Shown here: positions 1 to 64,000 of the stretch, piece by piece
Numbering within the stretch: the stretch's first letter is position 1
Layout: each line of letters begins with the position of its first letter
Source of the DNA: Oerskovia flava
GTDB taxonomy: Bacteria > Actinomycetota > Actinomycetes > Actinomycetales > Cellulomonadaceae
Length of the DNA: 64,000 nt
Assembly (NCBI RefSeq): GCF_026163685.1
Contig: NZ_JAOXSR010000006.1
Coordinates: 1-64,000 of the forward strand
Direction: 5' to 3'
The notes under the pieces: model-generated
Told to the model about the DNA's origin: nothing
Databases searched by the model: none
Seen by the model: only the letters and a program-made list of their open reading frames with translations
Position numbers and translations under genes: made by a program

Positions 1-169
1 ACGACAACCCCGACTCCCGATGCCGACGCACCAGCTCGTCATACACCCGCAACGGGCTCGACCCCGTCGCCAGACCCAGCACCGCATCCGGCTTCGACCG
101 CACCAACGACTCCACCGCATCAGCAGCCAGCACCGCCAGCTCCTGCGCAGGAGCGATGACGACCTCCAT
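1..169 (-). CDS. nagB: glucosamine-6-phosphate deaminase, N-terminal part (cut by window edge)
   Basis: Only the first 56 codons are present; the gene runs off the left edge. The visible protein starts MEVVIAPAQELAVLAADAV and contains KPDAVLGLATGSSPLRVY, the N-terminal block of NagB with its GLATGSSP phosphate-binding loop. NagB converts GlcN-6-P to fructose-6-P and ammonia in the cytoplasm, the last step of amino-sugar catabolism. Its ATG overlaps the TGA of the upstream oxidoreductase by one base (TGATG), so translational coupling is likely. With nanA-, nanK- and nanE-like genes on the other arm of this locus it would complete sialic acid catabolism. A GlcNAc-6-P deacetylase (nagA) is the missing step and may lie outside the window. 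Confidence 0.85.
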   Translation of the reverse strand, partial: MEVVIAPAQELAVLAADAVESLVRSKPDAVLGLATGSSPLRVYDELVRRHRESGLS

Positions 170-1245
170 CAGACGATCTCCTTCGTGTGCTCATGACGGA
201 CCACTGCGACGTCGCCCGTCTCGACCGACCGGTAGGCCGCGTCGATCACCGCGAGCGTCGCTCGCGCCTCCTCGATGCCGTAGTCGGGCCGTCCGCCCGC
301 CAGGACCGCGCCGACCACGTGGCGCAGGTACGCCTGCGCGGCGACCTGCCCGGCGTCGGCGGCGATCGTCGTCCGCCCGGCGGGGCCGAACCGCGCGACC
401 GCGGGGACGTCGTCGTCACCGACCGCGTGCCCGTGCGAGCCGAGCAGCCGCACGGACGACGTGGTCGCCGTGCCGCCGGGGGCGTACGGGACGCGGCCGA
501 GCGTGATCGTCGCGGTGACGCCACGCTCCAGCTCGAGCGTGACGACCGCGGTGTCCTCGACGCCCGCGGCGCGGTGCGGCTCGAGGAAGAGCGAGCCGAC
601 GAACGCGTGCACCTCGACCGCGCGCAGACCGGTGAGGTAGTGCGCCGCGTCCGCGCAGTAGCCCAGGAAGTTGAGCAGCTCGCCGCCGCCCGACAGCGCC
701 GGGTCCACGACCAGCTCCGGCCGCTCGACCGACGTCGCGAGGTGCGCACCCGACGCGAAGAGCTCCAGGTCGAGGTGGCGCGGCAGGCCCACGTGCCCGG
801 CGTCGACCCACGCGCGCAGCCGGCGCAGCGCGGGTGCGTGCGTCCGGTTCACGACCGCGCAGGTGCGGCCGGTCCGGGCGGCCACCTCCGCGAGGCGGTC
901 GGCGTCCGCGAGCGTCGTCGCGACGGGCTTGTCCACCAGCACGTCGTGCCCCGCCTCGAGGAGGGTCGCCGCGAGGCGGGCGTGGCGCGTCGGCTCGGCG
1001 CACACCGCCACCAGGTCCACCGGGGCGTCGAGCGCCCGGGCGACGGACGCGACGTCGTCCACCTCGGCGTACCGCACACCGGCGTGGTCGGCCGCGGCCC
1101 GCGAGTCCTCGCGGACCCACGCGGGCGCCGACGACTCCTCGACCACCCCGACGACCTCCACCCGCTCGTCGGCCGCGAGGAGGCGCAGGTAGTCCGCCGC
1201 GTGCCGCACGGCGGAGGCGACGGCGACGCGCAGGACGACGCTCAT
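169..1245 (-). CDS. Gfo/Idh/MocA-family oxidoreductase (first of a pair)
   Basis: This 358-residue protein has the usual length and layout of Gfo/Idh/MocA NAD(P)-dependent sugar dehydrogenases: a Rossmann half, then VDKPVATTLADADRL around residues 105-119 (the E/D-KP motif at the active site), then the C-terminal alpha/beta domain. It overlaps its upstream partner by 4 bases (ATGA) and nagB by 1 base, so the four minus-strand genes form one operon. Members act on sugars, inositols, anhydro-sugars or N-acetylated sugars, and substrate cannot be read from sequence. In this setting a role in converting a modified or anhydro sialic acid, as described for NanOx/YjhC-type members, is an inference. 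Confidence 0.8.
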   Translation of the reverse strand: MSVVLRVAVASAVRHAADYLRLLAADERVEVVGVVEESSAPAWVREDSRAAADHAGVRYAEVDDVASVARALDAPVDLVAVCAEPTRHARLAATLLEAGHDVLVDKPVATTLADADRLAEVAARTGRTCAVVNRTHAPALRRLRAWVDAGHVGLPRHLDLELFASGAHLATSVERPELVVDPALSGGGELLNFLGYCADAAHYLTGLRAVEVHAFVGSLFLEPHRAAGVEDTAVVTLELERGVTATITLGRVPYAPGGTATTSSVRLLGSHGHAVGDDDVPAVARFGPAGRTTIAADAGQVAAQAYLRHVVGAVLAGGRPDYGIEEARATLAVIDAAYRSVETGDVAVVRHEHTKEIV

Positions 1246-2318
1246 GCAACCACCGCCGCGCCGACTGCGGCACCCCGGTCGTCGGCTCCCCGGTCGTCGG
1301 CGCCCCGGTCGTACCCGGGGACGTCGCGGACCCGCTCACGGCGTCCGGAGAGCAGCGACCGCTGCGCGGCGAGGGCGGTCGCGAGGGCGGCGCGCACCTG
1401 CGCCGTGGTGACGAGCGGTGCCGCGTCGCCGCGCACGACGTCGAGCCAGTGCGCGAGCTGGGTGCGCAGCGCGCCGTCGACGGACGGCGGTGGGGCGGTG
1501 GCGGCGTCGGAGTGCAGGCCGTCCTCCTCGGCGGTCGTGTGCGCGAGGGTGCCCTCGGTGCCGACCAGGACGACGCGGCGCAGCAGGTCGCCTCGGCGCT
1601 GCAGGGCGTAGCAGAGCTCGAGCGTCGCCAGCGCGCCGGAGGCGGTGCGGAGCTGGACGTGGAACGAGTCGGGCGAGTCCATGTCGGGCGAGAAGGTGCG
1701 GAAGCCCCGGGCGAAGACCTCGGCGGGCTCGTCGTCGAGCAACCAGGTCGCGAGGTCCATGATGTGGGTGCCGTTGTGCACCGGGTGCCCGCCGGAGAGC
1801 TCGGGGTCGAGCTGCCAGCCGCGCCAGCCGCCCGGCCACGCGTGCCCGGTGTACCAGGAGACGTGCGCGAGGCGCGGGGTCCCGATCTCGCCGCGCCTCG
1901 ACGCGGCGGCGAGCGCCGCGACCGCCGGCTGGAACCGGACGGTCTGCCCGACGACGAGGCTCGTGCCGTGCGTGGCGCGCACCATCGCGTCGAGCTGGGG
2001 CAGCGACAGCGCCGCGGGCTTCTCGACCTGCACGTGTCGCCCGGCCTCGCCCGCGGCGACGGTGTCGCGCGCATGGGTGGGGGTGGCGGTGACGACGTCG
2101 ACGGCGACGGCCCGGTCGTCCGCGAGCGCCTCGGCGAGGTCGGTCGTCGCGCGCGCTCCCGGTGTCAGCGCGGCGAAGTCTCGGGCCCTGCGGAGGTCGT
2201 GCCCGACGACCCAGCGCACGTCGGCGCCCGGAAGGGTGGCGAGGGCTGTCAGGTGCTCGCGGGCGAAGGCGCCGGTGCCGACGAGGGTGATGCCGACGGG
2301 GTCGTGCGGGGGCGTCAC
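1242..2318 (-). CDS. Gfo/Idh/MocA-family oxidoreductase (second of a pair)
   Basis: A second 358-residue member of the same superfamily, clearly divergent from its neighbour. ITLVGTGAFAREHL near the N-terminus is the nucleotide-binding G-x-G-x-x-A loop and HVQVEKPAAL carries the EKP active-site motif. The histidine-rich stretch GGHPVHNGTHIMDLATWLL matches the catalytic H/D helix of the family. The C-terminus is a short low-complexity tail of repeated DRGA units, visible in DNA as repeated gtcgtcggc-type blocks near 1276-1310. It overlaps the GntR gene and the first oxidoreductase by 4 bases each. Two adjacent family members may act in sequence or form a hetero-oligomer; the substrate is unknown. 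Confidence 0.8.
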   Translation of the reverse strand: MTPPHDPVGITLVGTGAFAREHLTALATLPGADVRWVVGHDLRRARDFAALTPGARATTDLAEALADDRAVAVDVVTATPTHARDTVAAGEAGRHVQVEKPAALSLPQLDAMVRATHGTSLVVGQTVRFQPAVAALAAASRRGEIGTPRLAHVSWYTGHAWPGGWRGWQLDPELSGGHPVHNGTHIMDLATWLLDDEPAEVFARGFRTFSPDMDSPDSFHVQLRTASGALATLELCYALQRRGDLLRRVVLVGTEGTLAHTTAEEDGLHSDAATAPPPSVDGALRTQLAHWLDVVRGDAAPLVTTAQVRAALATALAAQRSLLSGRRERVRDVPGYDRGADDRGADDRGAAVGAAVVA

Positions 2319-3064
2319 GCGGTCGTCACCTCGAGGGCGCGGTCGATGGGTTCGTAGTGGGAGACGACGGCGGCGCGGAACGCCTCGACGTCCCCGGCCT
2401 CGGCGGCGGTGAGCATGGCGCCGTGCGCGCGGGCGGTCTGGTCGAGGTCGGCGGCGACGGAGATCCCGAGCTTGGGGACGACGGCGGTGTGCACGTCCCA
2501 GAAGGCGGCGACGAGCTGGCCGACGAGGGAGTTGTCGAGCCGGGCGAGCAGGCCGGTGTGGAACGCGCGATCCTGCTTGGGGAAGGTCAGGCCGTCGCCG
2601 GCGGCGGCGACCATCTCGTCCACGAGGGAGTGGAGGTCAGGGTTGGACGTCCCGGCGAGGCTGGCGACGATGCGTTCGGCCATGGCGAGGTCGAGTGCCT
2701 GGCGGACCTCGACGACGTCCCGCAGGGCGCGCAGGTCGTCGCCAGGGCTGAGGACACCACGGAAGACGAGCGCCTCGACGAGCGCGTCGAGGGACATGTC
2801 GCCGACGAACGTGCCGTGCCCGTGGCGGACCTCGACGATGTCGAGGGTCGACAGGGTGCGGATCGCCTCGCGGACGCTCGAGCGGGAGACGCCGAGGTGC
2901 TCGCAGAGCTCGGCCTCGGTGGGCAGCGGGTCGCCCGGCCGCAGGCCCTCGCCGAGGATGAAGTCCTTGATCCGGTCGGCGGTGGTCGTCCGCCGGGGCG
3001 AACCCGCCGCCCCGGCCCGGGACGTGTCGAGGGTGGTAAAGCTCCTACGCCGTGCGGTTGCCAT
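2315..3064 (-). CDS. GntR-family regulator, FadR/FCD subfamily (NanR-like)
   Basis: This 249-residue protein has an N-terminal winged HTH (RTTTADRIKDFILGEGLRPG, then LPTEAELCEHLGVSRSSVRE) followed by an all-helical FCD ligand domain of about 160 residues. I chose ATG 3064 because GAAGGGG lies just upstream; an upstream ATG at 3106 would add 14 residues without a ribosome site. It is divergent from the importer operon and heads the minus-strand operon. FCD regulators usually repress until the pathway sugar or its phosphate binds, so repression of both arms from the shared intergenic operator is likely. Sialic-acid repressors NanR of corynebacteria and bifidobacteria are GntR proteins in the same setting. 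Confidence 0.85.
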   Translation of the reverse strand: MATARRRSFTTLDTSRAGAAGSPRRTTTADRIKDFILGEGLRPGDPLPTEAELCEHLGVSRSSVREAIRTLSTLDIVEVRHGHGTFVGDMSLDALVEALVFRGVLSPGDDLRALRDVVEVRQALDLAMAERIVASLAGTSNPDLHSLVDEMVAAAGDGLTFPKQDRAFHTGLLARLDNSLVGQLVAAFWDVHTAVVPKLGISVAADLDQTARAHGAMLTAAEAGDVEAFRAAVVSHYEPIDRALEVTTA

Positions 3065-3089
3065 CTTGACCCCTTCGCTTTCTGCTCCT

Positions 3090-3140
3090 AGTGTCATGCT
3101 ACACAACGTCAGACATCAGACATCATCTGTCATGACCTTC
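3090..3140. promoter_or_regulatory. divergent control region with FadR-type operator candidates
   Basis: The gap between the GntR gene and the binding-protein gene is AT-richer than its surroundings and full of short symmetric elements. ACGTCAGACAT at 3106-3116 has the GT-nnn-AC core of FCD-regulator operators. CAGACAT is repeated directly at 3110-3116 and 3117-3123. GTCATGAC at 3129-3136 is a perfect palindrome, and TGTCATG recurs at 3092-3098 and 3128-3134, 36 bp apart. This fits a repressor binding two or more sites to control both directions. Exact promoters are not resolved. Confidence 0.5.
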
Positions 3141-3169
3141 CCGTCGAGTCACCACTGTCAGGAGAACCA

Positions 3170-4771
3170 ATGAGGCTTCACGTCAGTACACCTCCCCGGC
3201 GCCGAGGTACGGCCCTCGTGGCCATGGCCGTCGTCGGAGTCCTCGGCCTCACCGCCTGCTCGGGCGGCACCGCCGAGGACGACACCGCGCAGGGCACCGA
3301 CGCCCCGGGCGAGATCGATCCGGACGCCGTCATCGAGGCCGGCATCTCCTACTCCCTCTCCGGTGGGTTCGACCCGATGATCACCACCGGTGCCGTGACA
3401 GTAGCGGCCAACTGGCACGTGTTCGAGGGACTCACCGAGCTGGACCCCGCGACGCGCGAGGTCCACGCGGCCCTGGGCGCCGAACTTCCGCGGGAGATCG
3501 ATGAGACGACCTACGAGGTGGACCTGCGCGAGGGCGCGGTCTTCCACGACGGCACACCCGTCACCACGGACGACGTGGTCTACAGCTTCGAGCGCGTCCT
3601 CGACCCCGCCAGCGAGTCCCTCTACGCCGGGTTCATCGACTTCGTCGAGGGCGTCGAGGCGGTCGACGAGGACACCGTCTCCGTCTCGCTGAAGTACCCC
3701 TTCAGCCTCGTGCCCGAGCGGCTCTCGGTCGTCAAGATCGTGCCCGAGGCGCTCGTGGAGTCCGACTACGAGGCGTTCAACGCGCTGCCCGTCGGCACGG
3801 GACCGTTCGCGATGACCCAGGCCACGCCCGACGACAAGATCACGTTCGAGCGCTTCGACGAGTACTCCGGCCCGCGCCCCGCACAGGCCGCCGGACTCGT
3901 GTGGAACCTGCTCTCCGACCCCGCGGCCCGCGTCACCGCGATGAGCTCGGGCACGGTCTCCGCCATCGAGGACGTGCCCTACATCGACGTCCCGACCCTC
4001 GAGGGCAGCGCCGACGTCGAGTCGGTGCAGTCGTTCGGCACGCTCTTCATGATGTTCAACACCCAGGAGGCGCCGTTCGACGACGTCCGGGTGCGCCAGG
4101 CGTTCTTCTACGCCCTCGACATGGAGAACATGATCAACGTCGGGCTGCTCGGCAACGGCGCACCGGCCCGCGGGTTCCTGCCCTCGAGCCACCCGAACTT
4201 CAACGAGGCCTCGACGGTCTACGACTACGACCCCGACATGGCCCGCGACCTGCTCGCGGAGGCGGGCGTCGAGGACCTCTCGATCACCCTCCTGACGACC
4301 GACACGGGCTGGGTCGGCGACATCGCCCCGCTCATCAAGGAGAACCTCGACGCGATCGGTGTGGACACGACGCTCGACATCGGCCAGTCCGGCGGCCAGT
4401 ACACCAAGGTGGACGCCGGCGACCTGCAGGTCATGGTCGCCCCCGGTGACCCGTCGGTCTTCGGCAACGACCCCGACCTGCTGATGCGCTGGTGGTACGG
4501 CGACAACGTGTGGTCGCAGTCCCGCTACCGCTGGAACGAGACCCCCGAGTTCGCGCAGCTCCAGGAGCTGCTCGACGGCGCGGTCCGCACCTCCGGCGAC
4601 GAGCAGCAGGAGCTGTGGAACGAGTCGTTCGACCTCGTCTCCGAGCAGGTCCCGCTCTACCCGCTGCTGCACCGTCAGCTCCCGACCGCGTGGGACTCCG
4701 ACGGCCTGGTCGGCTTCCAGCCGCTGCCCGTGACCGGCCTGTCGTTCCTCGACGTCGGCGCCCGCCAGTAG
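3170..4771 (+). CDS. ABC importer solute-binding lipoprotein, family 5 (Dpp/Opp type), probable sialic acid receptor
   Basis: The 533-residue precursor has a signal peptide ending in a lipobox (VGVLGLTAC, Cys about residue 30), so the mature protein should be lipid-anchored outside the membrane. The body is the SBP_bac_5 fold: YSFERVLDP, LPVGTGPF and a C-terminal PLYPLLHRQLPTAWD are typical. AGGAG at 3160-3164 supports ATG 3170. Although the fold is called peptide-binding, SatA/SiaE-type sialic acid receptors belong to it. The operon context (nanA, nanK, nanE downstream) makes sialic acid or a derivative the best guess. Peptide transport remains possible. Confidence 0.8.
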   Translation: MRLHVSTPPRRRGTALVAMAVVGVLGLTACSGGTAEDDTAQGTDAPGEIDPDAVIEAGISYSLSGGFDPMITTGAVTVAANWHVFEGLTELDPATREVHAALGAELPREIDETTYEVDLREGAVFHDGTPVTTDDVVYSFERVLDPASESLYAGFIDFVEGVEAVDEDTVSVSLKYPFSLVPERLSVVKIVPEALVESDYEAFNALPVGTGPFAMTQATPDDKITFERFDEYSGPRPAQAAGLVWNLLSDPAARVTAMSSGTVSAIEDVPYIDVPTLEGSADVESVQSFGTLFMMFNTQEAPFDDVRVRQAFFYALDMENMINVGLLGNGAPARGFLPSSHPNFNEASTVYDYDPDMARDLLAEAGVEDLSITLLTTDTGWVGDIAPLIKENLDAIGVDTTLDIGQSGGQYTKVDAGDLQVMVAPGDPSVFGNDPDLLMRWWYGDNVWSQSRYRWNETPEFAQLQELLDGAVRTSGDEQQELWNESFDLVSEQVPLYPLLHRQLPTAWDSDGLVGFQPLPVTGLSFLDVGARQ

Positions 4772-4777
4772 CCCGCT

Positions 4778-4814
4778 CCGGGGTCCCGTGCCGTGAACCG
4801 GCACGGGACCCCGG
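4778..4814 (+). terminator. strong hairpin between binding protein and permease (attenuator or 3'-end protector)
   Basis: A perfect 16-bp stem (CCGGGGTCCCGTGCCG at 4778-4793 paired with 4799-4814) and a 5-base loop start 7 bases after the binding-protein stop. No T-run follows. Such hairpins between an abundant receptor and its permease typically stabilise the upstream message or cause partial termination, giving more receptor than transporter. Confidence 0.75.
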
Positions 4815-4896
4815 CCGACGGCGCTCCCCCGCGAGCGCCACCCTCGGAACGGAAGTCCCCCATGCATGAGTCCATCATCAGCGACGGAGGTACCAC

Positions 4897-5853
4897 GTGA
4901 GCGCGCTCCTGCGGCTCGTCGGACGCCGTCTGCTGCAGCTTCCCGTGATGATCCTCGGCATCACGTTCCTCGTCTTCCTCGTGATGTCCTTCTCGCCGGC
5001 GGACCCCGCGATCCAGGCGCTCGGCGAGGGCGCGTCCCTCGAGGCGCGCGAGGCCTACCGTGCCGCGAACGGTCTCGACGACCCGCTGCTCGTGCGGTAC
5101 GTCGCGTTCCTCGCCGGGCTGGTCCAGGGTGACCTCGGGACCTTCAGCGCCCGGCAGACACCCGTCGTCGACGAGGTCGCCCGCGCGCTGCCCATCACGC
5201 TCCAGCTCACCTTCCTGGGTCTGATCATCGGCGTCGTCGGCGCGCTGCTGCTCGGCGTGACCGCGGCGCTGTTCCGCGACCGCTGGCCGGACAAGGCGAT
5301 CCGCGTCGTCTCGGTCGCCTCGCTCGCCACCCCGTCGTTCTGGCTCGCGGTGCTGCTCATCCAGGCGGTCACGCTCGGCCTCGGCTGGCTGCCGGCCAGC
5401 GGCCCGTTGCCCGACCCGTCGACCGACCTCGGCGGCTACCTCGCGCGGATGGCGCTGCCCGCGTTCGCGCTCGGTGTGCCCGTCGTCGGGCAGCTCACCC
5501 GGGTGGTACGTACCGCGATGGTCGAGGAGCTCGACAAGGACTACGTGCGGACCGCCGTCGGGGCAGGGGTGCCGCGCCACGTCGTCGTCGGGCGCAACGT
5601 CCTGCGCAACGCGCTCATCACGCCCATCACCGTCCTCGGGCTGCGCGTCGGGTACCTCATCGGCGGGGCCGTGATCATCGAGGTCATCTTCGCCCTGCCC
5701 GGCATGGGCACCCTCATCCTCAACGGCGTCACGAACAACGAACCGAACCTCGTGCAAGGAGTGACGCTCACCGTGGCCCTCGCCTTCGTGCTCATCAACA
5801 TCGTGGTCGACATGCTCTACGTGCTCGTCAACCCCCGGATCAGGACGGTGTGA
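4897..5853 (+). CDS. ABC importer permease, DppB type
   Basis: A 318-residue membrane protein with six predicted helices, the DppB/OppB length. The first helix is LPVMILGITFLVFLVMSF. The EAA loop region is EELDKDYVRTAVGAGVPRHVVVGRNV, which contacts the ATPase. GTG 4897 is preceded by CGGAGG at 4885-4890. The stop is followed after one base by the next gene. It pairs with the permease half of the downstream fusion protein to form the translocation channel. Confidence 0.88.
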   Translation: MSALLRLVGRRLLQLPVMILGITFLVFLVMSFSPADPAIQALGEGASLEAREAYRAANGLDDPLLVRYVAFLAGLVQGDLGTFSARQTPVVDEVARALPITLQLTFLGLIIGVVGALLLGVTAALFRDRWPDKAIRVVSVASLATPSFWLAVLLIQAVTLGLGWLPASGPLPDPSTDLGGYLARMALPAFALGVPVVGQLTRVVRTAMVEELDKDYVRTAVGAGVPRHVVVGRNVLRNALITPITVLGLRVGYLIGGAVIIEVIFALPGMGTLILNGVTNNEPNLVQGVTLTVALAFVLINIVVDMLYVLVNPRIRTV

Positions 5854-5854
5854 C

Positions 5855-7873
5855 GTGCGACGTCTGCTCACCGAACGACTCTCCCGCCCCGGGCTGCGCC
5901 TCGCGGCCCTACCTCTCGGCTCGCGGCTCGCGCTCGCCTTCGTGGCGCTCGTCGCGCTCGCGGCGGTCTTCGCCCCGCTGCTGACCACGCACGACCCGCT
6001 GGCCTCGGGAACGCCCGTCCAGCCGCCCGGCGCCGACGCCTGGTTCGGCACGGACCGGCAGGGCCGGGACATCTTCTCGCGCCTGCTCTACGGCGCCCGG
6101 TACTCGCTCGTCATCGGGCTCGGCGCGACGGCGGTCGCACTCGTGGCCGCGGCCGTGCTCGGCTCGATCGCCGCGACCGCGAGCAAGGCCGTCTCCGAGA
6201 CGCTCATGCGGGTGCTCGACATCGTCATGTCCTTCCCAGGAATCGCGCTGGCCGCCGTGTTCGTCTCCGTGTTCGGCCGGTCGCTGCCCGTGCTCGTGCT
6301 GACGATCGCGTTCCTCTACACCCCGCAGCTCACACGCGTCGTCCGGGCGAACATCCTCGACCAGTACGGCGAGGACTACGTCGCCGCGACCCGCGTCATG
6401 GGCGCTCGCACCTGGTGGATCCTCGCCAAGCACGTGGCCCGCAACTGCGCGGCACCCGTCCTGGTGTTCACGACCGTGCTCGTCGCCGACGCCATCATCT
6501 TCGAGGCGTCCCTGTCGTTCATCCAGGCCGGCGTCCCCGACCCGGAACCGTCGTGGGGCAACGTCATCGCGGCCGGCCGCGACCTCGTCATGGGCGGGTA
6601 CTGGTGGGCGACGTTCTTCCCCGGCCTCGCGATCATGCTCACGGTGCTGTGCCTCAACGTGCTCTCCGAGGGCATGACCGACGCGATGGTCGCGGCTCCG
6701 CGCACACGCCGCAGCCCTGCGGCCGCGCGCGCCGCGACGGCGCAGGCTGCGCGGCCCGCGGAGGTCGACGAGCCCGTCGAGGACGTGGTGCCGGACATCG
6801 CGCCGGTGGTCACGCCGGCCGAGCCCGTGGTCCCGCTCGTCCAGCGGCTCGCCGAGCTGCGGGCGGTGGAGACCGCACGGACCGACCGTCCGACCTACAC
6901 GGGCGACGACGCGCCGCTGCTCGAGGTCCAGAACCTCAGCATCCGGTTCCCCGAGCGCCACGGGGACGTCGCCGTCGTCGACGACGTGTCCTTCACGGTG
7001 CGTCCGGGCGAGACGATGGCCCTGGTCGGCGAGTCCGGCTGCGGCAAGTCGATCACGTCGCTCGCGATCATGGGCCTGCTCGACCGCTCCGCCGACGTCA
7101 GCGGACGGATCCTCTACAAGGGCCGGGACCTGCTGACCATGTCCGCCCGGGACCGCGCCGCGCTGCGCGGCACCGAGACCGCCATGATCTACCAGGACGC
7201 GCTGAGCTCGCTCAACCCGTCGATGCTGGTGCGAGCGCAGATGAAGCAGCTCACGCGCCGCGGCGGGACCCGCACCGCCGAGGACCTGCTCGAGCTCGTG
7301 GGGCTCGACCCTCGGCGCACGCTCTCGAGCTACCCGCACGAGCTCTCCGGCGGCCAGCGCCAGCGGGTGCTCATCGCGATGGCCCTCACACGGGACCCCA
7401 GCCTCGTGATCGCCGACGAACCGACGACGGCGCTCGACGTCACCGTGCAGGCGCAGGTCGTGGACCTGCTCGACGACCTGCGTTCGACACTCGGCTTCGC
7501 CATGGTCTTCGTGAGCCACGACCTCGCGCTCGTCGCGCAGCTCGCACACCGGATCACCGTCATGTACGCGGGGCAGGTCGTCGAGCAGGCTCCGACGAGC
7601 GAGCTGCTCGCCGACCCCCGCCACGAGTACACGCGCGGGCTCCTCGGCGCGGTCCTGTCGATCGAGTCGCGGGCCGCCCGGCTGCACCAGATCCCGGGCA
7701 CGGTGCCCTCGCCCCGGGACTTCCCCGCGGGCGACCGCTTCGCGCCCCGGTCCTCTCGACCCGGCGCCGGGCTCGACGTGCGGCCCGTGCTGCACGCCGT
7801 GCCCGGGACCGAGCACTACTACGCCGCGCCTCCGCTGGACGCGCCGCTGCACACCCTGGGAGGAGTCCGATGA
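5855..7873 (+). CDS. fused DppC-type permease and DppD-type ATPase
   Basis: At 672 residues this is about the sum of a DppC permease and a DppD ATPase. Residues 1-285 hold six helices with the FGTDRQGRDIFSRLLYGAR and DYVAATRVMGARTWWI EAA-loop signatures. A linker rich in Ala/Pro/Glu follows (about 285-345). Residues 350-672 form an ATPase with Walker A GESGCGKS, signature LSGGQRQR, Walker B VIADEPTTALD and the switch histidine in FVSHD. The C-terminal region keeps the family's extension but reads DRFAPRSSRPGAG where relatives have cysteines that can ligate an iron-sulfur cluster. Similar fusions occur in sialic acid transporters of actinobacteria, to my recollection. It overlaps the next gene by 4 bases. 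Confidence 0.88.
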   Translation: MRRLLTERLSRPGLRLAALPLGSRLALAFVALVALAAVFAPLLTTHDPLASGTPVQPPGADAWFGTDRQGRDIFSRLLYGARYSLVIGLGATAVALVAAAVLGSIAATASKAVSETLMRVLDIVMSFPGIALAAVFVSVFGRSLPVLVLTIAFLYTPQLTRVVRANILDQYGEDYVAATRVMGARTWWILAKHVARNCAAPVLVFTTVLVADAIIFEASLSFIQAGVPDPEPSWGNVIAAGRDLVMGGYWWATFFPGLAIMLTVLCLNVLSEGMTDAMVAAPRTRRSPAAARAATAQAARPAEVDEPVEDVVPDIAPVVTPAEPVVPLVQRLAELRAVETARTDRPTYTGDDAPLLEVQNLSIRFPERHGDVAVVDDVSFTVRPGETMALVGESGCGKSITSLAIMGLLDRSADVSGRILYKGRDLLTMSARDRAALRGTETAMIYQDALSSLNPSMLVRAQMKQLTRRGGTRTAEDLLELVGLDPRRTLSSYPHELSGGQRQRVLIAMALTRDPSLVIADEPTTALDVTVQAQVVDLLDDLRSTLGFAMVFVSHDLALVAQLAHRITVMYAGQVVEQAPTSELLADPRHEYTRGLLGAVLSIESRAARLHQIPGTVPSPRDFPAGDRFAPRSSRPGAGLDVRPVLHAVPGTEHYYAAPPLDAPLHTLGGVR

Positions 7874-8688
7874 GCGCGACCCCCGTACCGGCGCAGGACG
7901 CCGCGGGACCCGTCGTCGAGCTGCGCGACGTCTGCGTGGACTTCCGCTCCCGCACCGGATCTGTGTTCCGCACGCAGCGGGTGCGCGCGGTCGAGCACGT
8001 CAGCATCGAGGTCCACCGCGGCCGGACGCTCGGGATCGTCGGGGAGTCCGGCAGCGGCAAGACGACCATGGCGAAGGTGCTCGTCGGTCTGCAGGAGCCG
8101 ACCTCGGGCGAGATCCGCTTCGACGGCGAAGCCGTCACGCGCTACACCGCCGCGGTCCGCCGCCGGGTCGGGCGCGTCGTGTCCGTCGTCTTCCAGGACC
8201 CGGCGACCGCCCTCAACGCGCGCATGCGCATCGGCGAGGCGCTGCGGGACCCGCTCGACGTGCACGGCGTCGGCACACCCGCGCAGCGCACCGCCCGGGT
8301 CCGCGAGCTGCTGCACCTCGTCGGCCTCCCGGACTCCGCCCTCGAGGCGATGCCCGGGCAGCTCTCGGGCGGTCAGCGCCAGCGCGTCGCGATCGCCCGG
8401 GCGCTCTCGCTCGGGCCCGAGGTCGTCGTCGCCGACGAGCCCACCTCTGCGCTCGACGTCTCCGTGCGTGCCCAGATCCTCAACCTCCTCGCCGACCTCA
8501 AGACCGAGCTGAACCTCGGGATGGTCTTCATCTCCCACGACATCCAGACCGTCCGGCACGTGTCCGACGAGATCGTCGTCATGCGCCGAGGACAGATCGT
8601 CGAGCAGGGGCCCGCGGCGCGGGTCTTCGACGACCCGCACGACGAGTACACCCGCACGCTGCTCGCCGCAGCGCCCGCACTCCTGTGA
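7870..8688 (+). CDS. ABC importer ATPase, DppF type
   Basis: This 272-residue ATPase has Walker A GESGSGKT, a Q-loop at VFQDPATALNARM, signature LSGGQRQR, Walker B VVADEPTSALD and switch FISHD. GGGAGGAG lies just before ATG 7870, which overlaps the previous stop (ATGA). It would pair with the ATPase half of the preceding fusion to power import. It stops right after the ATPase core (ending LLAAAPALL) and lacks the C-terminal extension common in DppF, so neither ATPase of this system appears to carry the cysteine cluster. Confidence 0.88.
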   Translation: MSATPVPAQDAAGPVVELRDVCVDFRSRTGSVFRTQRVRAVEHVSIEVHRGRTLGIVGESGSGKTTMAKVLVGLQEPTSGEIRFDGEAVTRYTAAVRRRVGRVVSVVFQDPATALNARMRIGEALRDPLDVHGVGTPAQRTARVRELLHLVGLPDSALEAMPGQLSGGQRQRVAIARALSLGPEVVVADEPTSALDVSVRAQILNLLADLKTELNLGMVFISHDIQTVRHVSDEIVVMRRGQIVEQGPAARVFDDPHDEYTRTLLAAAPALL

Positions 8689-8711
8689 AGAACCCCGAAA
8701 CGGAGCACCAC

Positions 8712-9626
8712 GTGACCATCTTTCGCGGCATCGTCCCGCCGATCCTCACCCCCCTGACCACCGACGGGGAGGTCGACACGGCCTCCCTCGTCCGCCTCAC
8801 GCGGCACCTGCTCGACGCGGGCGTGCACGGGCTGTTCGTGCTCGGCTCGACCGGCGAGGTCGCCTACCTCACGGACACCCAGCGCGAGCTCGTCGTCCGC
8901 ACCGTCGCCGAGACCACCGCCGGGCGCGTCCCGGTCCTCGCGGGCGCGATCGAGCTGACGTCGGCGCGCGTCGTGGCGCAGGCCCGCGCCGCCGTCGCGG
9001 CGGGTGCGGACGCGGTCGTCGCCACCGCGCCGGTCTACGCGATCAACGACGTCGACGAGATCGAGCAGCACCTGCGGACGGTCGCCGCGGCAGTCGACGT
9101 CCCGCTCCTCGCCTACGACATCCCGGTGCGCGTGCGCACCAAGCTCCCGCTCGAGATGCTGGTGCGGCTCGGCCGCGAAGGTGTCCTCGCGGGCGTCAAG
9201 GACTCCTCGGGCGACGACGTCGGCTTCCGCCGCCTCGTCGCGGCCAACGCCGCCGCGGGCTCGCCGCTGGCGCTGTTCACGGGGCACGAGGTCGTCGTCG
9301 ACGGCATGCTGCTGCTGGGCGCCGACGGGGTCGTGCCGGGACTCGGGAACGTCGACGCCGCCGGGTACGTGCGGCTGTGGGACCTCGCCGACGCCGGCAA
9401 GTGGGACGAGGCCCGCCGTGAGCAGGACCGCCTCGCCGCGCTGTTCGAGATCGTCTTCCAGGCCGGTGGCCGCTCGGGCGACGCCGCCGGGGTCGGCGCC
9501 TTCAAGGTCGCCGTCCACGCCCAGGGCCTCGTCGACACCGCCACCATGGCCCACCCCGTGGCGCCGCTCGACGCCCCGGTCGTCGGACGCATCGAGACGA
9601 TCGTGCGGGAGGCCGGGCTTGCGTGA
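8712..9626 (+). CDS. nanA: DHDPS/N-acetylneuraminate lyase family aldolase, probable NanA
   Basis: A 304-residue class I aldolase of the DapA/NanA superfamily. GSTGE near residues 45-49 binds the carboxylate of pyruvate. AYDIPV gives the catalytic tyrosine (about Y135) and GVKDSSGDD the Schiff-base lysine (about K163). I prefer GTG 8712, with ACGGAG six bases upstream, over GTG 8685, which overlaps the previous stop but has no closer ribosome site. Family members include lysine-pathway DapA, which is not expected in such an operon. Adjacency to nanK- and nanE-like genes supports cleavage of N-acetylneuraminate to ManNAc and pyruvate. Confidence 0.8.
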   Translation: MTIFRGIVPPILTPLTTDGEVDTASLVRLTRHLLDAGVHGLFVLGSTGEVAYLTDTQRELVVRTVAETTAGRVPVLAGAIELTSARVVAQARAAVAAGADAVVATAPVYAINDVDEIEQHLRTVAAAVDVPLLAYDIPVRVRTKLPLEMLVRLGREGVLAGVKDSSGDDVGFRRLVAANAAAGSPLALFTGHEVVVDGMLLLGADGVVPGLGNVDAAGYVRLWDLADAGKWDEARREQDRLAALFEIVFQAGGRSGDAAGVGAFKVAVHAQGLVDTATMAHPVAPLDAPVVGRIETIVREAGLA

Positions 9627-10617
9627 GGCGCGCCCGACCGGGCCGGGGCGCGGGTCCGTCGTCGGCGTCGACCTCGGAGGCACCAAGATCGCCGCCGCCC
9701 GGGTCGACGCCGACGGCGCGTGCGGACCGGTCCGCACGCGGCCCACTCCCGCCCGGCGGGGGCCGGGCGCGGTGCTCGACGCCGTCGCGGACGCCGTGCG
9801 GGAGGTCGTCGACGAGTCCGGGGGCGGGTTGCGCGCGCTCGGGCTCGGTACGGCCGGCGTCGTCGACGTCGGCCGCGGCGTCGTGGTGTCCGCGACCGAC
9901 ACGCTGCCCGGCTGGGCCGGGACCGACCTGGTCGCGGCGCTCCGGCACCGCCTCGGCGGCCTCGTCCCCGTGGCGGGCGGGCCGCTGGCCGTGCACGCCG
10001 AGAACGACGTCGACGCGCACGCGGCCGGCGAGGCCTGGCTCGGTGCGGCGGCGGGCGCGAGCAGCGCCCTGCTGGTCGCCGTCGGGACGGGCGTCGGCGG
10101 GGCCGTCGTGCTCGACGGGCGCCCCCTGCGCGGCGCGCACCACCTCGCCGGGGAGATGGGGCACGTGCCCGTCCCCGGGGCAGAGGGGCTGCGGTGCTCC
10201 TGCGGGCGGACCGGCCACCTGGAGGCCGTCGCCGCAGGGCCCGCGATCCACCGCCGCTACCTCGCCCTCGGCGGGGCGACGTCCAGCCCCGACGCCCGGG
10301 ACGTCGTCGCCCGTGCGGACCAGGGCGACGCGCTCGCGGTGCGCGTCGTGCGCGCGGCCGGGGCCGCCGTCGGGCGAGCCGTGGCCGGCGTCGCGACCGT
10401 GCTCGACCCCGAGGTCGTCGTCGTGGGTGGTGGGCTCGCCCGGGCGGGCGACCTGTGGTGGGCCGCCCTCGAGGGCGCGCTCCGGGCCGAGGTCGTCGAC
10501 GTGCTCGCCGGGCTGCCCGTCCGGCCTGCAAGGCTGGGCGCCAGCGCCGCGATCGTCGGAGCGGCGCGCGGCGCCTGGGAGCACACCGCACGGACAGCCG
10601 GACGGAGAGCCTCATGA
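9619..10617 (+). CDS. nanK: ROK-family sugar kinase, probable N-acetylmannosamine kinase
   Basis: The 332-residue ROK kinase starts at TTG 9619: no ATG or GTG is available in frame near the conserved VGVDLGGTKIAAARV, and GGGAGG at 9607-9612 is six bases away. The start lies inside nanA (8-bp overlap). AENDVDAHAAGEA, VGTGVGGAVVLDG and the ROK signature are present. The zinc motif reads GHVPV...CSCGRTGHLEA: the third cysteine of the usual CxCGxxGC is a histidine. It would phosphorylate ManNAc to ManNAc-6-P. Glucokinase is the main alternative. Confidence 0.8.
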   Translation: MREARPTGPGRGSVVGVDLGGTKIAAARVDADGACGPVRTRPTPARRGPGAVLDAVADAVREVVDESGGGLRALGLGTAGVVDVGRGVVVSATDTLPGWAGTDLVAALRHRLGGLVPVAGGPLAVHAENDVDAHAAGEAWLGAAAGASSALLVAVGTGVGGAVVLDGRPLRGAHHLAGEMGHVPVPGAEGLRCSCGRTGHLEAVAAGPAIHRRYLALGGATSSPDARDVVARADQGDALAVRVVRAAGAAVGRAVAGVATVLDPEVVVVGGGLARAGDLWWAALEGALRAEVVDVLAGLPVRPARLGASAAIVGAARGAWEHTARTAGRRAS

Positions 10618-11333
10618 CCACCCCACCCCTCGACCGCCCCGGCGTGCTCGACACGATCCGCGGCGGCCTGATCGTCTCGTGCCAGGCCTACCCCGGTGAG
10701 CCCTTGCGCGACCCCCGCACCATGACGCAGATGGCGCTCGCCGCGGTCGCGGGCGGTGCCGCGGCCGTCCGCGCCCAGGGCCTCGCCGACATCGTGGGGA
10801 TCGTCGCGGCGGTCGACGTCCCCGTCGTCGGCCTGTGGAAAGACGGGCACGACGGCGTCTTCATCACCCCGACGCTCGACCACGCCCTCGCCGTCGCGCA
10901 GGCAGGAGCGCACGTCGTCGCCCTCGACGGGACACGGCGACCCCGGCCCGACGGGCTCGACCTCGCGACCACGGTCGCGAGGCTGCGCGAGGAGGCCGAC
11001 GTGCTCGTCATGGCCGACTGCGGCTCCCTCGACGACGCGCTCGCCGCCCAGTCCGCCGGCGTCGACCTCCTCGGCACGACGCTCGCCGGCTACACCGGCG
11101 AGCGCCCGCGGACCGCCGGTCCGGACCTCGAGCTCGTCGACCAGATGGTCGCCACCTGCTCGCTGCCGGTCGTCGTCGAGGGCCGGGTGCACACCCCCGC
11201 CCAGGCGGCCGCGGCGATGGCGCACGGGGCGTTCAGCGTGTGCGTCGGCACCGCCATCACCCACCCGACCACCCTCACGACCTGGTTCACCGACGCGATC
11301 GGGACCGAGACAGCGGCGGAGCCGCCTGCTTGA
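10614..11333 (+). CDS. nanE: N-acetylmannosamine-6-phosphate 2-epimerase
   Basis: The 239-residue product fits NanE. Key blocks are RGGLIVSCQAYPGEPL, IVGIWK-like VVGLWKDGHDG, FITPTLDHALAVAQAGAHVVALDGT (carrying active-site Asp), VMADCGSLDDA, GTTLAGYTGE and VVVEGRVHTPAQAAAAMAHGA. It interconverts ManNAc-6-P and GlcNAc-6-P, linking sialic acid breakdown to NagA/NagB. ATG 10614 overlaps the nanK stop (ATGA) and ACGGAGAG lies before it. It is the last gene of the importer operon. Confidence 0.92.
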   Translation: MTTPPLDRPGVLDTIRGGLIVSCQAYPGEPLRDPRTMTQMALAAVAGGAAAVRAQGLADIVGIVAAVDVPVVGLWKDGHDGVFITPTLDHALAVAQAGAHVVALDGTRRPRPDGLDLATTVARLREEADVLVMADCGSLDDALAAQSAGVDLLGTTLAGYTGERPRTAGPDLELVDQMVATCSLPVVVEGRVHTPAQAAAAMAHGAFSVCVGTAITHPTTLTTWFTDAIGTETAAEPPA

Positions 11334-11335
11334 CC

Positions 11336-11357
11336 CTGTCCCGAGGACAGCCTTTCT
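11336..11357 (+). terminator. weak terminator after nanE
   Basis: Three bases after the nanE stop, CTGTCC-cga-GGACAG forms a 6-bp stem followed by cctttct. It is short, but it is the only hairpin with a T-rich tail in the gap and lies exactly at the operon end. Confidence 0.4.
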
Positions 11358-11447
11358 ACTAGACCACGAGCCGTCTCCAGCCACGCGCTGACGCATCGCC
11401 GTGTTCCGACCTGGGAGGGGCTCTCCGTCCGAGGGCAGGAGTCAAGA

Positions 11448-13319
11448 GTGCAGAGCGAGCAGCAACGTCCGCGTCCGACCGGCGCGACCAGGGCGGGCTC
11501 CGGAGGCGGTGTGCTGCGCTTCTGGGTCCCCCTCGTGCTCGTGTCGGTGGCCGCCCTCGTCCTCACCTGGCTCAACCGGAGCCCGTGGTGGGGCTGGGCG
11601 CTCGTGGTGGCGCTGCTCGTGGTGGCCGGGGCAGTCGTGCACCGTCGACCCCGCGGGAGCGGCCTGCGCCAGACCGTGGTGTGGCTCGTCGTCGGGGCGG
11701 TCGTGTGCGCCACGGCCGTGCTCGCCTACCCGCCCCCGCAGACCCGGGCCGCGGGCGGTGCCGAGCCGCAGGCCTCCGAGACCGTCTCCACGCAGCAGGG
11801 TCCGGTGCAAGGGGTTCTCAACGACAGCCGCACGGTGGAGATCTTCGCGGGCATCCCGTACGCACAGGCCCCGGTGGGAGACCTGCGCTGGCGCCCGCCC
11901 TTGCCGCCCGCGCCGCGCGACGGGTTGCTCGTCGCCGACACCTTCTCCCCGGTGCCCGTCCAAGGAACGTCCAGGTTCCTGACCCGGGCCCTCTCCCAGG
12001 TGGTCGACGTGCCCCTGGAGAAGACGCTGCTCAACCCGTTCCCGGTGAGCGAGGACAGCCTCTCCCTCAACGTCTGGCGCAGCACGAGACCCGCGTCGCC
12101 ACAGCTCCCGGTCCTCGTCTACATCCCGGGCGGAGGCTTCGCGACCGGCTCCGGCGCGCTGCCGTTGTACGACGGTGAGTCGCTCGCCTCTCGCGGCGGG
12201 ATGATCACGGTCACCATCAACTACCGGCTGGGTGTGCTCGGCTTCCTCTCGCACCCCGGCCTCGCGGCGGAGTCCCCGGACGACGCCTCGGGGAACTACG
12301 GGATCCTGGACCAGATCGCCGCCCTGGAGTGGGTGCGCGACAACATCGCGGCGTTCGGCGGCGACCCCGACCGGGTGACGGTCGCCGGCGAGTCGGCCGG
12401 TGGTGAGAGCGTCTGCCTCCTGGGCGCGACGCCGCTCGCAGCGGGCCTCGTGGACGGCATCATCGGCGGCAGCGGTGCGTGCATGGGCACGGCGGGCGAC
12501 ACCGGGGACGGTGACCAGTTCGACACCCGCGAGGCAGCGGAGGACGCCGGTCGCCGACTGAGCGAGGAGCTGGGCGGCGCCACGGTCGAGGAGATGCGCG
12601 CGCTGCCCGTCGACCGCGTCGTGGACGCGGCGGAGTCGCTCGGCAGCCACTGGCGTCCGTCCGTCGACGGCCACGTGCTGAGCAGGGCACCGGCGGAGAT
12701 CTACGCCTCCGGAGACCAGCTGGACGTGCCGATCCTCGTCGGCAGCAACGCGCACGAGGCGTCGCTCGCGCTGGCCGCCCCGCCCGACACCGACGTCGAC
12801 GCGTACCTCGCGTCGGTCCGGGAGGAGCACGGCGACGACACGGAGCGGTTCCTCGACCTGTACCCCGGCCGCACGGAGGAGGAGGTGCTCGACTCCCTCC
12901 TGCAGGCCCAGACCGACAAGGTCATGACCCGCGCCATGCGACGCTGGGCACTCCTGCAGACGCAGACGGGCACGTCCGACGCCTACCTCTACTTCTTCTC
13001 GCACGTCCCGCCCGAGAAGGGCCTCGAGAAGTTCGGCGCGTACCACGGCGCCGAGGTGGCGTACGCCTACGACAACCTCGGCGCGGACAGCGCCGCCGAC
13101 TACACCGAGGCCGACTACCGGCTCCGCGACCAGATGAGCGGGTACTGGACGAACTTCGTCCGGACCGGCGACCCGGGCTCAGCGGGCCTGCCGCGGTGGC
13201 CGACGGTCGAGCAGGCGCCCGACCACGTCATGGAGTTCGACGCCGGCGCGGGGATGGCGCACCGTCCGCGTCCGGACGCCGTCGACTACTGGATGGACGT
13301 CGACGGACCGATCCCCTGA
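11448..13319 (+). CDS. membrane-anchored carboxylesterase type B
   Basis: The 623-residue protein is an esterase preceded by about 95 residues with three hydrophobic segments (FWVPLVLVSVAALVLTWL, WALVVALLVVAGAVV, VVWLVVGAVVCATAVLA). The esterase domain has the oxyanion loop YIPGGGFATGS, the nucleophile in GESAGG (S316), and probable catalytic H533 in KFGAYHGAEVAY. Ordinary members are soluble or have one signal peptide, so the triple-helix anchor is odd; the catalytic domain would face outside. AGGAG at 11437-11441 supports GTG 11448. The 3' end overlaps the convergent ABC-F gene by 34 bp. Substrate is unknown; ester drugs, lipids or acylated sugars are all possible. Confidence 0.85.
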   Translation: MQSEQQRPRPTGATRAGSGGGVLRFWVPLVLVSVAALVLTWLNRSPWWGWALVVALLVVAGAVVHRRPRGSGLRQTVVWLVVGAVVCATAVLAYPPPQTRAAGGAEPQASETVSTQQGPVQGVLNDSRTVEIFAGIPYAQAPVGDLRWRPPLPPAPRDGLLVADTFSPVPVQGTSRFLTRALSQVVDVPLEKTLLNPFPVSEDSLSLNVWRSTRPASPQLPVLVYIPGGGFATGSGALPLYDGESLASRGGMITVTINYRLGVLGFLSHPGLAAESPDDASGNYGILDQIAALEWVRDNIAAFGGDPDRVTVAGESAGGESVCLLGATPLAAGLVDGIIGGSGACMGTAGDTGDGDQFDTREAAEDAGRRLSEELGGATVEEMRALPVDRVVDAAESLGSHWRPSVDGHVLSRAPAEIYASGDQLDVPILVGSNAHEASLALAAPPDTDVDAYLASVREEHGDDTERFLDLYPGRTEEEVLDSLLQAQTDKVMTRAMRRWALLQTQTGTSDAYLYFFSHVPPEKGLEKFGAYHGAEVAYAYDNLGADSAADYTEADYRLRDQMSGYWTNFVRTGDPGSAGLPRWPTVEQAPDHVMEFDAGAGMAHRPRPDAVDYWMDVDGPIP

Positions 13320-15028
13320 CCGCCAGGCGTGAGGTGCACGACGTCGCCGCGCCAGCTGCGCCGCAACCACCGGTCGTGGGAGGCGACGACGACCGCACCG
13401 GGCCACGACTCGATGGCCTCGAGGAGCTCGGTCGCAAGGGTGAGCGAGAAGTGGTTGGTCGGCTCGTCGAGCAGCAGGACGTCGGGCGTCTGGGACAGGA
13501 GCATCGCCAGGACCACGCGGCGGCGCTGACCGACGGACAGGTCGGCCAGGGGTCGGCCGAGGTCCCGCGGGGCGACGAGCCCGTGCGCGTCGACGTCGCG
13601 CCCGCCGTCCGCGCCACGGTCACCCTGCACCAGCGTGAGGATCTCCCGCGGGGTGCGCGCCTCGTCACCGAGGTGAACGTCCTGCTCCAGCAGCGCCACC
13701 ACGGCCCCCCGTGCCCGTCCCACCACCCCGGCGCTCGGGCGGACGTCGCCCGCGAGCGCGTGCAGCAGCGTCGACTTGCCCGTCCCGTTCCCGCCGGTCA
13801 CCAGCAGCCGGGCGCCCCGGGCGACCGCGATCGACGGCGCCCCCGCGGCCGGCAGATCGAGCCGGACGGCCTCGCCGTCCCCGTGCACGACGACGTCCCG
13901 CGCCCACAGCACGAGCCCACCCGGGTCGTCGGGAGCCCAGCGGGCGGGCGGCGGGGCGAGGCGCATCGGTACCGGCGGGCGACGGACCTGCACGCGCTCG
14001 AGCGTCGCGAGCCGCCGCTGGGCGTCGCGCACCCGACGCGAGACCTGACCCTCGACCCGGTCCCCGCGCCGGCCGAACGCCATCTTGTTGCCGTCCCGGA
14101 TCGGTCGGTCGTGACCGACCTGGCGGGCGGTCGTCGCGACGGTGCGGCGCAGGTCGCGCAGCTCTGCCTGCTCGACGGCGAATCGCTCCTCCCAGCGTCC
14201 CCGCTCGACCCGCTTGGCCACGAGGTAGTCGCTGTAGCTCCCGCCGTACAGCATCGCGCCGCCCGGGTCGAGATCGACGATCTCGGTGCACACCTCGTCG
14301 AGGAACACCCGGTCGTGGCTGGCGAGGAGGACCGCCCCCGGCAGCGCTCGCAGCGCGGTCGCGAGGTAGTCGGCGGCATCGTCGTCGAGGTGGTTCGTCG
14401 GTTCGTCGAGGAGCAGGGCTCCCGGCTGGCGGATCAGCAGCGCCGCCAGGCCCACCCGGCTGCGCTGGCCACCCGACAGCCGCCCGAGCGGCCTGCGCTC
14501 GGAGCCCACGAGGCCGAGGCCCGCGAGGGTGCGGGCGGCGCGCGCGTCCGCGTCCCACACGTCGGCGAGCTCGGCGCGCAGGAGGGCGTGGTCGTACGTG
14601 GCGGCGCCCGGCAACGCACCGTCCGTGGTGGAGGCGCCGTGCGGCGGCTGACCAGTCCCGGCGAGCGCCACCGCCGATGCCTCGAGCTCGGCCTCGAGCC
14701 TGCGGACCCCCGCGAGGGCGTCGTCGACGACGTCGCCGACGGTCCAGGTCGACGGGTACGGCAGCTCCTGGTGCAGGTGGCCGACGTCGTCCGGGATCTC
14801 GACCGTCCCCGCGTCCGGATCCTCGAGCCCGGCGAGTAGACGCAGGAGCGTCGACTTGCCCGCCCCGTTCTCCCCGACCAGGCCGGTGCGGTGGCCGGGG
14901 TCGACGGCGAGGGTCACGTCCCGCAGGACGGCGCGACCGTCGTAGGACTTCGCCAGGTCCTGCGCGCGGAGCACCGGGGTGCGGCGCGCGGACGAGGAGT
15001 GGTGAGGGGAAGGGTGTGCAGAGGTCAT
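13286..15028 (-). CDS. ABC-F family ATPase, antibiotic-resistance-like
   Basis: This 580-residue protein has two ATPase domains and no membrane segment. Domain 1 has GENGAGKS, LSGGQRSRV and LLLDEPTNHLD. The interdomain linker (about 250-330) is long, basic and helical. Domain 2 has GGNGTGKS, LSVGQRRRV and LLLDEPTNHFS, where F-S replaces the usual L-D. ABC-F proteins bind the ribosomal E site, and many actinobacterial ones dislodge macrolides, lincosamides or pleuromutilins. The layout resembles that antibiotic-resistance group more than housekeeping EttA, but this is inference. ATG 15028 is chosen for AGGTGAG just upstream; the ORF is open to 15139. Confidence 0.85.
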   Translation of the reverse strand: MTSAHPSPHHSSSARRTPVLRAQDLAKSYDGRAVLRDVTLAVDPGHRTGLVGENGAGKSTLLRLLAGLEDPDAGTVEIPDDVGHLHQELPYPSTWTVGDVVDDALAGVRRLEAELEASAVALAGTGQPPHGASTTDGALPGAATYDHALLRAELADVWDADARAARTLAGLGLVGSERRPLGRLSGGQRSRVGLAALLIRQPGALLLDEPTNHLDDDAADYLATALRALPGAVLLASHDRVFLDEVCTEIVDLDPGGAMLYGGSYSDYLVAKRVERGRWEERFAVEQAELRDLRRTVATTARQVGHDRPIRDGNKMAFGRRGDRVEGQVSRRVRDAQRRLATLERVQVRRPPVPMRLAPPPARWAPDDPGGLVLWARDVVVHGDGEAVRLDLPAAGAPSIAVARGARLLVTGGNGTGKSTLLHALAGDVRPSAGVVGRARGAVVALLEQDVHLGDEARTPREILTLVQGDRGADGGRDVDAHGLVAPRDLGRPLADLSVGQRRRVVLAMLLSQTPDVLLLDEPTNHFSLTLATELLEAIESWPGAVVVASHDRWLRRSWRGDVVHLTPGGQGIGPSTSIQ

Positions 15029-15116
15029 GGGGCTCACCTGCCAGGTGGCACGCGGCAGCGCGTGCGGTCGAACGGACGGTCCGGGGCAGGTCAGATCCAC
15101 ATGGTGACGACCGTAC
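15029..15116 (-). promoter_or_regulatory. structured leader of the ABC-F gene
   Basis: On the minus strand, 7-bp arms GCACGCG/CGCGTGC form a hairpin at about 15047-15064. Directly after it CACCT-GGC-AGGTG would fold over the Shine-Dalgarno sequence of the ABC-F gene. Upstream, ATG-TGG-ATC-TGA at 15102-15091 could encode the three-residue peptide MWI, but without a clear ribosome site. Antibiotic-inducible ABC-F and erm genes are often controlled by leaders of this kind. Here it is a candidate only. Confidence 0.35.
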
Positions 15117-15170
15117 GGGGCGCGCGCAGGCTCCGTCACGGGAATTTCTCGGTGCCGGCACCGATGCCGA

Positions 15171-17165
15171 TCAGGGGGTAGCGGCGTCCTCGTCCGACTC
15201 GTCGTCGGACTCCTCGGTCCGGGCGTTGGAGTCGTCCGACGTCGTGGCGGACTCCGGCTCCTGCGACGGCGGGGGCTCCGAGTCCGGCGGGTCGGTGGGC
15301 TGAGGGGCAGGATCAGGCGGCTCAGGCGTCGTCGGCTCGGGCTCGGTCGGTGTCGGCTCGGGCGGCTTGGTGGGCTCGGGCGGCTTGGTGGGCTCGGGCG
15401 GCTTCGTCGGCTCGGGCGGCTTCGTCGGCTCGGTCGGCTTCGTCGGCTCGGTCGGCTTGGTGGGCTCGGGCGGCTTCGTCGGCTCGGTCGGCTTGGTGGG
15501 CTTCGTCGGCTTGTCCGAGTCAGGCTTCGGCTTCGGGTTCGGCGTGGTGGGCTCGCTCGGCTTCGCCGAGGGCTTGCCGGTCTTGCTGTCGGACGAGCCG
15601 GTCGAGGTCCGCCCCGGTGTCTTCGTCATGGAGCCACCGTCACCTGCACCAGGCTCCTGTACCGACGTCCCCGATCCAGAGCCACCAGAACCGCCGGTCG
15701 CTCCGCCCTCGGCGGGGGTGTACCGGCTCGGCATCGAGCCGGCGCCGAAGAACTCGAAGTGCCACGGCTCGGGCTTGGACCCGGTGAGCCGCGCCCACGC
15801 CGGGTTGTCCCAGCCGTAGTCGGGCCCGTGCACACGCAGCCAGATGTACTCGGCGGAGCGGCCGGACGGGATCGGCCCACCGAGGTCCACGGCGAGGCCC
15901 CAGCCGTGGTTCGAGGTGCCCGGGACCGCGGCGAGGTGCGGCTTGGCCGCACGGACCGCGACCTGCGCCTCGTACGACCGGTACGAGTCGGTCATGGGGA
16001 GCGAATACCCGAAGCGCTTCTCGAACTCGACGGCGAGAGCGTTGAGCCGTTCCGCAGCGTCGCACCGCAGCGCGTGCCCGGGCGCGAAGTCGAGCGGGCA
16101 CAGCGCCGACGCGGGGATCCGCCCGTTCTCGTACCCGGAGAGGTCGTGAGAGTAGCGGTCGACGACCTCAGCGAGACGTTCCGCGAGGTCCCCGTCGCCG
16201 GACGAGGTGGCGGTGCGCAGCACGCCGTCGGCCGGGACCACGAGGGCGGGGCTGAGCGCCGACGACGGGTCGATGAGGTTCGCCAGCCGCGTCGCGGCGG
16301 CCAGCACCTCGTCGAGGGTCACCTCGCCGTGGTCGTGCCCGTCCTCCGCCTCGGTGTCGATCCCGAGGCGGTCCAGCACGCTCAGGTCGAGATCGGGGAT
16401 CTCCTCGAACGCGGGCTCCTCCTCGGGCGCTTCACCCGACAGCTCGCTCTCCGTGCCACCCTCAGCGCCCTCCGTGCCGTCGGCGGTCGGTGCCGTGTCG
16501 TCCTCGGCCTCGTCCGGGGCCTCGTCGTCCCGCGCGGTCTCGTCCGTCGGGTCGGTGGCACCGTCAGCAGTGTCGGCGGACGCCGCGTCGTCGGTGGCCG
16601 GCCCGGCGGCCGGTTCGCCGTCCTCGGGCGACTCGTCGGTCGTCCGAGGGGCGAGGGTGGTCGGTGTCTCGTCGGGCACGATGCCGGACAGGTCCTCCAG
16701 GTCCGGCCCGGTGGGGACGTCCTTCTCGTGGCCCGCCGCGAACGGCGCCTGCTCGCCGTCATCCGTCTCGTCGACGTGCTCGTCGTGCTCGGCGTCCGGT
16801 GCGGCGAGCTGCGCGAGGTAGGTCGCCAGGAGCATGCCCAGCTCGGCGCGGGCCTGCTCGACGGGTGCCGTCAGCGGGGGTGTGGTGTCCGGGGTGAGGG
16901 CGTCCGCACGGTCGAGGACGGCCAGCACACGACCGAGCTGCGTCGCGTCGTCGACCTCCTCGTGCGAGACGAGCTGGACGACCGGAGTCTGGGAGACCTC
17001 CACCTGCTGGGCTCGAGGTGTCTCGCGCAGCCCGAACGCCTCGGGCTGGGTGAGGACGGCACCGGTCCCGAGTGCGAGGACGGTGCCGAGCACACCGGTG
17101 GCGACGGCGGTTGCGGCGCGCAGCGCGGTGGGTCGTTGGGCCCGATCCTGCCCGCGACTACCCAC
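15171..17165 (-). CDS. VanY-like D,D-carboxypeptidase with low-complexity tails
   Basis: The start is GTG 17165 (MGSRGQDRAQRP), with GGAG about 8 bases upstream; the frame is open further but shows no better start. A signal anchor (ATAVATGVLGTVLALGTGAVL) is followed by about 220 residues rich in Asp, Glu, Thr and Ala. The peptidase domain (about 355-490) has the M15B zinc motifs SNHGWGLAVD and PWHFE. These enzymes trim the terminal D-Ala of peptidoglycan peptides. After it come a Gly/Ser linker, about ten EPTKP-type pentapeptides, and a final acidic tail. At 664 residues it is far longer than VanY. The tails may span or bind the cell wall; that is inference. Confidence 0.85.
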   Translation of the reverse strand: MGSRGQDRAQRPTALRAATAVATGVLGTVLALGTGAVLTQPEAFGLRETPRAQQVEVSQTPVVQLVSHEEVDDATQLGRVLAVLDRADALTPDTTPPLTAPVEQARAELGMLLATYLAQLAAPDAEHDEHVDETDDGEQAPFAAGHEKDVPTGPDLEDLSGIVPDETPTTLAPRTTDESPEDGEPAAGPATDDAASADTADGATDPTDETARDDEAPDEAEDDTAPTADGTEGAEGGTESELSGEAPEEEPAFEEIPDLDLSVLDRLGIDTEAEDGHDHGEVTLDEVLAAATRLANLIDPSSALSPALVVPADGVLRTATSSGDGDLAERLAEVVDRYSHDLSGYENGRIPASALCPLDFAPGHALRCDAAERLNALAVEFEKRFGYSLPMTDSYRSYEAQVAVRAAKPHLAAVPGTSNHGWGLAVDLGGPIPSGRSAEYIWLRVHGPDYGWDNPAWARLTGSKPEPWHFEFFGAGSMPSRYTPAEGGATGGSGGSGSGTSVQEPGAGDGGSMTKTPGRTSTGSSDSKTGKPSAKPSEPTTPNPKPKPDSDKPTKPTKPTEPTKPPEPTKPTEPTKPTEPTKPPEPTKPPEPTKPPEPTKPPEPTPTEPEPTTPEPPDPAPQPTDPPDSEPPPSQEPESATTSDDSNARTEESDDESDEDAATP
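15353..15515 (-). repeat. 15-bp tandem repeat encoding EPTKP units
   Basis: About ten tandem copies of a 15-bp unit, variants of ggcttggtgggctcg and ggcttcgtcggctcg on the plus strand, encode alternating EPTKP and PEPTK pentapeptides in the C-terminal region of the carboxypeptidase. Third positions vary between copies, so the array is not freshly expanded, but copy number could still change by slippage. Confidence 0.85.
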
Positions 17166-17431
17166 GAACCCACTCCACTCGTCGTTCGGGTACCGATTGC
17201 CGGTCCCCGAGATGTCGAAGCGTCCCGATGCGCTCCAGTGCGCACAGCAACCATTCCAGGGTGCGGGAAGTCGTCGCGGAGCACCACCCCCTCCCGGGAA
17301 GTCGAGGAGGTGAACTCTGCATCCCGGGCCTGGCCCGATGTGCCGTATCCGCACATTACACGCACGTTCACCACGCAGCATCGGCGGTTCTCACCCTCTG
17401 GTCGGGCACCCGCACGCGGCACAATGACGGC

Positions 17432-17974
17432 ATGAGCCCACGTCGCACCGCTCCTCGCCCCCGTACCGCCTCCCGCGTGGGCCGTCCCCTCGCCGCGCTG
17501 GGAGCGTCGAGCGTGCTGCTGCTCGGTCTCGGTGCGTGCTCCGACGGCTCGGTGACGATCCCGGAGATCACGCTGTCGAGCGAGTCGCTCGAGCAGCTCG
17601 CCGACGACGCCCGCGCCCAGGCCCAGACCATCGGGGACGACGTCCGCTCGCTCACCTCCCGGCTCGACTCGCTGTCCGGCTCGTTGCCCGACGACGCGCG
17701 GGAGCGTGTCGAGGAGGCCGTCACCGCGGCGCAGTCCGCCGCCGAGGAGGCCCGGGCCGCGCTGGAGGACGTCTCCGGCAGCACCGGCGAGGCGCGCGAG
17801 CAGGCGGAGGAGCGCGTCGCGGAGGCCGAGGTCCGGCTGGACGACGCCTCCCAGCAGCTCCAGGACGCGACGTCCGGGCTGAGCGACGTGGACGCGTCGC
17901 TCGACGCGGCCCTCGACGCGCTGCGCGACCGCGTCGAGGAGCTGCGCGCGGACCTGGACGACGCCACGTCCTGA
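17432..17974 (+). CDS. coiled-coil lipoprotein
   Basis: The 180-residue precursor has a twin-Arg-poor but basic N-terminus, a hydrophobic run and a lipobox (LLLGLGAC, Cys about 36). The rest is charged and almost entirely helical, rich in Ala, Glu, Asp and Arg with heptad spacing (LADDARAQAQTIGDDVRSL, AAEEARAALEDV, ALDALRDRVEELRADLDD). CACAAT at 17420-17425 is a possible -10 six bases before the ATG, so translation may be leaderless. The gene at 28371 encodes a recognisable paralogue without a lipobox. Function is unknown; a spacer or envelope scaffold role is possible. Confidence 0.75.
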   Translation: MSPRRTAPRPRTASRVGRPLAALGASSVLLLGLGACSDGSVTIPEITLSSESLEQLADDARAQAQTIGDDVRSLTSRLDSLSGSLPDDARERVEEAVTAAQSAAEEARAALEDVSGSTGEAREQAEERVAEAEVRLDDASQQLQDATSGLSDVDASLDAALDALRDRVEELRADLDDATS

Positions 17975-17996
17975 CGGGCGATGGCAGGCTGGGGTG

Positions 17997-19265
17997 ATGT
18001 CGTCCGAGACCACGCCCCCGACGCCGCCTGACACGCAGCCCAGGAGCAACCCCGTCGACGAGACGCTCGCGCTCGCCGGGGTGGCGCTGGGCGCCGCGCT
18101 GGCGGAGCCGCGGGAGCTCGGCGGGTCGGCCCGCTCGCTCGTGCTCCGCTGCCGCGTCGTCGCCGGCCTGTCCCACGACGGCGTCGCCGCGAGCGACCGT
18201 CTCGACACGACGCGCGCCAGCGCGCACGCGCCCGGCACCACCGTGATCGTCAAGCGGTTCGGCGGCGCGCAGGCGTTCGTCAGCGAGTTCGCCCGGGAGG
18301 CGGCCGGCCTCGCCGTGCTCGATCGGACACCCGTGCTGCTGGCGGTGGACGTCGAGCACCGCCTCGTCGTCATGAGCGACCTCGGGTCCGGGCCGACGCT
18401 CGCCGACCTCCTCCTCGCGGGCACGGAGACGGGCGAGGAAGACGCCGCGCCGGCCGTGCGCGCAGGGGTCCGGGAGGCCGCGCGCGAGGGAGCGCGCACC
18501 TGGGCGGCTGCGCTCGGCGACCTCGTCGGTGCTTCCACGGCCCACGTCGCCCGCTTCGACGAGGCGCTGGCGTCCTTCGGCGGTACCGTCGACTGGGACC
18601 TCCGCACCACCGTGGCGGCCGGGGTCGACCGGCTGGTGGCCGCCGTCGACGGGGTGGCCCGCGAGCCCGGGCTCGCTGCCGGACTTGCTGCTGAGCTCGA
18701 CGAGATGGCGACCCTGGGCGACCGGGGCCACGCCGACGTCGTCTCCCCGTCCGACACGTGCCCCGACAACGCGGTGCGCACCGCCACCGGCTGGGCGTTC
18801 CTCGACCTCGAGGGGTCGAGCGTGCACCACGCCGCGCTCGACGCCGCCTACGCCGCCCTGCCGTTCGCGACCTGCTGGTGCGTGCTGGACCCGCCGCCCG
18901 GGTTCACCGACGACCTGCTGACCGCGTTCACCACCGCGCTGGGCCACCACCGGCCCGACGTCGTCGAAGAACCCGGATGGTCGAGCGCGGTCGACGCGGC
19001 GTGCGGCGCGTACGTCCTCGCGTGCAGCGGATGGCTGTTCGACGGCGCGCTCGAAGGCAGGCCGCGCGTCGGCCCCGCGGGTGTCCCCTCGCCGTCCTAC
19101 CGCCAGCTCCTGGCGAGCCGGTGGCGCTGGGGCGCGGACCGCCTCGGCGCCACGCTGCCGCACACGGCGACGCTCCTCGCCGAGGCCGCCGCCTGGGCCG
19201 ACCGCGCCTGGGGCGACGACGCCCGGGGCCAGGGCGGATACCCCGCGCTGGACGGCGACGGCTGA
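17997..19265 (+). CDS. aminoglycoside-phosphotransferase-like protein
   Basis: A protein of about 422 residues with a divergent kinase fold. VIVKRFGG gives a nucleotide-binding lysine, SPSDTCPDNAV stands where kinases have HGDxxxxN, and AFLDLEGSSVHH stands for the metal-binding D-x-D/E block. The missing histidine of the catalytic loop leaves activity uncertain. ATG 17997 and GTG 17994 are equally placed after a G-rich stretch. It lies 22 bp after the lipoprotein gene and may be cotranscribed. Substrate unknown. Confidence 0.6.
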   Translation: MSSETTPPTPPDTQPRSNPVDETLALAGVALGAALAEPRELGGSARSLVLRCRVVAGLSHDGVAASDRLDTTRASAHAPGTTVIVKRFGGAQAFVSEFAREAAGLAVLDRTPVLLAVDVEHRLVVMSDLGSGPTLADLLLAGTETGEEDAAPAVRAGVREAAREGARTWAAALGDLVGASTAHVARFDEALASFGGTVDWDLRTTVAAGVDRLVAAVDGVAREPGLAAGLAAELDEMATLGDRGHADVVSPSDTCPDNAVRTATGWAFLDLEGSSVHHAALDAAYAALPFATCWCVLDPPPGFTDDLLTAFTTALGHHRPDVVEEPGWSSAVDAACGAYVLACSGWLFDGALEGRPRVGPAGVPSPSYRQLLASRWRWGADRLGATLPHTATLLAEAAAWADRAWGDDARGQGGYPALDGDG

Positions 19266-19291
19266 CCCTCCCCGACCGGCTTCCCCGACCG

Positions 19292-19326
19292 AGGACGAAG
19301 GTCCCTGCGGTCGGCGACCTTCGCCC
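19292..19326. promoter_or_regulatory. two DevR/DosR-like boxes before the DoxX gene
   Basis: Read on the minus strand, 19305-19292 is GGGACCTTCGTCCT, one base from GGGAC-N4-GTCCC. At 19313-19326, GGCGACCTTCGCCC is a second imperfect copy. Related boxes lie at 21653 and 22403. A further hairpin-like pair CCGGGAC/GTCCCGG (19369-19375 and 19383-19389) sits in the presumed 5' untranslated region. Confidence 0.55.
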
Positions 19327-19407
19327 GGCCTTCACAGCTCCTCCACCCTGGTGAAGTGGTACCAGGAGCCGGGACGTCCGAAGTCCCGGTCGACGAGAGG
19401 AACCACC

Positions 19408-19980
19408 ATGAAGGGGACCATGGAGAGGGGCGCCACGACGCCACTCCCACCGAGCTCATCCACCGACGTGGCGACGCCGAGCCTCGCAGCTCGCGCCAGC
19501 ACCGCCACCCAGGTCGTCCTGGGAGTCCTGCGGATCGCGCTGGGCTTCTACTTCCTGTGGGCCTTCCTCGACAAGACGTTCGGCCTCGGCTTCGCGACAC
19601 CGGCCGAGCGCGCCTGGGTCGAGGGCGCCAGCCCCACGACCGGCTACCTCAGCGGCGTCGAGGGACCGTTCGCCGGCCTCTTCAACGGCATGGCGGGCGC
19701 CGCCTGGGCCGACTGGCTGTTCATGATCGGCCTCCTCGGCATCGGGCTCGCCCTCATCCTGGGCATCGGGATGCGGATCGCCGCCGTCTCCGGGGCGCTG
19801 CTGCTGGTCTTCATGTTCCTGGCCTCGCTCCCGCTGACCACGAACCCGATCATCGACAGCCACATCACCGAGGCCATCACGATCATCGCCCTGGCCATGA
19901 TCGGCGCGGGTGACACGCTCGGGCTCGGCAAGCAGTGGAAGAAGCTGCCGATCGTGCAGAAGAACCCCTGGCTCGTCTGA
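19408..19980 (+). CDS. DoxX-like membrane protein
   Basis: This 190-residue protein has a hydrophilic N-terminus of about 30 residues and four membrane helices (VVLGVLRIALGFYFLWAFLD, WLFMIGLLGIGLALILGIGM, AAVSGALLLVFMFLASL, ITIIALAMIGAG), as in DoxX/TQO-small-subunit relatives. GAGAGG lies 8 bases before ATG 19408. DoxX proteins have been linked to quinone-dependent sulfur oxidation and to oxidative stress in mycobacteria. The upstream DevR-like boxes suggest induction under low oxygen. A good terminator follows, so it is probably monocistronic. Confidence 0.8.
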   Translation: MKGTMERGATTPLPPSSSTDVATPSLAARASTATQVVLGVLRIALGFYFLWAFLDKTFGLGFATPAERAWVEGASPTTGYLSGVEGPFAGLFNGMAGAAWADWLFMIGLLGIGLALILGIGMRIAAVSGALLLVFMFLASLPLTTNPIIDSHITEAITIIALAMIGAGDTLGLGKQWKKLPIVQKNPWLV

Positions 19981-19995
19981 CGACGACATGAACCA

Positions 19996-20030
19996 GAGGG
20001 CGGGTGGCGGCGAGTCCACCCGCCCTCTTC
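19996..20030 (+). terminator. intrinsic terminator after the DoxX gene
   Basis: A perfect 12-bp stem, GAGGGCGGGTGG (19996-20007) pairing with 20016-20027, has an 8-base loop and is followed by ttcgtcgt. It separates the DoxX transcript from the sensor kinase and argues against a kinase start at ATG 19988. Confidence 0.75.
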
Positions 20031-20074
20031 GTCGTGCCACCACACGTGCCACCACTCGTGCCAGACTTCACCGG

Positions 20075-21241
20075 GTGAGCGAGAACCTGCCGTCCGACGT
20101 CGTGCACCGGGTCCTGGACGCCGTGGTCGCCGTGTCCTCCGACCTCGACCTCGACACCGTCCTCGAGCGCATCGTCGACAGCGCGATGGACCTCACCGGC
20201 GCCCGGTACGGGGCGCTCGGCGTCACGGACGGCCCCCGCCTCGTGCGGTTCGTGCCCCGCGGGCTCGACGACGACGAGGTCGCCGCGATCGAGCACTGGC
20301 CCCGGGGCGAGGGACTGCTCGGGGAGCTCATCCACGCACCGCACCCCCTGCGGGTCGACGAGATCGGCGACGACCACCGCTCCTCCGGCTTCCCCGCCGG
20401 CCACCCGCCCATGCACACGTTCCTCGGCGTCCCCGTCCGCGTGCGCGACGCGGTCTACGGCAACCTCTACCTCACCGACAAGCGCGGCGGGGCGTCGTTC
20501 ACCGACGACGACGAGTCGGCCGTGACGGCGCTCGCGGCGGCCGCGGGCGTCGCCGTCGACAACGCCCGCCTCTACGCCGACGCCACCCGCCGCGGCCTGC
20601 TCGAGGACCGCGACCGCATCGCCCGCGACCTGCACGACCTCGTCATCCAGCGGCTCTTCGCCTCCGCGATGTCCCTCATGAGCATCCAGGGCCTCGTGAC
20701 GGACCCGACGGCGCGCGGCCGGATCGAGGAGACCGTCACCGACCTCGACGACACGATCCGCCAGATCCGGTCCACGATCTTCGCCCTGCACACCGCGGCC
20801 GACCCGGCCGCGCCGTCGCTGGACGACCGTGTCCGCTCCGCGGTGGACGCCGCCGTGCGCACCCTCGGTTTCACCCCCGACGTCACGGTCGAGGCGGACC
20901 CTGCCGCCCAGGTGCCGGCCGACGTCGCCGACCAGGTCGTCGCGGTCCTCGGCGAGGCGCTGACGAACGTCGCCCGGCACGCGCTGGCGGGCTCCACCGT
21001 CGTGCACCTGGCCGTCACACCCGCCGAGGTGGCGCTCACCGTCACCGACGACGGCGTCGGGATCCGCCCGGACGGACGCCGCAGCGGGCTGCGCAACCTG
21101 GCGGTCCGCGCCCAGGACCTGGGCGGGGAGTTCACGCTGGAGGCCGCGCGCGCGGACGCGCAGGACCGGCCGGGCACGAGGCTCAGCTGGCGAGTGCCCG
21201 TACGCCGATCCGTCGACCCGAGATCATCTCGGGCCGGATGA
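20075..21241 (+). CDS. DevS/DosT-like GAF sensor histidine kinase
   Basis: The 388-residue kinase has one GAF domain (about 20-165), then HisKA_3 with LEDRDRIARDLHDLVIQRLFA giving the phosphorylated His in RDLHD, and an HATPase with N-box EALTNVARHA and DDGVGI. DevS and DosT carry two GAF domains, the first holding haem; this protein has a single GAF beginning almost at the N-terminus, so the sensing chemistry may differ. GTG 20075 is favoured because the frame upstream crosses the DoxX terminator. Its 3' end overlaps the convergent flavoprotein gene by 59 bp. Its likely partner is the DevR-like regulator at 21670. Confidence 0.85.
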   Translation: MSENLPSDVVHRVLDAVVAVSSDLDLDTVLERIVDSAMDLTGARYGALGVTDGPRLVRFVPRGLDDDEVAAIEHWPRGEGLLGELIHAPHPLRVDEIGDDHRSSGFPAGHPPMHTFLGVPVRVRDAVYGNLYLTDKRGGASFTDDDESAVTALAAAAGVAVDNARLYADATRRGLLEDRDRIARDLHDLVIQRLFASAMSLMSIQGLVTDPTARGRIEETVTDLDDTIRQIRSTIFALHTAADPAAPSLDDRVRSAVDAAVRTLGFTPDVTVEADPAAQVPADVADQVVAVLGEALTNVARHALAGSTVVHLAVTPAEVALTVTDDGVGIRPDGRRSGLRNLAVRAQDLGGEFTLEAARADAQDRPGTRLSWRVPVRRSVDPRSSRAG

Positions 21242-21617
21242 CGATGACGTGGTCGTGCGGCCCCGGGGCGAACGGGTGCAGCGGCAGGTCCAGCAGGCGG
21301 GCCCGCTCGTCGGGGTCGAGGACCTCCCGGGCCTGACCGACGATCACCACCGACCAGCCGGAGGCGAGCCGCTCGTCGAACTCGTCGACCTCGAACGCGA
21401 CGATCGCGCCGCGCGCGGCCGCCGCGAGCTTCGAGCCCTCGCCGGTACGGATCACCACGTCGTCACCGTCGACCGCGAAGTTCACCGGCATGATCGCCGG
21501 CAGCGCACGGTCGGTGTAGACGATGCGGCCGACGGGCACGGAGCGCAGCAGCACGAAGCACTCGGCGGTCGAGACGTGCTCCAGACCGGCCGTGTCGAGA
21601 TGACGAGGCGTCTCCAT
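21183..21617 (-). CDS. pyridoxamine 5'-phosphate oxidase-like flavoprotein
   Basis: A 144-residue split-barrel flavin-binding protein. VSTAECFVLLRSVPVGRIVY and LPAIMPVNFAVDGDDVVIRTGEG are typical of the small PNPOx-like proteins common in DosR regulons, and VAFEVDEFDERLASGWSVVIVGQAREV is the central barrel strand set. ATG 21617 is preceded by GGAGG; the frame stays open upstream but without a ribosome site. Likely FMN- or F420-dependent reductase or flavin binder in the cytoplasm. A DevR-like box lies 36 bp before the start. Confidence 0.8.
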   Translation of the reverse strand: METPRHLDTAGLEHVSTAECFVLLRSVPVGRIVYTDRALPAIMPVNFAVDGDDVVIRTGEGSKLAAAARGAIVAFEVDEFDERLASGWSVVIVGQAREVLDPDERARLLDLPLHPFAPGPHDHVIVIRPEMISGRRIGVRALAS

Positions 21618-21652
21618 CTGCCCATCCTCCCCGAGGGCACCCCACCGTGCGA

Positions 21653-21666
21653 GGGTCGAAGGTCCC
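21653..21666. promoter_or_regulatory. DevR/DosR-like box before the flavoprotein gene
   Basis: On the minus strand the sequence reads GGGACCTTCGACCC. It shares the GGGACCTTCG core of the box upstream of the DoxX gene and lies between the devR-like stop codon and the flavoprotein start, in a suitable promoter position. Confidence 0.5.
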
Positions 21667-21669
21667 TGG

Positions 21670-22359
21670 CTACGGCGTGGCGGTGGGCTCCCCGCCCTCG
21701 CGACCGGCCTGCGGCTCGGTGCGCATCTCCGTCGCGAGCACCGCAACCTGCGTGCGGCGCTGGAGGCCAAGAGTCGCGAGCACGTGCGAGACGTAGTTCT
21801 TCACCGTCTTCTCCGCGAGGAACAGCCGCTCGCCGATCTGCCGGTTGGTGAGGCCCTCGCCGATCAGGCCGACGATCTGCCGCTCCTGCGGGGACAGTCC
21901 CTCCAGCCGGTCGGGCTGCTCGGTCGCCGCGTTGCGCATCCGCTCCAGCACACGCGCCGTGCTCGCCGGGTCGAGCAGGGAACCCCCGCCGGCGACCGTG
22001 CGGACCGCACCGACGAGGTCAGAGCCATGGATCTGCTTGAGGACGTACCCCGCGGCTCCCGCGAGGACAGCCTGGAACAGGGCCTCGTCGTCGGCGAACG
22101 ACGTGAGCATCAGGCAGGCGACGTCGGGCAGCTCGGACCGGATCTCGCGGCAGACCTCCACCCCGGAGCCGTCCGGCAGGCGTACGTCGAGGATCGCGAC
22201 GTCGGGGCGCACCGCCTTGATGCGCCCGAGCGCAGACTGCGCGGTGCCCGCCTCGCCGACCACCTCGATGTCGCCCGACGCCTCCAGGAGCGCCGCGACG
22301 CCACGTCGCACCACCTCGTGGTCGTCGAGGAGGAACACACGGATCGGCGAGTCGGTCAT
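21670..22359 (-). CDS. DevR/DosR-like NarL-family response regulator
   Basis: The 229-residue regulator has a receiver domain with acidic pair LLDDHE, phospho-acceptor in AILDVRLPDG (D58), LTSF and YVLKQI, then a LuxR-type HTH. The HTH is strikingly like mycobacterial DevR: EGLTNRQIGERLFLAEKTVKN plus VSHVLATLGLQRRTQ. Such regulators switch on genes for hypoxic or nitric-oxide dormancy after phosphorylation by DevS/DosT. No ribosome site precedes ATG 22359; CATAAG on the minus strand ends 8 bases before it, so the mRNA may be leaderless or nearly so. Confidence 0.88.
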   Translation of the reverse strand: MTDSPIRVFLLDDHEVVRRGVAALLEASGDIEVVGEAGTAQSALGRIKAVRPDVAILDVRLPDGSGVEVCREIRSELPDVACLMLTSFADDEALFQAVLAGAAGYVLKQIHGSDLVGAVRTVAGGGSLLDPASTARVLERMRNAATEQPDRLEGLSPQERQIVGLIGEGLTNRQIGERLFLAEKTVKNYVSHVLATLGLQRRTQVAVLATEMRTEPQAGREGGEPTATP

Positions 22360-22402
22360 AGGGAGAACTTATGCGACCGCGACCGGCTGCGCGACGACCT
22401 GT

Positions 22403-22420
22403 CCGGGACCAAGGTCCCGG
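22403..22420. promoter_or_regulatory. perfect DevR/DosR-like palindrome between devR and usp
   Basis: CCGGGACCAAGGTCCCGG is a perfect 18-bp inverted repeat containing GGGAC-N4-GTCCC. It lies in the shared upstream region of the regulator (minus) and the universal stress protein (plus), where it could give autoregulation and stress-gene activation. A second short palindrome, CGAGGT-gagg-ACCTCG, follows at 22420-22435. Confidence 0.65.
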
Positions 22421-22525
22421 CGAGGTGAGGACCTCGCGCCGCAGCGTCGCACCGTCGGGCAGCGATAGACAGGGATCAGGAGTCGCGACGACGCGGGTTC
22501 GAAGGGCTCCGGAGGAGTGATGACG

Positions 22526-23473
22526 ATGTCCACCGACCGCAGCCCCCTCGGCGCCCCGACGATCCTGGTCGGCGTCGACGGGTCCCCCACCGGCTCCGCC
22601 GCCCTCACGTGGGCAGCGCGCGAGGCCGCCTCCCGCGACGGCTCGCTGCACGTGCTGCACGTCGGGGAGATCCCCATGGTGAGCTCACCGTTCGCGGGCG
22701 TCGCCTACGTCCCGCCGCTCGAGGAGATCGCCGACTACGGCGCGCAGGTGCTCGAGGCCGCCGGTGACTGCGTCGCGCGCACCGCACCGGGCGTCCCCGT
22801 GCGGACCTCGATGCGCACGGGCAGCCCGTCCGAGGTCCTGCTCGACGCCGCGCGCGACGCGGACCTCGTCGTCGTCGGCACCCGCGGGCTGGGCGCGGTC
22901 GCGTCGATCGCCCTCGGGTCCGTCAGCGGACGCCTCGCCACCCGCGTCACGACCCCGCTCGTCGTCGTGCCGCGCGGCCGTGGTGGCCTGTGCACCCCTG
23001 ACGCGCCGGGCGGCGAGCACGTGGTCGTCGGGGTCGACGGGTCCCCCGCCGCCGACGTCGCCCTGCGGTTCGCCCTCGACGAGGCCGCCCGTCGCCGGAC
23101 GCGGCTCGTCGTCGTGACCGCCTTCCGGTCGGACGTCGGCCCGGCGTGGACCACGAACCCGTTGTTCGGCGGTGACGCGGCCCGCGCAGCGCACGACGCC
23201 GCCGAGGCCGTCGCGATGGACGCGCTCGCTCGGGTCCGCACGGGGGCCCACGCCGCCGCGACGGTCGACGTCGTCGTCCGGGACGGTCAGCCCGCCCAGC
23301 TCCTGCAGGAGGTCGGCAAGGACGCGGTGCTCACCGTCGTCGGCGCCCGCGGGCGAGGAGACGTGCGCAAGCTCATGCTCGGCTCCGTCAGCCAGAAGGT
23401 GCTGCACGACGCACGCCACCCCGTCGTCGTCGTGCACGCCGGCACCCGCGGGGTCGTGAGCGACGCCGCCTGA
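22526..23473 (+). CDS. tandem universal stress protein
   Basis: The 315-residue protein has two UspA domains. Each starts with an ATP-site segment (VGVDGSPTGSAAL, VGVDGSPAADVAL) and ends with G-x2-G-x9-G-S blocks (GTRGLGAVASIALGSVSG, GARGRGDVRKLMLGSVSQ). Actinobacterial tandem USPs are classic DevR targets involved in growth arrest. GGAGGAG at 22511-22517 places the start at ATG 22526; ATG 22520 and GTG 22517 are too close to it. Confidence 0.88.
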   Translation: MSTDRSPLGAPTILVGVDGSPTGSAALTWAAREAASRDGSLHVLHVGEIPMVSSPFAGVAYVPPLEEIADYGAQVLEAAGDCVARTAPGVPVRTSMRTGSPSEVLLDAARDADLVVVGTRGLGAVASIALGSVSGRLATRVTTPLVVVPRGRGGLCTPDAPGGEHVVVGVDGSPAADVALRFALDEAARRRTRLVVVTAFRSDVGPAWTTNPLFGGDAARAAHDAAEAVAMDALARVRTGAHAAATVDVVVRDGQPAQLLQEVGKDAVLTVVGARGRGDVRKLMLGSVSQKVLHDARHPVVVVHAGTRGVVSDAA

Positions 23474-23478
23474 CCCCC

Positions 23479-24174
23479 TCAGCGCAGGCGACTGAACGCC
23501 TCGGCCTTTCTCACCTCGCCGGCGACGATGATCGTGTCGTCGGCGGCGAGCACGGACTCGTTGCTCGCGTAGGTCCACCGCCCGCCGAGCGGGCGGATCG
23601 CGACCACCGTGACGTCGTGCTGGGGGCGCAGGTCCGACGCGCCGAGCGGGACCCCGACGAACTTGCGCGGCGGGCTGGTCTTGATCATGACGAACCCGTC
23701 GTCGAACTCCACGAAGTCCAGCATCGACCCGCGCACCAGGTGGGCGACACGCTTGCCCATGTCGTGCTCGGGATAGATGACGTGGTGCACCCCGAGCTGC
23801 TCGAGGATCTGGCCGTGCGCGTCGCTGATCGCCTTCGCCCAGATCCGCCCCGTGCCGTAGCTCAGCAGGTGCGAGGTGGTGAGGATGCTCGCCTCCAGGT
23901 CGGACCCGATCCCGACGACCACACGGTCGAACTCGGGGACGGAGAGCTGACGCAGCACGTCGTCCTTGGTCGAGTCGGCGCGTGCGACGTGGGTGAGGAC
24001 GCCGTTGTGCGCCTGCACGATCTCCTCGTCGACGTCGACCCCCAGGACCTCGGTCCCGGACGTGGCGAGCTCGATCGCGAGGGCGCTGCCGAAACGGCCG
24101 AGGCCGATCACGGCGACCGAGTCGGCGTCCGCCAGGCGCTCGGTGCTGCGGGAGAACCAGGGTGTCCTAGCCAA
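23479..24174 (-). CDS. potassium uptake regulatory subunit, KtrA/TrkA type
   Basis: A 231-residue RCK protein. RCK_N has the nucleotide-binding loop VAVIGLGRFGSALAIELA and acidic VDVDEE after the second strand; RCK_C follows from about residue 140. It binds ATP/ADP or NAD(H) on the cytoplasmic face and gates the membrane subunit. It overlaps the upstream ktrB-like gene by 8 bases and ends 5 bases from the convergent usp gene. Confidence 0.88.
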   Translation of the reverse strand: MARTPWFSRSTERLADADSVAVIGLGRFGSALAIELATSGTEVLGVDVDEEIVQAHNGVLTHVARADSTKDDVLRQLSVPEFDRVVVGIGSDLEASILTTSHLLSYGTGRIWAKAISDAHGQILEQLGVHHVIYPEHDMGKRVAHLVRGSMLDFVEFDDGFVMIKTSPPRKFVGVPLGASDLRPQHDVTVVAIRPLGGRWTYASNESVLAADDTIIVAGEVRKAEAFSRLR

Positions 24175-25546
24175 TGATCGGCCTTTCCTTGGGGAGCTCG
24201 AACAACCTGCGGCGGCGCCGCAGGACGAGCGCGGTGGCGAGCGTGATGGGACCGAGCCGGCCCATGAACATGAGGACGACGAGGATGAGCTGGGCGGCGG
24301 GCGGCAGGTCCGCCGTGATGCCGGTGGACAGGCCCACGGTCGCGAACGCCGAGATCACCTCGAAGAGCGTCCGGTCCAGGCCGAACCCCTCGATCGTCAT
24401 GAGCACCATCGTGGAACCGACGACGGCGGCGAGCGCGAGGAGCGCGACCGCGATGGCCTGGCGGTGGGTCGAGCGCGGCAGCCGCTTGCCGAGGACGTTG
24501 ACCGCGACCTCGCCGCGCACCTCGGTGTAGATGATGAAGAACAGCACGGCGAGGGTCGTCACCTTGATGCCGCCGGCCGTGCCCGCCGGACCACCGCCGA
24601 TGAACATGAGGATGTCGGTACCGAACCACGTGACCTCGTGCATGGCGCTCGTGTCGACGCTGTTGAAGCCTGCGGTCCGGGTCATGACGGACTGCACGAA
24701 CCCCGCGAGCAGCTTCCCGCCGAGGCTGAGCGTGCCGAGCGTCGCGGCGTTCTCCCACTCCGTGGCCAGGAAGAAGACGGTCCCGAGGGCGAGGAGGACG
24801 CCCGTCACGAGCAGCACGACGCGCGTGTTCATCGTCCAGTGCAGCGGGCGGCCGAGCTCGCGGCGCAGCTCCATGAGGACAGGGAACCCGAGGCCGCCGA
24901 GGATCACGGCCGCGCAGATCGGCAGGCAGATCCACGGGTCGGCGACGAAGCCCATGAGGCTGTCGGAGAACAGCGCGAAGCCCGCGTTGTTGAAGCCGGA
25001 GACCGCGTGGAAGACGGCGAGCCACAGCGCGTGCAGCGGGTGCTCGCCGTAGCCGATGGTCCACCGCAGCCACAGCGCGAGCGCCACGACGGCCTCGATG
25101 ATCAGCGCGGTCCGCACCACGCCGAACAGCAGCCGGCGCACGTCGCCCATGCCGACCGTGCTCGCACCGACGGTCCGGGCCTCCGCGGTGGCGGACAGCC
25201 GCGAGCGCATCCCGAGCCGGCGGACGACGACGAGGCCGAGAGTGGTCGCGAACGTCATGACGCCGAGCCCGCCGATCTGGATGAGCGCGACGATGACCCC
25301 CTGACCGAACGGGGTCCACGCGGAGGCGGTGTCGACGACGACGAGCCCGGTGACGCAGATCGCCGACGCCGCCGTGAAGAGCGCGACCAGCGGGGTGGCC
25401 CCGCCGGGGCCTGGGCTGGCGATGGGTAGCAGGAGCAGACCGCTGCCGATGAGCAGAGCGGTGAAGAAGGCCAGCACGATGATCTGTGCCGGGTGCAGTG
25501 CCCGGCCGAACCGCGCGGATGCCGAGACCGAACGCGACGATGTCAC
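24167..25546 (-). CDS. potassium uptake membrane subunit, KtrB/TrkH type
   Basis: The 459-residue transporter has the four M1-P-M2 repeats of the Trk/Ktr/HKT family. The filter segments are visible as AASAICVTGLVVVD, HAVSGFNNAGFALF, SVMTRTAGFNSVD and SAFATVGLSTGIT, each with the conserved glycine. It moves K+ with Na+ or H+ in complex with the RCK subunit encoded downstream. GTG 25546 is followed by a short basic N-terminus; the ribosome site is weak. Confidence 0.88.
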   Translation of the reverse strand: MTSSRSVSASARFGRALHPAQIIVLAFFTALLIGSGLLLLPIASPGPGGATPLVALFTAASAICVTGLVVVDTASAWTPFGQGVIVALIQIGGLGVMTFATTLGLVVVRRLGMRSRLSATAEARTVGASTVGMGDVRRLLFGVVRTALIIEAVVALALWLRWTIGYGEHPLHALWLAVFHAVSGFNNAGFALFSDSLMGFVADPWICLPICAAVILGGLGFPVLMELRRELGRPLHWTMNTRVVLLVTGVLLALGTVFFLATEWENAATLGTLSLGGKLLAGFVQSVMTRTAGFNSVDTSAMHEVTWFGTDILMFIGGGPAGTAGGIKVTTLAVLFFIIYTEVRGEVAVNVLGKRLPRSTHRQAIAVALLALAAVVGSTMVLMTIEGFGLDRTLFEVISAFATVGLSTGITADLPPAAQLILVVLMFMGRLGPITLATALVLRRRRRLFELPKERPIIG

Positions 25547-25596
25547 GAGGTGCGAGCGTACGCCTGCTACCCCCCTCGTGCCGAGCAGACGGGTCG

Positions 25597-25641
25597 TTGA
25601 AGTCCGGGCGGCGCCGCGCTAGATTGTTCGGTGTGCCGAAC
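25597..25641 (+). promoter_or_regulatory. promoter and DtxR/MntR-type operator of the Mn/Zn importer
   Basis: TTGAAG (25597-25602), a 17-bp spacer and TAGATT (25620-25625) make a near-consensus sigma-70-type promoter. GTTCGG-tgtg-CCGAAC (25626-25641), a perfect 6-bp-arm palindrome, overlaps the transcription start. This position suits repression, and the pattern is like metal-dependent MntR/DtxR-type operators in actinobacteria. No regulator gene is nearby. Confidence 0.65.
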
Positions 25642-26619
25642 TTTTCTGTCCGGATGTCCGGATCTGCCCGCCGGACCGGTGCCGGTGCCGCCGTGCTCGC
25701 CGCCGTCGCGCTCGCCCTGAGCGCCTGCACGGGCGGTGCTGAGGGTGCCGGTCCGGACGCTGCCGGGACGCCGGGCGAGGACGACCGTCCGGTCGTCCTC
25801 ACGACGTTCACCGTCCTCGCGGACATGGCCCAGAACGTCGCGGGCGAGCACCTGCGCGTCGAGTCCATCACCAAGGTCGGCGCGGAGATCCACGGCTACG
25901 AGCCGACACCCGGTGACGTCCGGCGCGCGACCGACGCCGATCTCGTCCTCGACAACGGGCTCGGCCTCGAGGTGTGGTTCGCGCGCTTCGTCGACGGCCT
26001 CGACGTGCCGCACGTCGTCGTCAGCGAGGGCGTCGAGGTCATCCCCATCAGCGACGTCGACGGTGGCGCCTACCACGGCCTCGCCAACCCGCACGCCTGG
26101 ATGTCGCCGCTCAACGCCCAGGTCTACGTGGAGAACATGGCGGACGCGTTCGCCGACCTCGACCCCGCGCACGGCGAGGACTACCGCGCCAACGCCGACG
26201 CCTACGCCGCCGAGCTGCAGGCCGTCCACGACGACCTCGTCACCCGGCTCGAGGCCGTGCCGGCGGAGCAACGGGCGCTCGTCACGTGCGAGGGCGCCTT
26301 CTCCTACCTCGCCCGGGACGCGGGGCTCACCGAGCACTACATCTGGGCGGTGAACGCCGAGCAGCAGGCCACCCCCCGGCAGGTCGCCCGCGTCATCGAC
26401 GCCGTGCGGGACGACGACGTGCCCGCCGTGTTCTGCGAGTCGACCGTCTCCGACCGGCCCATGCAGCAGGTCGTCGCCGCGAGCGAGGCGACCTTCGGCG
26501 GTGTGCTCTACGTCGACTCGCTCTCGGAGCCCGACGGCCCCGTCCCCACCTACCTCGACCTCGTGCGGCACGACGCCACGACCATCGCCGAGGCGCTGAC
26601 GGGCGGTGCGGACCGGTGA
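25633..26619 (+). CDS. manganese/zinc-binding lipoprotein of an ABC importer
   Basis: A cluster A-I (ZnuA/MntC/PsaA-like) binding protein, 328 residues from GTG 25633. It has a signal peptide with lipobox VALALSAC and metal ligands likely among H in AEIHGYEPTPGD, H in LANPHAWMSP, E in VTCEGAFSYLA and D in LYVDSLS. GTG 25633 lies about 7 bases after the -10 element, so translation may be leaderless; ATG 25654 is the alternative, with no ribosome site. The absence of a His-rich loop favours Mn over Zn, but weakly. It overlaps the ATPase gene by 4 bases. Confidence 0.82.
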   Translation: MPNFSVRMSGSARRTGAGAAVLAAVALALSACTGGAEGAGPDAAGTPGEDDRPVVLTTFTVLADMAQNVAGEHLRVESITKVGAEIHGYEPTPGDVRRATDADLVLDNGLGLEVWFARFVDGLDVPHVVVSEGVEVIPISDVDGGAYHGLANPHAWMSPLNAQVYVENMADAFADLDPAHGEDYRANADAYAAELQAVHDDLVTRLEAVPAEQRALVTCEGAFSYLARDAGLTEHYIWAVNAEQQATPRQVARVIDAVRDDDVPAVFCESTVSDRPMQQVVAASEATFGGVLYVDSLSEPDGPVPTYLDLVRHDATTIAEALTGGADR

Positions 26620-27404
26620 GCGCGAGCCCCGTCCCCGCCGTGCAGGTGACGGACCTGACCGTGCACTACGGCGACGTGCGTGCGCTCGACCGGGCGACGC
26701 TGCGTATCGGCCACGGCACCGTGTGCGGACTGGTCGGGATGAACGGCTCCGGCAAGTCCACGCTCTTCAAGGCCGTCATGGGCATGATCCGCCCCGACGA
26801 GGGAACCGTGCTGGTCGACGGCGCCGCCCCCGCCCGCGCCCGCCGCGCCCAGACGATCGGGTACGTGCCGCAGAGCGAGGACGTCGACTGGGCGTTCCCG
26901 CTGAGCGTGCGCGACGTCGTCATGACGGGCCGCTACGGCTACCAGGGCTTCACCCGCCGACCGCGGCCGGCGGACCGCGAGGCCGTCGCGCACGCGCTCG
27001 AACGGGTCGAGCTCACCGACCTCGCCGACCGGCAGATCGGCGCGCTGTCCGGCGGTCAGCGCAAGCGGGCGTTCGTCGCCCGCGGCCTCGCGCAGGACGC
27101 CACGATCCTCCTCCTCGACGAGCCGTTCGCCGGTGTCGACAAGCGCACCGAGGCCACGCTCACCACGCTCCTGCGCGAGCTCGCCGCCGACGGGCGGACC
27201 GTCGTCGTCTCCACGCACGACCTGCACGCGCTCCCGGACCTCGCCGACGAGGCCGTGCTGTTCCTCCACCGGGTCCTGCTGCACGACACCCCGGACGTGG
27301 TGCTGCGCCCCGACAACCTCGCGCTCGCCTTCGGTCTCGACGTGCTGGGCGGGCGCAGCCAGCAGGGCGGTCAGGGTGCCCGCGGGGACCGGGAGGCGTC
27401 GTGA
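26616..27404 (+). CDS. manganese/zinc ABC importer ATPase
   Basis: The 262-residue ATPase has Walker A GMNGSGKST, a Q-loop at VPQSEDVDWAFPLSVRDVV (typical of Mn/Zn/Fe chelate importers), signature LSGGQRKR, Walker B LLLDEPFAGVD and switch VSTHD. GTG 26616 overlaps the preceding stop (GTGA). It energises import through the downstream permease. Confidence 0.88.
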   Translation: MSASPVPAVQVTDLTVHYGDVRALDRATLRIGHGTVCGLVGMNGSGKSTLFKAVMGMIRPDEGTVLVDGAAPARARRAQTIGYVPQSEDVDWAFPLSVRDVVMTGRYGYQGFTRRPRPADREAVAHALERVELTDLADRQIGALSGGQRKRAFVARGLAQDATILLLDEPFAGVDKRTEATLTTLLRELAADGRTVVVSTHDLHALPDLADEAVLFLHRVLLHDTPDVVLRPDNLALAFGLDVLGGRSQQGGQGARGDREAS

Positions 27405-28270
27405 ACCCCGTCGACCTGCTCCTGGGGCCCCTCACCTACGACTTCATGCAGAACGCGCTGGCCGTCACGGTCACCGCGGCGATCGTGTGCGGCGTCCTGT
27501 CGTGCTGGCTCGTGCTCATCGGCTGGTCCCTCATGGGTGACGCGGTCTCCCACGCGGTGCTGCCCGGCGTCGTGCTCGCGTACGTCGTGGGCGCGCCGTT
27601 CGCGCTCGGCGCGCTGGTGTTCGGCCTGCTCGCCGTGACGCTCATCGGCGTCGTGCGGGACACCAGCCGCGTCAAGGAGGACGCCGCGATCGGGGTGGTG
27701 TTCACGACGCTGTTCGCGCTCGGCCTCGTCCTCATCTCCGTGACGCCGAGCCAGACCGACCTCAGCCACATCCTCTTCGGGAACCTGCTGGGGGTGAGCC
27801 TCGCCGACCTCGTGCAGGTGCTGGTGCTCGGCGTGATCACGTTCGGGATCCTCGTGCTCAAGCGCCGCGACCTCACCCTGTACGCGTTCGACCCGACGCA
27901 CGCCCACGCGATCGGGCTCTCCCCGCGCCGCCTGGGCGCTCTGCTGCTCGGGCTGCTCGCACTGACGGTCGTCGTCGCGCTGCAGGCCGTCGGCGTCATC
28001 CTCGTCGTGGCGCTGCTCATCATTCCCGGCGCCACCGCGTACCTGCTCACGGACCGGTTCGCGCGGATGCTGTGGATCTCCCCCCTCGTCGCGGCCGCCG
28101 CCGCGGTGACCGGCATCTACCTGTCGTACTACCTCGACACGTCGTCGGGCGGCATGGTGGTGCTCACGATGGGCGCGGTGTTCGCCGTCGTCTACCTGTT
28201 CAGCCCGCGGCACGGGCTGGTCGCCTCCCGCGTCGCCCGTGCCCGACGTCGGCGGCTCGCCCTGCGCTGA
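27401..28270 (+). CDS. manganese/zinc ABC importer permease
   Basis: A 289-residue ABC-3 family permease with about eight or nine helices. GWSLMGDAVSHAVLPGVVLAY is the conserved first cytoplasmic block, and HAHAIGLSPRRLGALLLGLL the ATPase-coupling block. GTG 27401 overlaps the ATPase stop (GTGA), closing a three-gene operon. Confidence 0.88.
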   Translation: MNPVDLLLGPLTYDFMQNALAVTVTAAIVCGVLSCWLVLIGWSLMGDAVSHAVLPGVVLAYVVGAPFALGALVFGLLAVTLIGVVRDTSRVKEDAAIGVVFTTLFALGLVLISVTPSQTDLSHILFGNLLGVSLADLVQVLVLGVITFGILVLKRRDLTLYAFDPTHAHAIGLSPRRLGALLLGLLALTVVVALQAVGVILVVALLIIPGATAYLLTDRFARMLWISPLVAAAAAVTGIYLSYYLDTSSGGMVVLTMGAVFAVVYLFSPRHGLVASRVARARRRRLALR

Positions 28271-28370
28271 GCCCTCACCACCCGCCGTGCCGGCGCCCGT
28301 GCCCAGGATCACCACAAGTTCACCTCTTGTTCTCGGCGAAATCCCAGGTTGAGCAGGCAGACTCTTCCCC

Positions 28371-28844
28371 ATGACGTCGACGAGGACATCAGGAACGGCA
28401 CGGTTCGCCGCTGCGGGCCTGCTCGCGCTCGGGATGATGCTGCCGCTCAGCGCGACCGCCACCGCGACCCCCGAGGTCCGGCAGCTCCTGGCCGACGCCC
28501 AGGTCCAGACCGAGACCATCAACACCGACCTCGACCGGGTCGAGCACCAGCTCCCCGAGATCCCCGCACTGCTCCGCCACGACATCACCGACGCCGTCGA
28601 GTCCGTGCACGCCGCGACCGACGAGGCACGCGCCGCGCTCGACGAGGCCGCGGACCCGCTGAGCGACGGCCGCGCCGCCGTCGCCCTCGCCGACGCGCAG
28701 GTCGCGCTCGACGCCGCATCGGCCCAGCTCCGCTACGTCACGGACCTCGCCGCCGGGCACGGCGAGGACGTCACCGCCAGCCTCCTGCGGCTCCAGGCCC
28801 ACATCGACGAGCTGCGCGGCGAGACGAGCCGCGCGGGCGTCTGA
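28371..28844 (+). CDS. secreted coiled-coil protein, paralogue of the 17432 lipoprotein
   Basis: The 157-residue precursor has a Sec signal peptide (AAAGLLALGMMLPLSATATA) without a lipobox cysteine. The mature part is helical and follows its paralogue: both have a Q-T-I/TI---L---L--LP-- segment, then A--DEARAALD, a short turn, A-AQV-LD-AS-QL, and a terminal D-L--ELR helix. It is probably released or wall-retained rather than lipid-anchored. Function is unknown. ATG 28371 is the only sensible start; no strong ribosome site is visible (cttcccc before it). Confidence 0.75.
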   Translation: MTSTRTSGTARFAAAGLLALGMMLPLSATATATPEVRQLLADAQVQTETINTDLDRVEHQLPEIPALLRHDITDAVESVHAATDEARAALDEAADPLSDGRAAVALADAQVALDAASAQLRYVTDLAAGHGEDVTASLLRLQAHIDELRGETSRAGV

Positions 28845-29047
28845 GACGGGACACGACTCGTCGAACACGACTGAGCAGAACTTCTATCGCGCCGGCGACC
28901 CCGTCGTCCAGGGTCCGGGGTTCCCGCGTCCTGGTCGTCGTGAGACGCAGCGCGGGCTGCGGCGACCACAACGCCCAGCCGCCCGTGCTGACCACCGGGT
29001 ACTCGTGGAGGCCGGGCGCCTGCACGGAGCCGACCCGGTCCGTCCCG

Positions 29048-29947
29048 TCATGAGCCCGCCCCGACGCCCGCACCCCACTGCGCACCGTCGAGCGGTGCCT
29101 CCGGGTCGAGGTTGACGACCCCACGGCGCCAGTAGCCGCGCAGCTCGAGCCGGTCGGCGTCCGCACCGGCGCGCAGCAGGTCGCGGCGGACTCCAGCGAG
29201 GTCGGTCGCCTCACCCGCACCGACGACGACCTCGTCGGCGTCGAGCGGGACGAGCGCGCGCACCGCGTCGACGAGCTGCCCGGGACCGTCCGTGCGGTAG
29301 AGGATCTCGACGACCGCACGACCGAGCTCGTCCTCGACGAACGCCTCGTCGACGTCGTCGCCGATCTCGACGATCGCCTGCACGGGGACGTCAGGCCGGA
29401 CGGCCGCGACCCACCGTGCCAGCGCGGGGAGACCCGTCTCGTCACCGACGAGCGTCAGGCGCCCGATCCCGTCGGGCACACCGCGACTCGTCGTCGGGCC
29501 GACGAGGACCACCTCGTCCCCCACCGCGGCCCGCGCGGCCCACGCCGACGCCGGGCCCTCCTCGCCGCCGAGGGCGTCCCCGTGGAGCACCCAGTCGATG
29601 TCGACCTCCGCGACGCCGTCTGCCGTGCGCGTCGCCCTGACCGTCATCTCCCGCGAGATCGAGACCTGCCCCGCGGGACGCTGCAGCGCGCCGTCGGCAG
29701 TGAGCCTCGGCGGGTGCAGGATCCCTGTCGCAGGGTCCGGGAGGAACACCCTGACGTGGTCGTCGGGACCAGGCGATCGCAGCGCGGACAGAGTCGTCGC
29801 GCCGGCTGCGTCACCATCGGCACCGGACCCGGCGTCAGCCGCACCCCGGAACGTGATGCGGCGCAACGCCGCGGACGTCTCCGCGACGGCATGGACGCGC
29901 ACGCGGCGCGGGAGCAGGTCGAGCTGGGTGACTGGTCGGCGGAGCAC
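29048..29947 (-). CDS. siderophore-interacting protein (FAD-binding ferric reductase)
   Basis: The protein belongs to the SIP family. An FAD-binding barrel follows VTQLDLLPRRVRVHAVAETSAALRRITFRG, and the NAD(P)-binding half has LVGDETGLPALARWVA and a C-terminal LELRGYWRRGVVN, where family members have K/R-GYWR. It would reduce Fe(III)-siderophores in the cytoplasm. I place the start at GTG 29947 (299 residues), matching the usual SIP N-terminus. GTG 30049 gives 333 residues and has GGGAG upstream but would overlap the divergent gene's start by 16 bp. It has no siderophore genes nearby. Confidence 0.8.
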   Translation of the reverse strand: MLRRPVTQLDLLPRRVRVHAVAETSAALRRITFRGAADAGSGADGDAAGATTLSALRSPGPDDHVRVFLPDPATGILHPPRLTADGALQRPAGQVSISREMTVRATRTADGVAEVDIDWVLHGDALGGEEGPASAWAARAAVGDEVVLVGPTTSRGVPDGIGRLTLVGDETGLPALARWVAAVRPDVPVQAIVEIGDDVDEAFVEDELGRAVVEILYRTDGPGQLVDAVRALVPLDADEVVVGAGEATDLAGVRRDLLRAGADADRLELRGYWRRGVVNLDPEAPLDGAQWGAGVGAGS

Positions 29948-30033
29948 GGCTCGATTCCACCACGACCTCGCTCCGGACGTGGTGTCGCGCGGCAGGACGA
30001 GCCGCACGGGCGTCTGGGGCCGATGATGGGACG

Positions 30034-31695
30034 GTGCCCTGTCCTTCACGCCACCGCTCCCGTCGGCCCCGGCCGCACCTGACCGGCCTGATCAAACCGC
30101 ACGTGGCGCTCCCTGCCCTGGGGCGCGCCGACCGGGCGGCCAACGCCTGGACCAACCGCCTCGCGCTCGGCACCGTCGCCGACACCGCCCTCGTGCGGCT
30201 GTCCGCCGCGGCGGACCGCGGCGTGCTCTGGGCGGGCGTCGCGGCGGGGGTGGCACTGACCGGGCGCCGCGGACGGGACGCCGCGTTCCGTGGCTACGGT
30301 TCCTTGCTCGCCGCGAGCGCCCTGGCGAACCTCGTCGGCAAGACCGTGTTCGGTGGTCAGCGCCCGGCGCTCGACCCCTTGCCGCTGTGGCGACGGGTCG
30401 GTCGTCCGCCCACCTCCCCGTCCTTCCCGTCGGGGCACTCGGCGTCGGCGGCGGCGTTCGTGACGGGCGTGGCGATCGAGTGGCCGACGCTCGGCCTGGC
30501 GCTCGCGCCGCTCGCGGGCGGGGTCGTGTACTCGCGACTGCACACCGGCTCGCACTGGCTCTCCGACGTCGTGTCCGGTGCGGCGCTCGGCACCGGCGTC
30601 GCACTCGCGGGGTGGGCGCTGCTCCCGCGGGGCCCGGGCACGGTGCCCGACGTCCCGGCCGGCCCGCTCGCCGACGTGCCTGCCCTGGCGGACGGAGACG
30701 GCCTGTTCGTCGTCGTGAACTCGGCTGCGGGCTCGGGTCGCCTGTTCGGCGAGAATCCGCTGACCGCGATCCGCACCGGTCTGCCGCGTGCGCAGGTTCA
30801 CGTCCTCACCGACGGTGACGACCTCCCGGCGCTCTACGGCCGGGCGGCGGAGCGCGGTGCCCGGGCCTTCGGGATCAGCGGGGGCGACGGCACAGTCTCC
30901 ACCGCCGCCGCTGCGGCGCGGGCCCACGACCTGCCGCTCGCGGTCTTCCCGGGCGGCACCCTCAACCACTTCGCGAAGGCGGCAGACCTGACGTCGATGG
31001 CCGCGACGGTCGCGGCGGTGCGGTCGGGCGCCGGCGTGGTGATCGACGTCGCCGACCTCGTGGTCGACGAGCACGGGGCCCGCACCGAGCGGACCGTCCT
31101 CAACACCTTCTCCGTCGGGGTGTACCCCGAGCTGGTCACCGAGCGGGAGAAGCACGAGCACCGGCTCGGCAAGTGGCCTGCCGCCGTGTGGGCCGCGGCG
31201 CGCGTGCTCCCGCGGGCGCGGCCGGTCCGGCTCGAGGTGGACGGGCGCACCGACGACTACCTGTCGCTCTTCGCCGGCATCAACCGCTACTACCCCCAGA
31301 GCCTCGCCCCCGTGGAACGGCTGCGGCTCGACGACGGGGTGCTCGACGTCCGGACCGCGACCGCCCAGCGTCGCGGTAGCCGGGTGCGCACCTTCCTCGA
31401 GGTCGCCGCCGGCGACCGCGGGTCACGACTCGCCCGGGCGCTGCCGCCGGTCCGGGAGCACCTCGTGGTGCGGGCCACCACGACGCCCGGGTTCGACCTG
31501 CGCGTCGAGGGTCGTCGGGAGGCCGATCGAGAGACCCACCCGGAGCCCGGTGACGAGGGCCGGCCGCAGGTGGTGCTCGCCCACGACGGCGAGACGCTGG
31601 TGCTGGACGGGGACGCGTCGGGCACGGCGGTCCGGCTGACGATGCAGCCCCGGGCCCTGCGGATCTACGCCCCGACCGACCCCACGGCGGGCTGA
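30034..31695 (+). CDS. PAP2 phosphatase fused to diacylglycerol-kinase-like domain
   Basis: The 553-residue protein joins two lipid enzymes. Residues about 30-205 are a PAP2 phosphatase with KTVFGGQRP, SFPSGHSASAAAF and SRLHTGSHWLSDVVSG (phosphatase motifs I-III). Residues about 225-550 are a DAGK-cat/YegS-like kinase with SGGDGTVSTAA and FPGGTLNHFAKA. Such fusions occur in actinobacteria and may recycle phosphatidic or undecaprenyl lipids. The start is uncertain: GTG 30034 lacks a strong ribosome site and conflicts with the longer form of the divergent SIP gene. Confidence 0.85.
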   Translation: MPCPSRHRSRRPRPHLTGLIKPHVALPALGRADRAANAWTNRLALGTVADTALVRLSAAADRGVLWAGVAAGVALTGRRGRDAAFRGYGSLLAASALANLVGKTVFGGQRPALDPLPLWRRVGRPPTSPSFPSGHSASAAAFVTGVAIEWPTLGLALAPLAGGVVYSRLHTGSHWLSDVVSGAALGTGVALAGWALLPRGPGTVPDVPAGPLADVPALADGDGLFVVVNSAAGSGRLFGENPLTAIRTGLPRAQVHVLTDGDDLPALYGRAAERGARAFGISGGDGTVSTAAAAARAHDLPLAVFPGGTLNHFAKAADLTSMAATVAAVRSGAGVVIDVADLVVDEHGARTERTVLNTFSVGVYPELVTEREKHEHRLGKWPAAVWAAARVLPRARPVRLEVDGRTDDYLSLFAGINRYYPQSLAPVERLRLDDGVLDVRTATAQRRGSRVRTFLEVAAGDRGSRLARALPPVREHLVVRATTTPGFDLRVEGRREADRETHPEPGDEGRPQVVLAHDGETLVLDGDASGTAVRLTMQPRALRIYAPTDPTAG

Positions 31696-32010
31696 GCGTG
31701 CGACGCGCCGTGCACGAGGCAGATCGCGGTGCTCTGCGCGTCGGCGGTGCGGATCGGCGCCCCGCACGGTCCCCCCGGCCGGGGCGCCGTAGGCCTGGGC
31801 GAGAGAGCTCCGAGCACCAGCACGCGTGGCGCGAGCGCCGCGAGGACGCCTGCGCGCGACCGTGACCACCGAGAGGTCCAGGTCGGCCACCGGCTGCCGG
31901 TCGAGCCTCCGGACCACGGCTCGGTCCGGAGCGCTCCGCTCCAGCGCGTACCTCGGCGTCCATCGTGCGCCCGTTCTCGGCGAGTCGTGCGGCCAGGTGG
32001 CCGGACGCGC
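31696..32010. other. 315-bp gap with possible eroded coding sequence
   Basis: No intact gene is seen between the convergent PAP2-kinase and ion-channel genes. On the minus strand, stretches that look protein-like (VVRRLDRQPVADLDLSVVTVA; VLAALAPRVLVLGALSPR) occur in different frames one after another, as in a frameshifted remnant. I recognise no family, and in high-GC DNA such stretches can arise by chance. Confidence 0.2.
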
Positions 32011-32943
32011 TCACGGGCCGCCGGGGCTCTCCGCCCTGCTCGCCGACACAGGCTCGTGGTCCTGGTCAGCCGCGTAGGCCGCGAAGACCTCCGCCGAAGA
32101 TCCGCCGGTGCGGAGGTAGGCACCGTCGAGCAGTTCGGCGAAGCGGTCCAGGGTCCACCGCAACGACCTGGCGGACCGGCGAACCTCCGGGTCGGTCGAA
32201 AGGGCTGCCACCTCCACGAGGTTCGCGCCCACACCCACCGCCGCTGGCAGTGCTTCGGACGGGTCCGCGTCGCGGAAGTAGTAGGTCTCGCCGTAGTGCC
32301 CGAGCTGTACGTGCACCCGCGAGAAGTCCGCGACAAGGCCGTCGAGCGTCGAGACACGCAGCGCACCCCCGCCGTCCCCGGGGTCCTCGGACGTCCCGTG
32401 CTGAGCCTGGGTGTACGCGGTCAACCGACGTGCCAGCGCGCGGCGCTGCGTGAGGGCGGGAGCGACCTGCAGCACCCACGACACGGAGGCGCTGAGCAGG
32501 GCGAACCCGACGACGGCCTGGAGCGCCGTGCAGATCCGCGTCCAGCCGGTGGTGGGCGCGATGTCTCCGAGACCGAGCGTCGACAGCCCGACCATGGAGA
32601 CGTAGACCGTCGCCACCATGCGCTCCCAGACGTCCGTCGGGACGGCGCCCGTGGAGTCCTCGAACGCGTCGGGCATGTGGGGCCAGAAGACGAACGACCA
32701 GCCGACGATGACCCCCGTCACCCAGGCGACGACGACGACGGCGAGCACCATCGGGCCGGCGAGGTCGAGCAGGAGCCGCCGCAGCCTCGACCGCTGCGGG
32801 AGACGGTGCACCGCCCACCAGGTCGCGCGGCCCACCACACCGCTCAGGCGACCCTCCCCGGCCGGGTGCCACAGCGTGTGGAACACGTCGCGGAGCACGA
32901 GCACGATGACAGCGGCTCCCACCAACGACAGCACGACGTCCAT
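32011..32943 (-). CDS. two-pore-helix-type potassium channel protein
   Basis: Starting at ATG 32943 (GAGG about 8 bases before it), the 310-residue protein has an N-terminal helix (VVLSLVGAAVIVLVLRDVF), then the Ion_trans_2 unit: helix GPMVLAVVVVAWVTGVIVGW, pore VATVYVSMVGLSTLGLGD and helix CTALQAVVGFALLSASVSW. The filter TLGLGD replaces the canonical TVGYGD. A cytoplasmic tail of about 150 residues follows with no recognised RCK domain. Selectivity is presumed K+ but the Y-to-L change leaves doubt. Confidence 0.78.
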   Translation of the reverse strand: MDVVLSLVGAAVIVLVLRDVFHTLWHPAGEGRLSGVVGRATWWAVHRLPQRSRLRRLLLDLAGPMVLAVVVVAWVTGVIVGWSFVFWPHMPDAFEDSTGAVPTDVWERMVATVYVSMVGLSTLGLGDIAPTTGWTRICTALQAVVGFALLSASVSWVLQVAPALTQRRALARRLTAYTQAQHGTSEDPGDGGGALRVSTLDGLVADFSRVHVQLGHYGETYYFRDADPSEALPAAVGVGANLVEVAALSTDPEVRRSARSLRWTLDRFAELLDGAYLRTGGSSAEVFAAYAADQDHEPVSASRAESPGGP

Positions 32944-33070
32944 CACGTTCCTCACCCTCGGAGTGCACCCACCGTAGACATGCCACGCACGCCACGCGCG
33001 GTCGCGCTGACGGTCGACCCCGCGGCGGGCTGAGCGCGCCGAGAACGCGCCTCCTCGCCGTCGAGCCCGT

Positions 33071-33107
33071 GGTTGATGTCGCCTCAAGCCCGTTTCCGTC
33101 ATCAACC
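33071..33107. promoter_or_regulatory. 8-bp-arm inverted repeat upstream of hrpA
   Basis: GGTTGATG (33071-33078) and CATCAACC (33100-33107) are perfect inverted arms separated by 21 bp, 60 bp before the helicase start. It could be an operator or a transcript hairpin. No family can be assigned. Confidence 0.35.
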
Positions 33108-33166
33108 TCGTGTTCGGCGGGGGTGGGGGAGAATTTACTTGCGTGCGCTTGAGAGAATGGACCGTC

Positions 33167-36100
33167 GTGAGTACCGAACCGCAGCCTGACGCGCGCCCTC
33201 CCCGCCGGGACGGCGCCACCGACGGCACCCCGCGGACGCCTCGACGCCGACGCGGTGGGCAGCGCACGGGACAGGGCGGGGGTCGGGGACAGGGGTCGCG
33301 CACGCCGTCGGGTACGCGTCAGGTGAGCACGGCTCAGCTCGAGAAGGCCGCGGAGGCGCGCGCGACGGTCACCGTCCCGCCGATCGTCTACCCCGAGCAG
33401 CTCCCGGTCAGCGCTCGCCGCGAGGACATCTCCGCGGCGATCCGTGACCACCAGGTCGTCGTCGTCGCGGGCGAGACGGGCTCGGGCAAGACGACGCAGC
33501 TGCCGAAGATCGCGCTCGACCTGGGCCGCGGCCGGGCAGGGCAGATCGGTCACACGCAGCCACGCCGGATCGCCGCCCGGACGGTCGCCGAGCGCATCGC
33601 CGAGGAGCTGCAGGTGCCGCTGGGTGGCGTCGTGGGCTACCAGGTCCGGTTCACCGACACGTCGAGCGAGGACACGCTCGTCAAGGTCATGACGGACGGC
33701 ATCCTGCTCGCGCAGATCCAGCGCGACCCGCAGCTCCTCGCCTACGACACGATCATCATCGACGAGGCGCACGAGCGGTCGCTCAACATCGACTTCCTCC
33801 TCGGCTACCTCACCCGCCTGCTGCCGCAGCGCCCGGACCTCAAGGTCGTCATCACGTCGGCGACGATCGACTCGACGCGGTTCGCCCAGCACTTCTCGCC
33901 CGCACGGCTCGCGGAGCTCGGCGGTGCGCCGGGGTACGTCGTCGACGCGCTGCCCGACGAGGCGCCGGTCATCGAGGTCACGGGCCGCACCTACCCGGTG
34001 GAGATCCGCTACCGCCCGCTGAGTCCCGACCAGGGCGAGGACGAGCGCGCGGGCGGGCGCGCGGCGTCGAGCAGGTCGGGCGGCAAGGCCTCCCAGGACA
34101 AGGACCTCATGGCGGGGATCGTCGAGGCCGCGGACGAGCTGATGACCGAGGGGCCGGGCGACATCCTCGTGTTCCTCTCGGGCGAGCGCGAGATCCACGA
34201 CGCCGCGGACGCCCTCGAGGGGCACCTCAAGGAGCGCGTGCGGGACCCGAAGCACCCGCAGCGCGTCGAGATCCTCCCGCTGTTCGCGCGGCTGTCGTCG
34301 GCCGAGCAGCACCGGGTGTTCCAGCAGCACACGGCGCGGCGCATCGTGCTGGCCACGAACGTCGCCGAGACGTCCTTGACGGTCCCGGGCATCCACTACG
34401 TGATCGACCCGGGCACGGCCCGCATCTCGCGGTACTCGAAGGCGACGAAGGTCCAGCGTCTGCCCATCGAGCCGGTGTCGCAGGCGAGCGCGAACCAGCG
34501 GTCGGGACGCTCGGGGCGTGTCGCGGACGGCGTCGCGATCCGGCTGTACGCGGAGGCGGACTTCGAGTCCCGCCCGGAGTTCACCGAGCCGGAGATCCTG
34601 CGCACGTCGCTCGCGTCCGTGCTGCTGCAGATGATCTCGGTCGGGGTGGTGTCCTCGCCCGACGACGTCGCGCGCTTCCCGTTCGTCGAGCCCCCGGACA
34701 CTCGCGCGATCCGCGACGGCGTGCAGCTCCTCACCGAGCTCGGCGCCCTCGAGACGGTGGGCCGGGCGGGTGCGGACGGGACGGTCACGCGCCTCACCGA
34801 GACCGGGCGCGTCCTCGCCCAGCTCCCCATGGACCCGCGCCTCGCCCGGATGATCTGGGAGGGCTCGCGGCTGCAGGTCGCGCGCGAGGTCGCGATCATC
34901 GCGGCCGTCCTGTCCATCCAGGACCCGCGCGAGCGCCCCGCCGAGTTCCGCGCCCAGGCCGACCAGCTCCACGCACGCTTCGCCGACCCGCGCTCGGACT
35001 TCCTCACCTACCTCAACCTGTGGGAGTACGTGCGCGAGCAGCAGCACGAGCTCTCGTCGAGCGCGTTCCGGCGCCTGTGCAAGGCGGAGTACATCAACTT
35101 CCTGCGCGTGCGCGAGTGGCAGGACGTCGTCGCGCAGCTCCGCGACATGGGCAGGCCGCTCGGCATCGACATGTCCTACCGGCCGCGCGCGCGCGGCGAG
35201 GTCCGCACCGACGAGCGCGCCGAGCCGGCCGCCCCGGAGACCGCCGAGGCCGACCACCGTCAGAGCTGGGACGGCGACACGATCCACCGCGCCCTGCTCG
35301 CGGGGCTGCTGTCGCAGATCGGTATGCAGGAGTCGGGGGACGTCAAGGCGTCGTCGGTCGCGCACCTCAAGGGTGCGGCGCGCGAGCAGGCGATCCGCCG
35401 GGCGAAGAAGCAGGCCCGCAACGAGTACCTCGGCGCGCGCGGGGCGCGGTTCGCGATCTTCCCCGGCTCGCCGCTGTCGAAGAAGCCCCCGGTGTGGATC
35501 ATGGCCGGGGAGCTCGTCGAGACGAGCCGCCTGTGGGCGCGCGACGTCGCCCGCATCCAGCCCGAGTGGGCGGAGGACCTCGCGGGGTCGCTCGCCCGGC
35601 GCACGTACTCCGAGCCGCACTGGTCGAGCAAGCAGGGTGCCGCGATCGCGCACGAGAAGGTCCTGCTCTACGGGGTGCCGATCGTCGCCGACCGCAAGGT
35701 CCTCTTCGCCAAGGTCGACCCCGAGGGCGCCCGCGAGCTGTTCATCCGCCACGCCCTCGTCCAGGGCGAGTGGACGACGCACCACCAGTTCTTCCACGAG
35801 AACCGCCGCCTCCTCGAGGAGGCCGAGGAGATCGAGGCGCGCTCGCGCCAGCGCGGGCTCGTCGTCGACGACGACGTGCTGTTCGCGTTCTACGACGAGC
35901 GGCTGCCCGACGACGTCGTCTCGGCCCGGCACTTCGACCAGTGGTGGAAGGGCGCGCGGCGCCGCGAGCCGGACCTGCTGACGTTCACGCTCGCGCAGCT
36001 CGTGCCCGACGCCGAGGCCGTGGACACCTCGCAGTTCCCCGAGCAGTGGGTCCAGGGCGACCTCAGCCTGCCGCTGACCTACCAGTTCCAGCCTGGTACA

Positions 36101-37711
36101 GAAGCAGACGGCGTGACGGTACACATCCCGGTGTCGGTGCTGAACCGCGTCGTCCCCGACGGCTTCGACTGGATGGTGCCGGGCCTGCTCGACGAGCTCG
36201 CGACCGCCACGATCCGGTCGCTGCCCAAGCCCGTGCGCGTCCAGCTCGTGCCCGCGCCGGACGTCGCCCGCGACGTCGTCGCCTGGCTGCGCGAGCACAC
36301 CCCCGCCTGGGAGGACATGACCCGCGCCGGCGACATGGCCGAGCCCTTCCGCACCGCGTTCTCACGCGCCGTGCGGGCGCTGCGGGACGTCGTCGTGCCC
36401 GACGACGCGTGGGGACCCGAGCAGGAGGCGCGCCTCGCGAACCACCTGCGCATGACGTTCCGCGTCGAGGACACGCGCGGCCGTGGCGGCGTCGTCGTGC
36501 TCGACGAGTCGAAGGACCTGATCGCGCTCCAGCGACGCCTCGCCGCGCAGAACCAGGCCGCCGTGCGCGCCGCGGTCAAGGGCGCCGTCGGACAGGCGCT
36601 GCGGGAGGCGGCCGAGGCGTCTCCCGCGCAGGCCGCGACCACCGCACCAGCCGCACTGGCCGCATCAGCCGCACCCACCACGGGGACCGGCGGCCCCGTG
36701 CCCGCCGCACCGGCGGCGCCCGCTCCGGCGTCGGGCCCTCCCCCGGCACCGGCGATCGCCGAACGGGCCGCCCTGACGACCTGGCCGGACGACCTGCCGG
36801 ACGGAGCGCTGCCGGACGTCGTGCAGACCGACGCCGGGGGCGGCGTGCTCGTGCGCGGGTACCCGGCGCTCGTCGAGGAACGCGACGCGAAGGGTATGCC
36901 GAACGTGGCGCTGCGCGTGCTGGCCGACGCGCGGCTGCGCGACGACGCCCACGCGCGCGGCGTGCGCCGGCTGCTGCTCGGCGAGACCGCGCTGGCGCCG
37001 GGCCGGATCACGAGCCGCTGGAACGGGTCGCAGTCGCTCACGCTCGCGGCGAGCCCCTACCGCAACACCGCGGCGCTGGTCGCGGATCTGCAGCTCGCGG
37101 CCGTCATCGCCCTGACCTCCGGCGGGAGCGACCCGGCCGGCGGGACCTCCGAGCGTACGACGCTGCCCGACGCCCGCACGATCCGGGACGCCGCCGCCTA
37201 CACGAGCGCGCGAGACCTCGTCCGGGAGCGCCTGGAAGACCAGGTGCACCAGGTCGTCGGCCACGTCGTCGCGGTGCTCACGGCCGCGCGCACCCTCGAC
37301 GGGGAGATCCGCGCGGCGAACAGCCTCGCCCTGCTCAACACGCTGACCGACCTCCGGGACCAGGTCGCCGGTCTCGTCCACGACGGCTTCGTGTCGGCCA
37401 CCCCGCCCGAGCGGCTGCCGCACCTGACGCGGTACGTGCGGGCGGCGTCGTACCGGCTGGAGAAGGCGACGACGAACCCGAACCGGGACGCCGAGCTCGC
37501 GTGGCGCGTGCACGACGTCGAGGAGGCCGCGGCCAAGGCCAGGGCAGCGTGGGCCGCCGGGCCGCCCGACCCGGCGCGGGCCGCCGAGCTCGCCGAGGTC
37601 CGGTGGATGATCGAGGAGTTCCGTGTGTCGTTGTTCGCGCAGCAGCTCGGCACGCAGGGTTCCGTCAGCGAGAAGCGGATCCGGAAGGTGCTCGCTCCCG
37701 GCGGCTGGTGA
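33167..37711 (+). CDS. hrpA: DEAH-box ATP-dependent RNA helicase HrpA
   Basis: The product is about 1514 residues, at the upper end for HrpA. After a basic, Gly/Arg-rich N-terminus, the helicase core shows GETGSGKT (about residue 102), TQPRRIAARTVA, DEAH (about 199), SATIDS and QRSGRSGRVADG. HA2/OB-fold and the HrpA C-terminal domain follow, with an Ala/Pro-rich insert around 1145-1200 separating the last part. HrpA rescues stalled or collided ribosomes and remodels RNA. GTG 33167 is preferred over 33110 because the extra residues are not conserved-looking, though no good ribosome site marks either. Confidence 0.9.
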   Translation: MSTEPQPDARPPRRDGATDGTPRTPRRRRGGQRTGQGGGRGQGSRTPSGTRQVSTAQLEKAAEARATVTVPPIVYPEQLPVSARREDISAAIRDHQVVVVAGETGSGKTTQLPKIALDLGRGRAGQIGHTQPRRIAARTVAERIAEELQVPLGGVVGYQVRFTDTSSEDTLVKVMTDGILLAQIQRDPQLLAYDTIIIDEAHERSLNIDFLLGYLTRLLPQRPDLKVVITSATIDSTRFAQHFSPARLAELGGAPGYVVDALPDEAPVIEVTGRTYPVEIRYRPLSPDQGEDERAGGRAASSRSGGKASQDKDLMAGIVEAADELMTEGPGDILVFLSGEREIHDAADALEGHLKERVRDPKHPQRVEILPLFARLSSAEQHRVFQQHTARRIVLATNVAETSLTVPGIHYVIDPGTARISRYSKATKVQRLPIEPVSQASANQRSGRSGRVADGVAIRLYAEADFESRPEFTEPEILRTSLASVLLQMISVGVVSSPDDVARFPFVEPPDTRAIRDGVQLLTELGALETVGRAGADGTVTRLTETGRVLAQLPMDPRLARMIWEGSRLQVAREVAIIAAVLSIQDPRERPAEFRAQADQLHARFADPRSDFLTYLNLWEYVREQQHELSSSAFRRLCKAEYINFLRVREWQDVVAQLRDMGRPLGIDMSYRPRARGEVRTDERAEPAAPETAEADHRQSWDGDTIHRALLAGLLSQIGMQESGDVKASSVAHLKGAAREQAIRRAKKQARNEYLGARGARFAIFPGSPLSKKPPVWIMAGELVETSRLWARDVARIQPEWAEDLAGSLARRTYSEPHWSSKQGAAIAHEKVLLYGVPIVADRKVLFAKVDPEGARELFIRHALVQGEWTTHHQFFHENRRLLEEAEEIEARSRQRGLVVDDDVLFAFYDERLPDDVVSARHFDQWWKGARRREPDLLTFTLAQLVPDAEAVDTSQFPEQWVQGDLSLPLTYQFQPGTEADGVTVHIPVSVLNRVVPDGFDWMVPGLLDELATATIRSLPKPVRVQLVPAPDVARDVVAWLREHTPAWEDMTRAGDMAEPFRTAFSRAVRALRDVVVPDDAWGPEQEARLANHLRMTFRVEDTRGRGGVVVLDESKDLIALQRRLAAQNQAAVRAAVKGAVGQALREAAEASPAQAATTAPAALAASAAPTTGTGGPVPAAPAAPAPASGPPPAPAIAERAALTTWPDDLPDGALPDVVQTDAGGGVLVRGYPALVEERDAKGMPNVALRVLADARLRDDAHARGVRRLLLGETALAPGRITSRWNGSQSLTLAASPYRNTAALVADLQLAAVIALTSGGSDPAGGTSERTTLPDARTIRDAAAYTSARDLVRERLEDQVHQVVGHVVAVLTAARTLDGEIRAANSLALLNTLTDLRDQVAGLVHDGFVSATPPERLPHLTRYVRAASYRLEKATTNPNRDAELAWRVHDVEEAAAKARAAWAAGPPDPARAAELAEVRWMIEEFRVSLFAQQLGTQGSVSEKRIRKVLAPGGW

Positions 37712-37835
37712 GTCGGCGCGGACCCCGACACGCCGCGTCTCGCCGGGACAAAACCGCGCGACTGCTCTTGACTGTCCCCACGGGGAAACGAGGGCGTCCG
37801 GCGGCGACCTCCCGCCGGGCCGTGGCAGGGGGACT

Positions 37836-37847
37836 GTTCCATGGAAC
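37836..37847. promoter_or_regulatory. palindrome spanning the ketosynthase start codon
   Basis: GTTCCATGGAAC is a perfect 12-bp palindrome with the ATG at its centre, between GGGGGA and the coding sequence. It could be a protein-binding site or a start-codon hairpin, or coincidence. Confidence 0.3.
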
Positions 37848-39049
37848 GAGTGATGGTGACGGGGTACGGGGCGGTGACGCCGGTCGGCGGGACCGCCGAG
37901 CGGACGTGGGCGGCGCTGCTGCGGGGAGACTCGGGCATCGAGGCCGTGAAGGACGAGTGGGCGCACGACCTCCCGGTCCGCATGGCGGCCCGCGTGGACG
38001 ACGCGTTCGCCGACGAGCTGTCCGTGCGTGAGCTCCGGCGGCTGGACCGGGCCGAACAGCTCGCGCTCGTCGCGGGGCGTGAGGCGTGGGCGTCGGCTGG
38101 GAGACCGGACGTCGACCCGACGCGGGTCGCGGTCGTCGTCGGGACGGCGGTCGGCGGCATCGCGACGACGGTCGAGCAGAGCCAGGTGCTCCAGACGGCG
38201 GGGGCTCGACGCGTCTCCCCGCACGCCATCACGATGCTCATGGCGAACGGGCCCGCCGCGTGGCTGTCGATCGACCTCGGGGCGCAGGGCGGCGCCCGCA
38301 CACCGGTCAGCGCCTGCGCGGCCGGGTCGGAGGCGATCGCGATGGGTCGCGAGCTCATCCGCGCGGACGTGGCCGACGTCGTCGTGTGCGGGGGCACGGA
38401 GGCGCCGGTCGTGCCGTTCGCGTTCGCGTCGTTCGCGCGGGCCCGCGCGATGTCGACCCGCAACGACGAGCCCCTGCGCGCGTCGCGCCCGTTCGACGCG
38501 GACCGCGACGGGTTCGTCCTCGGGGAGGGCGCGACGCTGCTCGTGCTCGAGCGCGAGGACCACGCCCGGGCCCGGGGGGCCACGCTGCACGGGGCGATCT
38601 CCGGCGCCGCGGTGACGTCCGACGCGTACGACATCGTCGGCGGGGAGCCGCGCAACCAGGCCCGCACGATCACCACCGCGCTGCGCGCCGCGGGCCTGAC
38701 GCCCGCCGACGTGGGGCTGGTCCACGCGCACGCGACGTCGACGCCGGCCGGGGACCGCACCGAGGCGCTCGCCATCTCCACCGCGCTCCCGGACCTCCCG
38801 CCGGTCACGTCCACCAAGTCCTCGACCGGTCACCTGCTCGGCGCGTCCGGCGCCCTCGGCACCCTCGTGGCGGTCCTCGCCCTGCGGGACGGCCAGGTGC
38901 CGCCGACGCTGAACGTCGACCGCCAGGACCCGGAGATCGGCCTGGACGTCGTGCAGGACCGCGCCCACGGCACGACGGCGGAGCATGCCGTGGTCAACGC
39001 GTTCGGCTTCGGGGGGCACAGCGCGTCGGTGGTGGTCTCGCGCGCCTGA
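37841..39049 (+). CDS. beta-ketoacyl-ACP synthase (KAS I/II type)
   Basis: A 402-residue thiolase-fold condensing enzyme with the Cys-His-His triad: SACAAGSEA (C159), HAHATSTPAGD (H297) and KSSTGHLLGASG (K326, H331). FGFGGHSASVVV is the C-terminal glycine loop. It extends acyl-ACP with malonyl-ACP. It stands alone, without fabD, acpP or fabH beside it, so it is more likely an accessory ketosynthase than the core FabF. The HAHATST block departs from the common NAHGTST. GGGGGA lies about 6 bases before ATG 37841. Confidence 0.85.
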   Translation: MERVMVTGYGAVTPVGGTAERTWAALLRGDSGIEAVKDEWAHDLPVRMAARVDDAFADELSVRELRRLDRAEQLALVAGREAWASAGRPDVDPTRVAVVVGTAVGGIATTVEQSQVLQTAGARRVSPHAITMLMANGPAAWLSIDLGAQGGARTPVSACAAGSEAIAMGRELIRADVADVVVCGGTEAPVVPFAFASFARARAMSTRNDEPLRASRPFDADRDGFVLGEGATLLVLEREDHARARGATLHGAISGAAVTSDAYDIVGGEPRNQARTITTALRAAGLTPADVGLVHAHATSTPAGDRTEALAISTALPDLPPVTSTKSSTGHLLGASGALGTLVAVLALRDGQVPPTLNVDRQDPEIGLDVVQDRAHGTTAEHAVVNAFGFGGHSASVVVSRA

Positions 39050-39064
39050 GCCGAGGATGGGTCC

Positions 39065-39586
39065 ATGGGACCCGACCTCAGCGCCCGGCAGGGCGACATC
39101 ACGACCGCGACGACGGACGCGATCGTCAACGCGGCGAACTCGTCGCTGCTCGGCGGCGGCGGGGTGGACGGCGCGATCCACGCGGCCGCAGGGCCCGGGC
39201 TCCTCGACGCGTGCCGGGAGCTGCGGCGCACCACCCTCCCCGACGGGCTCGGCGTCGGGGACGCCGTCGTCACGCCCGGCTTCGACCTGCCGGCGCGGTG
39301 GGTCGTGCACACCGTCGGCCCGAACCGCCACCGCGGCGAGCGCGACCCCCGGCTGCTCGCGTCCTGCTTCACCCGCTCGCTCGACGAGGCGGCGCGCGTC
39401 GGCGCGACGTCCGCGTCGTTCCCCGCCGTCAGCGCGGGCGTCTACGGGTGGGACGCACGCGAGGTCGCGGAGGTCGCCGTCACGGCGGTGCGGTCGTGGG
39501 ACGGGTCAGGCGTGGACTCGGTGCAGTTCGTCCTCTTCTCCCCCGCCGTGCTCGCCGCGTTCCGCGCTGCGCTCGACGGATCGTGA
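39065..39586 (+). CDS. macro-domain protein, O-acetyl-ADP-ribose deacetylase-like
   Basis: The 173-residue protein is one macro domain. GDITTATTDAIVNAANSSLLGGGGVDGAIH carries the ADP-ribose-binding NAAN and GGGVDGAI blocks, and FPAVSAGVYGWD the phosphate loop. MacroD-type members hydrolyse O-acetyl-ADP-ribose or mono-ADP-ribosyl groups. It starts 15 bases after the ketosynthase stop and may share its transcript. Confidence 0.88.
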   Translation: MGPDLSARQGDITTATTDAIVNAANSSLLGGGGVDGAIHAAAGPGLLDACRELRRTTLPDGLGVGDAVVTPGFDLPARWVVHTVGPNRHRGERDPRLLASCFTRSLDEAARVGATSASFPAVSAGVYGWDAREVAEVAVTAVRSWDGSGVDSVQFVLFSPAVLAAFRAALDGS

Positions 39587-39642
39587 CGCCGGTGGAGAGC
39601 TCAGAGACCGGACGACGGTGTCGTGAGCCGCCATACTGAGCC

Positions 39643-40437
39643 ATGGACTGCCGCCTCGAAGCCGCTGCGTTCGACATCGCATCGTCTGCCGGCTGGTACT
39701 CAGCCATCGCCGGGCTGCTCGCCGGTTTCGCACTGCTGGCCATCCTGCTGCCGCTCGACCACGAGGCCGACACCTCGGAAGACCCCCACCTGGCCGACTC
39801 GGTGGTCATCTTCACCTGTGCGTTCTTCACCCTGCTGATCCTCGCCTTCAACTACGGCGTTCTGTCCGGACGGACGGGCGCGGGGCCCGCGGCCGGGGTG
39901 GCGGCCCACGAGCAGCTGCTCAACGGTGCCGTGTTCGGCCTGGCCACACTGTTGCTGCTGTTCGGTCTGCGGGCTGTGCTCCGCAGCTACGGCACCAACG
40001 CCACAGTCTTCGAGTCGGCCAGGACGGTGATCCTCGTGGCCACGGCGACGCTCGGCCCCCTCGTGTCTCTGGCCCTGCAGTTCTCGAACGCGCTCGATCT
40101 CGAGCACTACCGGGTCGGCCTGGAGACCAGCACGGGCTGCGGCACCGACGGACTGCCGTCGGGTGTGTGGATCAACCTCGCCATCACCGCCGTCGCAGCC
40201 GTCGCAGTCCTCGTCGTCGCGCTCGTGCGGAAGCGACTTCCCCACAGTCTCACCGCGGTCACCACCGTCGCCAAGGTCACCCTCGGCCTGGCGGTGGTGG
40301 TCACCGTGTGGACCGCGGTGGTCGTGCCGCTGCTGCCCCTCGACGTCATCACCAGCTCCGTCTTCGAGCACCTCACCCTGGCGGCCACCGGGGTTGCCAC
40401 CGTGATCGTCGCCGTCGCGGCGTGGACCGCCCGCTGA
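39643..40437 (+). CDS. hypothetical membrane protein
   Basis: A 264-residue protein with about six or seven hydrophobic segments (WYSAIAGLLAGFALLAILLPL, SVVIFTCAFFTLLILAFNYGV, GAVFGLATLLLLFGLRAVL, VILVATATLGPLVSLALQF, INLAITAVAAVAVLVVALV, VTLGLAVVVTVWTAVVVPL, LTLAATGVATVIVAVAAW). No family is recognised. CATACT at 39632-39637 lies five bases before ATG 39643, so it may be read from a leaderless message. Function unknown. Confidence 0.65.
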   Translation: MDCRLEAAAFDIASSAGWYSAIAGLLAGFALLAILLPLDHEADTSEDPHLADSVVIFTCAFFTLLILAFNYGVLSGRTGAGPAAGVAAHEQLLNGAVFGLATLLLLFGLRAVLRSYGTNATVFESARTVILVATATLGPLVSLALQFSNALDLEHYRVGLETSTGCGTDGLPSGVWINLAITAVAAVAVLVVALVRKRLPHSLTAVTTVAKVTLGLAVVVTVWTAVVVPLLPLDVITSSVFEHLTLAATGVATVIVAVAAWTAR

Positions 40438-40515
40438 TCGATCGAGCCGGTCAGGCCAGGGTCGATCTCGGCCTCCGACGTCGTCGGCATAGACGGGCCG
40501 GCAGCATCGGCGCGA

Positions 40516-41694
40516 CTACCCGCGGGCGGCGAAGCGGTCCGGGGAGAAGCCGGTGAGGTCGACAGCCGGGGTGTCGCCCACCGCGAGCGCCGCGACAGCG
40601 TCGCCGACGGCGGACGCGTGCTTGAAGCCGTGCCCGGAGCACGCGGCGGCGAGCACGACGCGGGGGTAGGCGGCGGGCACACCGATCGAGAAGGAGTGGT
40701 CGGGGGTCATGGTGATCATGCAGCCCTCGGCGGTGACGGCCTGCGGGTCGAGGCCGGGCAGCCGCCGGGCGACCCAGCGGGCGACGGGCTCCCACTCGTC
40801 GGGGGTGGCGTCGAGCGGGTTGCGGGACGGGTGCCCGACGACGGGTCCCGGCAGGTCGTGCAGGCCCACCTTGACGCCGTGCCCCTCGAGCGCGGGCGCT
40901 CCCCACGCGAGGTGGCCGTCGCTCTCGTGGATGAAGACGGGAAACCGGTCGGGGTCGAAGCCGGCGCCGGCGCCGGTGCCAGAGCCCGACGGAGCGTCCC
41001 GTTCCCCGAACCAGGTGAGCACCACCCGGCGCACCTCGGTGGGGACGGTGAGCCGGGGCAGGAGGTCGGTGGCCCAGGCGCCGGCGGCGACCACGAGGCG
41101 TTCGACCCGGGTCTCCTCGTCGCCCTGCGGGCCGCTGGTGCGGACGGTGACCCCGGCGTCGTCGGGCTCGATCGCGACGACGCGCGCACCGGTGCGGACC
41201 TCGGCGCCGAGCGCGCGGGCCACGTCGACCGCGGCGCGGATCGCGGCCTCGGACCGCACGACGCCGGTGCCGGGGTCGACGAGCCCGACGGTGCCGTCGT
41301 CGACGACGTGCTGGGGGAAGCGGCGGCGCAGATCGTCGGTGTCGAACAGCTCGTGCGGCAGCCCGTGCGCACGCACGGCGTCGAGCGTGGAGGTGACCAT
41401 GGCGCCGTCGGGCCGGCCCATGAAGATGCCGCCGGTGAGGGTGAGGAGCTCGCGGCCCGACGCGGACTCGAGCTCGCGCCACAGGTCGCGGGCGTGCAGT
41501 GCCAGGCCGACGTACTCAGGACCCTCGACGAGCGCGGTGCGGAACAGCCGCGTGTGCCCGTGGGACGACCCGTGGGCGTGGCCCGGGGTGTGCTGCTCGA
41601 ACCCCACGACGCTCGCCCCGCGGGCCGCCGCCCTCCACAGGGCGGAACTGCCCGCAGCGCCGAGCCCCACCACACCGATCTGCGCGTCCGTCAC
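40516..41694 (-). CDS. monomeric sarcosine oxidase/N-methyl-tryptophan oxidase-like flavoprotein
   Basis: The 392-residue enzyme begins with an FAD-binding GLGAAGSSALWRAAARG loop, then GSSHGHTRLFRTAL, typical of MSOX/SolA. EGCMITMTPDHSFSIG supplies the cysteine that in MSOX attaches FAD covalently, and CSGHGFKHASAVGDAVA is the C-terminal FAD block. It would oxidise an N-methyl amino acid or a related amine to give H2O2. GTG 41694 is used, with a weak ribosome site. Substrate is not predictable. Confidence 0.82.
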   Translation of the reverse strand: MTDAQIGVVGLGAAGSSALWRAAARGASVVGFEQHTPGHAHGSSHGHTRLFRTALVEGPEYVGLALHARDLWRELESASGRELLTLTGGIFMGRPDGAMVTSTLDAVRAHGLPHELFDTDDLRRRFPQHVVDDGTVGLVDPGTGVVRSEAAIRAAVDVARALGAEVRTGARVVAIEPDDAGVTVRTSGPQGDEETRVERLVVAAGAWATDLLPRLTVPTEVRRVVLTWFGERDAPSGSGTGAGAGFDPDRFPVFIHESDGHLAWGAPALEGHGVKVGLHDLPGPVVGHPSRNPLDATPDEWEPVARWVARRLPGLDPQAVTAEGCMITMTPDHSFSIGVPAAYPRVVLAAACSGHGFKHASAVGDAVAALAVGDTPAVDLTGFSPDRFAARG

Positions 41695-41779
41695 GGGACC
41701 AGTGTCCCAGGGTCACGTCCGGGCCGGGTCAGGGGTCTCCCCGATACCGAGCGGGCCACGGACGTCGTAGCGTCGAGGT

Positions 41780-41968
41780 ATGAGCGCACCCACCTTGTCC
41801 CGTCCCCGCCGCGGCCGTGTCATCGCCGGAGTGTGCGCGGGCCTCGCCCGTCGCTTCGGCTGGAGCCCGACCGTCGTGCGTGTCGTCGCCGTCGCGTCGA
41901 TCCTGCTGCCCGGCCCGCAGGTCATCGCCTACATCGTGCTGTGGATCATCATGCCCAGCGACGACTGA
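41780..41968 (+). CDS. PspC-domain membrane protein
   Basis: Only 62 residues, which is one PspC domain: RPRRGRVIAGVCAGLARRFG, then VVRVVAVASILLPGPQVIAYIVLWIIMP forming a helical hairpin. PspC proteins take part in envelope-stress sensing. Small stand-alone PspC proteins are common in actinobacteria. TAGCGT is a possible -10 immediately upstream of the ATG. Confidence 0.85.
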   Translation: MSAPTLSRPRRGRVIAGVCAGLARRFGWSPTVVRVVAVASILLPGPQVIAYIVLWIIMPSDD

Positions 41969-42104
41969 GCCGCCGGACCGGCCGACCTCAGGGCTGCCGG
42001 TCGAAGACCGTGCGTCGAGCAGGCCGACTGCGCCCTCGGGTCGGTCGGACCCGCAGGGCGCCACCGAATCGTATCGGGTCATGTCTCGCGAGCGGATCGG
42101 CGCT

Positions 42105-42899
42105 CTACTTCTCGAACAGCCGGGCACCGAACCAGTCGAACCGTGGACGCCAGCCGTGGTTGCGGAGCAGGGTGAGTACCGGGACCTTCGCGTCGGAGGG
42201 TCGGATCGACACCGCACCCTCCCACGAGGTCCGCGTCTCCCCCGAGCTCGCCACGTGCACCTGGCCGTCAGCACCCTCGGCGATCGTCATGTTGAGACGA
42301 CCAGACGTCTTGCCACGGTGCCACTTCCAGCTCGCCCGCGAGGACGCCCCTCCGGGACCGACGACGGTGCGGGAGTCCGCCGTGCCGGAGTACTCGACGA
42401 AGGTGTACCGGGACCGCTCCGGATCGAGGTCGACCTCCATGCGCCAGGCGTAGGCGACCTTGCCCCTGACGAACAGGGTCTGCCAACGCATCTCCTCGGA
42501 CTTCCACCGCACCTCGAGCCGCACGCGGCCGTCGGTGCCCCGCTGCGCCTCGAGCAGATAGGGAAGGCCGTCGGAGTTCAGTGCGAGCAGCTCACCGACC
42601 ACCCGGTCGACGGACGACGGCGCGCCCGGGGTCGCGACAGCGACGTCCACCACCTCGGCCACCTCCCGGCGTTCCGCCAGCGCCAGCGCCCCACGCCTCA
42701 CCATCCACACGACACGAGCGACCACCACGACGAAGAACGCCGCGATGATCGTGACGCCGAGAGCGACCCGGCCCGAGAGGATCGCCCACACGCCGAGAGG
42801 GATGATCACGTAGGCCGAGAAGAAGATCACCCGGCGGCTGATCACGGCGAAGCGATTAGCTCCGGCCGGTGAGCTGGTCTGCGCGCCCGCCTCGCTCAT
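42105..42899 (-). CDS. hypothetical protein with two N-terminal membrane helices
   Basis: The 264-residue protein (ATG 42899) has two helices (RRVIFFSAYVIIPLGVWAILS, ALGVTIIAAFFVVVVARVVW) and then about 190 soluble residues, Trp-rich and predicted mostly beta (VRWKSEEMRWQTLF, ASWKWHRGKTSGRLN, FDWFGARLF at the end). Its ATG overlaps the stop of the small ORF upstream (ATGA), so the two are translationally coupled. No family is recognised. Confidence 0.65.
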   Translation of the reverse strand: MSEAGAQTSSPAGANRFAVISRRVIFFSAYVIIPLGVWAILSGRVALGVTIIAAFFVVVVARVVWMVRRGALALAERREVAEVVDVAVATPGAPSSVDRVVGELLALNSDGLPYLLEAQRGTDGRVRLEVRWKSEEMRWQTLFVRGKVAYAWRMEVDLDPERSRYTFVEYSGTADSRTVVGPGGASSRASWKWHRGKTSGRLNMTIAEGADGQVHVASSGETRTSWEGAVSIRPSDAKVPVLTLLRNHGWRPRFDWFGARLFEK

Positions 42900-43015
42900 C
42901 GGCCGACCAGAGCGATGCTGTCCTGGATGGCGCGCACGGCGGGCCAGACGTCCGGCGCCTGCGGTCCGGCACACGTCCCGGTGAAGTCCTCGCTCGGATA
43001 AGAGACGGTAGTCAT
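42896..43015 (-). CDS. small ORF coupled to the downstream membrane protein
   Basis: A 39-residue ORF from ATG 43015, with a single cysteine in FTGTCAGPQ and WPAVRAIQDSIALVGR at the end. Evidence is mainly positional: it ends in an ATGA overlap with the membrane-protein gene, and GGATGG lies upstream. It could be a real small protein, an upstream regulatory ORF or the shortened end of a larger gene. Confidence 0.4.
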   Translation of the reverse strand: MTTVSYPSEDFTGTCAGPQAPDVWPAVRAIQDSIALVGR

Positions 43016-43047
43016 GTGTCCATCCAATCAGTCGGCGCCATGCCCGG

Positions 43048-43168
43048 TCACCACCATCCACCGGTGATGCCGTCGACGTCAGAGATTGCCAAGACCGTGT
43101 CGGCCGGCGACCACTCCAGCGAGACGTCGAACCCGGCGCCGATGCCCAGTGCCGCGCCCAGGATCCAC
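43048..43168 (-). pseudogene. 3' remnant of a minus-strand gene
   Basis: Reading minus from about 43168, RWILGAALGIGAGFDVSLEW runs on into SPADTVLAISDVDGITGGWW and a TGA at 43050-43048, in a protein-like composition. It has no start codon and is cut where the opposite-strand hydrolase remnant begins. It probably was the gene upstream of the 39-residue ORF in an intact cassette. Family unknown. Confidence 0.4.
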
Positions 43169-43333
43169 CTGTCCGACGCCCTGGGCGGCAGTCTGCTCAC
43201 CCGTCGAGGGCAATCAGCACGGACTCGCGCTGGTCGACAACACCTGCATCCAGGACGCGCTGGCCGCGTACCGGATCGATCTCGAGAGCCCTGGCCCGAC
43301 GCGCCCTGCGACCTGCAGGTGGCAGCGGGTTAG
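43169..43333 (+). pseudogene. 3' remnant of an alpha/beta-hydrolase (TAP-like) gene
   Basis: The DNA encodes the end of a TAP-like hydrolase in three pieces in different frames: LSDALGGSLLT, then VEGNQHGLALVDNTCIQDAL (His of the catalytic triad and the conserved Asn-x-Cys) running to DLESPGP, then PDAPCDLQVAAG and TAG 43333. Two frameshifts separate them, one an apparent extra C near 43201. The 5' four-fifths are missing. It overlaps the mannitol-dehydrogenase stop by 4 bp. Confidence 0.6.
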
Positions 43334-44802
43334 GCCGAGCGCGCCGTCAGCCTGTCGACGACGTCGGCCGCTCCGCGGGACGCGAGCGCCTCGCGCGCGG
43401 CGGTGTACGCGGAGACGAGGCGCTCGTCCTGGCCGAGGTCGCCGAACGTCGGCGCGAAGGACAGCAGCGCGCCCGGCTCCTGCGCCTCCCGGCGGACCGC
43501 CGCGCGCAGGGCGTCGGCGTGCTGGTCGGGCACCGGGTCCTCGGCTGGTTCGAGCCGCAGGCTCCAGGCCGCGATCACCAGGACGCAGCAGTCGGTCGGG
43601 CCGCCGGTGCGCAGCTGTTCCCGCAGCACCGGCACGAGGAACTTGGGCAGCCGCTCGGACGCGTCGACGACCTGACGGTCGAGCGTGTCTCCCACGGCGT
43701 CGCTGCGGAACCGGGCCAGGAGCTGGTCGCAGTAGGCCTCGAGGTCCGTCCCCGGCACCTGCCCGAGGGTGGGGATCGCCTCCGTCGACCAGTACCGGCG
43801 GAGGAACCCCGCGAGCGTCTCGTCCCGGGACGCCTCGTGCACCCAGGAGAACCCGGCCAGCAGGCCGAGGTGCCCCAACGCCTGGTGCGCGGCGTTCAGC
43901 AGGCGGAGCTTCATCCGCTCGAAGGGCTCGACGTCGTCGACGAGCTCGACCCCGACCGCACCGAGGTCGGGCCGACCGAGCGTGAACGTGTCCTCGAGCA
44001 CCCACTGCTGGAAGCTCTCGGACGTCACCGCCCACCGGTCCTCCAGCCCGACGAGCTCGGCGGCCCGCGCACGGGACCGCTCGGTGGGCACGGGCGTGAT
44101 CCGGTCGACCATCGAGGACGGGAACGCGACCTCGGCCTCGATCCACCGCGCGAGGTCGGCGTCGAAGGCGCGCGCGAACGATGTCAGGGCCGTCCTCGCG
44201 ACGTGCCCGTTGCCCTGGATGTTGTCGCAGGAGACCACGGTGAAGGGCGGGGTACCGGCGTCCCGTCGCGCGCGCAGCGCGAGGACGAGGTGGCCGAGCG
44301 CGCTCGTCGGCTCGACGCCGGCGGGGAGGTACTCGAGGTCGGCGAGGGTGGCCGGGTCCCGGGGGGAGAACAGCCCGGTCGAGTCGTCGACGCCGTAGCC
44401 GCCCTCGGTCACCGTCATCGTGACGATCCGGGTCGTCGGCGCCCGCAGCACCCGCTGGACGGCCGACTGGTCCGCCGGTCCGTAGAGGTACCGCACGACG
44501 GCCCCGACCACGCGCGCCGTCTCGGCGCCGTCGGGGTCGACGGTCACGTGCGTGTAGAGCCCGTCCTGCGCGGCCGCCACGGCGGCGGCCGCGGCGTCGC
44601 CGGGGAGCAGGCCGACCCCGCAGATGCCCCAGTCCGGGTCACCAGCGGCGAGGACGTCGTCGACGTACCGCGCCTGGTGCGCGCGGTGGAACCCTCCGAC
44701 GCCGAGGTGGACGATCCCCACCCGGACCGCGTCGCGGTCGTAGCGGGGGGTGGCGACGCCCTCCCTCGCCTGGTCGACGGTGCGTGCTCCGAGCCGGGTC
44801 AT
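43330..44802 (-). CDS. mannitol dehydrogenase-family polyol/uronate dehydrogenase
   Basis: The 490-residue protein belongs to the long-chain MDH family (mannitol, arabinitol, fructuronate, tagaturonate, altronate reductases). VGIVHLGVGGFHRAHQARYVDD is the N-terminal signature, and MKLRLLNAAHQALGHLG carries the catalytic K-x4-N-x2-H. TPFTVVSCDNIQGNG-like PPFTVVSCDNIQGNGH is also typical. It oxidises a polyol or reduces a keto-uronate with NAD(H). ATG 44802 overlaps the kinase stop by 4 bases. Confidence 0.87.
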   Translation of the reverse strand: MTRLGARTVDQAREGVATPRYDRDAVRVGIVHLGVGGFHRAHQARYVDDVLAAGDPDWGICGVGLLPGDAAAAAVAAAQDGLYTHVTVDPDGAETARVVGAVVRYLYGPADQSAVQRVLRAPTTRIVTMTVTEGGYGVDDSTGLFSPRDPATLADLEYLPAGVEPTSALGHLVLALRARRDAGTPPFTVVSCDNIQGNGHVARTALTSFARAFDADLARWIEAEVAFPSSMVDRITPVPTERSRARAAELVGLEDRWAVTSESFQQWVLEDTFTLGRPDLGAVGVELVDDVEPFERMKLRLLNAAHQALGHLGLLAGFSWVHEASRDETLAGFLRRYWSTEAIPTLGQVPGTDLEAYCDQLLARFRSDAVGDTLDRQVVDASERLPKFLVPVLREQLRTGGPTDCCVLVIAAWSLRLEPAEDPVPDQHADALRAAVRREAQEPGALLSFAPTFGDLGQDERLVSAYTAAREALASRGAADVVDRLTARSA

Positions 44803-45503
44803 GACAGATCCTCCGGGTGCGGGTGACGTGCGGACGCGGTGCGGTCACCGGGTGGTGCCAGGCGGACGACGAGGTCGGCGCGGGCGCGGGTCGCAGCCAC
44901 CACGTCGGCGTTCGACTCGTCGACGGTGCGCACCCAGTCCCGGGCGGCGTCCTCGTCGTGCCCGTAGGAGACGCGGCGGGCCGTGAGCCGCTCGACCCGC
45001 TCGGACGCGGGCAGGTCGAGGTACCAGACCGTGTCCAGCCGGCCGCGCACCCGTTCCCACCCGCCGGCGTCCCCGAGCAGGTAGTTCCCCTCGGTCACCA
45101 CGAGCGGGACGCCCGACGGGACGGGCACCGCCCCGGCCACCGACGCCTCGAGCCTACGGTCGAACCGCGGGGCGTAGACGACGTCCTCGTCGTTGCGGCG
45201 CAGCCGGTCGAGCAGCGCCACGTACCCGGCGACGTCGAACGTGTCCGGCGCACCCTTGCGGGCGAGCCGCCCGGTCGCGGCGAGCACCTCGTCGGCGAGG
45301 TGGAAGGCGTCCATGCCGACGACGGCGACGTCGGCACCGAGGACGCGGACCAGCTCGTCGCAGAGCGTCGACTTGCCGGCACCCGGCGCTCCGACGACCC
45401 CCAGCAGGCTGCGCCCACCTCGCGCCACCAGCGCGGCCGCACGCTCGACGAGGCGCTCGACCGGCTCGACCCGCACGAGGTCGGCGGACGTCGTCTCCTC
45501 CAT
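44799..45503 (-). CDS. P-loop kinase of the uridine/pantothenate-kinase-like group
   Basis: A 234-residue kinase with P-loop GAPGAGKST, VGMDAFHLADE (Walker-B-like Asp and substrate block) and VVTEGNYLLGD. RRVSYGHDEDAARDWV is a lid/sensor segment. Relatives are annotated as nucleoside/nucleotide kinases, and some in sugar operons (FrcK type) phosphorylate fructose; sugar or ketose phosphorylation is the likely role beside a polyol dehydrogenase. GGAGG lies 8 bases before ATG 45503. Confidence 0.75.
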   Translation of the reverse strand: MEETTSADLVRVEPVERLVERAAALVARGGRSLLGVVGAPGAGKSTLCDELVRVLGADVAVVGMDAFHLADEVLAATGRLARKGAPDTFDVAGYVALLDRLRRNDEDVVYAPRFDRRLEASVAGAVPVPSGVPLVVTEGNYLLGDAGGWERVRGRLDTVWYLDLPASERVERLTARRVSYGHDEDAARDWVRTVDESNADVVAATRARADLVVRLAPPGDRTASARHPHPEDLS

Positions 45504-45572
45504 CGCAGTTCCTCCCGCTCCTGGTTCCCGACAGGACGCCGGACCAACCGCTCCCCCGGACGCTAGGCCTCT

Positions 45573-45612
45573 ATGTCACCGGTGTCAAGAGATTGCATGA
45601 CACCGGTGACAT
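45573..45612. promoter_or_regulatory. twin LacI-type operator in the divergent promoter region
   Basis: ATGTCACCGGTGTCA (45573-45587) and its exact reverse complement (45598-45612) form a perfect 15-bp inverted pair with a 10-bp gap. Each half is itself TGTCA-CCGG-TGTCA with a CG centre typical of LacI operators. It lies between the P-loop kinase/MDH operon and the SDR/LacI operon, so one repressor could shut both. Confidence 0.75.
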
Positions 45613-45667
45613 GCGCCGGATTCTGTGGCACGATCGGCCTCCAGGACACGACGGAGGGATGGGGACC

Positions 45668-46396
45668 ATGAACGGACTCGACGGCAGGACGGTGCTCGTG
45701 ACGGGCGCCGGTGGCGGGATCGGCGGCGCCATCGTCCGCGACCTGGTGGCAGCCGGTGCGGACGTGGTGGCCAGCGGTCGCGACGACGCAGCGGTCGCCC
45801 AGATCACCGCGGAGACCGGGTGCCGGTCGCTGACCTTCGACGTCACCTCCGAGGACGAGGTCGCAGCGGCGCTCGACGGGTTCGACCTCTGGGGCGTCGT
45901 CGCCTGCCACGGGTTCGGCGGGGAGATCGCCACACCGATGGAGACGGACATGGACGTCTTCGACAAGGTCATCGCCGTCAACACGCGCGGCACGCTCCTC
46001 GTGACCAAGTACGCCTCCCGGACCATGATCCGGCTCGGGCAGGGCGGCTCGATCGTCAACGTCTCCAGCCAGGCGTCGCTCGTCGCGCTGCCGAACCACG
46101 TGTCGTACGGGGCGTCCAAGGCCGCCGTCGACTCGATCACCCGGGTCAGCGCGCTCGAGCTCGGACCGCACGGCATCCGCGTCAACTCGGTCCACCCGAC
46201 CGTCGTCATGACGGAGATGTCGGAGTTCTACTGGGGCCGGCCCGACATCGGCGAGCCGTTCCTCGAGCAGATGCCGCTCGGCCGGTGGGCGACGCAGGAG
46301 GAGGTCTCGGCCCCGGTCGTCTTCCTCCTGGGCGACGGCGCGTCGATGATCACCGGCGCCCACCTCCCGGTGGACGGCGGATACACCTGCCGGTGA
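45668..46396 (+). CDS. short-chain dehydrogenase/reductase
   Basis: The 242-residue SDR has cofactor loop TGAGGGIGGAI, VNTRGTLLV, the serine in NVSSQAS and the YGASK active-site Tyr/Lys. GGAGGG at 45653-45658 suits ATG 45668. Small SDRs beside LacI regulators usually oxidise polyols or reduce ketoses (xylulose-reductase-like). It probably acts in the same pathway as the divergent MDH-family enzyme and kinase. Confidence 0.85.
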   Translation: MNGLDGRTVLVTGAGGGIGGAIVRDLVAAGADVVASGRDDAAVAQITAETGCRSLTFDVTSEDEVAAALDGFDLWGVVACHGFGGEIATPMETDMDVFDKVIAVNTRGTLLVTKYASRTMIRLGQGGSIVNVSSQASLVALPNHVSYGASKAAVDSITRVSALELGPHGIRVNSVHPTVVMTEMSEFYWGRPDIGEPFLEQMPLGRWATQEEVSAPVVFLLGDGASMITGAHLPVDGGYTCR

Positions 46397-46422
46397 GCCC
46401 GCCGGGAGGCCGGGGTGCGAGG

Positions 46423-47430
46423 ATGTCCCCCGTGGTGAGCATGCGGGACGTGGCTCGCGAGGCCGGTGTGTCGGTGAAGACCGTCTCGCGCGTCCACAAC
46501 GACGACCCGCACGTCTCCGCCGAGACCCGCGAGCGCGTCGAGGAGGCGATCAGCCGGCTCGGCTACCTGCCGAACACGCTCGCGACCACCTTCCGGGACG
46601 GCCGCTCCGCCGTCGTCGGCGTCGTCGTCCCCAGCATCGAGGACCCGTACTTCGCCGCGATCGTCCACCAGGTCGACCGGACCGCCGCCCTGCACGGCAT
46701 GCTGACGATCGTCGCGGGCACCGGTGCGGACCCGGTCGAGGAGCGCGAACGCGTCGAGACGCTCCTGAGCCGGCGGCTGAGCGGCCTGGTGCTGGCGCCC
46801 GTGTCCGAGGACCAGTCATACCTGACGCCGTGGGCAGGCTCCACCCCCCTGGTGCTCGTCGACCGCCAGCCGACCCGGCTCACGGCGGACTCCTTCACGA
46901 CGGACGACGCCGGCGGTGCGGCCGTGCTCACCGAGCACCTCCTCTCCCACGGCCACCGCCGGATCGCGTTCCTCGGCGACACCCCGCGGCTCTCGACCAC
47001 CGCCGACCGCCTGGCCGGCTACCTCCGCGCGCTCGCGGACGCCGGGGTGGACGCACGCCCCGACCTCGTGGCCATGGCCGACGACGACCCCGGGGGTGTG
47101 GACGGCGTGCTCGACGCCCTCACGGCGCTCGACGCCCCACCGACCGCCCTGGTCAGCTCCAACGCCCGGTGCACGCAGGCTCTCGCGCCGCGCCTCCGGA
47201 CGCTCGGGCTGGCGGTGGTCTCGTTCGGCGACTTCCCGCTGTCCGACGCCCTGGTCCCCTCCGTCACGGTCCTCGACCAGCAGCCCCGCCTCGTCGGCGA
47301 GCTCGCCGCCGCGCGGGTGATCGACCGGCACGCGCACCCCGGCCGACGGTTCCGGCGTCGGACGACGGTGCCGGCCGTCCTCGTCGAGCGCGACTCGTGC
47401 CGGGGCGAGGCCCCCGGCACGAGTCGCTGA
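46423..47430 (+). CDS. LacI-family regulator (of the MDH/SDR set)
   Basis: About 335 residues: HTH SMRDVAREAGVSVKTVSRVHNDDPHVS, hinge ISRLGYLPNTLATTF, then a periplasmic-binding-protein-like domain. The usual ALV/LAR hinge contact is ATTF here. The start is uncertain among ATG 46423, GTG 46432 and ATG 46441. It follows the SDR by 26 bp and likely represses through the twin operator at 45573. It may instead respond to a phosphorylated sugar. Confidence 0.85.
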   Translation: MSPVVSMRDVAREAGVSVKTVSRVHNDDPHVSAETRERVEEAISRLGYLPNTLATTFRDGRSAVVGVVVPSIEDPYFAAIVHQVDRTAALHGMLTIVAGTGADPVEERERVETLLSRRLSGLVLAPVSEDQSYLTPWAGSTPLVLVDRQPTRLTADSFTTDDAGGAAVLTEHLLSHGHRRIAFLGDTPRLSTTADRLAGYLRALADAGVDARPDLVAMADDDPGGVDGVLDALTALDAPPTALVSSNARCTQALAPRLRTLGLAVVSFGDFPLSDALVPSVTVLDQQPRLVGELAAARVIDRHAHPGRRFRRRTTVPAVLVERDSCRGEAPGTSR

Positions 47431-47431
47431 G

Positions 47432-47445
47432 CTCTCCTCGGAGAG
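47432..47445. terminator. small hairpin between convergent genes
   Basis: CTCTCC-tc-GGAGAG is a perfect 6-bp stem in the 21-bp gap between LacI and the aldolase gene. No T-run accompanies it, so terminator function for either direction is doubtful. Confidence 0.3.
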
Positions 47446-47451
47446 GTGCGG

Positions 47452-48351
47452 TCAGGCAGCGGCGACGGCGACGGCCGTGACGGCCTCGCGCAGCTCGCGG
47501 AGCCGGGGCTGCGAGAACGTCGTCAGGCGCTCCTCGCGCTCCTCCGTCGTCATCCCCAGGCTGTCCTTCCAGAGCGACCGGCCCGCCATGGCTCCCGCCG
47601 CGCCGTGCGCGACCGCCGTGCGGACCTGGCCGATGAACGTGGCGTGGTCGACGCCCGCGGACAGGACGGCCCACGGGACGCCGTCGGCGGCGGCGGTCAC
47701 CGCGGCACAGGCCTCCGGGCTGCCCGGGTAGGGCAGCTTGAGGACCTTGGCACCGCACGCGACCGACAGGGCGGCCGCGTCGGCGACCAGGGTCGGGAAG
47801 GCGGCGGCGTACTCCTCCTCGGTCTCGCCCTCGAGCCGGTAGGTGAGGATCTCCACGATGAGGAGCAGGCCCTCGTCCGCGCACGCCCGCACGAGGTCGC
47901 GGATCTCCTGGGCGACGCGCGACCCGGCGTCCTGCCGGTCGGTGCGCACGTACCAGAGCATCTTGGCGACGGCCCCGCCGAGGTCCCGGACCGTGCGGGG
48001 CGTGACGCCGTCGACGTGGCGGGTGTACCGCAGCCCGTCGACGGTCTCGAAGCCCGAGGCGTCCATCCCGACGACGAGCGCGGTGTCCCGGCCCAGGACG
48101 CCGTCGTCGACGATCTGGGGCAGCGCGACCTCCGGGTCGAGGAGGATGGCCGGTGCGTGGTTGCCGAGGTAGGTCACGAGGTCGGCCTTGGCGTCGGCGA
48201 GCTGCTCGGCGCTGATCGCCGCGGGACCGTCGGGGTTCCCCATCACGGCCTTCATGCCGTTGCGCTGGTCCGCGGCCACGATGAGCATCGCGCCGTCGGG
48301 CGTGCAGATCGTCGACAGGGCACGTCGTTCGAGGGTGGTGAGCTGGTTCAT
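47452..48351 (-). CDS. class I aldolase, tagatose-bisphosphate aldolase (LacD)-like
   Basis: A 299-residue aldolase of the LacD/YihT type: IVAADQRNGMKAVMG near the N-terminus, AILLDPEVALPQI, KMLWYVRTD (candidate Schiff-base lysine in the AKMLWY strand), LIVEILTYRLEGE and CGAKVLKLPYPG. Family members cleave tagatose-1,6-bisphosphate or sulfofructose-1-phosphate to DHAP and an aldehyde. ATG 48351 has AGGAG six bases upstream; ATG 48357 is too close. Downstream of an FGGY kinase, it probably splits the phosphorylated ketose. Confidence 0.8.
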   Translation of the reverse strand: MNQLTTLERRALSTICTPDGAMLIVAADQRNGMKAVMGNPDGPAAISAEQLADAKADLVTYLGNHAPAILLDPEVALPQIVDDGVLGRDTALVVGMDASGFETVDGLRYTRHVDGVTPRTVRDLGGAVAKMLWYVRTDRQDAGSRVAQEIRDLVRACADEGLLLIVEILTYRLEGETEEEYAAAFPTLVADAAALSVACGAKVLKLPYPGSPEACAAVTAAADGVPWAVLSAGVDHATFIGQVRTAVAHGAAGAMAGRSLWKDSLGMTTEEREERLTTFSQPRLRELREAVTAVAVAAA

Positions 48352-48373
48352 CGTCATCTCCTGGTTCGGGTGG

Positions 48374-49735
48374 TCAGTCGGTGAGCTCGGCGGCACGGGC
48401 CGCGAGCAGGTGTGCGGCGAAGCCCGCCGCGCCGTGGGCGGTGTCCTGGGTCCGGGAGGAGACCCGGACCCCAGGGAGCACCGCGGCTCGCGCCGTGCGG
48501 ACGGACTCCATGCCCGCCCATCCGCCGGTGAGAAGGGTCGACGTCGCCGGCGGGAGCTCGCGGTCCATGACCTCCACCAGGCGCCGGATCTCGTCGTTGC
48601 CGTGCTGGAGCACGGCGAGGAAGGCCTCCGCCGGGGTGACGCCGTCGGCGCGCACGGTCAGTCCGAGGACGCCGTCGTCGTTCCGCGCACCCGTCACGTC
48701 GACCGCGCCGGGTGCGAGGGCGGAACCTGCTCCGAGCCGGACGACCTGCTCGTCGAGCTCGGCGCGCCGAGCGGCGTCGTCGATCCCGAAGAGCTGGAGC
48801 GAACGGCGCATGAGGAGACCGGTCTTCACCCCGGCGACGAGGACGTGCTGCCCGGGCACGACGTGGTGCACACAGTTGACGAGCGCGCCGGCAAGCCGCC
48901 GCCGGACGTCGGCGGTCAGGGGCCCGTCGACCACGCGCAGCAGCACCTCGGCCGTGCCCATCGAGACGTGGTAGGCGTCGGCGACGAGGCCGCCGGAGAC
49001 CGCCGACACCAGGTGGTCGTGCCCGGCCACGGTGAGCGATGCGCCCTGGAACATCTCCGGGACGCGGGCTCCGGCCATCTCGCCCAGCGGGGTTCCCGCC
49101 TCGACGAGCTCGGGCAGGAAGCCCGGACCGACGCCGAGCAGGTCGAGGGCCTCGCCCCACGGCGCACCGGTGTCCTGGTCGAGGAGACCCGTGCGCGAGG
49201 TGAGGGACAGCTCGCCGACGAGCCGGCCCCCGAGGACGTGCGCGAGGTACTCGGGGAGGTTCGCCCACCGTGACCCGGCCAGCGGGACACCGCTGTCACG
49301 CAGGTACAAGAGCTTGGCGAGGGTGACCTGGACGCCCCACGGGAGTCCCGTGCGGCCGGCGAACCGCGCCCGGAACCCGTCGGGGAGCGCGGCGACCTGC
49401 GGCTCCCCGCGGGGGTCGAACCACGCGATGCCCGGGCTGAGGACGGTGCCGTCCCCGGCGATCACGAAGCCCGTCTCGCCCATCCCCGCCACCGCGACGG
49501 ACGCGACCCGCGGGGACTCCAGGCCCACGTCGTGGACGAGCGCGTCGGCCACGTCCGCGAGCAGGGCCTCGACCGTCGCCACGAGGTCGTCGGCGAGCAT
49601 GTCGGTCGTGCCCGCCGGTCCGCCGACCCACGGGGTCGGGCGCTGCCTGACCAACAGGGTCCGGCCGTCCCTGTCGGTGACGAGGATCTTGATGCCGGTG
49701 CTGCCGAGATCGAGCCCGGCGACCAGTTCGTGCAC
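48374..49735 (-). CDS. FGGY-family carbohydrate kinase
   Basis: The 453-residue kinase has GLDLGSTGIKILVTD (phosphate 1), GIAWFDPRG, TVAGHDHLVSAVSGG (usual Gly-His-Asp centre) and LLTGGWAGMESVRTARA (adenosine motif). Members phosphorylate pentuloses, hexuloses, glycerol or erythritol. AAAGGAG lies 9 bases before GTG 49735. Placed between the binding protein and the aldolase, it would phosphorylate the imported sugar; the substrate is unknown. Confidence 0.87.
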   Translation of the reverse strand: MHELVAGLDLGSTGIKILVTDRDGRTLLVRQRPTPWVGGPAGTTDMLADDLVATVEALLADVADALVHDVGLESPRVASVAVAGMGETGFVIAGDGTVLSPGIAWFDPRGEPQVAALPDGFRARFAGRTGLPWGVQVTLAKLLYLRDSGVPLAGSRWANLPEYLAHVLGGRLVGELSLTSRTGLLDQDTGAPWGEALDLLGVGPGFLPELVEAGTPLGEMAGARVPEMFQGASLTVAGHDHLVSAVSGGLVADAYHVSMGTAEVLLRVVDGPLTADVRRRLAGALVNCVHHVVPGQHVLVAGVKTGLLMRRSLQLFGIDDAARRAELDEQVVRLGAGSALAPGAVDVTGARNDDGVLGLTVRADGVTPAEAFLAVLQHGNDEIRRLVEVMDRELPPATSTLLTGGWAGMESVRTARAAVLPGVRVSSRTQDTAHGAAGFAAHLLAARAAELTD

Positions 49736-49790
49736 GAAGGTCAGCTCCTTTCAGGGGGCGCTCGTGGCGCTGCGCGGGCAGGGCCGAGCA

Positions 49791-49818
49791 CGCCGCCCTG
49801 CTCCACGGCAGGGCGGCG
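49791..49818 (-). terminator. hairpin between binding protein and FGGY kinase genes
   Basis: An 11-bp perfect stem, CGCCGCCCTGC (49791-49801) with 49808-49818, and 6-base loop lies 18 bp after the binding-protein stop, in the 100-bp gap. It probably protects or attenuates the message, raising binding-protein levels over the kinase and aldolase. Confidence 0.6.
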
Positions 49819-49835
49819 GCCGGTGCGGTCGGTCG

Positions 49836-50831
49836 TCAGCAGGTCGAGGCGTAGAGCGCTGCCTGACCCTCCTCGGTGGCGAGGTCGTCGACCGTGAGGA
49901 TCGAGAAGCCGGTCTGGATCCTGCTCTCGGTGGACTCGCCACGGATCGCGGCGACCGCCTGCTCGACGCCCTGGTAGCCGATGTCGAAGGGCTGCTGGGC
50001 GATGATCGCCTGGACGGTGCCGTCCTCCAGCGCCTCGACCTGGGCCGGGCCGGCGTCGAACCCGACGACCTGGACCTCACCCGCGACACCGGCCTGCTCG
50101 ATGCCGGTCGCGGCACCCTCGGCGCTGAACAGGTTCGTGGCGAAGACCGCCTTGAGGTCGGGGTAGCGCTGCAGGGTCGAGGTGACGATGTCCGCAGCGC
50201 GAGCCGGCTGGTTCTGCGCGTACTGGACCCCGACGTACTCGAAGTTCGGGTCGGCGGCAGCCGCCTCCTCGAACCCCTTGACCCGGTCGTCGGAGGTCGA
50301 GATACCGGGCTGGTTGTCGATGACGAGGACCTGACCGCCGTCGGGCACCAGGGCGGCGATCGCCTCGAAGGCCGCGGCACCGCCGCCGACGTTGTCGGAC
50401 GCGATCTCCGAGACGGCGATGGACGGGTCCTCGAGGGTCGTGTCGACGAGGACCACCTTGCTGTTCTCGGCCGCGTCGGCGAGGGGTCGCTGCAGGGCGC
50501 TGACGTCGTTCGGCGCGATGAGGATCGCGTCAGGCTTGGTCGCCGTGACGGACGACACGATGGGCTGCTGGAGCGCCGGGTCCCACTTCTGCGGTCCCTG
50601 GACGCTCACCTCGATCCCGCCGAGCTCCTCGGCGGCAGCGAGGACGCCGCACTCCATCGAGATGTAGAAGTTGTCGCCGATGACCCCCTGGATGAAGGCG
50701 AGGTCGATCGAGTCGGAGTCCGAGCCGGCCGGCTCGGAGACGGACGCGGCGTCGGAGTCGGAGGCGCAGGCGCCGAGCACCAGGAGCAGTGCGGTGGCGG
50801 CGGCGGGCAGGACGATCTTCTGGGGACGCAT
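49836..50831 (-). CDS. ribose-type sugar-binding lipoprotein
   Basis: The 331-residue precursor has lipobox LLLVLGAC (Cys about 22) and a peripla_BP_4 fold: AFIQGVIGDNFYISMECGVLAAAEELG, ILIAPNDVSALQRPL, VFATNLFSAEGAATGI and VVGFDAGPAQVEAL. It feeds sugars to the permease-ATPase encoded just upstream. Its start is directly after the permease stop (TAG-ATG), with AAAGGA nearby. Confidence 0.87.
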   Translation of the reverse strand: MRPQKIVLPAAATALLLVLGACASDSDAASVSEPAGSDSDSIDLAFIQGVIGDNFYISMECGVLAAAEELGGIEVSVQGPQKWDPALQQPIVSSVTATKPDAILIAPNDVSALQRPLADAAENSKVVLVDTTLEDPSIAVSEIASDNVGGGAAAFEAIAALVPDGGQVLVIDNQPGISTSDDRVKGFEEAAAADPNFEYVGVQYAQNQPARAADIVTSTLQRYPDLKAVFATNLFSAEGAATGIEQAGVAGEVQVVGFDAGPAQVEALEDGTVQAIIAQQPFDIGYQGVEQAVAAIRGESTESRIQTGFSILTVDDLATEEGQAALYASTC

Positions 50832-51917
50832 CTATGAGTCCTTTCGGTGGTGGGTGAACAAGCGGAAGAATCTGCGGGGCCTGGAACCGCCTCGGACCGC
50901 CCGGGCCCGACGGACCTGGTCGGCGTAGACGGCCAGGATGAGGAAGGCACCGACGACCACCTGCTGCCAGTACGGCTCGACACCGAGGATGACGAAGCCG
51001 TTGCGGAGCGTGGCAGGGATCAGCAGCCCGACGACGGTGCCGAAGACGGTCCCGATGCCGCCGAACAGGCTGGTGCCGCCGATGACGACGCCGGCGATGA
51101 CGTCGAGGTTCGTCAGGCTGTGCCCGGCGATGGTGGTGGAGCGGAAGAACGTGAGGTTGAGCAGGCCCGCGAGCCCGGCGAGCAGGCCGGCGAGCGCGTA
51201 CACCTTGATGAGCTGGCGCTCGACGTTGATCCCGACGCGGCGGCATCCCTCGGCGTTGGAGCCGACCGCCGAGGTGTGCAGGCCGAAGCGGGTGCGGCGC
51301 AGGAGCACGATGCCGAAGACGACGACGCACGCGGCGACGATCACGAGCCCAGGGACGCCGAAGACGTCTCCGAACCCGATGGTGTCCACCAGCACGTCCG
51401 GCACCGCACGACGGTCGATGCCACCGGTGAGGACCTGAGCCAGACCGAGCGCGGCACCGAAGGTACCGAGCGTCACGATCATCGGCGGGACCTTCGCCTT
51501 GGCGACGAAGAAGCCGTTGAGCAGGCCCCAGCACAGACCGGAGAGCAGGGCGACCCCGATACCGACCACGGCCGACGACCAGCCCTGGCCGTCCCCGACG
51601 AGACCCATTGACATCGATGACACAACACCGCTGAAAACGAGGACCGAGCCCATCGAGAGGTCGATCCCGCCGGTGACGATGATGAAGGTGGTCCCGACGC
51701 CCAGCACCGCGAGGATGGAGACGCTGATCGCGATGTTGCGGAAGTTGTTGGAGTCGAAGAACGCCTCGGGGCTCAGGACGCTGAAGAGCACGACGATCCC
51801 GAGCCAGACCAGGACGATCTGCATGGCCTGGGCCTTGAGCCCTGACGCGAGCCGTGCGGTGAAGGGCACCTGGTTCGCGGTCGACGCGGGCGCCGGCCTG
51901 ACGGATGTCTGGACCAT
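50832..51917 (-). CDS. ribose-type ABC importer permease
   Basis: The 361-residue BPD_transp_2 permease (ATG 51917) has about ten helices, with IVTGGIDLSMGSVLVFSGVV as the family signature and IAGVVIGGTSLFGGIGTVFGT near the end. The ATG overlaps the ATPase stop by one base. Codons at 51603-51634 use GTT, TCA and GGT, out of step with the GC-ending codons around them; they spell an operator-like sequence. Confidence 0.87.
   Translation of the reverse strand: MVQTSVRPAPASTANQVPFTARLASGLKAQAMQIVLVWLGIVVLFSVLSPEAFFDSNNFRNIAISVSILAVLGVGTTFIIVTGGIDLSMGSVLVFSGVVSSMSMGLVGDGQGWSSAVVGIGVALLSGLCWGLLNGFFVAKAKVPPMIVTLGTFGAALGLAQVLTGGIDRRAVPDVLVDTIGFGDVFGVPGLVIVAACVVVFGIVLLRRTRFGLHTSAVGSNAEGCRRVGINVERQLIKVYALAGLLAGLAGLLNLTFFRSTTIAGHSLTNLDVIAGVVIGGTSLFGGIGTVFGTVVGLLIPATLRNGFVILGVEPYWQQVVVGAFLILAVYADQVRRARAVRGGSRPRRFFRLFTHHRKDS
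51609..51622 (-). promoter_or_regulatory. intragenic LacI-type operator candidate
   Basis: Inside the permease gene the minus strand reads TGTCATCGATGTCA, matching the TGTCA-TCGN-TGTCA elements before the LacI gene at 53806. It encodes Ser-Ser-Met-Ser with two TCA codons that are rare here, suggesting that the DNA sequence itself is kept. It could serve in looping or roadblock repression. Confidence 0.5.
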
Positions 51918-52684
51918 CACGCGGCCTCCTTGCCGTCGAGGGCACCGGTCATGGCGCCCACAAGTTCTTCGACGCTGCTCTGCGCCGCCTCGTACACCGC
52001 GACCCGGCGACCCTGCCGCATGACGTGGACGCGGTCGGACACCTCCAGCACGTGCGGCATCGAGTGACTGATGAGGACGACGGCGATGCCGCGGTCCCGG
52101 ATGCGCCGGATGAGGTCGAGGACACCGCGCGTCTGCACGACACCCAGGGCAGCCGTGGGCTCGTCGAGGAAGATCACGTTCTGCGCCCACGCCGCGGCGC
52201 GAGCGACGGCGATCGCCTGACGCTGGCCACCCGACATGCCGCCGACCGGCCCGGTGTAGTTGCGCACCGTCGCCCCGAGGTCCTCGAAGGCCTGCCGTCC
52301 GTCGGCGCGCATGGCAGACCGCTCCATAAAGCCGAGCTTGCCGAGGATGCCCGGCTTCATGCGCTCGCGGCCCAGGTACATGTTCTGGATCGGGTCGAGA
52401 TGGTTGGCGAGCGCGAGGTCCTGGAAGACCGTCTCGACCCCCCGACGTCGTGCGTCCGTCGGGCTGCTGAGCACGGTCGCCTCGCCGTCGAAGCGCAGCT
52501 CACCGGAGTCCGGTTGCTCCACCCCGGCGAGGATCCGGACGAGCGTCGACTTGCCCGCACCGTTGTCGCCGATGATCGAGCAGACCTCACCGGGACGGAC
52601 GTCGAAGCTGGCACCCTGCAACGCCTGCACCGAGCCGTAGCTGCGGACGATGTCGCGTGCCTCGTAGACAGGCTGCGTGTTCAT
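51917..52684 (-). CDS. ribose/fructose-type ABC importer ATPase, single domain
   Basis: The 255-residue ATPase has one nucleotide-binding domain: GDNGAGKST, FQDLALANHLDPIQNMYLG, MSGGQRQAIAVARA, IFLDEPTAALG and LISHS. RbsA/MglA proteins carry two such domains; the single-domain form is like FrcA of fructose importers, and must act as a homodimer. ATG 52684 is used; the upstream extension to 52732 lacks family resemblance. Confidence 0.86.
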   Translation of the reverse strand: MNTQPVYEARDIVRSYGSVQALQGASFDVRPGEVCSIIGDNGAGKSTLVRILAGVEQPDSGELRFDGEATVLSSPTDARRRGVETVFQDLALANHLDPIQNMYLGRERMKPGILGKLGFMERSAMRADGRQAFEDLGATVRNYTGPVGGMSGGQRQAIAVARAAAWAQNVIFLDEPTAALGVVQTRGVLDLIRRIRDRGIAVVLISHSMPHVLEVSDRVHVMRQGRRVAVYEAAQSSVEELVGAMTGALDGKEAA

Positions 52685-52798
52685 GCGAGCACCGTCCCTC
52701 GTCGGGCGCGGGGTCCGGTCGGACCACGCCACCGTGCTGCGGGAGTCATGCTTCCTCCTAGGTTTCTCGTCGTCGAGTCCATCAGGTCGTGCGCGGGG

Positions 52799-53806
52799 TC
52801 AGGGGCGTAGCTCGCCCGAACCTCGGGGGATGAGCCGGGCGGGGACCGTCACGATGGGGTCGTCGAGCGTGCGGGTCGGGTCGGCGAGGCTCGCCAGCAT
52901 CGCCTCGGCCGCGGCCGCCCCGACCGCCGTCGGCGAGTGGTCGATCACGGTGATCGCCGGCGACAGGCTCTCGGCCATGTCGAAGTCGCCGATGGCGACC
53001 ACGGCGAGCCCCGTCCGGCCGTACTGCCGGACGGCCGGGACGACCCCGAGGGAGAGCCGCGTGTTCGTCGAGATCACCGCGGTCGGCGGCTCGTCGAGGT
53101 CCATGAGCTCGGTGATGGCCCGCACCACGTCGGACCGGTCGTCGCAGTTCCCCCGGACCAGGCGCTCGTCGACCTCGAGGCCCGCGGCGAGCATCGCCGC
53201 CCGGTAGCCCTCGTGCCGGCGTCGCGTGGTCTCGACGACCGGGGCGTCGCTGACGAGCGCGATCCGGCGGTGGCCGTGCTCGATGAGGTGCTCCGTCGCG
53301 GTGCGGCCGAACCCGAAGTCGTCGGAGACGACCGACTGGGCGCCGGGGAGGTCCCCGATGCGGTCGACGAAGACGACCGGTGCGTCGCGCAGCGGGACAC
53401 CGTCCAGCGAGCTGCGGGAGATCGGCGCCACGATGACGCCGGCGCACCGTCGCTGGACCAGGCTCTGGACGAGGTCGCGCTCACGCTGCTCGTCCCGGTT
53501 GCTGGAGGCGATGAGGACGCGGTACCCGGCGGCGTCGAGCATCGACTCGATCCGCGCGACGAGCTGGGAGAAGAACACGTCCCCGACGCTGTCGATGACG
53601 ACACCGACCAGCCGGTCCTTGCCGGCTCGCAGCGAGCGCGCTGCCGGGTCCGGCTGGTAGTCGAGCGAGCGCATGGCCTGGGCGACGGCGGCTCGGGTGG
53701 ACGCGGCCACCGCCGGGTCGTCGTTGAGGACGCGTGACGCCGTCTTGATGCTCACCTTCGCCATCTCGGCGACGTCCTTGAGCGTCGCGCCTCGGGTCTG
53801 GGCCAT
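52799..53806 (-). CDS. LacI-family regulator (of the importer/FGGY/aldolase set)
   Basis: A 335-residue regulator with HTH TLKDVAEMAKVSIKTASRVLNDDPAVA, hinge DYQPDPAARSLRAGKD and a ligand domain of about 270 residues. AAGGA lies 7 bases before ATG 53806. It is the first gene of the six-gene minus-strand series, followed after 114 bp by the ATPase. It likely binds the TGTCA-type sites just upstream and inside the permease gene. Confidence 0.87.
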   Translation of the reverse strand: MAQTRGATLKDVAEMAKVSIKTASRVLNDDPAVAASTRAAVAQAMRSLDYQPDPAARSLRAGKDRLVGVVIDSVGDVFFSQLVARIESMLDAAGYRVLIASSNRDEQRERDLVQSLVQRRCAGVIVAPISRSSLDGVPLRDAPVVFVDRIGDLPGAQSVVSDDFGFGRTATEHLIEHGHRRIALVSDAPVVETTRRRHEGYRAAMLAAGLEVDERLVRGNCDDRSDVVRAITELMDLDEPPTAVISTNTRLSLGVVPAVRQYGRTGLAVVAIGDFDMAESLSPAITVIDHSPTAVGAAAAEAMLASLADPTRTLDDPIVTVPARLIPRGSGELRP

Positions 53807-53821
53807 GTCACGTCCTTCGGA

Positions 53822-53880
53822 TGTCATCGTTGTCATCGCTGTCTGGGCACCACCATGGGGCATCGATGACAAGGATGTCA
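53822..53880. promoter_or_regulatory. cluster of LacI-type operators upstream of the regulator
   Basis: TGTCATCGTTGTCA (53822-53835) and TGTCATCGCTGTCT (53831-53844) overlap in tandem. The minus strand reads TGTCATCGATGCCC at 53871-53858, and TGACAaggaTGTCA lies at 53867-53880. The common core is TGTCA-TCGN-TGTC. The density suggests cooperative or autoregulatory control. Confidence 0.6.
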
Positions 53881-54006
53881 ACGCCGCGGACCAAAGTCGT
53901 CCGATTCGTGCGGGATCGTGCAGGATCGCTAGGACGTGTGGCCTCACTGCGGGGGTCGGCGCCTCGAACTGCTCTCGCCACGGAGCTCAGCGAGCCGGAA
54001 GCCGGA

Positions 54007-55029
54007 TCACTCCGAGGGTGGTGGCCCGACAGGTGCCGTGAGGGTCTGGGCGACGGCGACGGCCAGCTCCCGGTGGGAGTGGGCCATGGCGGTCAGGCGG
54101 GTCCTGAGCTCAGCCCTCCATGCGGGGTCGTCGTGGTTGGGTGTGCTGAGGGCGTGAGTGATGCGGACCAGCGAGCAGGCGGCGTGCGCGCCGGCGAACA
54201 GTCGCAGGTTCGTCAGGTCGGCGTCATCGAGCGGCCGTACGCTGCGGTACCCGGCGACGAACGCCTGGACGAGTCCTCGGCGTGCCGCGTCCGGCTCACC
54301 GTCGGGTCCGGTCAGGTCTCGTAGCGCGTAGGCGATGTCGGCGGCATACCAGGACACGGCGGCCTCGTCGAAGTCGAAGGCGGTCGCTCGGTCAGCGTCC
54401 CAGGCCAGGTTGTCGAGCTCGAAATCGCCGTGGACCACACCGAATCGGGCACGGTCACGCGGCAGGACGGCGAGCCTGTCGGACAGGCGCGCAGCGGCCT
54501 TCACCAGGAGGGGATCGTCGGCGAACCATCGGGGTACTCCGGTCAGTTCGGCGAAGGCGACGGGTAGACCGGTCTCGAGCCCGGCAGCGGCGTCGTGCAT
54601 CGAAGCGAGCGTGCGACCCCAGGCCCGGGCCCGATCCTCGGTCAGGTCGTCGACGTCGAGCTCGTCGCCGGGAGCAGCGTCGACCATCATGGCGTGCATC
54701 GGTCCCAGCGTCGTCGGCACCGTCACGATCAAGGTGCCGGTCTGAGCCGGGACCGGGCGGACCACAGCCGCGCCGCCTGCGGCGAGCCGGTCCATCAGCG
54801 TGCTCACGGCCGCCATCGGGCCGGCGCCCCGAGAGGAGTCGGGCACGAACCGCAGGTATCGCTTCCCGCTCGGGTCGGGCAGGACGAACACGTGCGAGGC
54901 GCTCGAGCGCCACCACTTCGCCGTTCCAGGCGAGCACCCCCATGCGGCAGCCACCTGGTCGGCGACCGGGCTCTCCCACGCGGCGGTCACGGTTCGTCTC
55001 AGACGATCGATCTCCAGCAGTGGCATCAT
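54007..55029 (-). CDS. aminoglycoside/homoserine-kinase-type phosphotransferase
   Basis: The 340-residue kinase has RYLRFVPD (ATP lysine replaced by Arg in the RFV strand), VVHGDFELDNLAWD (catalytic HGD-x4-N) and TAFDFDEAAVSWYAADIAYALRDL (metal Asp). All catalytic residues of the HGD loop are intact. Substrate unknown; such stand-alone members rarely confer drug resistance. No operon partner is obvious. Confidence 0.8.
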   Translation of the reverse strand: MMPLLEIDRLRRTVTAAWESPVADQVAAAWGCSPGTAKWWRSSASHVFVLPDPSGKRYLRFVPDSSRGAGPMAAVSTLMDRLAAGGAAVVRPVPAQTGTLIVTVPTTLGPMHAMMVDAAPGDELDVDDLTEDRARAWGRTLASMHDAAAGLETGLPVAFAELTGVPRWFADDPLLVKAAARLSDRLAVLPRDRARFGVVHGDFELDNLAWDADRATAFDFDEAAVSWYAADIAYALRDLTGPDGEPDAARRGLVQAFVAGYRSVRPLDDADLTNLRLFAGAHAACSLVRITHALSTPNHDDPAWRAELRTRLTAMAHSHRELAVAVAQTLTAPVGPPPSE

Positions 55030-55156
55030 CGCCGCTCAGCATCACGTCCCGGAATACGCCGTGCAACACCTTTGCCGATCACACCAAGCGCACCGCACCC
55101 GAGCGCACTTCCGCTGCACGACGTCACTGAACCCCGACGCCCTACCGCCGGAATCT

Positions 55157-55723
55157 CTACGGAAGCACCCGCAGAGCGTCGACGATCTGCTCGGCCTGGG
55201 ACGCGACGTCGGCCGCCGCGTCGACCTCGATGAACGGCACGCCCGGCGGGTCGAGGTCCAGGCTCCCCACGTACGCCGCGACGTCGGCCGTCTTGGCGGC
55301 GTCCCGTGCCGCCCCGCGCGCGACGAGGCGCCGGCCGAGCTCCTCGGGCGTGATCCGCAACCACGCCAGGACCGGACGGCCGCCGGCGTCGGCGATCTGC
55401 TCGGCGAGGCGGTCCCACGCGGCCGGGTCCTGGCGTTCCGCGGTGAAGGGGGCGACCAGGACGGACGGCACGCCGACGCGGGCGCAGTCGCCCGCGACCC
55501 GCAGGACGCACGCGTAGCGCGCCTCCCGGACGAGCGCCGCGAGCCGCGGGTCCGCGTAGTCGTCGGCGCCGATGGTCCGGGCGACGACGTCGACCAGGGG
55601 GTTCGTCATCGAGTCCTGGTCCAGGAGCGCGGCCCCGGTCGACCTCGCGAAGGCGGCGGCCGTCGTGGACTTGCCCGACCCCGGCGGCCCGGTCATGACG
55701 ACGACCCACGGTCCTGTGTGCAC
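55157..55723 (-). CDS. small AAA/adenylate-kinase-like P-loop kinase
   Basis: This 188-residue protein has VVVMTGPPGSGKSTTAAAFA (P-loop), DQDSMTN, and a lid-like RRLVARGAARDAAK. It resembles AAA_33/gluconate- or shikimate-kinase-like small-molecule kinases. It begins 10 bp after the ABC exporter stop and may be cotranscribed. Substrate unknown. Confidence 0.75.
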   Translation of the reverse strand: MHTGPWVVVMTGPPGSGKSTTAAAFARSTGAALLDQDSMTNPLVDVVARTIGADDYADPRLAALVREARYACVLRVAGDCARVGVPSVLVAPFTAERQDPAAWDRLAEQIADAGGRPVLAWLRITPEELGRRLVARGAARDAAKTADVAAYVGSLDLDPPGVPFIEVDAAADVASQAEQIVDALRVLP

Positions 55724-55732
55724 GGCCAGAGC

Positions 55733-57565
55733 CTACGCGTGCCCACGACCCGCCGGCTCGATCTCCGCGATCCGCAGCGCCGCGACGAGCTCCTGGTAGA
55801 GCTCGTCGGTGGCGAGGAGCTCGGCGTGGGTGCCGCGGGCCCGGACCTGGCCGCCCTCGAGGACGACGATCTGGTCGGCGTCGACCACGGTCGACAGCCG
55901 GTGGGCGATGGTCAGGACGGCGCCGTGCTGCGCGGTGCGGTGGATGACGTCCTGCACGGCCACCTCCGTGAGCCCGTCGAGCTGGGCGGTGGCTTCGTCG
56001 AGGAGCAGCACCGCGGGCCGGCGGACGACGGCGCGGGCGAGGGCCACGCGCTGACGCTCGCCGCCCGAGAGGTCGGTCGCGTGCACGAGGGTGTCGAGCC
56101 CGTCCGGCAGGGCTCGGACGGTGGCCTCGAGCCGCACGGCGCGCAGCGCCTCCCACACCTCGTCCTCGGTGGCGTCGGGGTAGCGGAACAGCAGGTTGTC
56201 GCGGACGGTGCCGGAGAGCAGCGGCGTCTCCTGCTCGACGTACGCGAACCGCGCCCGGACGGTGTCGATGCTCAGCTCGTCGTAGGGCACACCGTCCAGG
56301 CGCAGCACCCCCGCGTCGGGCTCGACGAACCGCAGCAGCAGCGACATGAGCGAGGTCTTGCCCGCCCCCGAGGGTCCGACGAGGGCCGTGTGCCCGCGGC
56401 GCGGCACGTCGAGGTCCACACCGTCGACGGCGGGCCCGGTCGCCCCGGGGTAGGTGAGCCGAACACCCTCGAGGGCGAGGACGGGCGGGAGGTCGTCGTC
56501 GGGCGTCCCGTCCGTGCGCTCGGGGTGGGAGCGGCCGGCCGCGAGGTCCTCGATGCGGATGGCCTCGGTCTCGCGGATGCGGGCCGCGGCCGCCACGCCG
56601 GACTGCAGCTGGGTGAAGGTCTGGGTGAGGGTGGTGATGGGGTCGACGATGTTGAAGGCGTAGAGCAGGAACGCGACGAGCGTCGACACCTCGAGGGTCC
56701 CCACGCCCACACGCCAGGCACCCACGCCGAGGATGACGATGACGGCGAGCTGGATGCCGCCACCCGCGATGGTCCAGGCCACCGCGGTGACCCGCACGGC
56801 GCGGATGCTGTGCCGGGCGGACTCGTGGGCCTGGCGGGAGACCTGCTCGGCCTGGCGCTCCTCGGCGCCGCTGGCCTTGACGGTGCGCAGGGCCCGCAGG
56901 GCGCCCTCGAGAGTCGAGCCGACGTGCCCGAGGGACTCCTGGGCCTTGCGCTGCGCGAGGCCGATCTTGGGCAGCAGCGTCCCCATGAGCACCGCGACGA
57001 CGACGATCGCGGCGAGGGTGCTGAGCAGCAGCGGCACGTCGAGCACCGCCATGAGTACCACGGTGCCGACGAGGGAGACCAGGCCGTTGACGAGCTGCAC
57101 GATGCTCGACGACGCCGCCTCCCGCAGCAGCACGGTGTCCGAGGTGACGCGCGTGACGAGCTCGCCGGGGGTGCGCTGCTGGACGTCGCCCAGGCGACCG
57201 CGCAGCATCCGTTGGACGAGGGACTGCCGGGCGTCCAGGACGATGTGCTCGGCCAGGCGACCCAGCACGATCCACTGGATCAGCCCGGTGATCGACCCGA
57301 GGATCAGCAGGCCCACCAGCAGCGCGACGGGGCCGGCGAGCGAGACGCCGGTGCCGAGGGTGTCGAGGACCCACTTGGTGGCCATGGGCATGGCGAGCGC
57401 GGTGGCGGTCGCGCCGAGGCCGAGGACCGTACCGAGCACCACGGTGCGCAGGTGCGGGCGCACGAACCCCCACAGCACCGCGAGGTTCTGCCAGCGCAGC
57501 GGGACGGGAGGGGGTGCGTCGGTGGTGCCCGGGACGGCGGGTGCCTCGGCGGTGTCGGTGGCCAT
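55733..57565 (-). CDS. ABC exporter half-transporter (fused membrane and ATPase domains)
   Basis: The 610-residue protein has six membrane helices (about 30-320) and a C-terminal ATPase with GPSGAGKTS, LSGGERQRVALARAV, VLLLDEATAQLD and TIAHRLS. It should work as a homodimer exporting lipids or drugs. ATG 57565 is chosen; an upstream start at 57601 would run through the palindromic operator. The divergent TetR gene suggests drug- or lipid-induced expression. Confidence 0.88.
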   Translation of the reverse strand: MATDTAEAPAVPGTTDAPPPVPLRWQNLAVLWGFVRPHLRTVVLGTVLGLGATATALAMPMATKWVLDTLGTGVSLAGPVALLVGLLILGSITGLIQWIVLGRLAEHIVLDARQSLVQRMLRGRLGDVQQRTPGELVTRVTSDTVLLREAASSSIVQLVNGLVSLVGTVVLMAVLDVPLLLSTLAAIVVVAVLMGTLLPKIGLAQRKAQESLGHVGSTLEGALRALRTVKASGAEERQAEQVSRQAHESARHSIRAVRVTAVAWTIAGGGIQLAVIVILGVGAWRVGVGTLEVSTLVAFLLYAFNIVDPITTLTQTFTQLQSGVAAAARIRETEAIRIEDLAAGRSHPERTDGTPDDDLPPVLALEGVRLTYPGATGPAVDGVDLDVPRRGHTALVGPSGAGKTSLMSLLLRFVEPDAGVLRLDGVPYDELSIDTVRARFAYVEQETPLLSGTVRDNLLFRYPDATEDEVWEALRAVRLEATVRALPDGLDTLVHATDLSGGERQRVALARAVVRRPAVLLLDEATAQLDGLTEVAVQDVIHRTAQHGAVLTIAHRLSTVVDADQIVVLEGGQVRARGTHAELLATDELYQELVAALRIAEIEPAGRGHA

Positions 57566-57572
57566 GCTTCGA

Positions 57573-57592
57573 GTGGAACACTGCTGTTCCAC
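57573..57592. promoter_or_regulatory. TetR operator between exporter and regulator
   Basis: GTGGAACA-ctgc-TGTTCCAC is a perfect 8-bp-arm palindrome. On the exporter side it lies 8 bp before ATG 57565 and follows TTGACT at 57602-57597 (a candidate -35), so binding would block the exporter transcript. Confidence 0.7.
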
Positions 57593-57640
57593 AAAAGTCA
57601 ACGCCTATTCCGCCACGGGCGAACGTTGTACCGTGGAGGC

Positions 57641-58267
57641 GTGGCAGCAGAGAGCACGACGAGCCAGGGTGCGTCCACCACGGGAGACGCAGAGCGAGGC
57701 ACCAAGGCGCGCACGCGCCGCGCGATCCTCGAGGCGGCGGCGACCGTCCTCGCGGCCGACGGCTCCGCCTCGCTCGCCGCCGTCGCCGACGCCGCCGGGG
57801 TGGGCCGCACCACCCTGCACCGCTACTTCCCCGAGCGCGTGGACCTGGTGCGCGCCCTCGCGCAGCACACCGTCGCGGAGTCCGACCGTCGCTACCTCGA
57901 GGCCCGGCCCGACGACGGCGACCCCGTGGCGGCCCTGCGACGGATCGCCGAGGCCCTGCTCGATCTCGGACCCGTGCTCATGTACCTCTACTCGGAGCCG
58001 CTGGTCACCCAGGACGCCGAGTGCCGGTCCGTGCTCGAGAGCGGCGAGGATCCCCTGGATCGCCTGCTCGAACGCGCGCGGCCGGTACTTCGCCCCGACC
58101 TGCCCGTCGCCTGGGTGCGTCGCGCGTTCTGGTCGATGCTCTACACCTCGTGGGAGGCCGTGCGCGAGGACGGCATGGCCCGTCACGAGGTCCTGGAGGC
58201 GCTCATGACGACCTTCACCGAGGGAGTCCTCGCGCCGGAGACCGCCGCCGAGCGCGACGAGGGCTGA
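57641..58267 (+). CDS. TetR-family repressor of the ABC exporter
   Basis: The 208-residue regulator has an N-terminal HTH (KARTRRAILEAAATVLAADG, then VADAAGVGRTTLHRYFPERVDLV) and a helical ligand domain. GTG 57641 is directly after GTGGAGGC, too close for a normal Shine-Dalgarno, so an alternative start is possible but the HTH begins soon after. It should bind the palindrome at 57573 and repress both genes until a ligand, possibly an exported compound, binds. Confidence 0.83.
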   Translation: MAAESTTSQGASTTGDAERGTKARTRRAILEAAATVLAADGSASLAAVADAAGVGRTTLHRYFPERVDLVRALAQHTVAESDRRYLEARPDDGDPVAALRRIAEALLDLGPVLMYLYSEPLVTQDAECRSVLESGEDPLDRLLERARPVLRPDLPVAWVRRAFWSMLYTSWEAVREDGMARHEVLEALMTTFTEGVLAPETAAERDEG

Positions 58268-58268
58268 G

Positions 58269-59129
58269 CTAGACCAGGCGGGCGCTGACGCGGAGGTCGT
58301 CCCCGACGTCGAGCCGGACGTCGGCGATCCGCACGCCGTCGGGCAGTTGGGCCGCGAGGTCGATCCGCTGGTTCGCGACCTCGTCGATGCGGTTGCGCAC
58401 GGCCAGCAGCAGTCCCGCGACGAGCGGGTTGGCGCTCGTGAGCCGGACGTCGCCGACGCTGAGGACGAGCGCGTCGTCGAGCGAGGCCGAGGCCGTCGCC
58501 GTGGCGCTCGCCGAGAGAAGCCCCTTGCGCAGGCGCGCGAACGCGCGCACCGACGCCGCCCTCGGGCCGTCGCTCGTGAGGGTGACGTCGAGCGCGGTGA
58601 GCCGCAGCCCCGCCTCGGCGAGCCCGTCGGCGAGCTGCTGCCGCAGTGCCGCGACGACCGGCTCCTGCGGTGCGGCGACCTGGAGGAACCCCGTCACGGG
58701 CCGCTCCCCCGTCGGCCCGGCGGCCTCGAGACCGAGACGGCCGTCCGTGCCCTCCACCCACCAGAAGCCGAGGTCCTCGAGCAGCACCGTGACGTCGACC
58801 GGGACGTCCATGACGACGACGGGGTGCGCCTCGACCCGCAGCCGCCGCAGCCGTGCGGGCTCCCGGTGCCGGACGGCTGGCGGGTCCCACTCCTCGACGT
58901 CGTGCAGGTCGTCGTCGCTGCGCACCTCCACCCCGGTGAGGTCGACGTCGAGCGTGTCCACGTCGGCGCTGCCGGTCCCGTCGAGCGTCGCGACGACGCG
59001 CGGGCGCTCGATCCCGATCTCCCGGAGGAGGTCGAGGACGCGGTCCGCGACGTCAGGGCCGGTCGTCGGTCGCGGAGCGGCGCCGAAAGGGACGAGCTCC
59101 AGGCGGTCGGTGACGATGTCCTCGGTCAT
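58269..59129 (-). CDS. LmeA/DUF2993-like lipid-binding protein
   Basis: The 286-residue protein has paired segments (VLLEDLGFWWVEGTDGRLGL; LLSASATATASASLDDALVLSVGDVRLTSANPLVAGLL; RIDLAAQLPDGVRIADVRLDVGDDLRVSARL) matching the long beta architecture of DUF2993 proteins. LmeA of mycobacteria binds phospholipid and aids lipomannan elongation. Unlike typical LmeA no signal peptide is visible from ATG 59129. It ends one base from the convergent TetR stop. Confidence 0.6.
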   Translation of the reverse strand: MTEDIVTDRLELVPFGAAPRPTTGPDVADRVLDLLREIGIERPRVVATLDGTGSADVDTLDVDLTGVEVRSDDDLHDVEEWDPPAVRHREPARLRRLRVEAHPVVVMDVPVDVTVLLEDLGFWWVEGTDGRLGLEAAGPTGERPVTGFLQVAAPQEPVVAALRQQLADGLAEAGLRLTALDVTLTSDGPRAASVRAFARLRKGLLSASATATASASLDDALVLSVGDVRLTSANPLVAGLLLAVRNRIDEVANQRIDLAAQLPDGVRIADVRLDVGDDLRVSARLV

Positions 59130-59228
59130 GCGGGCGAGCCTAGAGGGTTCGGCATGCGGACCGGGACCTTGTCGAGGATGCCGCCGAGGACGCCGCTCGA
59201 TCCCGTGATCGAACTGTGACCGACGAGT

Positions 59229-59306
59229 TACCTGATACTCGCTATCCCTGGATCGGCCCGGGTTGCTAGCGTCGACGGTGATGTACCTAGTACTCCAGGT
59301 ATCACC
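59229..59306. promoter_or_regulatory. repeated TACCT-N2-TACTC elements before the heptad-repeat gene
   Basis: TACCTGATACTC (59229-59240) and TACCTAGTACTCC (59284-59296) are near-identical and about 55 bp apart. The second sits in an imperfect inverted repeat, GGTGATgtACCT with AGGTATCACC (59278-59289 and 59297-59306). The region is AT-rich for this genome and looks like a regulator binding zone; the regulator is unknown. Confidence 0.4.
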
Positions 59307-59406
59307 AACATCGGTGTGCCCGGAGTCGGCCCACGGGAGCAACGACGCCCCGGGCCCGTGCCATCCTGCCGCCCGCAACGACGCGAGGCGCGAGAGAGGA
59401 CGACCC

Positions 59407-61539
59407 ATGACGCAGCACGCCTCGCCACGCCCATCCCGCACGCACACCGTCCTGACCACCGTCGCGCTCGTCGCACTCACCCTCGCGGTCGTCGGGCTCG
59501 TCGCCTTCCTGCTGGTCTTCCACGGCAGGGTGGCCGACGGCGCCGCTCGCCTCGACGACGGCGCGGGCCGGTTGGACACCGGTGCCGTCGAGCTCGCCGC
59601 CGGTGCGGACCGGGCACAGGAAGGGGCGGGCACGCTCGCCGACGGCGCGGACGACCTCTCGTCCGGTGCCGCCGAGCTGGCCGCCGGTGCCGAGCGCGCG
59701 TCCGACGGTGCCGCGAGGCTGGCCGAGGGCAGCACGACCGCGCTCGACGGCGCGACCGAGCTCGCTGACGGCGCGGGCACGCTGAACGCCGGGGCGAGCC
59801 GCCTCGCACCGGGTGCCGCCGACGCTGCCGCAGGCGCGGGCCGGCTCGCGGCCGGGACGGGCGAGCTGGACGACGGGGCGGCGCGCCTCGCCACCGGGAC
59901 TCATGACCTCGACGACGGGGCGGCGCGCCTGGCGAGCGGGAGCGCGCGGGCGGCCGACGGAGCGGGCAAGATCGCCGACGGCGCCGGGACGCTGCGTGAC
60001 GGCGCCCAGTCCTTGCGCGACGGTGTCACCACTGCCGCGGGCGGCGCGGGGCGGGTCGCCGCCGGGGCGGACGGTCTCGCGGCAGGGTCCGCGTCGCTCG
60101 CCGGCGGGGCCGAGGCCGCGGCGGCCGGGGCGTCCAGCGTCGCGACCGGGTCCGAGGGCTTGCGGCAGGGAGCCGCGCGGCTCGCCGCGGGCGCCGAGGA
60201 CGCCGCGACCGGCGCCGGTTCGCTCGCCGCGGGCACCACGCAGCTCCAGGCCGCAGGCGGAGAGCTGTCCGCAGGGACGCGGTCCGTCGCGGGGGGCACC
60301 GCGCAGCTCCACGAGGCGTCCGGGCGGCTCGCCGCCGGGGTCGCCCAGGCGCGCGACGGTGCGCAGGGGTTGCACGAGGGCGCCCGCACGCTCGCCGGCG
60401 GCACGGCGCAGGTGCGGGCGGGCTCGGCACAGCTCGCCGCCCAGCTCGCAGGCCTCGCCGGGTCCGTCGATGACCCGGAGCTCGCGGGGCAGCTCCAGGC
60501 GCTCGCACAGGCCGCGGGCCACGTGTCGGCCGGCGCCGCGTCCGCCGACGACGGCGCGGCGGGCGTCGTGGCCGGCGCCGACCGGCTCGCGGCCGGTCTC
60601 GCCGGGGCCGAGGGCGCTGCCGCCGGAGCGGCGGCGATCCGGGACGGCCTGGGAGACCTGGCGGTCGGCGCGGGTGCGGCCGCGGACGGCGCGGCGCGCC
60701 TCCGCGCGGGCGTCACGACCCTCGCCGGCGGGGCGACGGAGCTGGCCTCCGGCACGTCGGACCTGGCCGCAGGGGCGCGGGCGCTCAGCGCGGGCGCCGG
60801 TGACCTGTCCGCGGGGGCCGGCGCTCTCGCCGCCGGGACGCAGGAGGTCGCGGACGGCGCCACCCGCGTCGCCGACGGCAGCTCCGCCCTGCGCACGGGC
60901 GCCGAGAGCCTCGCGGACGGCACCCTGCTGCTCGCCGACGGCGCGGAGCTGGTCGCCGGGGGCAGCGGCACGCTCGCCGACCGGACGGCCGAGCTCGCGG
61001 ACGGCACCCTCGACCTCGCCGACGGCGCCACCGACCTGGCCGCCGGTGCGACCCGCGCCGCGACCGGTGCGGCCGACCTGTCCGCCGGGACCTCTCGTGC
61101 GGCCACCGGGGCGCGCGACCTCGCCGACGGCGGGGTGCGCCTGGCCGCCGGCGCCCGTGACCTCGCCGACGGCACGGTCCGGCTGGCGGACGGGACGGTG
61201 TCGCTGCGGGACGGCCTCGACACCCTGAGCGCGGGCACCGCGGATCTCGCCGAGGGCACCGCGACCCTCGCCGACGGCAGCGCGCGGCTGCACGACGGCT
61301 CCCGCACCCTCGCGGAGGGAAGCGCCGCGCTGCACGACGGCGCGGGCACGCTCGCCGACGGAGCCTCCACCCTCGCGGGGGGCACCACCGAGCTGTCCGC
61401 CGGGACGACGACCCTGCGGACCGACGTCGCGGACAGCCCCGTGGGGCGCCTGTCGGTCGGGGCGTCGGCCGTCGTGGGCGGGAGCGTCCTGGCCGGCGCG
61501 GCCGGCATCGGCCTCGGGCTGCGTCGCCGCCTGGCCTGA
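59407..61539 (+). CDS. giant heptad-repeat (xxxLxxG) membrane-anchored protein
   Basis: The 710-residue protein has an N-terminal helix (VALVALTLAVVGLVAFLLVF), then about 620 residues built from seven-residue units of the L-A-D-G-A-x-x kind, roughly 85-90 copies, and a C-terminal helix followed by RRR (SAVVGGSVLAGAAGIGLGLRRRLA). The repeat is of the YhgE/Pip xxxLxxG type. YhgE/Pip proteins carry such repeats between an N-terminal helix and a multi-helix ABC2-like domain; that domain is absent here. One short non-repeat stretch (SVDDPELAGQLQALAQAAGH) breaks the array near residue 355. The rod should lie outside the membrane. ATG 59407 is preceded by GAGAGAGGA. Confidence 0.75.
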   Translation: MTQHASPRPSRTHTVLTTVALVALTLAVVGLVAFLLVFHGRVADGAARLDDGAGRLDTGAVELAAGADRAQEGAGTLADGADDLSSGAAELAAGAERASDGAARLAEGSTTALDGATELADGAGTLNAGASRLAPGAADAAAGAGRLAAGTGELDDGAARLATGTHDLDDGAARLASGSARAADGAGKIADGAGTLRDGAQSLRDGVTTAAGGAGRVAAGADGLAAGSASLAGGAEAAAAGASSVATGSEGLRQGAARLAAGAEDAATGAGSLAAGTTQLQAAGGELSAGTRSVAGGTAQLHEASGRLAAGVAQARDGAQGLHEGARTLAGGTAQVRAGSAQLAAQLAGLAGSVDDPELAGQLQALAQAAGHVSAGAASADDGAAGVVAGADRLAAGLAGAEGAAAGAAAIRDGLGDLAVGAGAAADGAARLRAGVTTLAGGATELASGTSDLAAGARALSAGAGDLSAGAGALAAGTQEVADGATRVADGSSALRTGAESLADGTLLLADGAELVAGGSGTLADRTAELADGTLDLADGATDLAAGATRAATGAADLSAGTSRAATGARDLADGGVRLAAGARDLADGTVRLADGTVSLRDGLDTLSAGTADLAEGTATLADGSARLHDGSRTLAEGSAALHDGAGTLADGASTLAGGTTELSAGTTTLRTDVADSPVGRLSVGASAVVGGSVLAGAAGIGLGLRRRLA

Positions 61540-61544
61540 CCCAC

Positions 61545-61570
61545 GGCCGCGGGGCGCACGCCCCGCGGCC
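61545..61570. terminator. GC-rich hairpin after the heptad-repeat gene
   Basis: A perfect 11-bp stem, GGCCGCGGGGC (61545-61555) with 61560-61570, and a 4-base loop begin 6 bases past the stop. It has no T-run of its own and precedes the stronger terminator at 61615. Confidence 0.55.
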
Positions 61571-61614
61571 CGACGACTCGGGGACGTCCACAGTCGACGG
61601 TGTCGCCCCCGCGG

Positions 61615-61660
61615 GGCGGCGGTCCGGGTGCATCAGGGCACCGGGGCCGCCGCCCTTTTC
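61615..61660 (+). terminator. intrinsic terminator between convergent genes
   Basis: A 17-bp arm (61615-61631) pairs with 61638-61654 with two mismatches, around a 6-base loop, and is followed by cttttcc. It should stop plus-strand transcripts before they enter the convergent DrrB-like gene. Confidence 0.65.
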
Positions 61661-61674
61661 CTGCACGACCGCGC

Positions 61675-62529
61675 CTACTGCCGCCGGCGCCGCGCGAACG
61701 CCACCGCGGCCGCCACGAGGAAGACCGCGGTGATCCCGGCCGTCCATGCCACGGCGAGCCACGCCGTCGGGCCCAGGTCCGTCACGGGCGACCCGTCGGA
61801 CCCGGTCCCGACCAGCAGGCCGCGCGTCGTCTCGATGACGGACGTGATGGGCTGGTTCTCCGCGAAGCCACGCATCCAGGACGGCATGGTCTCCGGCGGG
61901 ACGAACGCGCTCGACACGTACGGCAGGAACAGCATGAAGAACCCGAACCCGCCGGCAGCCGCGGGCGTGTGCGCCAGCACGCCGACGAACGTCGCCACCC
62001 ACGTGATCGCGAGGACGTAGAGCACGATCATGGCGATCGCGCCGCACCACTCGAGCGCGGTGGCGTCGGCGCGGAAGCCGATGAGGAACGCGACGCCGAA
62101 GACGATCACCGTGGACACGAGGTTCTTCACGACGCTCGCCACGACGTGGCCGGTGAGCATCGTCGAGCTCGCGATCGGCAGGGAGCGGAACCGGTCGACG
62201 ATCCCGCCCGCCATGTCCTGCTGGACCGCGAGCGCCGTGTTCGACGCCCCGTACCCCGCGCAGAGCAGGATCACGCCGGGCGTCGCGTAGGTGATGTAGT
62301 CGGTGCCGACCTGCATCGCCCCGCCGAAGACGTAGACGAACAGCAGCATCATCATCACGGGCAGCAGCACGGCGAGGAGCAGCTCGTCGGGGTCGCGGCG
62401 CACGAGGCGCAGCGACCGTCCGATCATCGTGCCGGTGTCGGCCACGAGGTGGCGCACGCGGTGCCGGGCGGGGCCGGGTGCGCGGTGGGTGGAGGTGCCC
62501 GACGGCGGGGCGAGGGTCTGGGCGGTCAT
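61675..62529 (-). CDS. ABC-2 type exporter permease, DrrB-like
   Basis: The 284-residue permease has an N-terminal amphipathic block (DTGTMIGRSLRLVRRDPDELLLAVLLPVMMMLLFVYVFGG) and six helices, with FLPYVSSAFVPPETMPSWMRGFAENQPIT typical of DrrB/ABC-2 permeases. ATG 62529 overlaps the ATPase stop by 4 bases. It exports a drug or lipid with the adjoining ATPase. Confidence 0.87.
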   Translation of the reverse strand: MTAQTLAPPSGTSTHRAPGPARHRVRHLVADTGTMIGRSLRLVRRDPDELLLAVLLPVMMMLLFVYVFGGAMQVGTDYITYATPGVILLCAGYGASNTALAVQQDMAGGIVDRFRSLPIASSTMLTGHVVASVVKNLVSTVIVFGVAFLIGFRADATALEWCGAIAMIVLYVLAITWVATFVGVLAHTPAAAGGFGFFMLFLPYVSSAFVPPETMPSWMRGFAENQPITSVIETTRGLLVGTGSDGSPVTDLGPTAWLAVAWTAGITAVFLVAAAVAFARRRRQ

Positions 62530-63563
62530 GCTGCGGTCTCCTGTTCGGTCCGGGCGCGATCGGCCCGGTCTGTCCCGTCGGTCGCGGTGGCGCGGGCCGT
62601 GCGGGCGGTGTGTCCGGTGAGGGTGAGGAAGACGTCGTCGAGCGTGGGGGCGCGGACCTCCCAGGAGGTGGGCACGACCGCGGTGGCCTCGACGGCTGCC
62701 AGGACGGAGCGCACGTGGGGCACGGACCCGTCGGTCGGCACGCGCAGGCGGGTGCCGTCCCGCGTGAGGTCGAGCGCGGCGGCGACCAGCGCGGCGTCGG
62801 CCACGGTGGCGAACGTCAGCTCGACGCCCGCGTCCCCGACCTGGCGCTTGAGCTCGGAGGAGGTGCCCTCGGCGACGACGCTGCCGTCGTCGATGAGGGC
62901 GATGCGGTCGGCGAGCTGGTCGGCCTCCTCGAGGTACTGCGTGGTGAGGAACAGGCTCGTGCCGCGCGCGACGACGTCGCGGATGACGTCCCACATCGTC
63001 TGGCGGCTGCGGGGGTCGAGCCCGGTGGTGGGTTCGTCGAGGAACATCACCTGCGGGTGCGCGAGCAGGCCCGCGGCGAGGTCGAGGCGGCGGCGCATGC
63101 CGCCCGAGTACGTCCCGACCCGGCGCCCGGCGGCGTCCGTGAGGTCGAACGCCGTGAGGAGCTCCTCGACGCGGGGGGCCACGGCGCGCCGCGGCAGGTG
63201 GGCGAGGCGCGCCATCATCGTGAGGTTCTCGGCGCCGGTCTGCTTGTCGTCCACGGCCGCGTACTGGCCGGTGAGGCTGATGACCTCGCGCACCCGGGCG
63301 GCGTCGTGCACGACGTCGAGGCCGGCCACGGTCGCCCGGCCCGCGTCGGGCGCGAGGAGCGTGGAGAGGATCCGCACGGAGGTGGTCTTGCCGGCCCCGT
63401 TGGGGCCGAGGAGGGCGAGGACCTCGCCGCGGTGGAGCGTGAGGTCGAGGCCGGTGAGGACGGTGGTGCGCCGTCTCGCCGGGCCGAAGCTCTTGTGCAG
63501 GCCCTCGGCGCGGACGGCGACGTCCGCGCCGGCGGAGCGGCTGGTCGACGAGCGGGTGGTCAT
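62526..63563 (-). CDS. ABC exporter ATPase, DrrA-like
   Basis: The 345-residue ATPase has GPNGAGKTTSVRIL, YSGGMRRRLDLA, VMFLDEPTTGLD and LTTQYLEEADQLAD, plus the DrrA C-terminal regulatory domain (APTLDDVFLTLTGH). TGGAG six bases upstream supports ATG 63563. It forms an operon with the permease and is divergent from a TetR gene. Confidence 0.88.
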   Translation of the reverse strand: MTTRSSTSRSAGADVAVRAEGLHKSFGPARRRTTVLTGLDLTLHRGEVLALLGPNGAGKTTSVRILSTLLAPDAGRATVAGLDVVHDAARVREVISLTGQYAAVDDKQTGAENLTMMARLAHLPRRAVAPRVEELLTAFDLTDAAGRRVGTYSGGMRRRLDLAAGLLAHPQVMFLDEPTTGLDPRSRQTMWDVIRDVVARGTSLFLTTQYLEEADQLADRIALIDDGSVVAEGTSSELKRQVGDAGVELTFATVADAALVAAALDLTRDGTRLRVPTDGSVPHVRSVLAAVEATAVVPTSWEVRAPTLDDVFLTLTGHTARTARATATDGTDRADRARTEQETAA

Positions 63564-63597
63564 GGCGTCTCCAGGGTTCGACACTGCGTGGGGCGCA

Positions 63598-63657
63598 AAC
63601 TGTTTATGGTCCACGCTATGAGGTTTAGGGTATACACAGTTGGACGGCGAGAGTCAA
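63598..63657 (-). promoter_or_regulatory. DrrAB promoter with flanking TetR half-sites
   Basis: On the minus strand TTGACT (63657-63652), a 17-bp spacer and TATACC (63634-63629) form a strong promoter. AACTGTTTAT (63598-63607) and its near inverse ATACACAGTT (63632-63641) form an inverted pair with 24 bp between, the right arm covering the -10 side. This suits repression by the divergent TetR. Confidence 0.65.
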
Positions 63658-63669
63658 GGAGTTCGACGC

Positions 63670-64000
63670 ATGACGCAGCACGAGAGCCCGGACGAGCAGG
63701 GGACGGCCGTCGACGCCGACATGGCTCGTGTGCTCGACCTGCTGTGGAAGGAGCAGCCACGTCCTCGCCGCGGCCCCAAGCCGGCGCTCAGCCTGCCGAG
63801 GATCGTCGACGCCGCCGTCGGTATCGCCGACGCAGAAGGGCTGGCCGCCGTCTCCATGGCGCGGATCGCCGAGGAGCTCGGCTGCTCACCGATGGCCCTC
63901 TACCGGTACGTGGACTCGAAGGACGACCTGCTCGTCCTCATGACCGACACGGTCGCCCGCGACCTGCCCGACATGCCGACCGACCAGGGATGGCGCGTCG
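63670..64000 (+). CDS. TetR-family regulator (3' end beyond window)
   Basis: The first 110 codons are present, from ATG 63670 with AAGGAG 8 bases upstream. After a 40-residue leader (DMARVLDLLWKEQPRPRRGP) comes the HTH: LPRIVDAAVGIADAEGLAAV, then RIAEELGCSPMALYRYVDSKDDLL. The long leader and YRYVDSKDDL are typical of regulators with a TetR_C-like domain, often beside DrrAB-type exporters. It is presumably the repressor of that operon. Confidence 0.85.
   Translation, partial: MTQHESPDEQGTAVDADMARVLDLLWKEQPRPRRGPKPALSLPRIVDAAVGIADAEGLAAVSMARIAEELGCSPMALYRYVDSKDDLLVLMTDTVARDLPDMPTDQGWRV

Follow-up and report, generated by a model that had tools for sequence, protein, structure and literature searches.

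A predicted LacI-family operator within the permease gene of a sugar ABC-transporter operon of Oerskovia flava

The window analysed here, i.e., the whole 64-kb stretch of DNA, contains a sugar operon whose genes run in the order lacI, ATPase, permease, binding protein, FGGY kinase and aldolase. The site that concerns us lies inside the third of them, the permease gene, and is additional to the sites found in front of the operon. The genes and the inferred promoter region are as follows:

53867-53880, minus strand: promoter-distal operator TGACATCCTTGTCA, overlapping the inferred -35 TTGACA (53876-53881)
53852-53857, minus strand: inferred -10 CATGGT, 18 bp after the -35, read by eye from the promoter sequences
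53822-53835, minus strand: promoter-proximal operator TGACAACGATGACA, beyond the inferred -10
52799-53806, minus strand: LacI-family repressor P0002, first gene of the operon
51917-52684, minus strand: sugar ABC-transporter ATP-binding protein
50832-51917, minus strand: sugar ABC-transporter permease (PF02653), carrying the site
49836-50831, minus strand: sugar-binding protein (PF13407), downstream of the in-gene site
48374-49735, minus strand: FGGY-family sugar kinase, downstream of the in-gene site
47452-48396, minus strand: DeoC/LacD-family aldolase, downstream of the in-gene site

Membership of P0002 in the LacI family was judged by the presence of the LacI helix-turn-helix domain together with a periplasmic-binding-protein-like core, and both were found (PF00356 at 60.9 bits, cut-off 27; PF13377 at 88.3 bits, cut-off 26.5). 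As a reference we used 11 orthologous loci retrieved by searches with P0002 and the permease (L031 and L032, both from Ornithinimicrobium, L083, L089-L093 and L102-L104). All of them carry the same set of lacI, ATPase, permease and sugar-binding protein (SBP) genes plus kinase and aldolase, with an additional SDR gene separating SBP from kinase in L089, and with split matches in lacI, permease and kinase in L032, where frameshifts are possible. Four more distant loci (L105-L108) were kept apart from these 11, their operon order being different and their P0002 matches all having at most 43% identity, and 1,383 plasmid records of permease relatives, all below 60% identity, were left out. A permease search at E <= 1e-120 across 396 genomes of the phylum returned the own genome only.

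In each of the 11 orthologous loci the region before lacI carries TGACA[A/T]CGATGACA. The earlier proposal of operators within 53822-53880, about 2.2 kb from the in-gene site, is borne out by the orthologues for 53822-53835 and 53867-53880, with centre-to-centre distances to the in-gene site of 2,213 and 2,258 bp. The -10 of the orthologues is mostly CATAGT or CATGAT (CAGGAT in L083, GATAGT in L104); a sigma-70 promoter scan missed the inferred promoter of the operon itself.

Within the permease gene we distinguish the following features:

51609-51622, plus strand: in-gene operator TGACATCGATGACA (minus strand TGTCATCGATGTCA), CG-centred, its palindrome broken at positions 3/12
51603-51638, minus strand: twelve codons, GTT TTC AGC GGT GTT GTG TCA TCG ATG TCA ATG GGT, six of them ending in A or T
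51632-51645, plus strand: possible degenerate second operator TGAAAACGAGGACC, matching at 11 of 14 positions (5.6 bits), speculative

The minus-strand sequence that the sequence-only reading had placed inside the permease coding sequence is there without mismatch (TGTCATCGATGTCA at 51609-51622), and the permease frame across it reads GTG TCA TCG ATG TCA. A LacI-family operator is an even palindrome with a central CG pair (PMC4052901), and this is what the in-gene site shows, TGACAT-CG-ATGACA with a single mismatched pair. To score it we built a weight matrix from 27 promoter operators of the 11 other loci, with the window excluded from training and three near-duplicate locus pairs at half weight. 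Scored by this matrix, whose training set includes sites that possibly serve a second repressor too, the in-gene site is the best in the whole window (26.4 bits), above the promoter operators at 53822 (25.6 bits) and 53867 (23.3 bits). Below these come the two operators of a second LacI (20.9 bits each) and two partial promoter sites (13.2 and 12.7 bits), and the rest of the window holds no further matrix site above 12.3 bits. The 14-mer TGACATCGATGACA is, letter for letter, the promoter operator standing before lacI in L089, L102 and L104, so that it is other genomes, rather than the window, that identify the motif.

The motif is also rare in its own genome. An exact match to the pattern TGACAWCGATGWCA is found at only two positions of the 4.11-Mb genome, 51609 and 53822, both in this operon; allowing one mismatch adds 53867, a site before another LacI gene (contig C5) and one on contig C21, and the reversed-pattern control gave one match. 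With the differently written pattern TGTCATCGATGWCA and one mismatch allowed, a site on contig C12 is added. The 11-mer CATCGATGACA likewise occurs at only two genome places, the promoter region (53861-53871) and the in-gene site. The suggestion that the in-gene sequence is an operator is therefore upheld by a motif derived from other genomes only, as a consensus operator for the LacI-family protein that the operon itself encodes, and the site is probably occupied by that repressor. Similar operators are found at the second LacI gene of the window (46408-47430) and at the LacI gene on contig C5, so cross-binding is possible; other repressors of this genome may share the site, and P0002 is perhaps not its sole binder.

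The codons around the site are unusual for a genome in which about 95% of codons end in G or C. The six A/T-ending codons are those listed by the sequence-only reading, except that the first GTT (51636-51638) falls just beyond the 51603-51634 it had quoted. GTT accounts for 0.5% of Val codons, TCA for 2.4% of Ser and GGT for 12% of Gly. Among 7,368 twelve-codon stretches in 22 hand-chosen genes, 51603-51638 is the sole one with six A/T-ending codons, and the operator thus lies inside the densest such cluster of the chosen genes. This uniqueness depends on the choice of genes, because a wider set of 38 ORFs, some with doubtful frames or unchecked starts, gives 14,433 stretches, of which 18, at four places, reach at least six (the other places being 20024, 36086 and 36638), and the permease place ranks fourth of the four by codon rarity. 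The 16 of the 38 ORFs left out of the codon statistics were in part doubtful in frame or start and in part simply unchecked. The idea that the operator sits there at the cost of rare codons holds for the two TCA codons, the only ones of the six that the operator demands. It does not hold for GTT, GGT and GTT before the site or GGT after it, which fall outside the 14 bp and are left unexplained by a 14-bp operator, although the five codons preceding the core are the most extreme of 7,236 such stretches.

The chance expectation was obtained by synonymous resampling, with the proteins fixed, codons drawn from local usage and 15 exact operator spellings searched on both strands. The expected number of operators in the permease was 7.7e-5, against 0 for the remaining 21 genes, both for this 14-mer and for any of the 15 exact spellings to which the figure applies; as the site was chosen for its odd look, this rarity is partly a selection effect. 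The permease place is the sole spot in the 22 genes that fits any of the 15 spellings without an amino-acid change. In 20,000 simulated operons, a site of at least 23 bits arose in 1 and a site of at least 20 bits in 1.1%, mostly in the binding-protein gene. The codon choice, which had been proposed to reflect selection on the DNA site, is hard to account for if that site is disregarded, given the resampling value and the single simulated operon reaching 23 bits.

For the A/T-rich flank, one possible explanation is that it may be the beginning of an adjacent second operator, 23 bp off. The candidate TGAAAACGAGGACC starts 23 bp from the start of the in-gene site, adjacent operators at the orthologous loci are mostly 22-25 bp apart, and one otherwise unexplained GTT slightly improves the match. 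We regard it as a lead only, since the protein sequence supplies much of the match anyway, the homologous stretch matching at 7-10 of 14 positions in the 11 orthologues.

The comparison with these orthologues changes the picture with regard to the age of the site. At the homologous permease position it is absent in 11 of 11, where the scores range from -21.6 to 10.8 bits vs. 26.4 here, and the four more distant permeases (L105-L108) have none within two mismatches of four operator spellings. The same 14 codons contain 0-2 A/T-ending codons in the 11 orthologues vs. six here, and at the second TCA the present permease alone has Ser, the others having Val, Ala or Thr. Part of the site is already given by the orthologous protein sequence V-S-S-M, and the best orthologous near-site, TGTCGTCGATGACG in L104, has two mismatches at the same place. 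From the start of lacI to the end of the aldolase gene, 10 of the 11 orthologous operons have no site of at least 20 bits. The exception is L089 (genome G270), with 25.1 bits at 13914-13927, at the 5' end of the inserted SDR gene and not in the permease (inside the gene or immediately ahead of it, according to which start codon is used). The sequence-only reading had described the operator as kept and had named conservation in orthologous permeases as a check, with absence from orthologues that retain the upstream operators as a refuting outcome. With regard to conservation this is the outcome observed, and that part fails, as the homologous position is empty in every orthologue although all of them retain the promoter operator. 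With such a distribution purifying selection over time is invisible, and the in-gene site looks like a lineage-specific gain, with 11 loci compared, none of the same genus. In L083 (9181), L090 (reversed, 10228) and L091 (10156), all of one genus, we also observed GTCAACGATGACA (17.0 bits) overlapping the start codon of the ATPase gene, which may be a different in-operon operator or a by-product of the start ATGACA.

The explanation that we favor, with a probability of roughly 0.55, is that this is a bound, high-affinity and selected in-gene operator of the autoregulated LacI-family repressor encoded at 52799-53806, gained in this lineage and acting mainly as a roadblock. In the absence of inducer, repressor dimers would sit on the promoter operators, one over the -35 and one beyond the -10, and the in-gene site would be occupied independently of them. 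RNA polymerase leaking through would run into the bound dimer some 2.2 kb further downstream, where it would be stopped or released, as with PurR in purB. Repression would thereby be tightened for the distal part of the operon (the rest of the permease, the binding protein, the kinase and the aldolase), while some basal expression of repressor and ATPase would remain. The in-gene site may amount to an additional, recently acquired brake on the operon, comparable to the in-gene sites of E. coli lacZ and purB. A more elaborate version, in which a second-stage brake was recently built by rewriting permease codons and one amino acid at the sole permitting position among the examined genes, leaving repressor and ATPase at basal level and blocking the binding protein and catabolic genes, appears rather doubtful to us. 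The sequence evidence covers the operator identity, the promoter architecture as compared with the orthologues, the codon improbability, the lineage specificity among the loci compared and the missing C-terminal extension of the repressor described below; from it we infer binding, roadblocking and selection for roadblocking.

DNA looping to the promoter sites, also raised by the sequence-only reading, does not fare well in its LacI-type form. The C-terminal extension of LacI carries its tetramerisation helix. Among solved structures, P0002 is closest to RbsR, CcpA and PurR and ends where their cores end (CcpA was matched to residue 328 of its 332). Against LacI the alignment spans residues 7-304 of P0002 and 4-305 of LacI, leaving 31 residues in P0002 and 55 in the 360-residue LacI, a length comparison by which P0002 is without the extension. 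LacI-style looping is thus unlikely, since P0002 stops, as CcpA and PurR do, with the dimer core, and a PurR/purB-style roadblock fits better. An auxiliary operator resembling lac O2 could still loop to the promoter 2.2 kb away through a higher-order assembly or a DNA-bending protein. There are strong operators at both ends, and looping is reported to make weak roadblocks more effective, one example being a 3.8-kb loop with lambda CI (PMC10310618). Against this, the homology of P0002 to LacI, CcpA and PurR is that of the dimer core, and 10 of the 11 orthologous operons have no comparable site, the L089 exception lying outside the permease, so that we consider looping of this kind improbable. 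PMC10310618 also names LacI, PurR, GalR and CcpA as roadblocks to RNA polymerase, and LacI-family roadblocking depends on affinity, with more polymerase flux giving more readthrough (PMC10310618, PMC4132739). The leaky transcription of a repressed operon would therefore favor a roadblock.

A site that the repressor binds but that was never selected, drifting into existence where V-S-S-M-x-M nearly spells the operator and acting at most as a decoy, is an alternative that we find less convincing but take seriously. Its empty counterparts in the orthologues and the L104 near-site, which indicates that the protein predisposes to it, agree with this, as do simulations concluding that in-gene binding sites often arise in this manner (PMC6397444). 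However, drift would have had to supply two rare TCA codons in the face of a strong third-position G/C bias, one of them also changing the amino acid, with a probability of about 8e-5 under local codon usage, and to do so within the repressor's own operon, where both exact matches of the genome lie.

Explanations in which the operator match is a coincidence, the codons reflecting a translation pause, an RNA structure or a foreign patch, are very unlikely. Four of the six A/T-ending codons do lie outside the operator, and the extreme run of five just before it would suit such an effect, which alone would not yield an exact operator. An RNA structure was rejected because the fold is ordinary, no stronger than that of shuffled sequences (z 0.32). 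A conserved rare-codon pause was discarded with the 0-2 A/T-ending codons of the 11 orthologues, and a mobile or duplicated patch because the rest of the genome matches it only in short, partial stretches. An antisense promoter seems hardly credible. The plus strand has a perfect -35 hexamer (TTGACA, 51608-51613) overlapping the operator just as at the inferred native promoter, with the A/T-rich patch where a -10 would sit. However, the best -10 candidates, TGAAAA at 18 bp and GAAAAC at 19 bp, match at 3 of 6 positions each and have no final T (TGAAAA also has no A at position 2), and this reading of the patch was rejected for want of an acceptable -10 beside TTGACA. The sigma-70 scan of 49500-54100 found no promoter there either, a result of little weight as the native promoter was missed too.

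In-gene operators have precedents. The lac repressor is a looping tetramer whose O2 lies at a distance of about 0.4 kb, and CcpA binding sites occur in Bacillus coding regions. Fewer than 1% of LacI-family sites are given as lying in coding regions, with lacZ (operator O2) and purB named (PMC4052901), and the PurR operator inside E. coli purB is a transcriptional roadblock (He and Zalkin 1992, cited in PMC4052901, PMC10310618). Like PurR in purB, the present case would combine a dimeric-type LacI-family repressor with an operator in coding sequence downstream of the promoter. It differs in that the site lies about 2.2 kb into the operon, in the third gene, and is additional to promoter operators, that the operon is a sugar operon with the repressor as first gene, and that roadblocking is here only a proposal. 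With lac O2 it shares an in-gene operator of the operon's own repressor alongside promoter operators, unlike it in the 2.2-kb distance and in a repressor without the C-terminal extension. Of the solved relatives, CcpA is one of the closest to P0002, and its operator is also a CG-centred even palindrome, but CcpA is a global regulator and P0002 looks local and autoregulated. The present site is thus a further predicted case of a known kind; what is new is the codon-level evidence and a comparative set without the site. With about 95% of codons ending in G or C, the cost of an in-gene site can be read from the codons, which makes selection on DNA measurable, and the 11 site-free orthologous operons offer a natural comparison for the effect of an in-gene operator on operon polarity.

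Some additional observations concern the surroundings. The second LacI-family gene (46408-47430) adjoins the operon, and two ACCGGT-centred operators, 24 bp apart (45574-45587 and 45598-45611), have a divergent SDR gene on one side and a kinase gene on the other. Related operators, paired or single, also appear in the orthologous loci, so that the region seems to be shared by two paralogous repressors whose half-sites are nearly identical. Elsewhere in the genome, TGACAGCGATGTCA at 47348-47361 of contig C5 lies about 50 bp before the LacI-family gene of that contig (46301-47299), which would be a third repressor with a very similar operator, making cross-regulation possible. Finally, 59263-61539 of the window is an ORF of 758 residues that consists for the most part of short repeats rich in Gly, Ala and Asp (such as LADGA and LAAGA).
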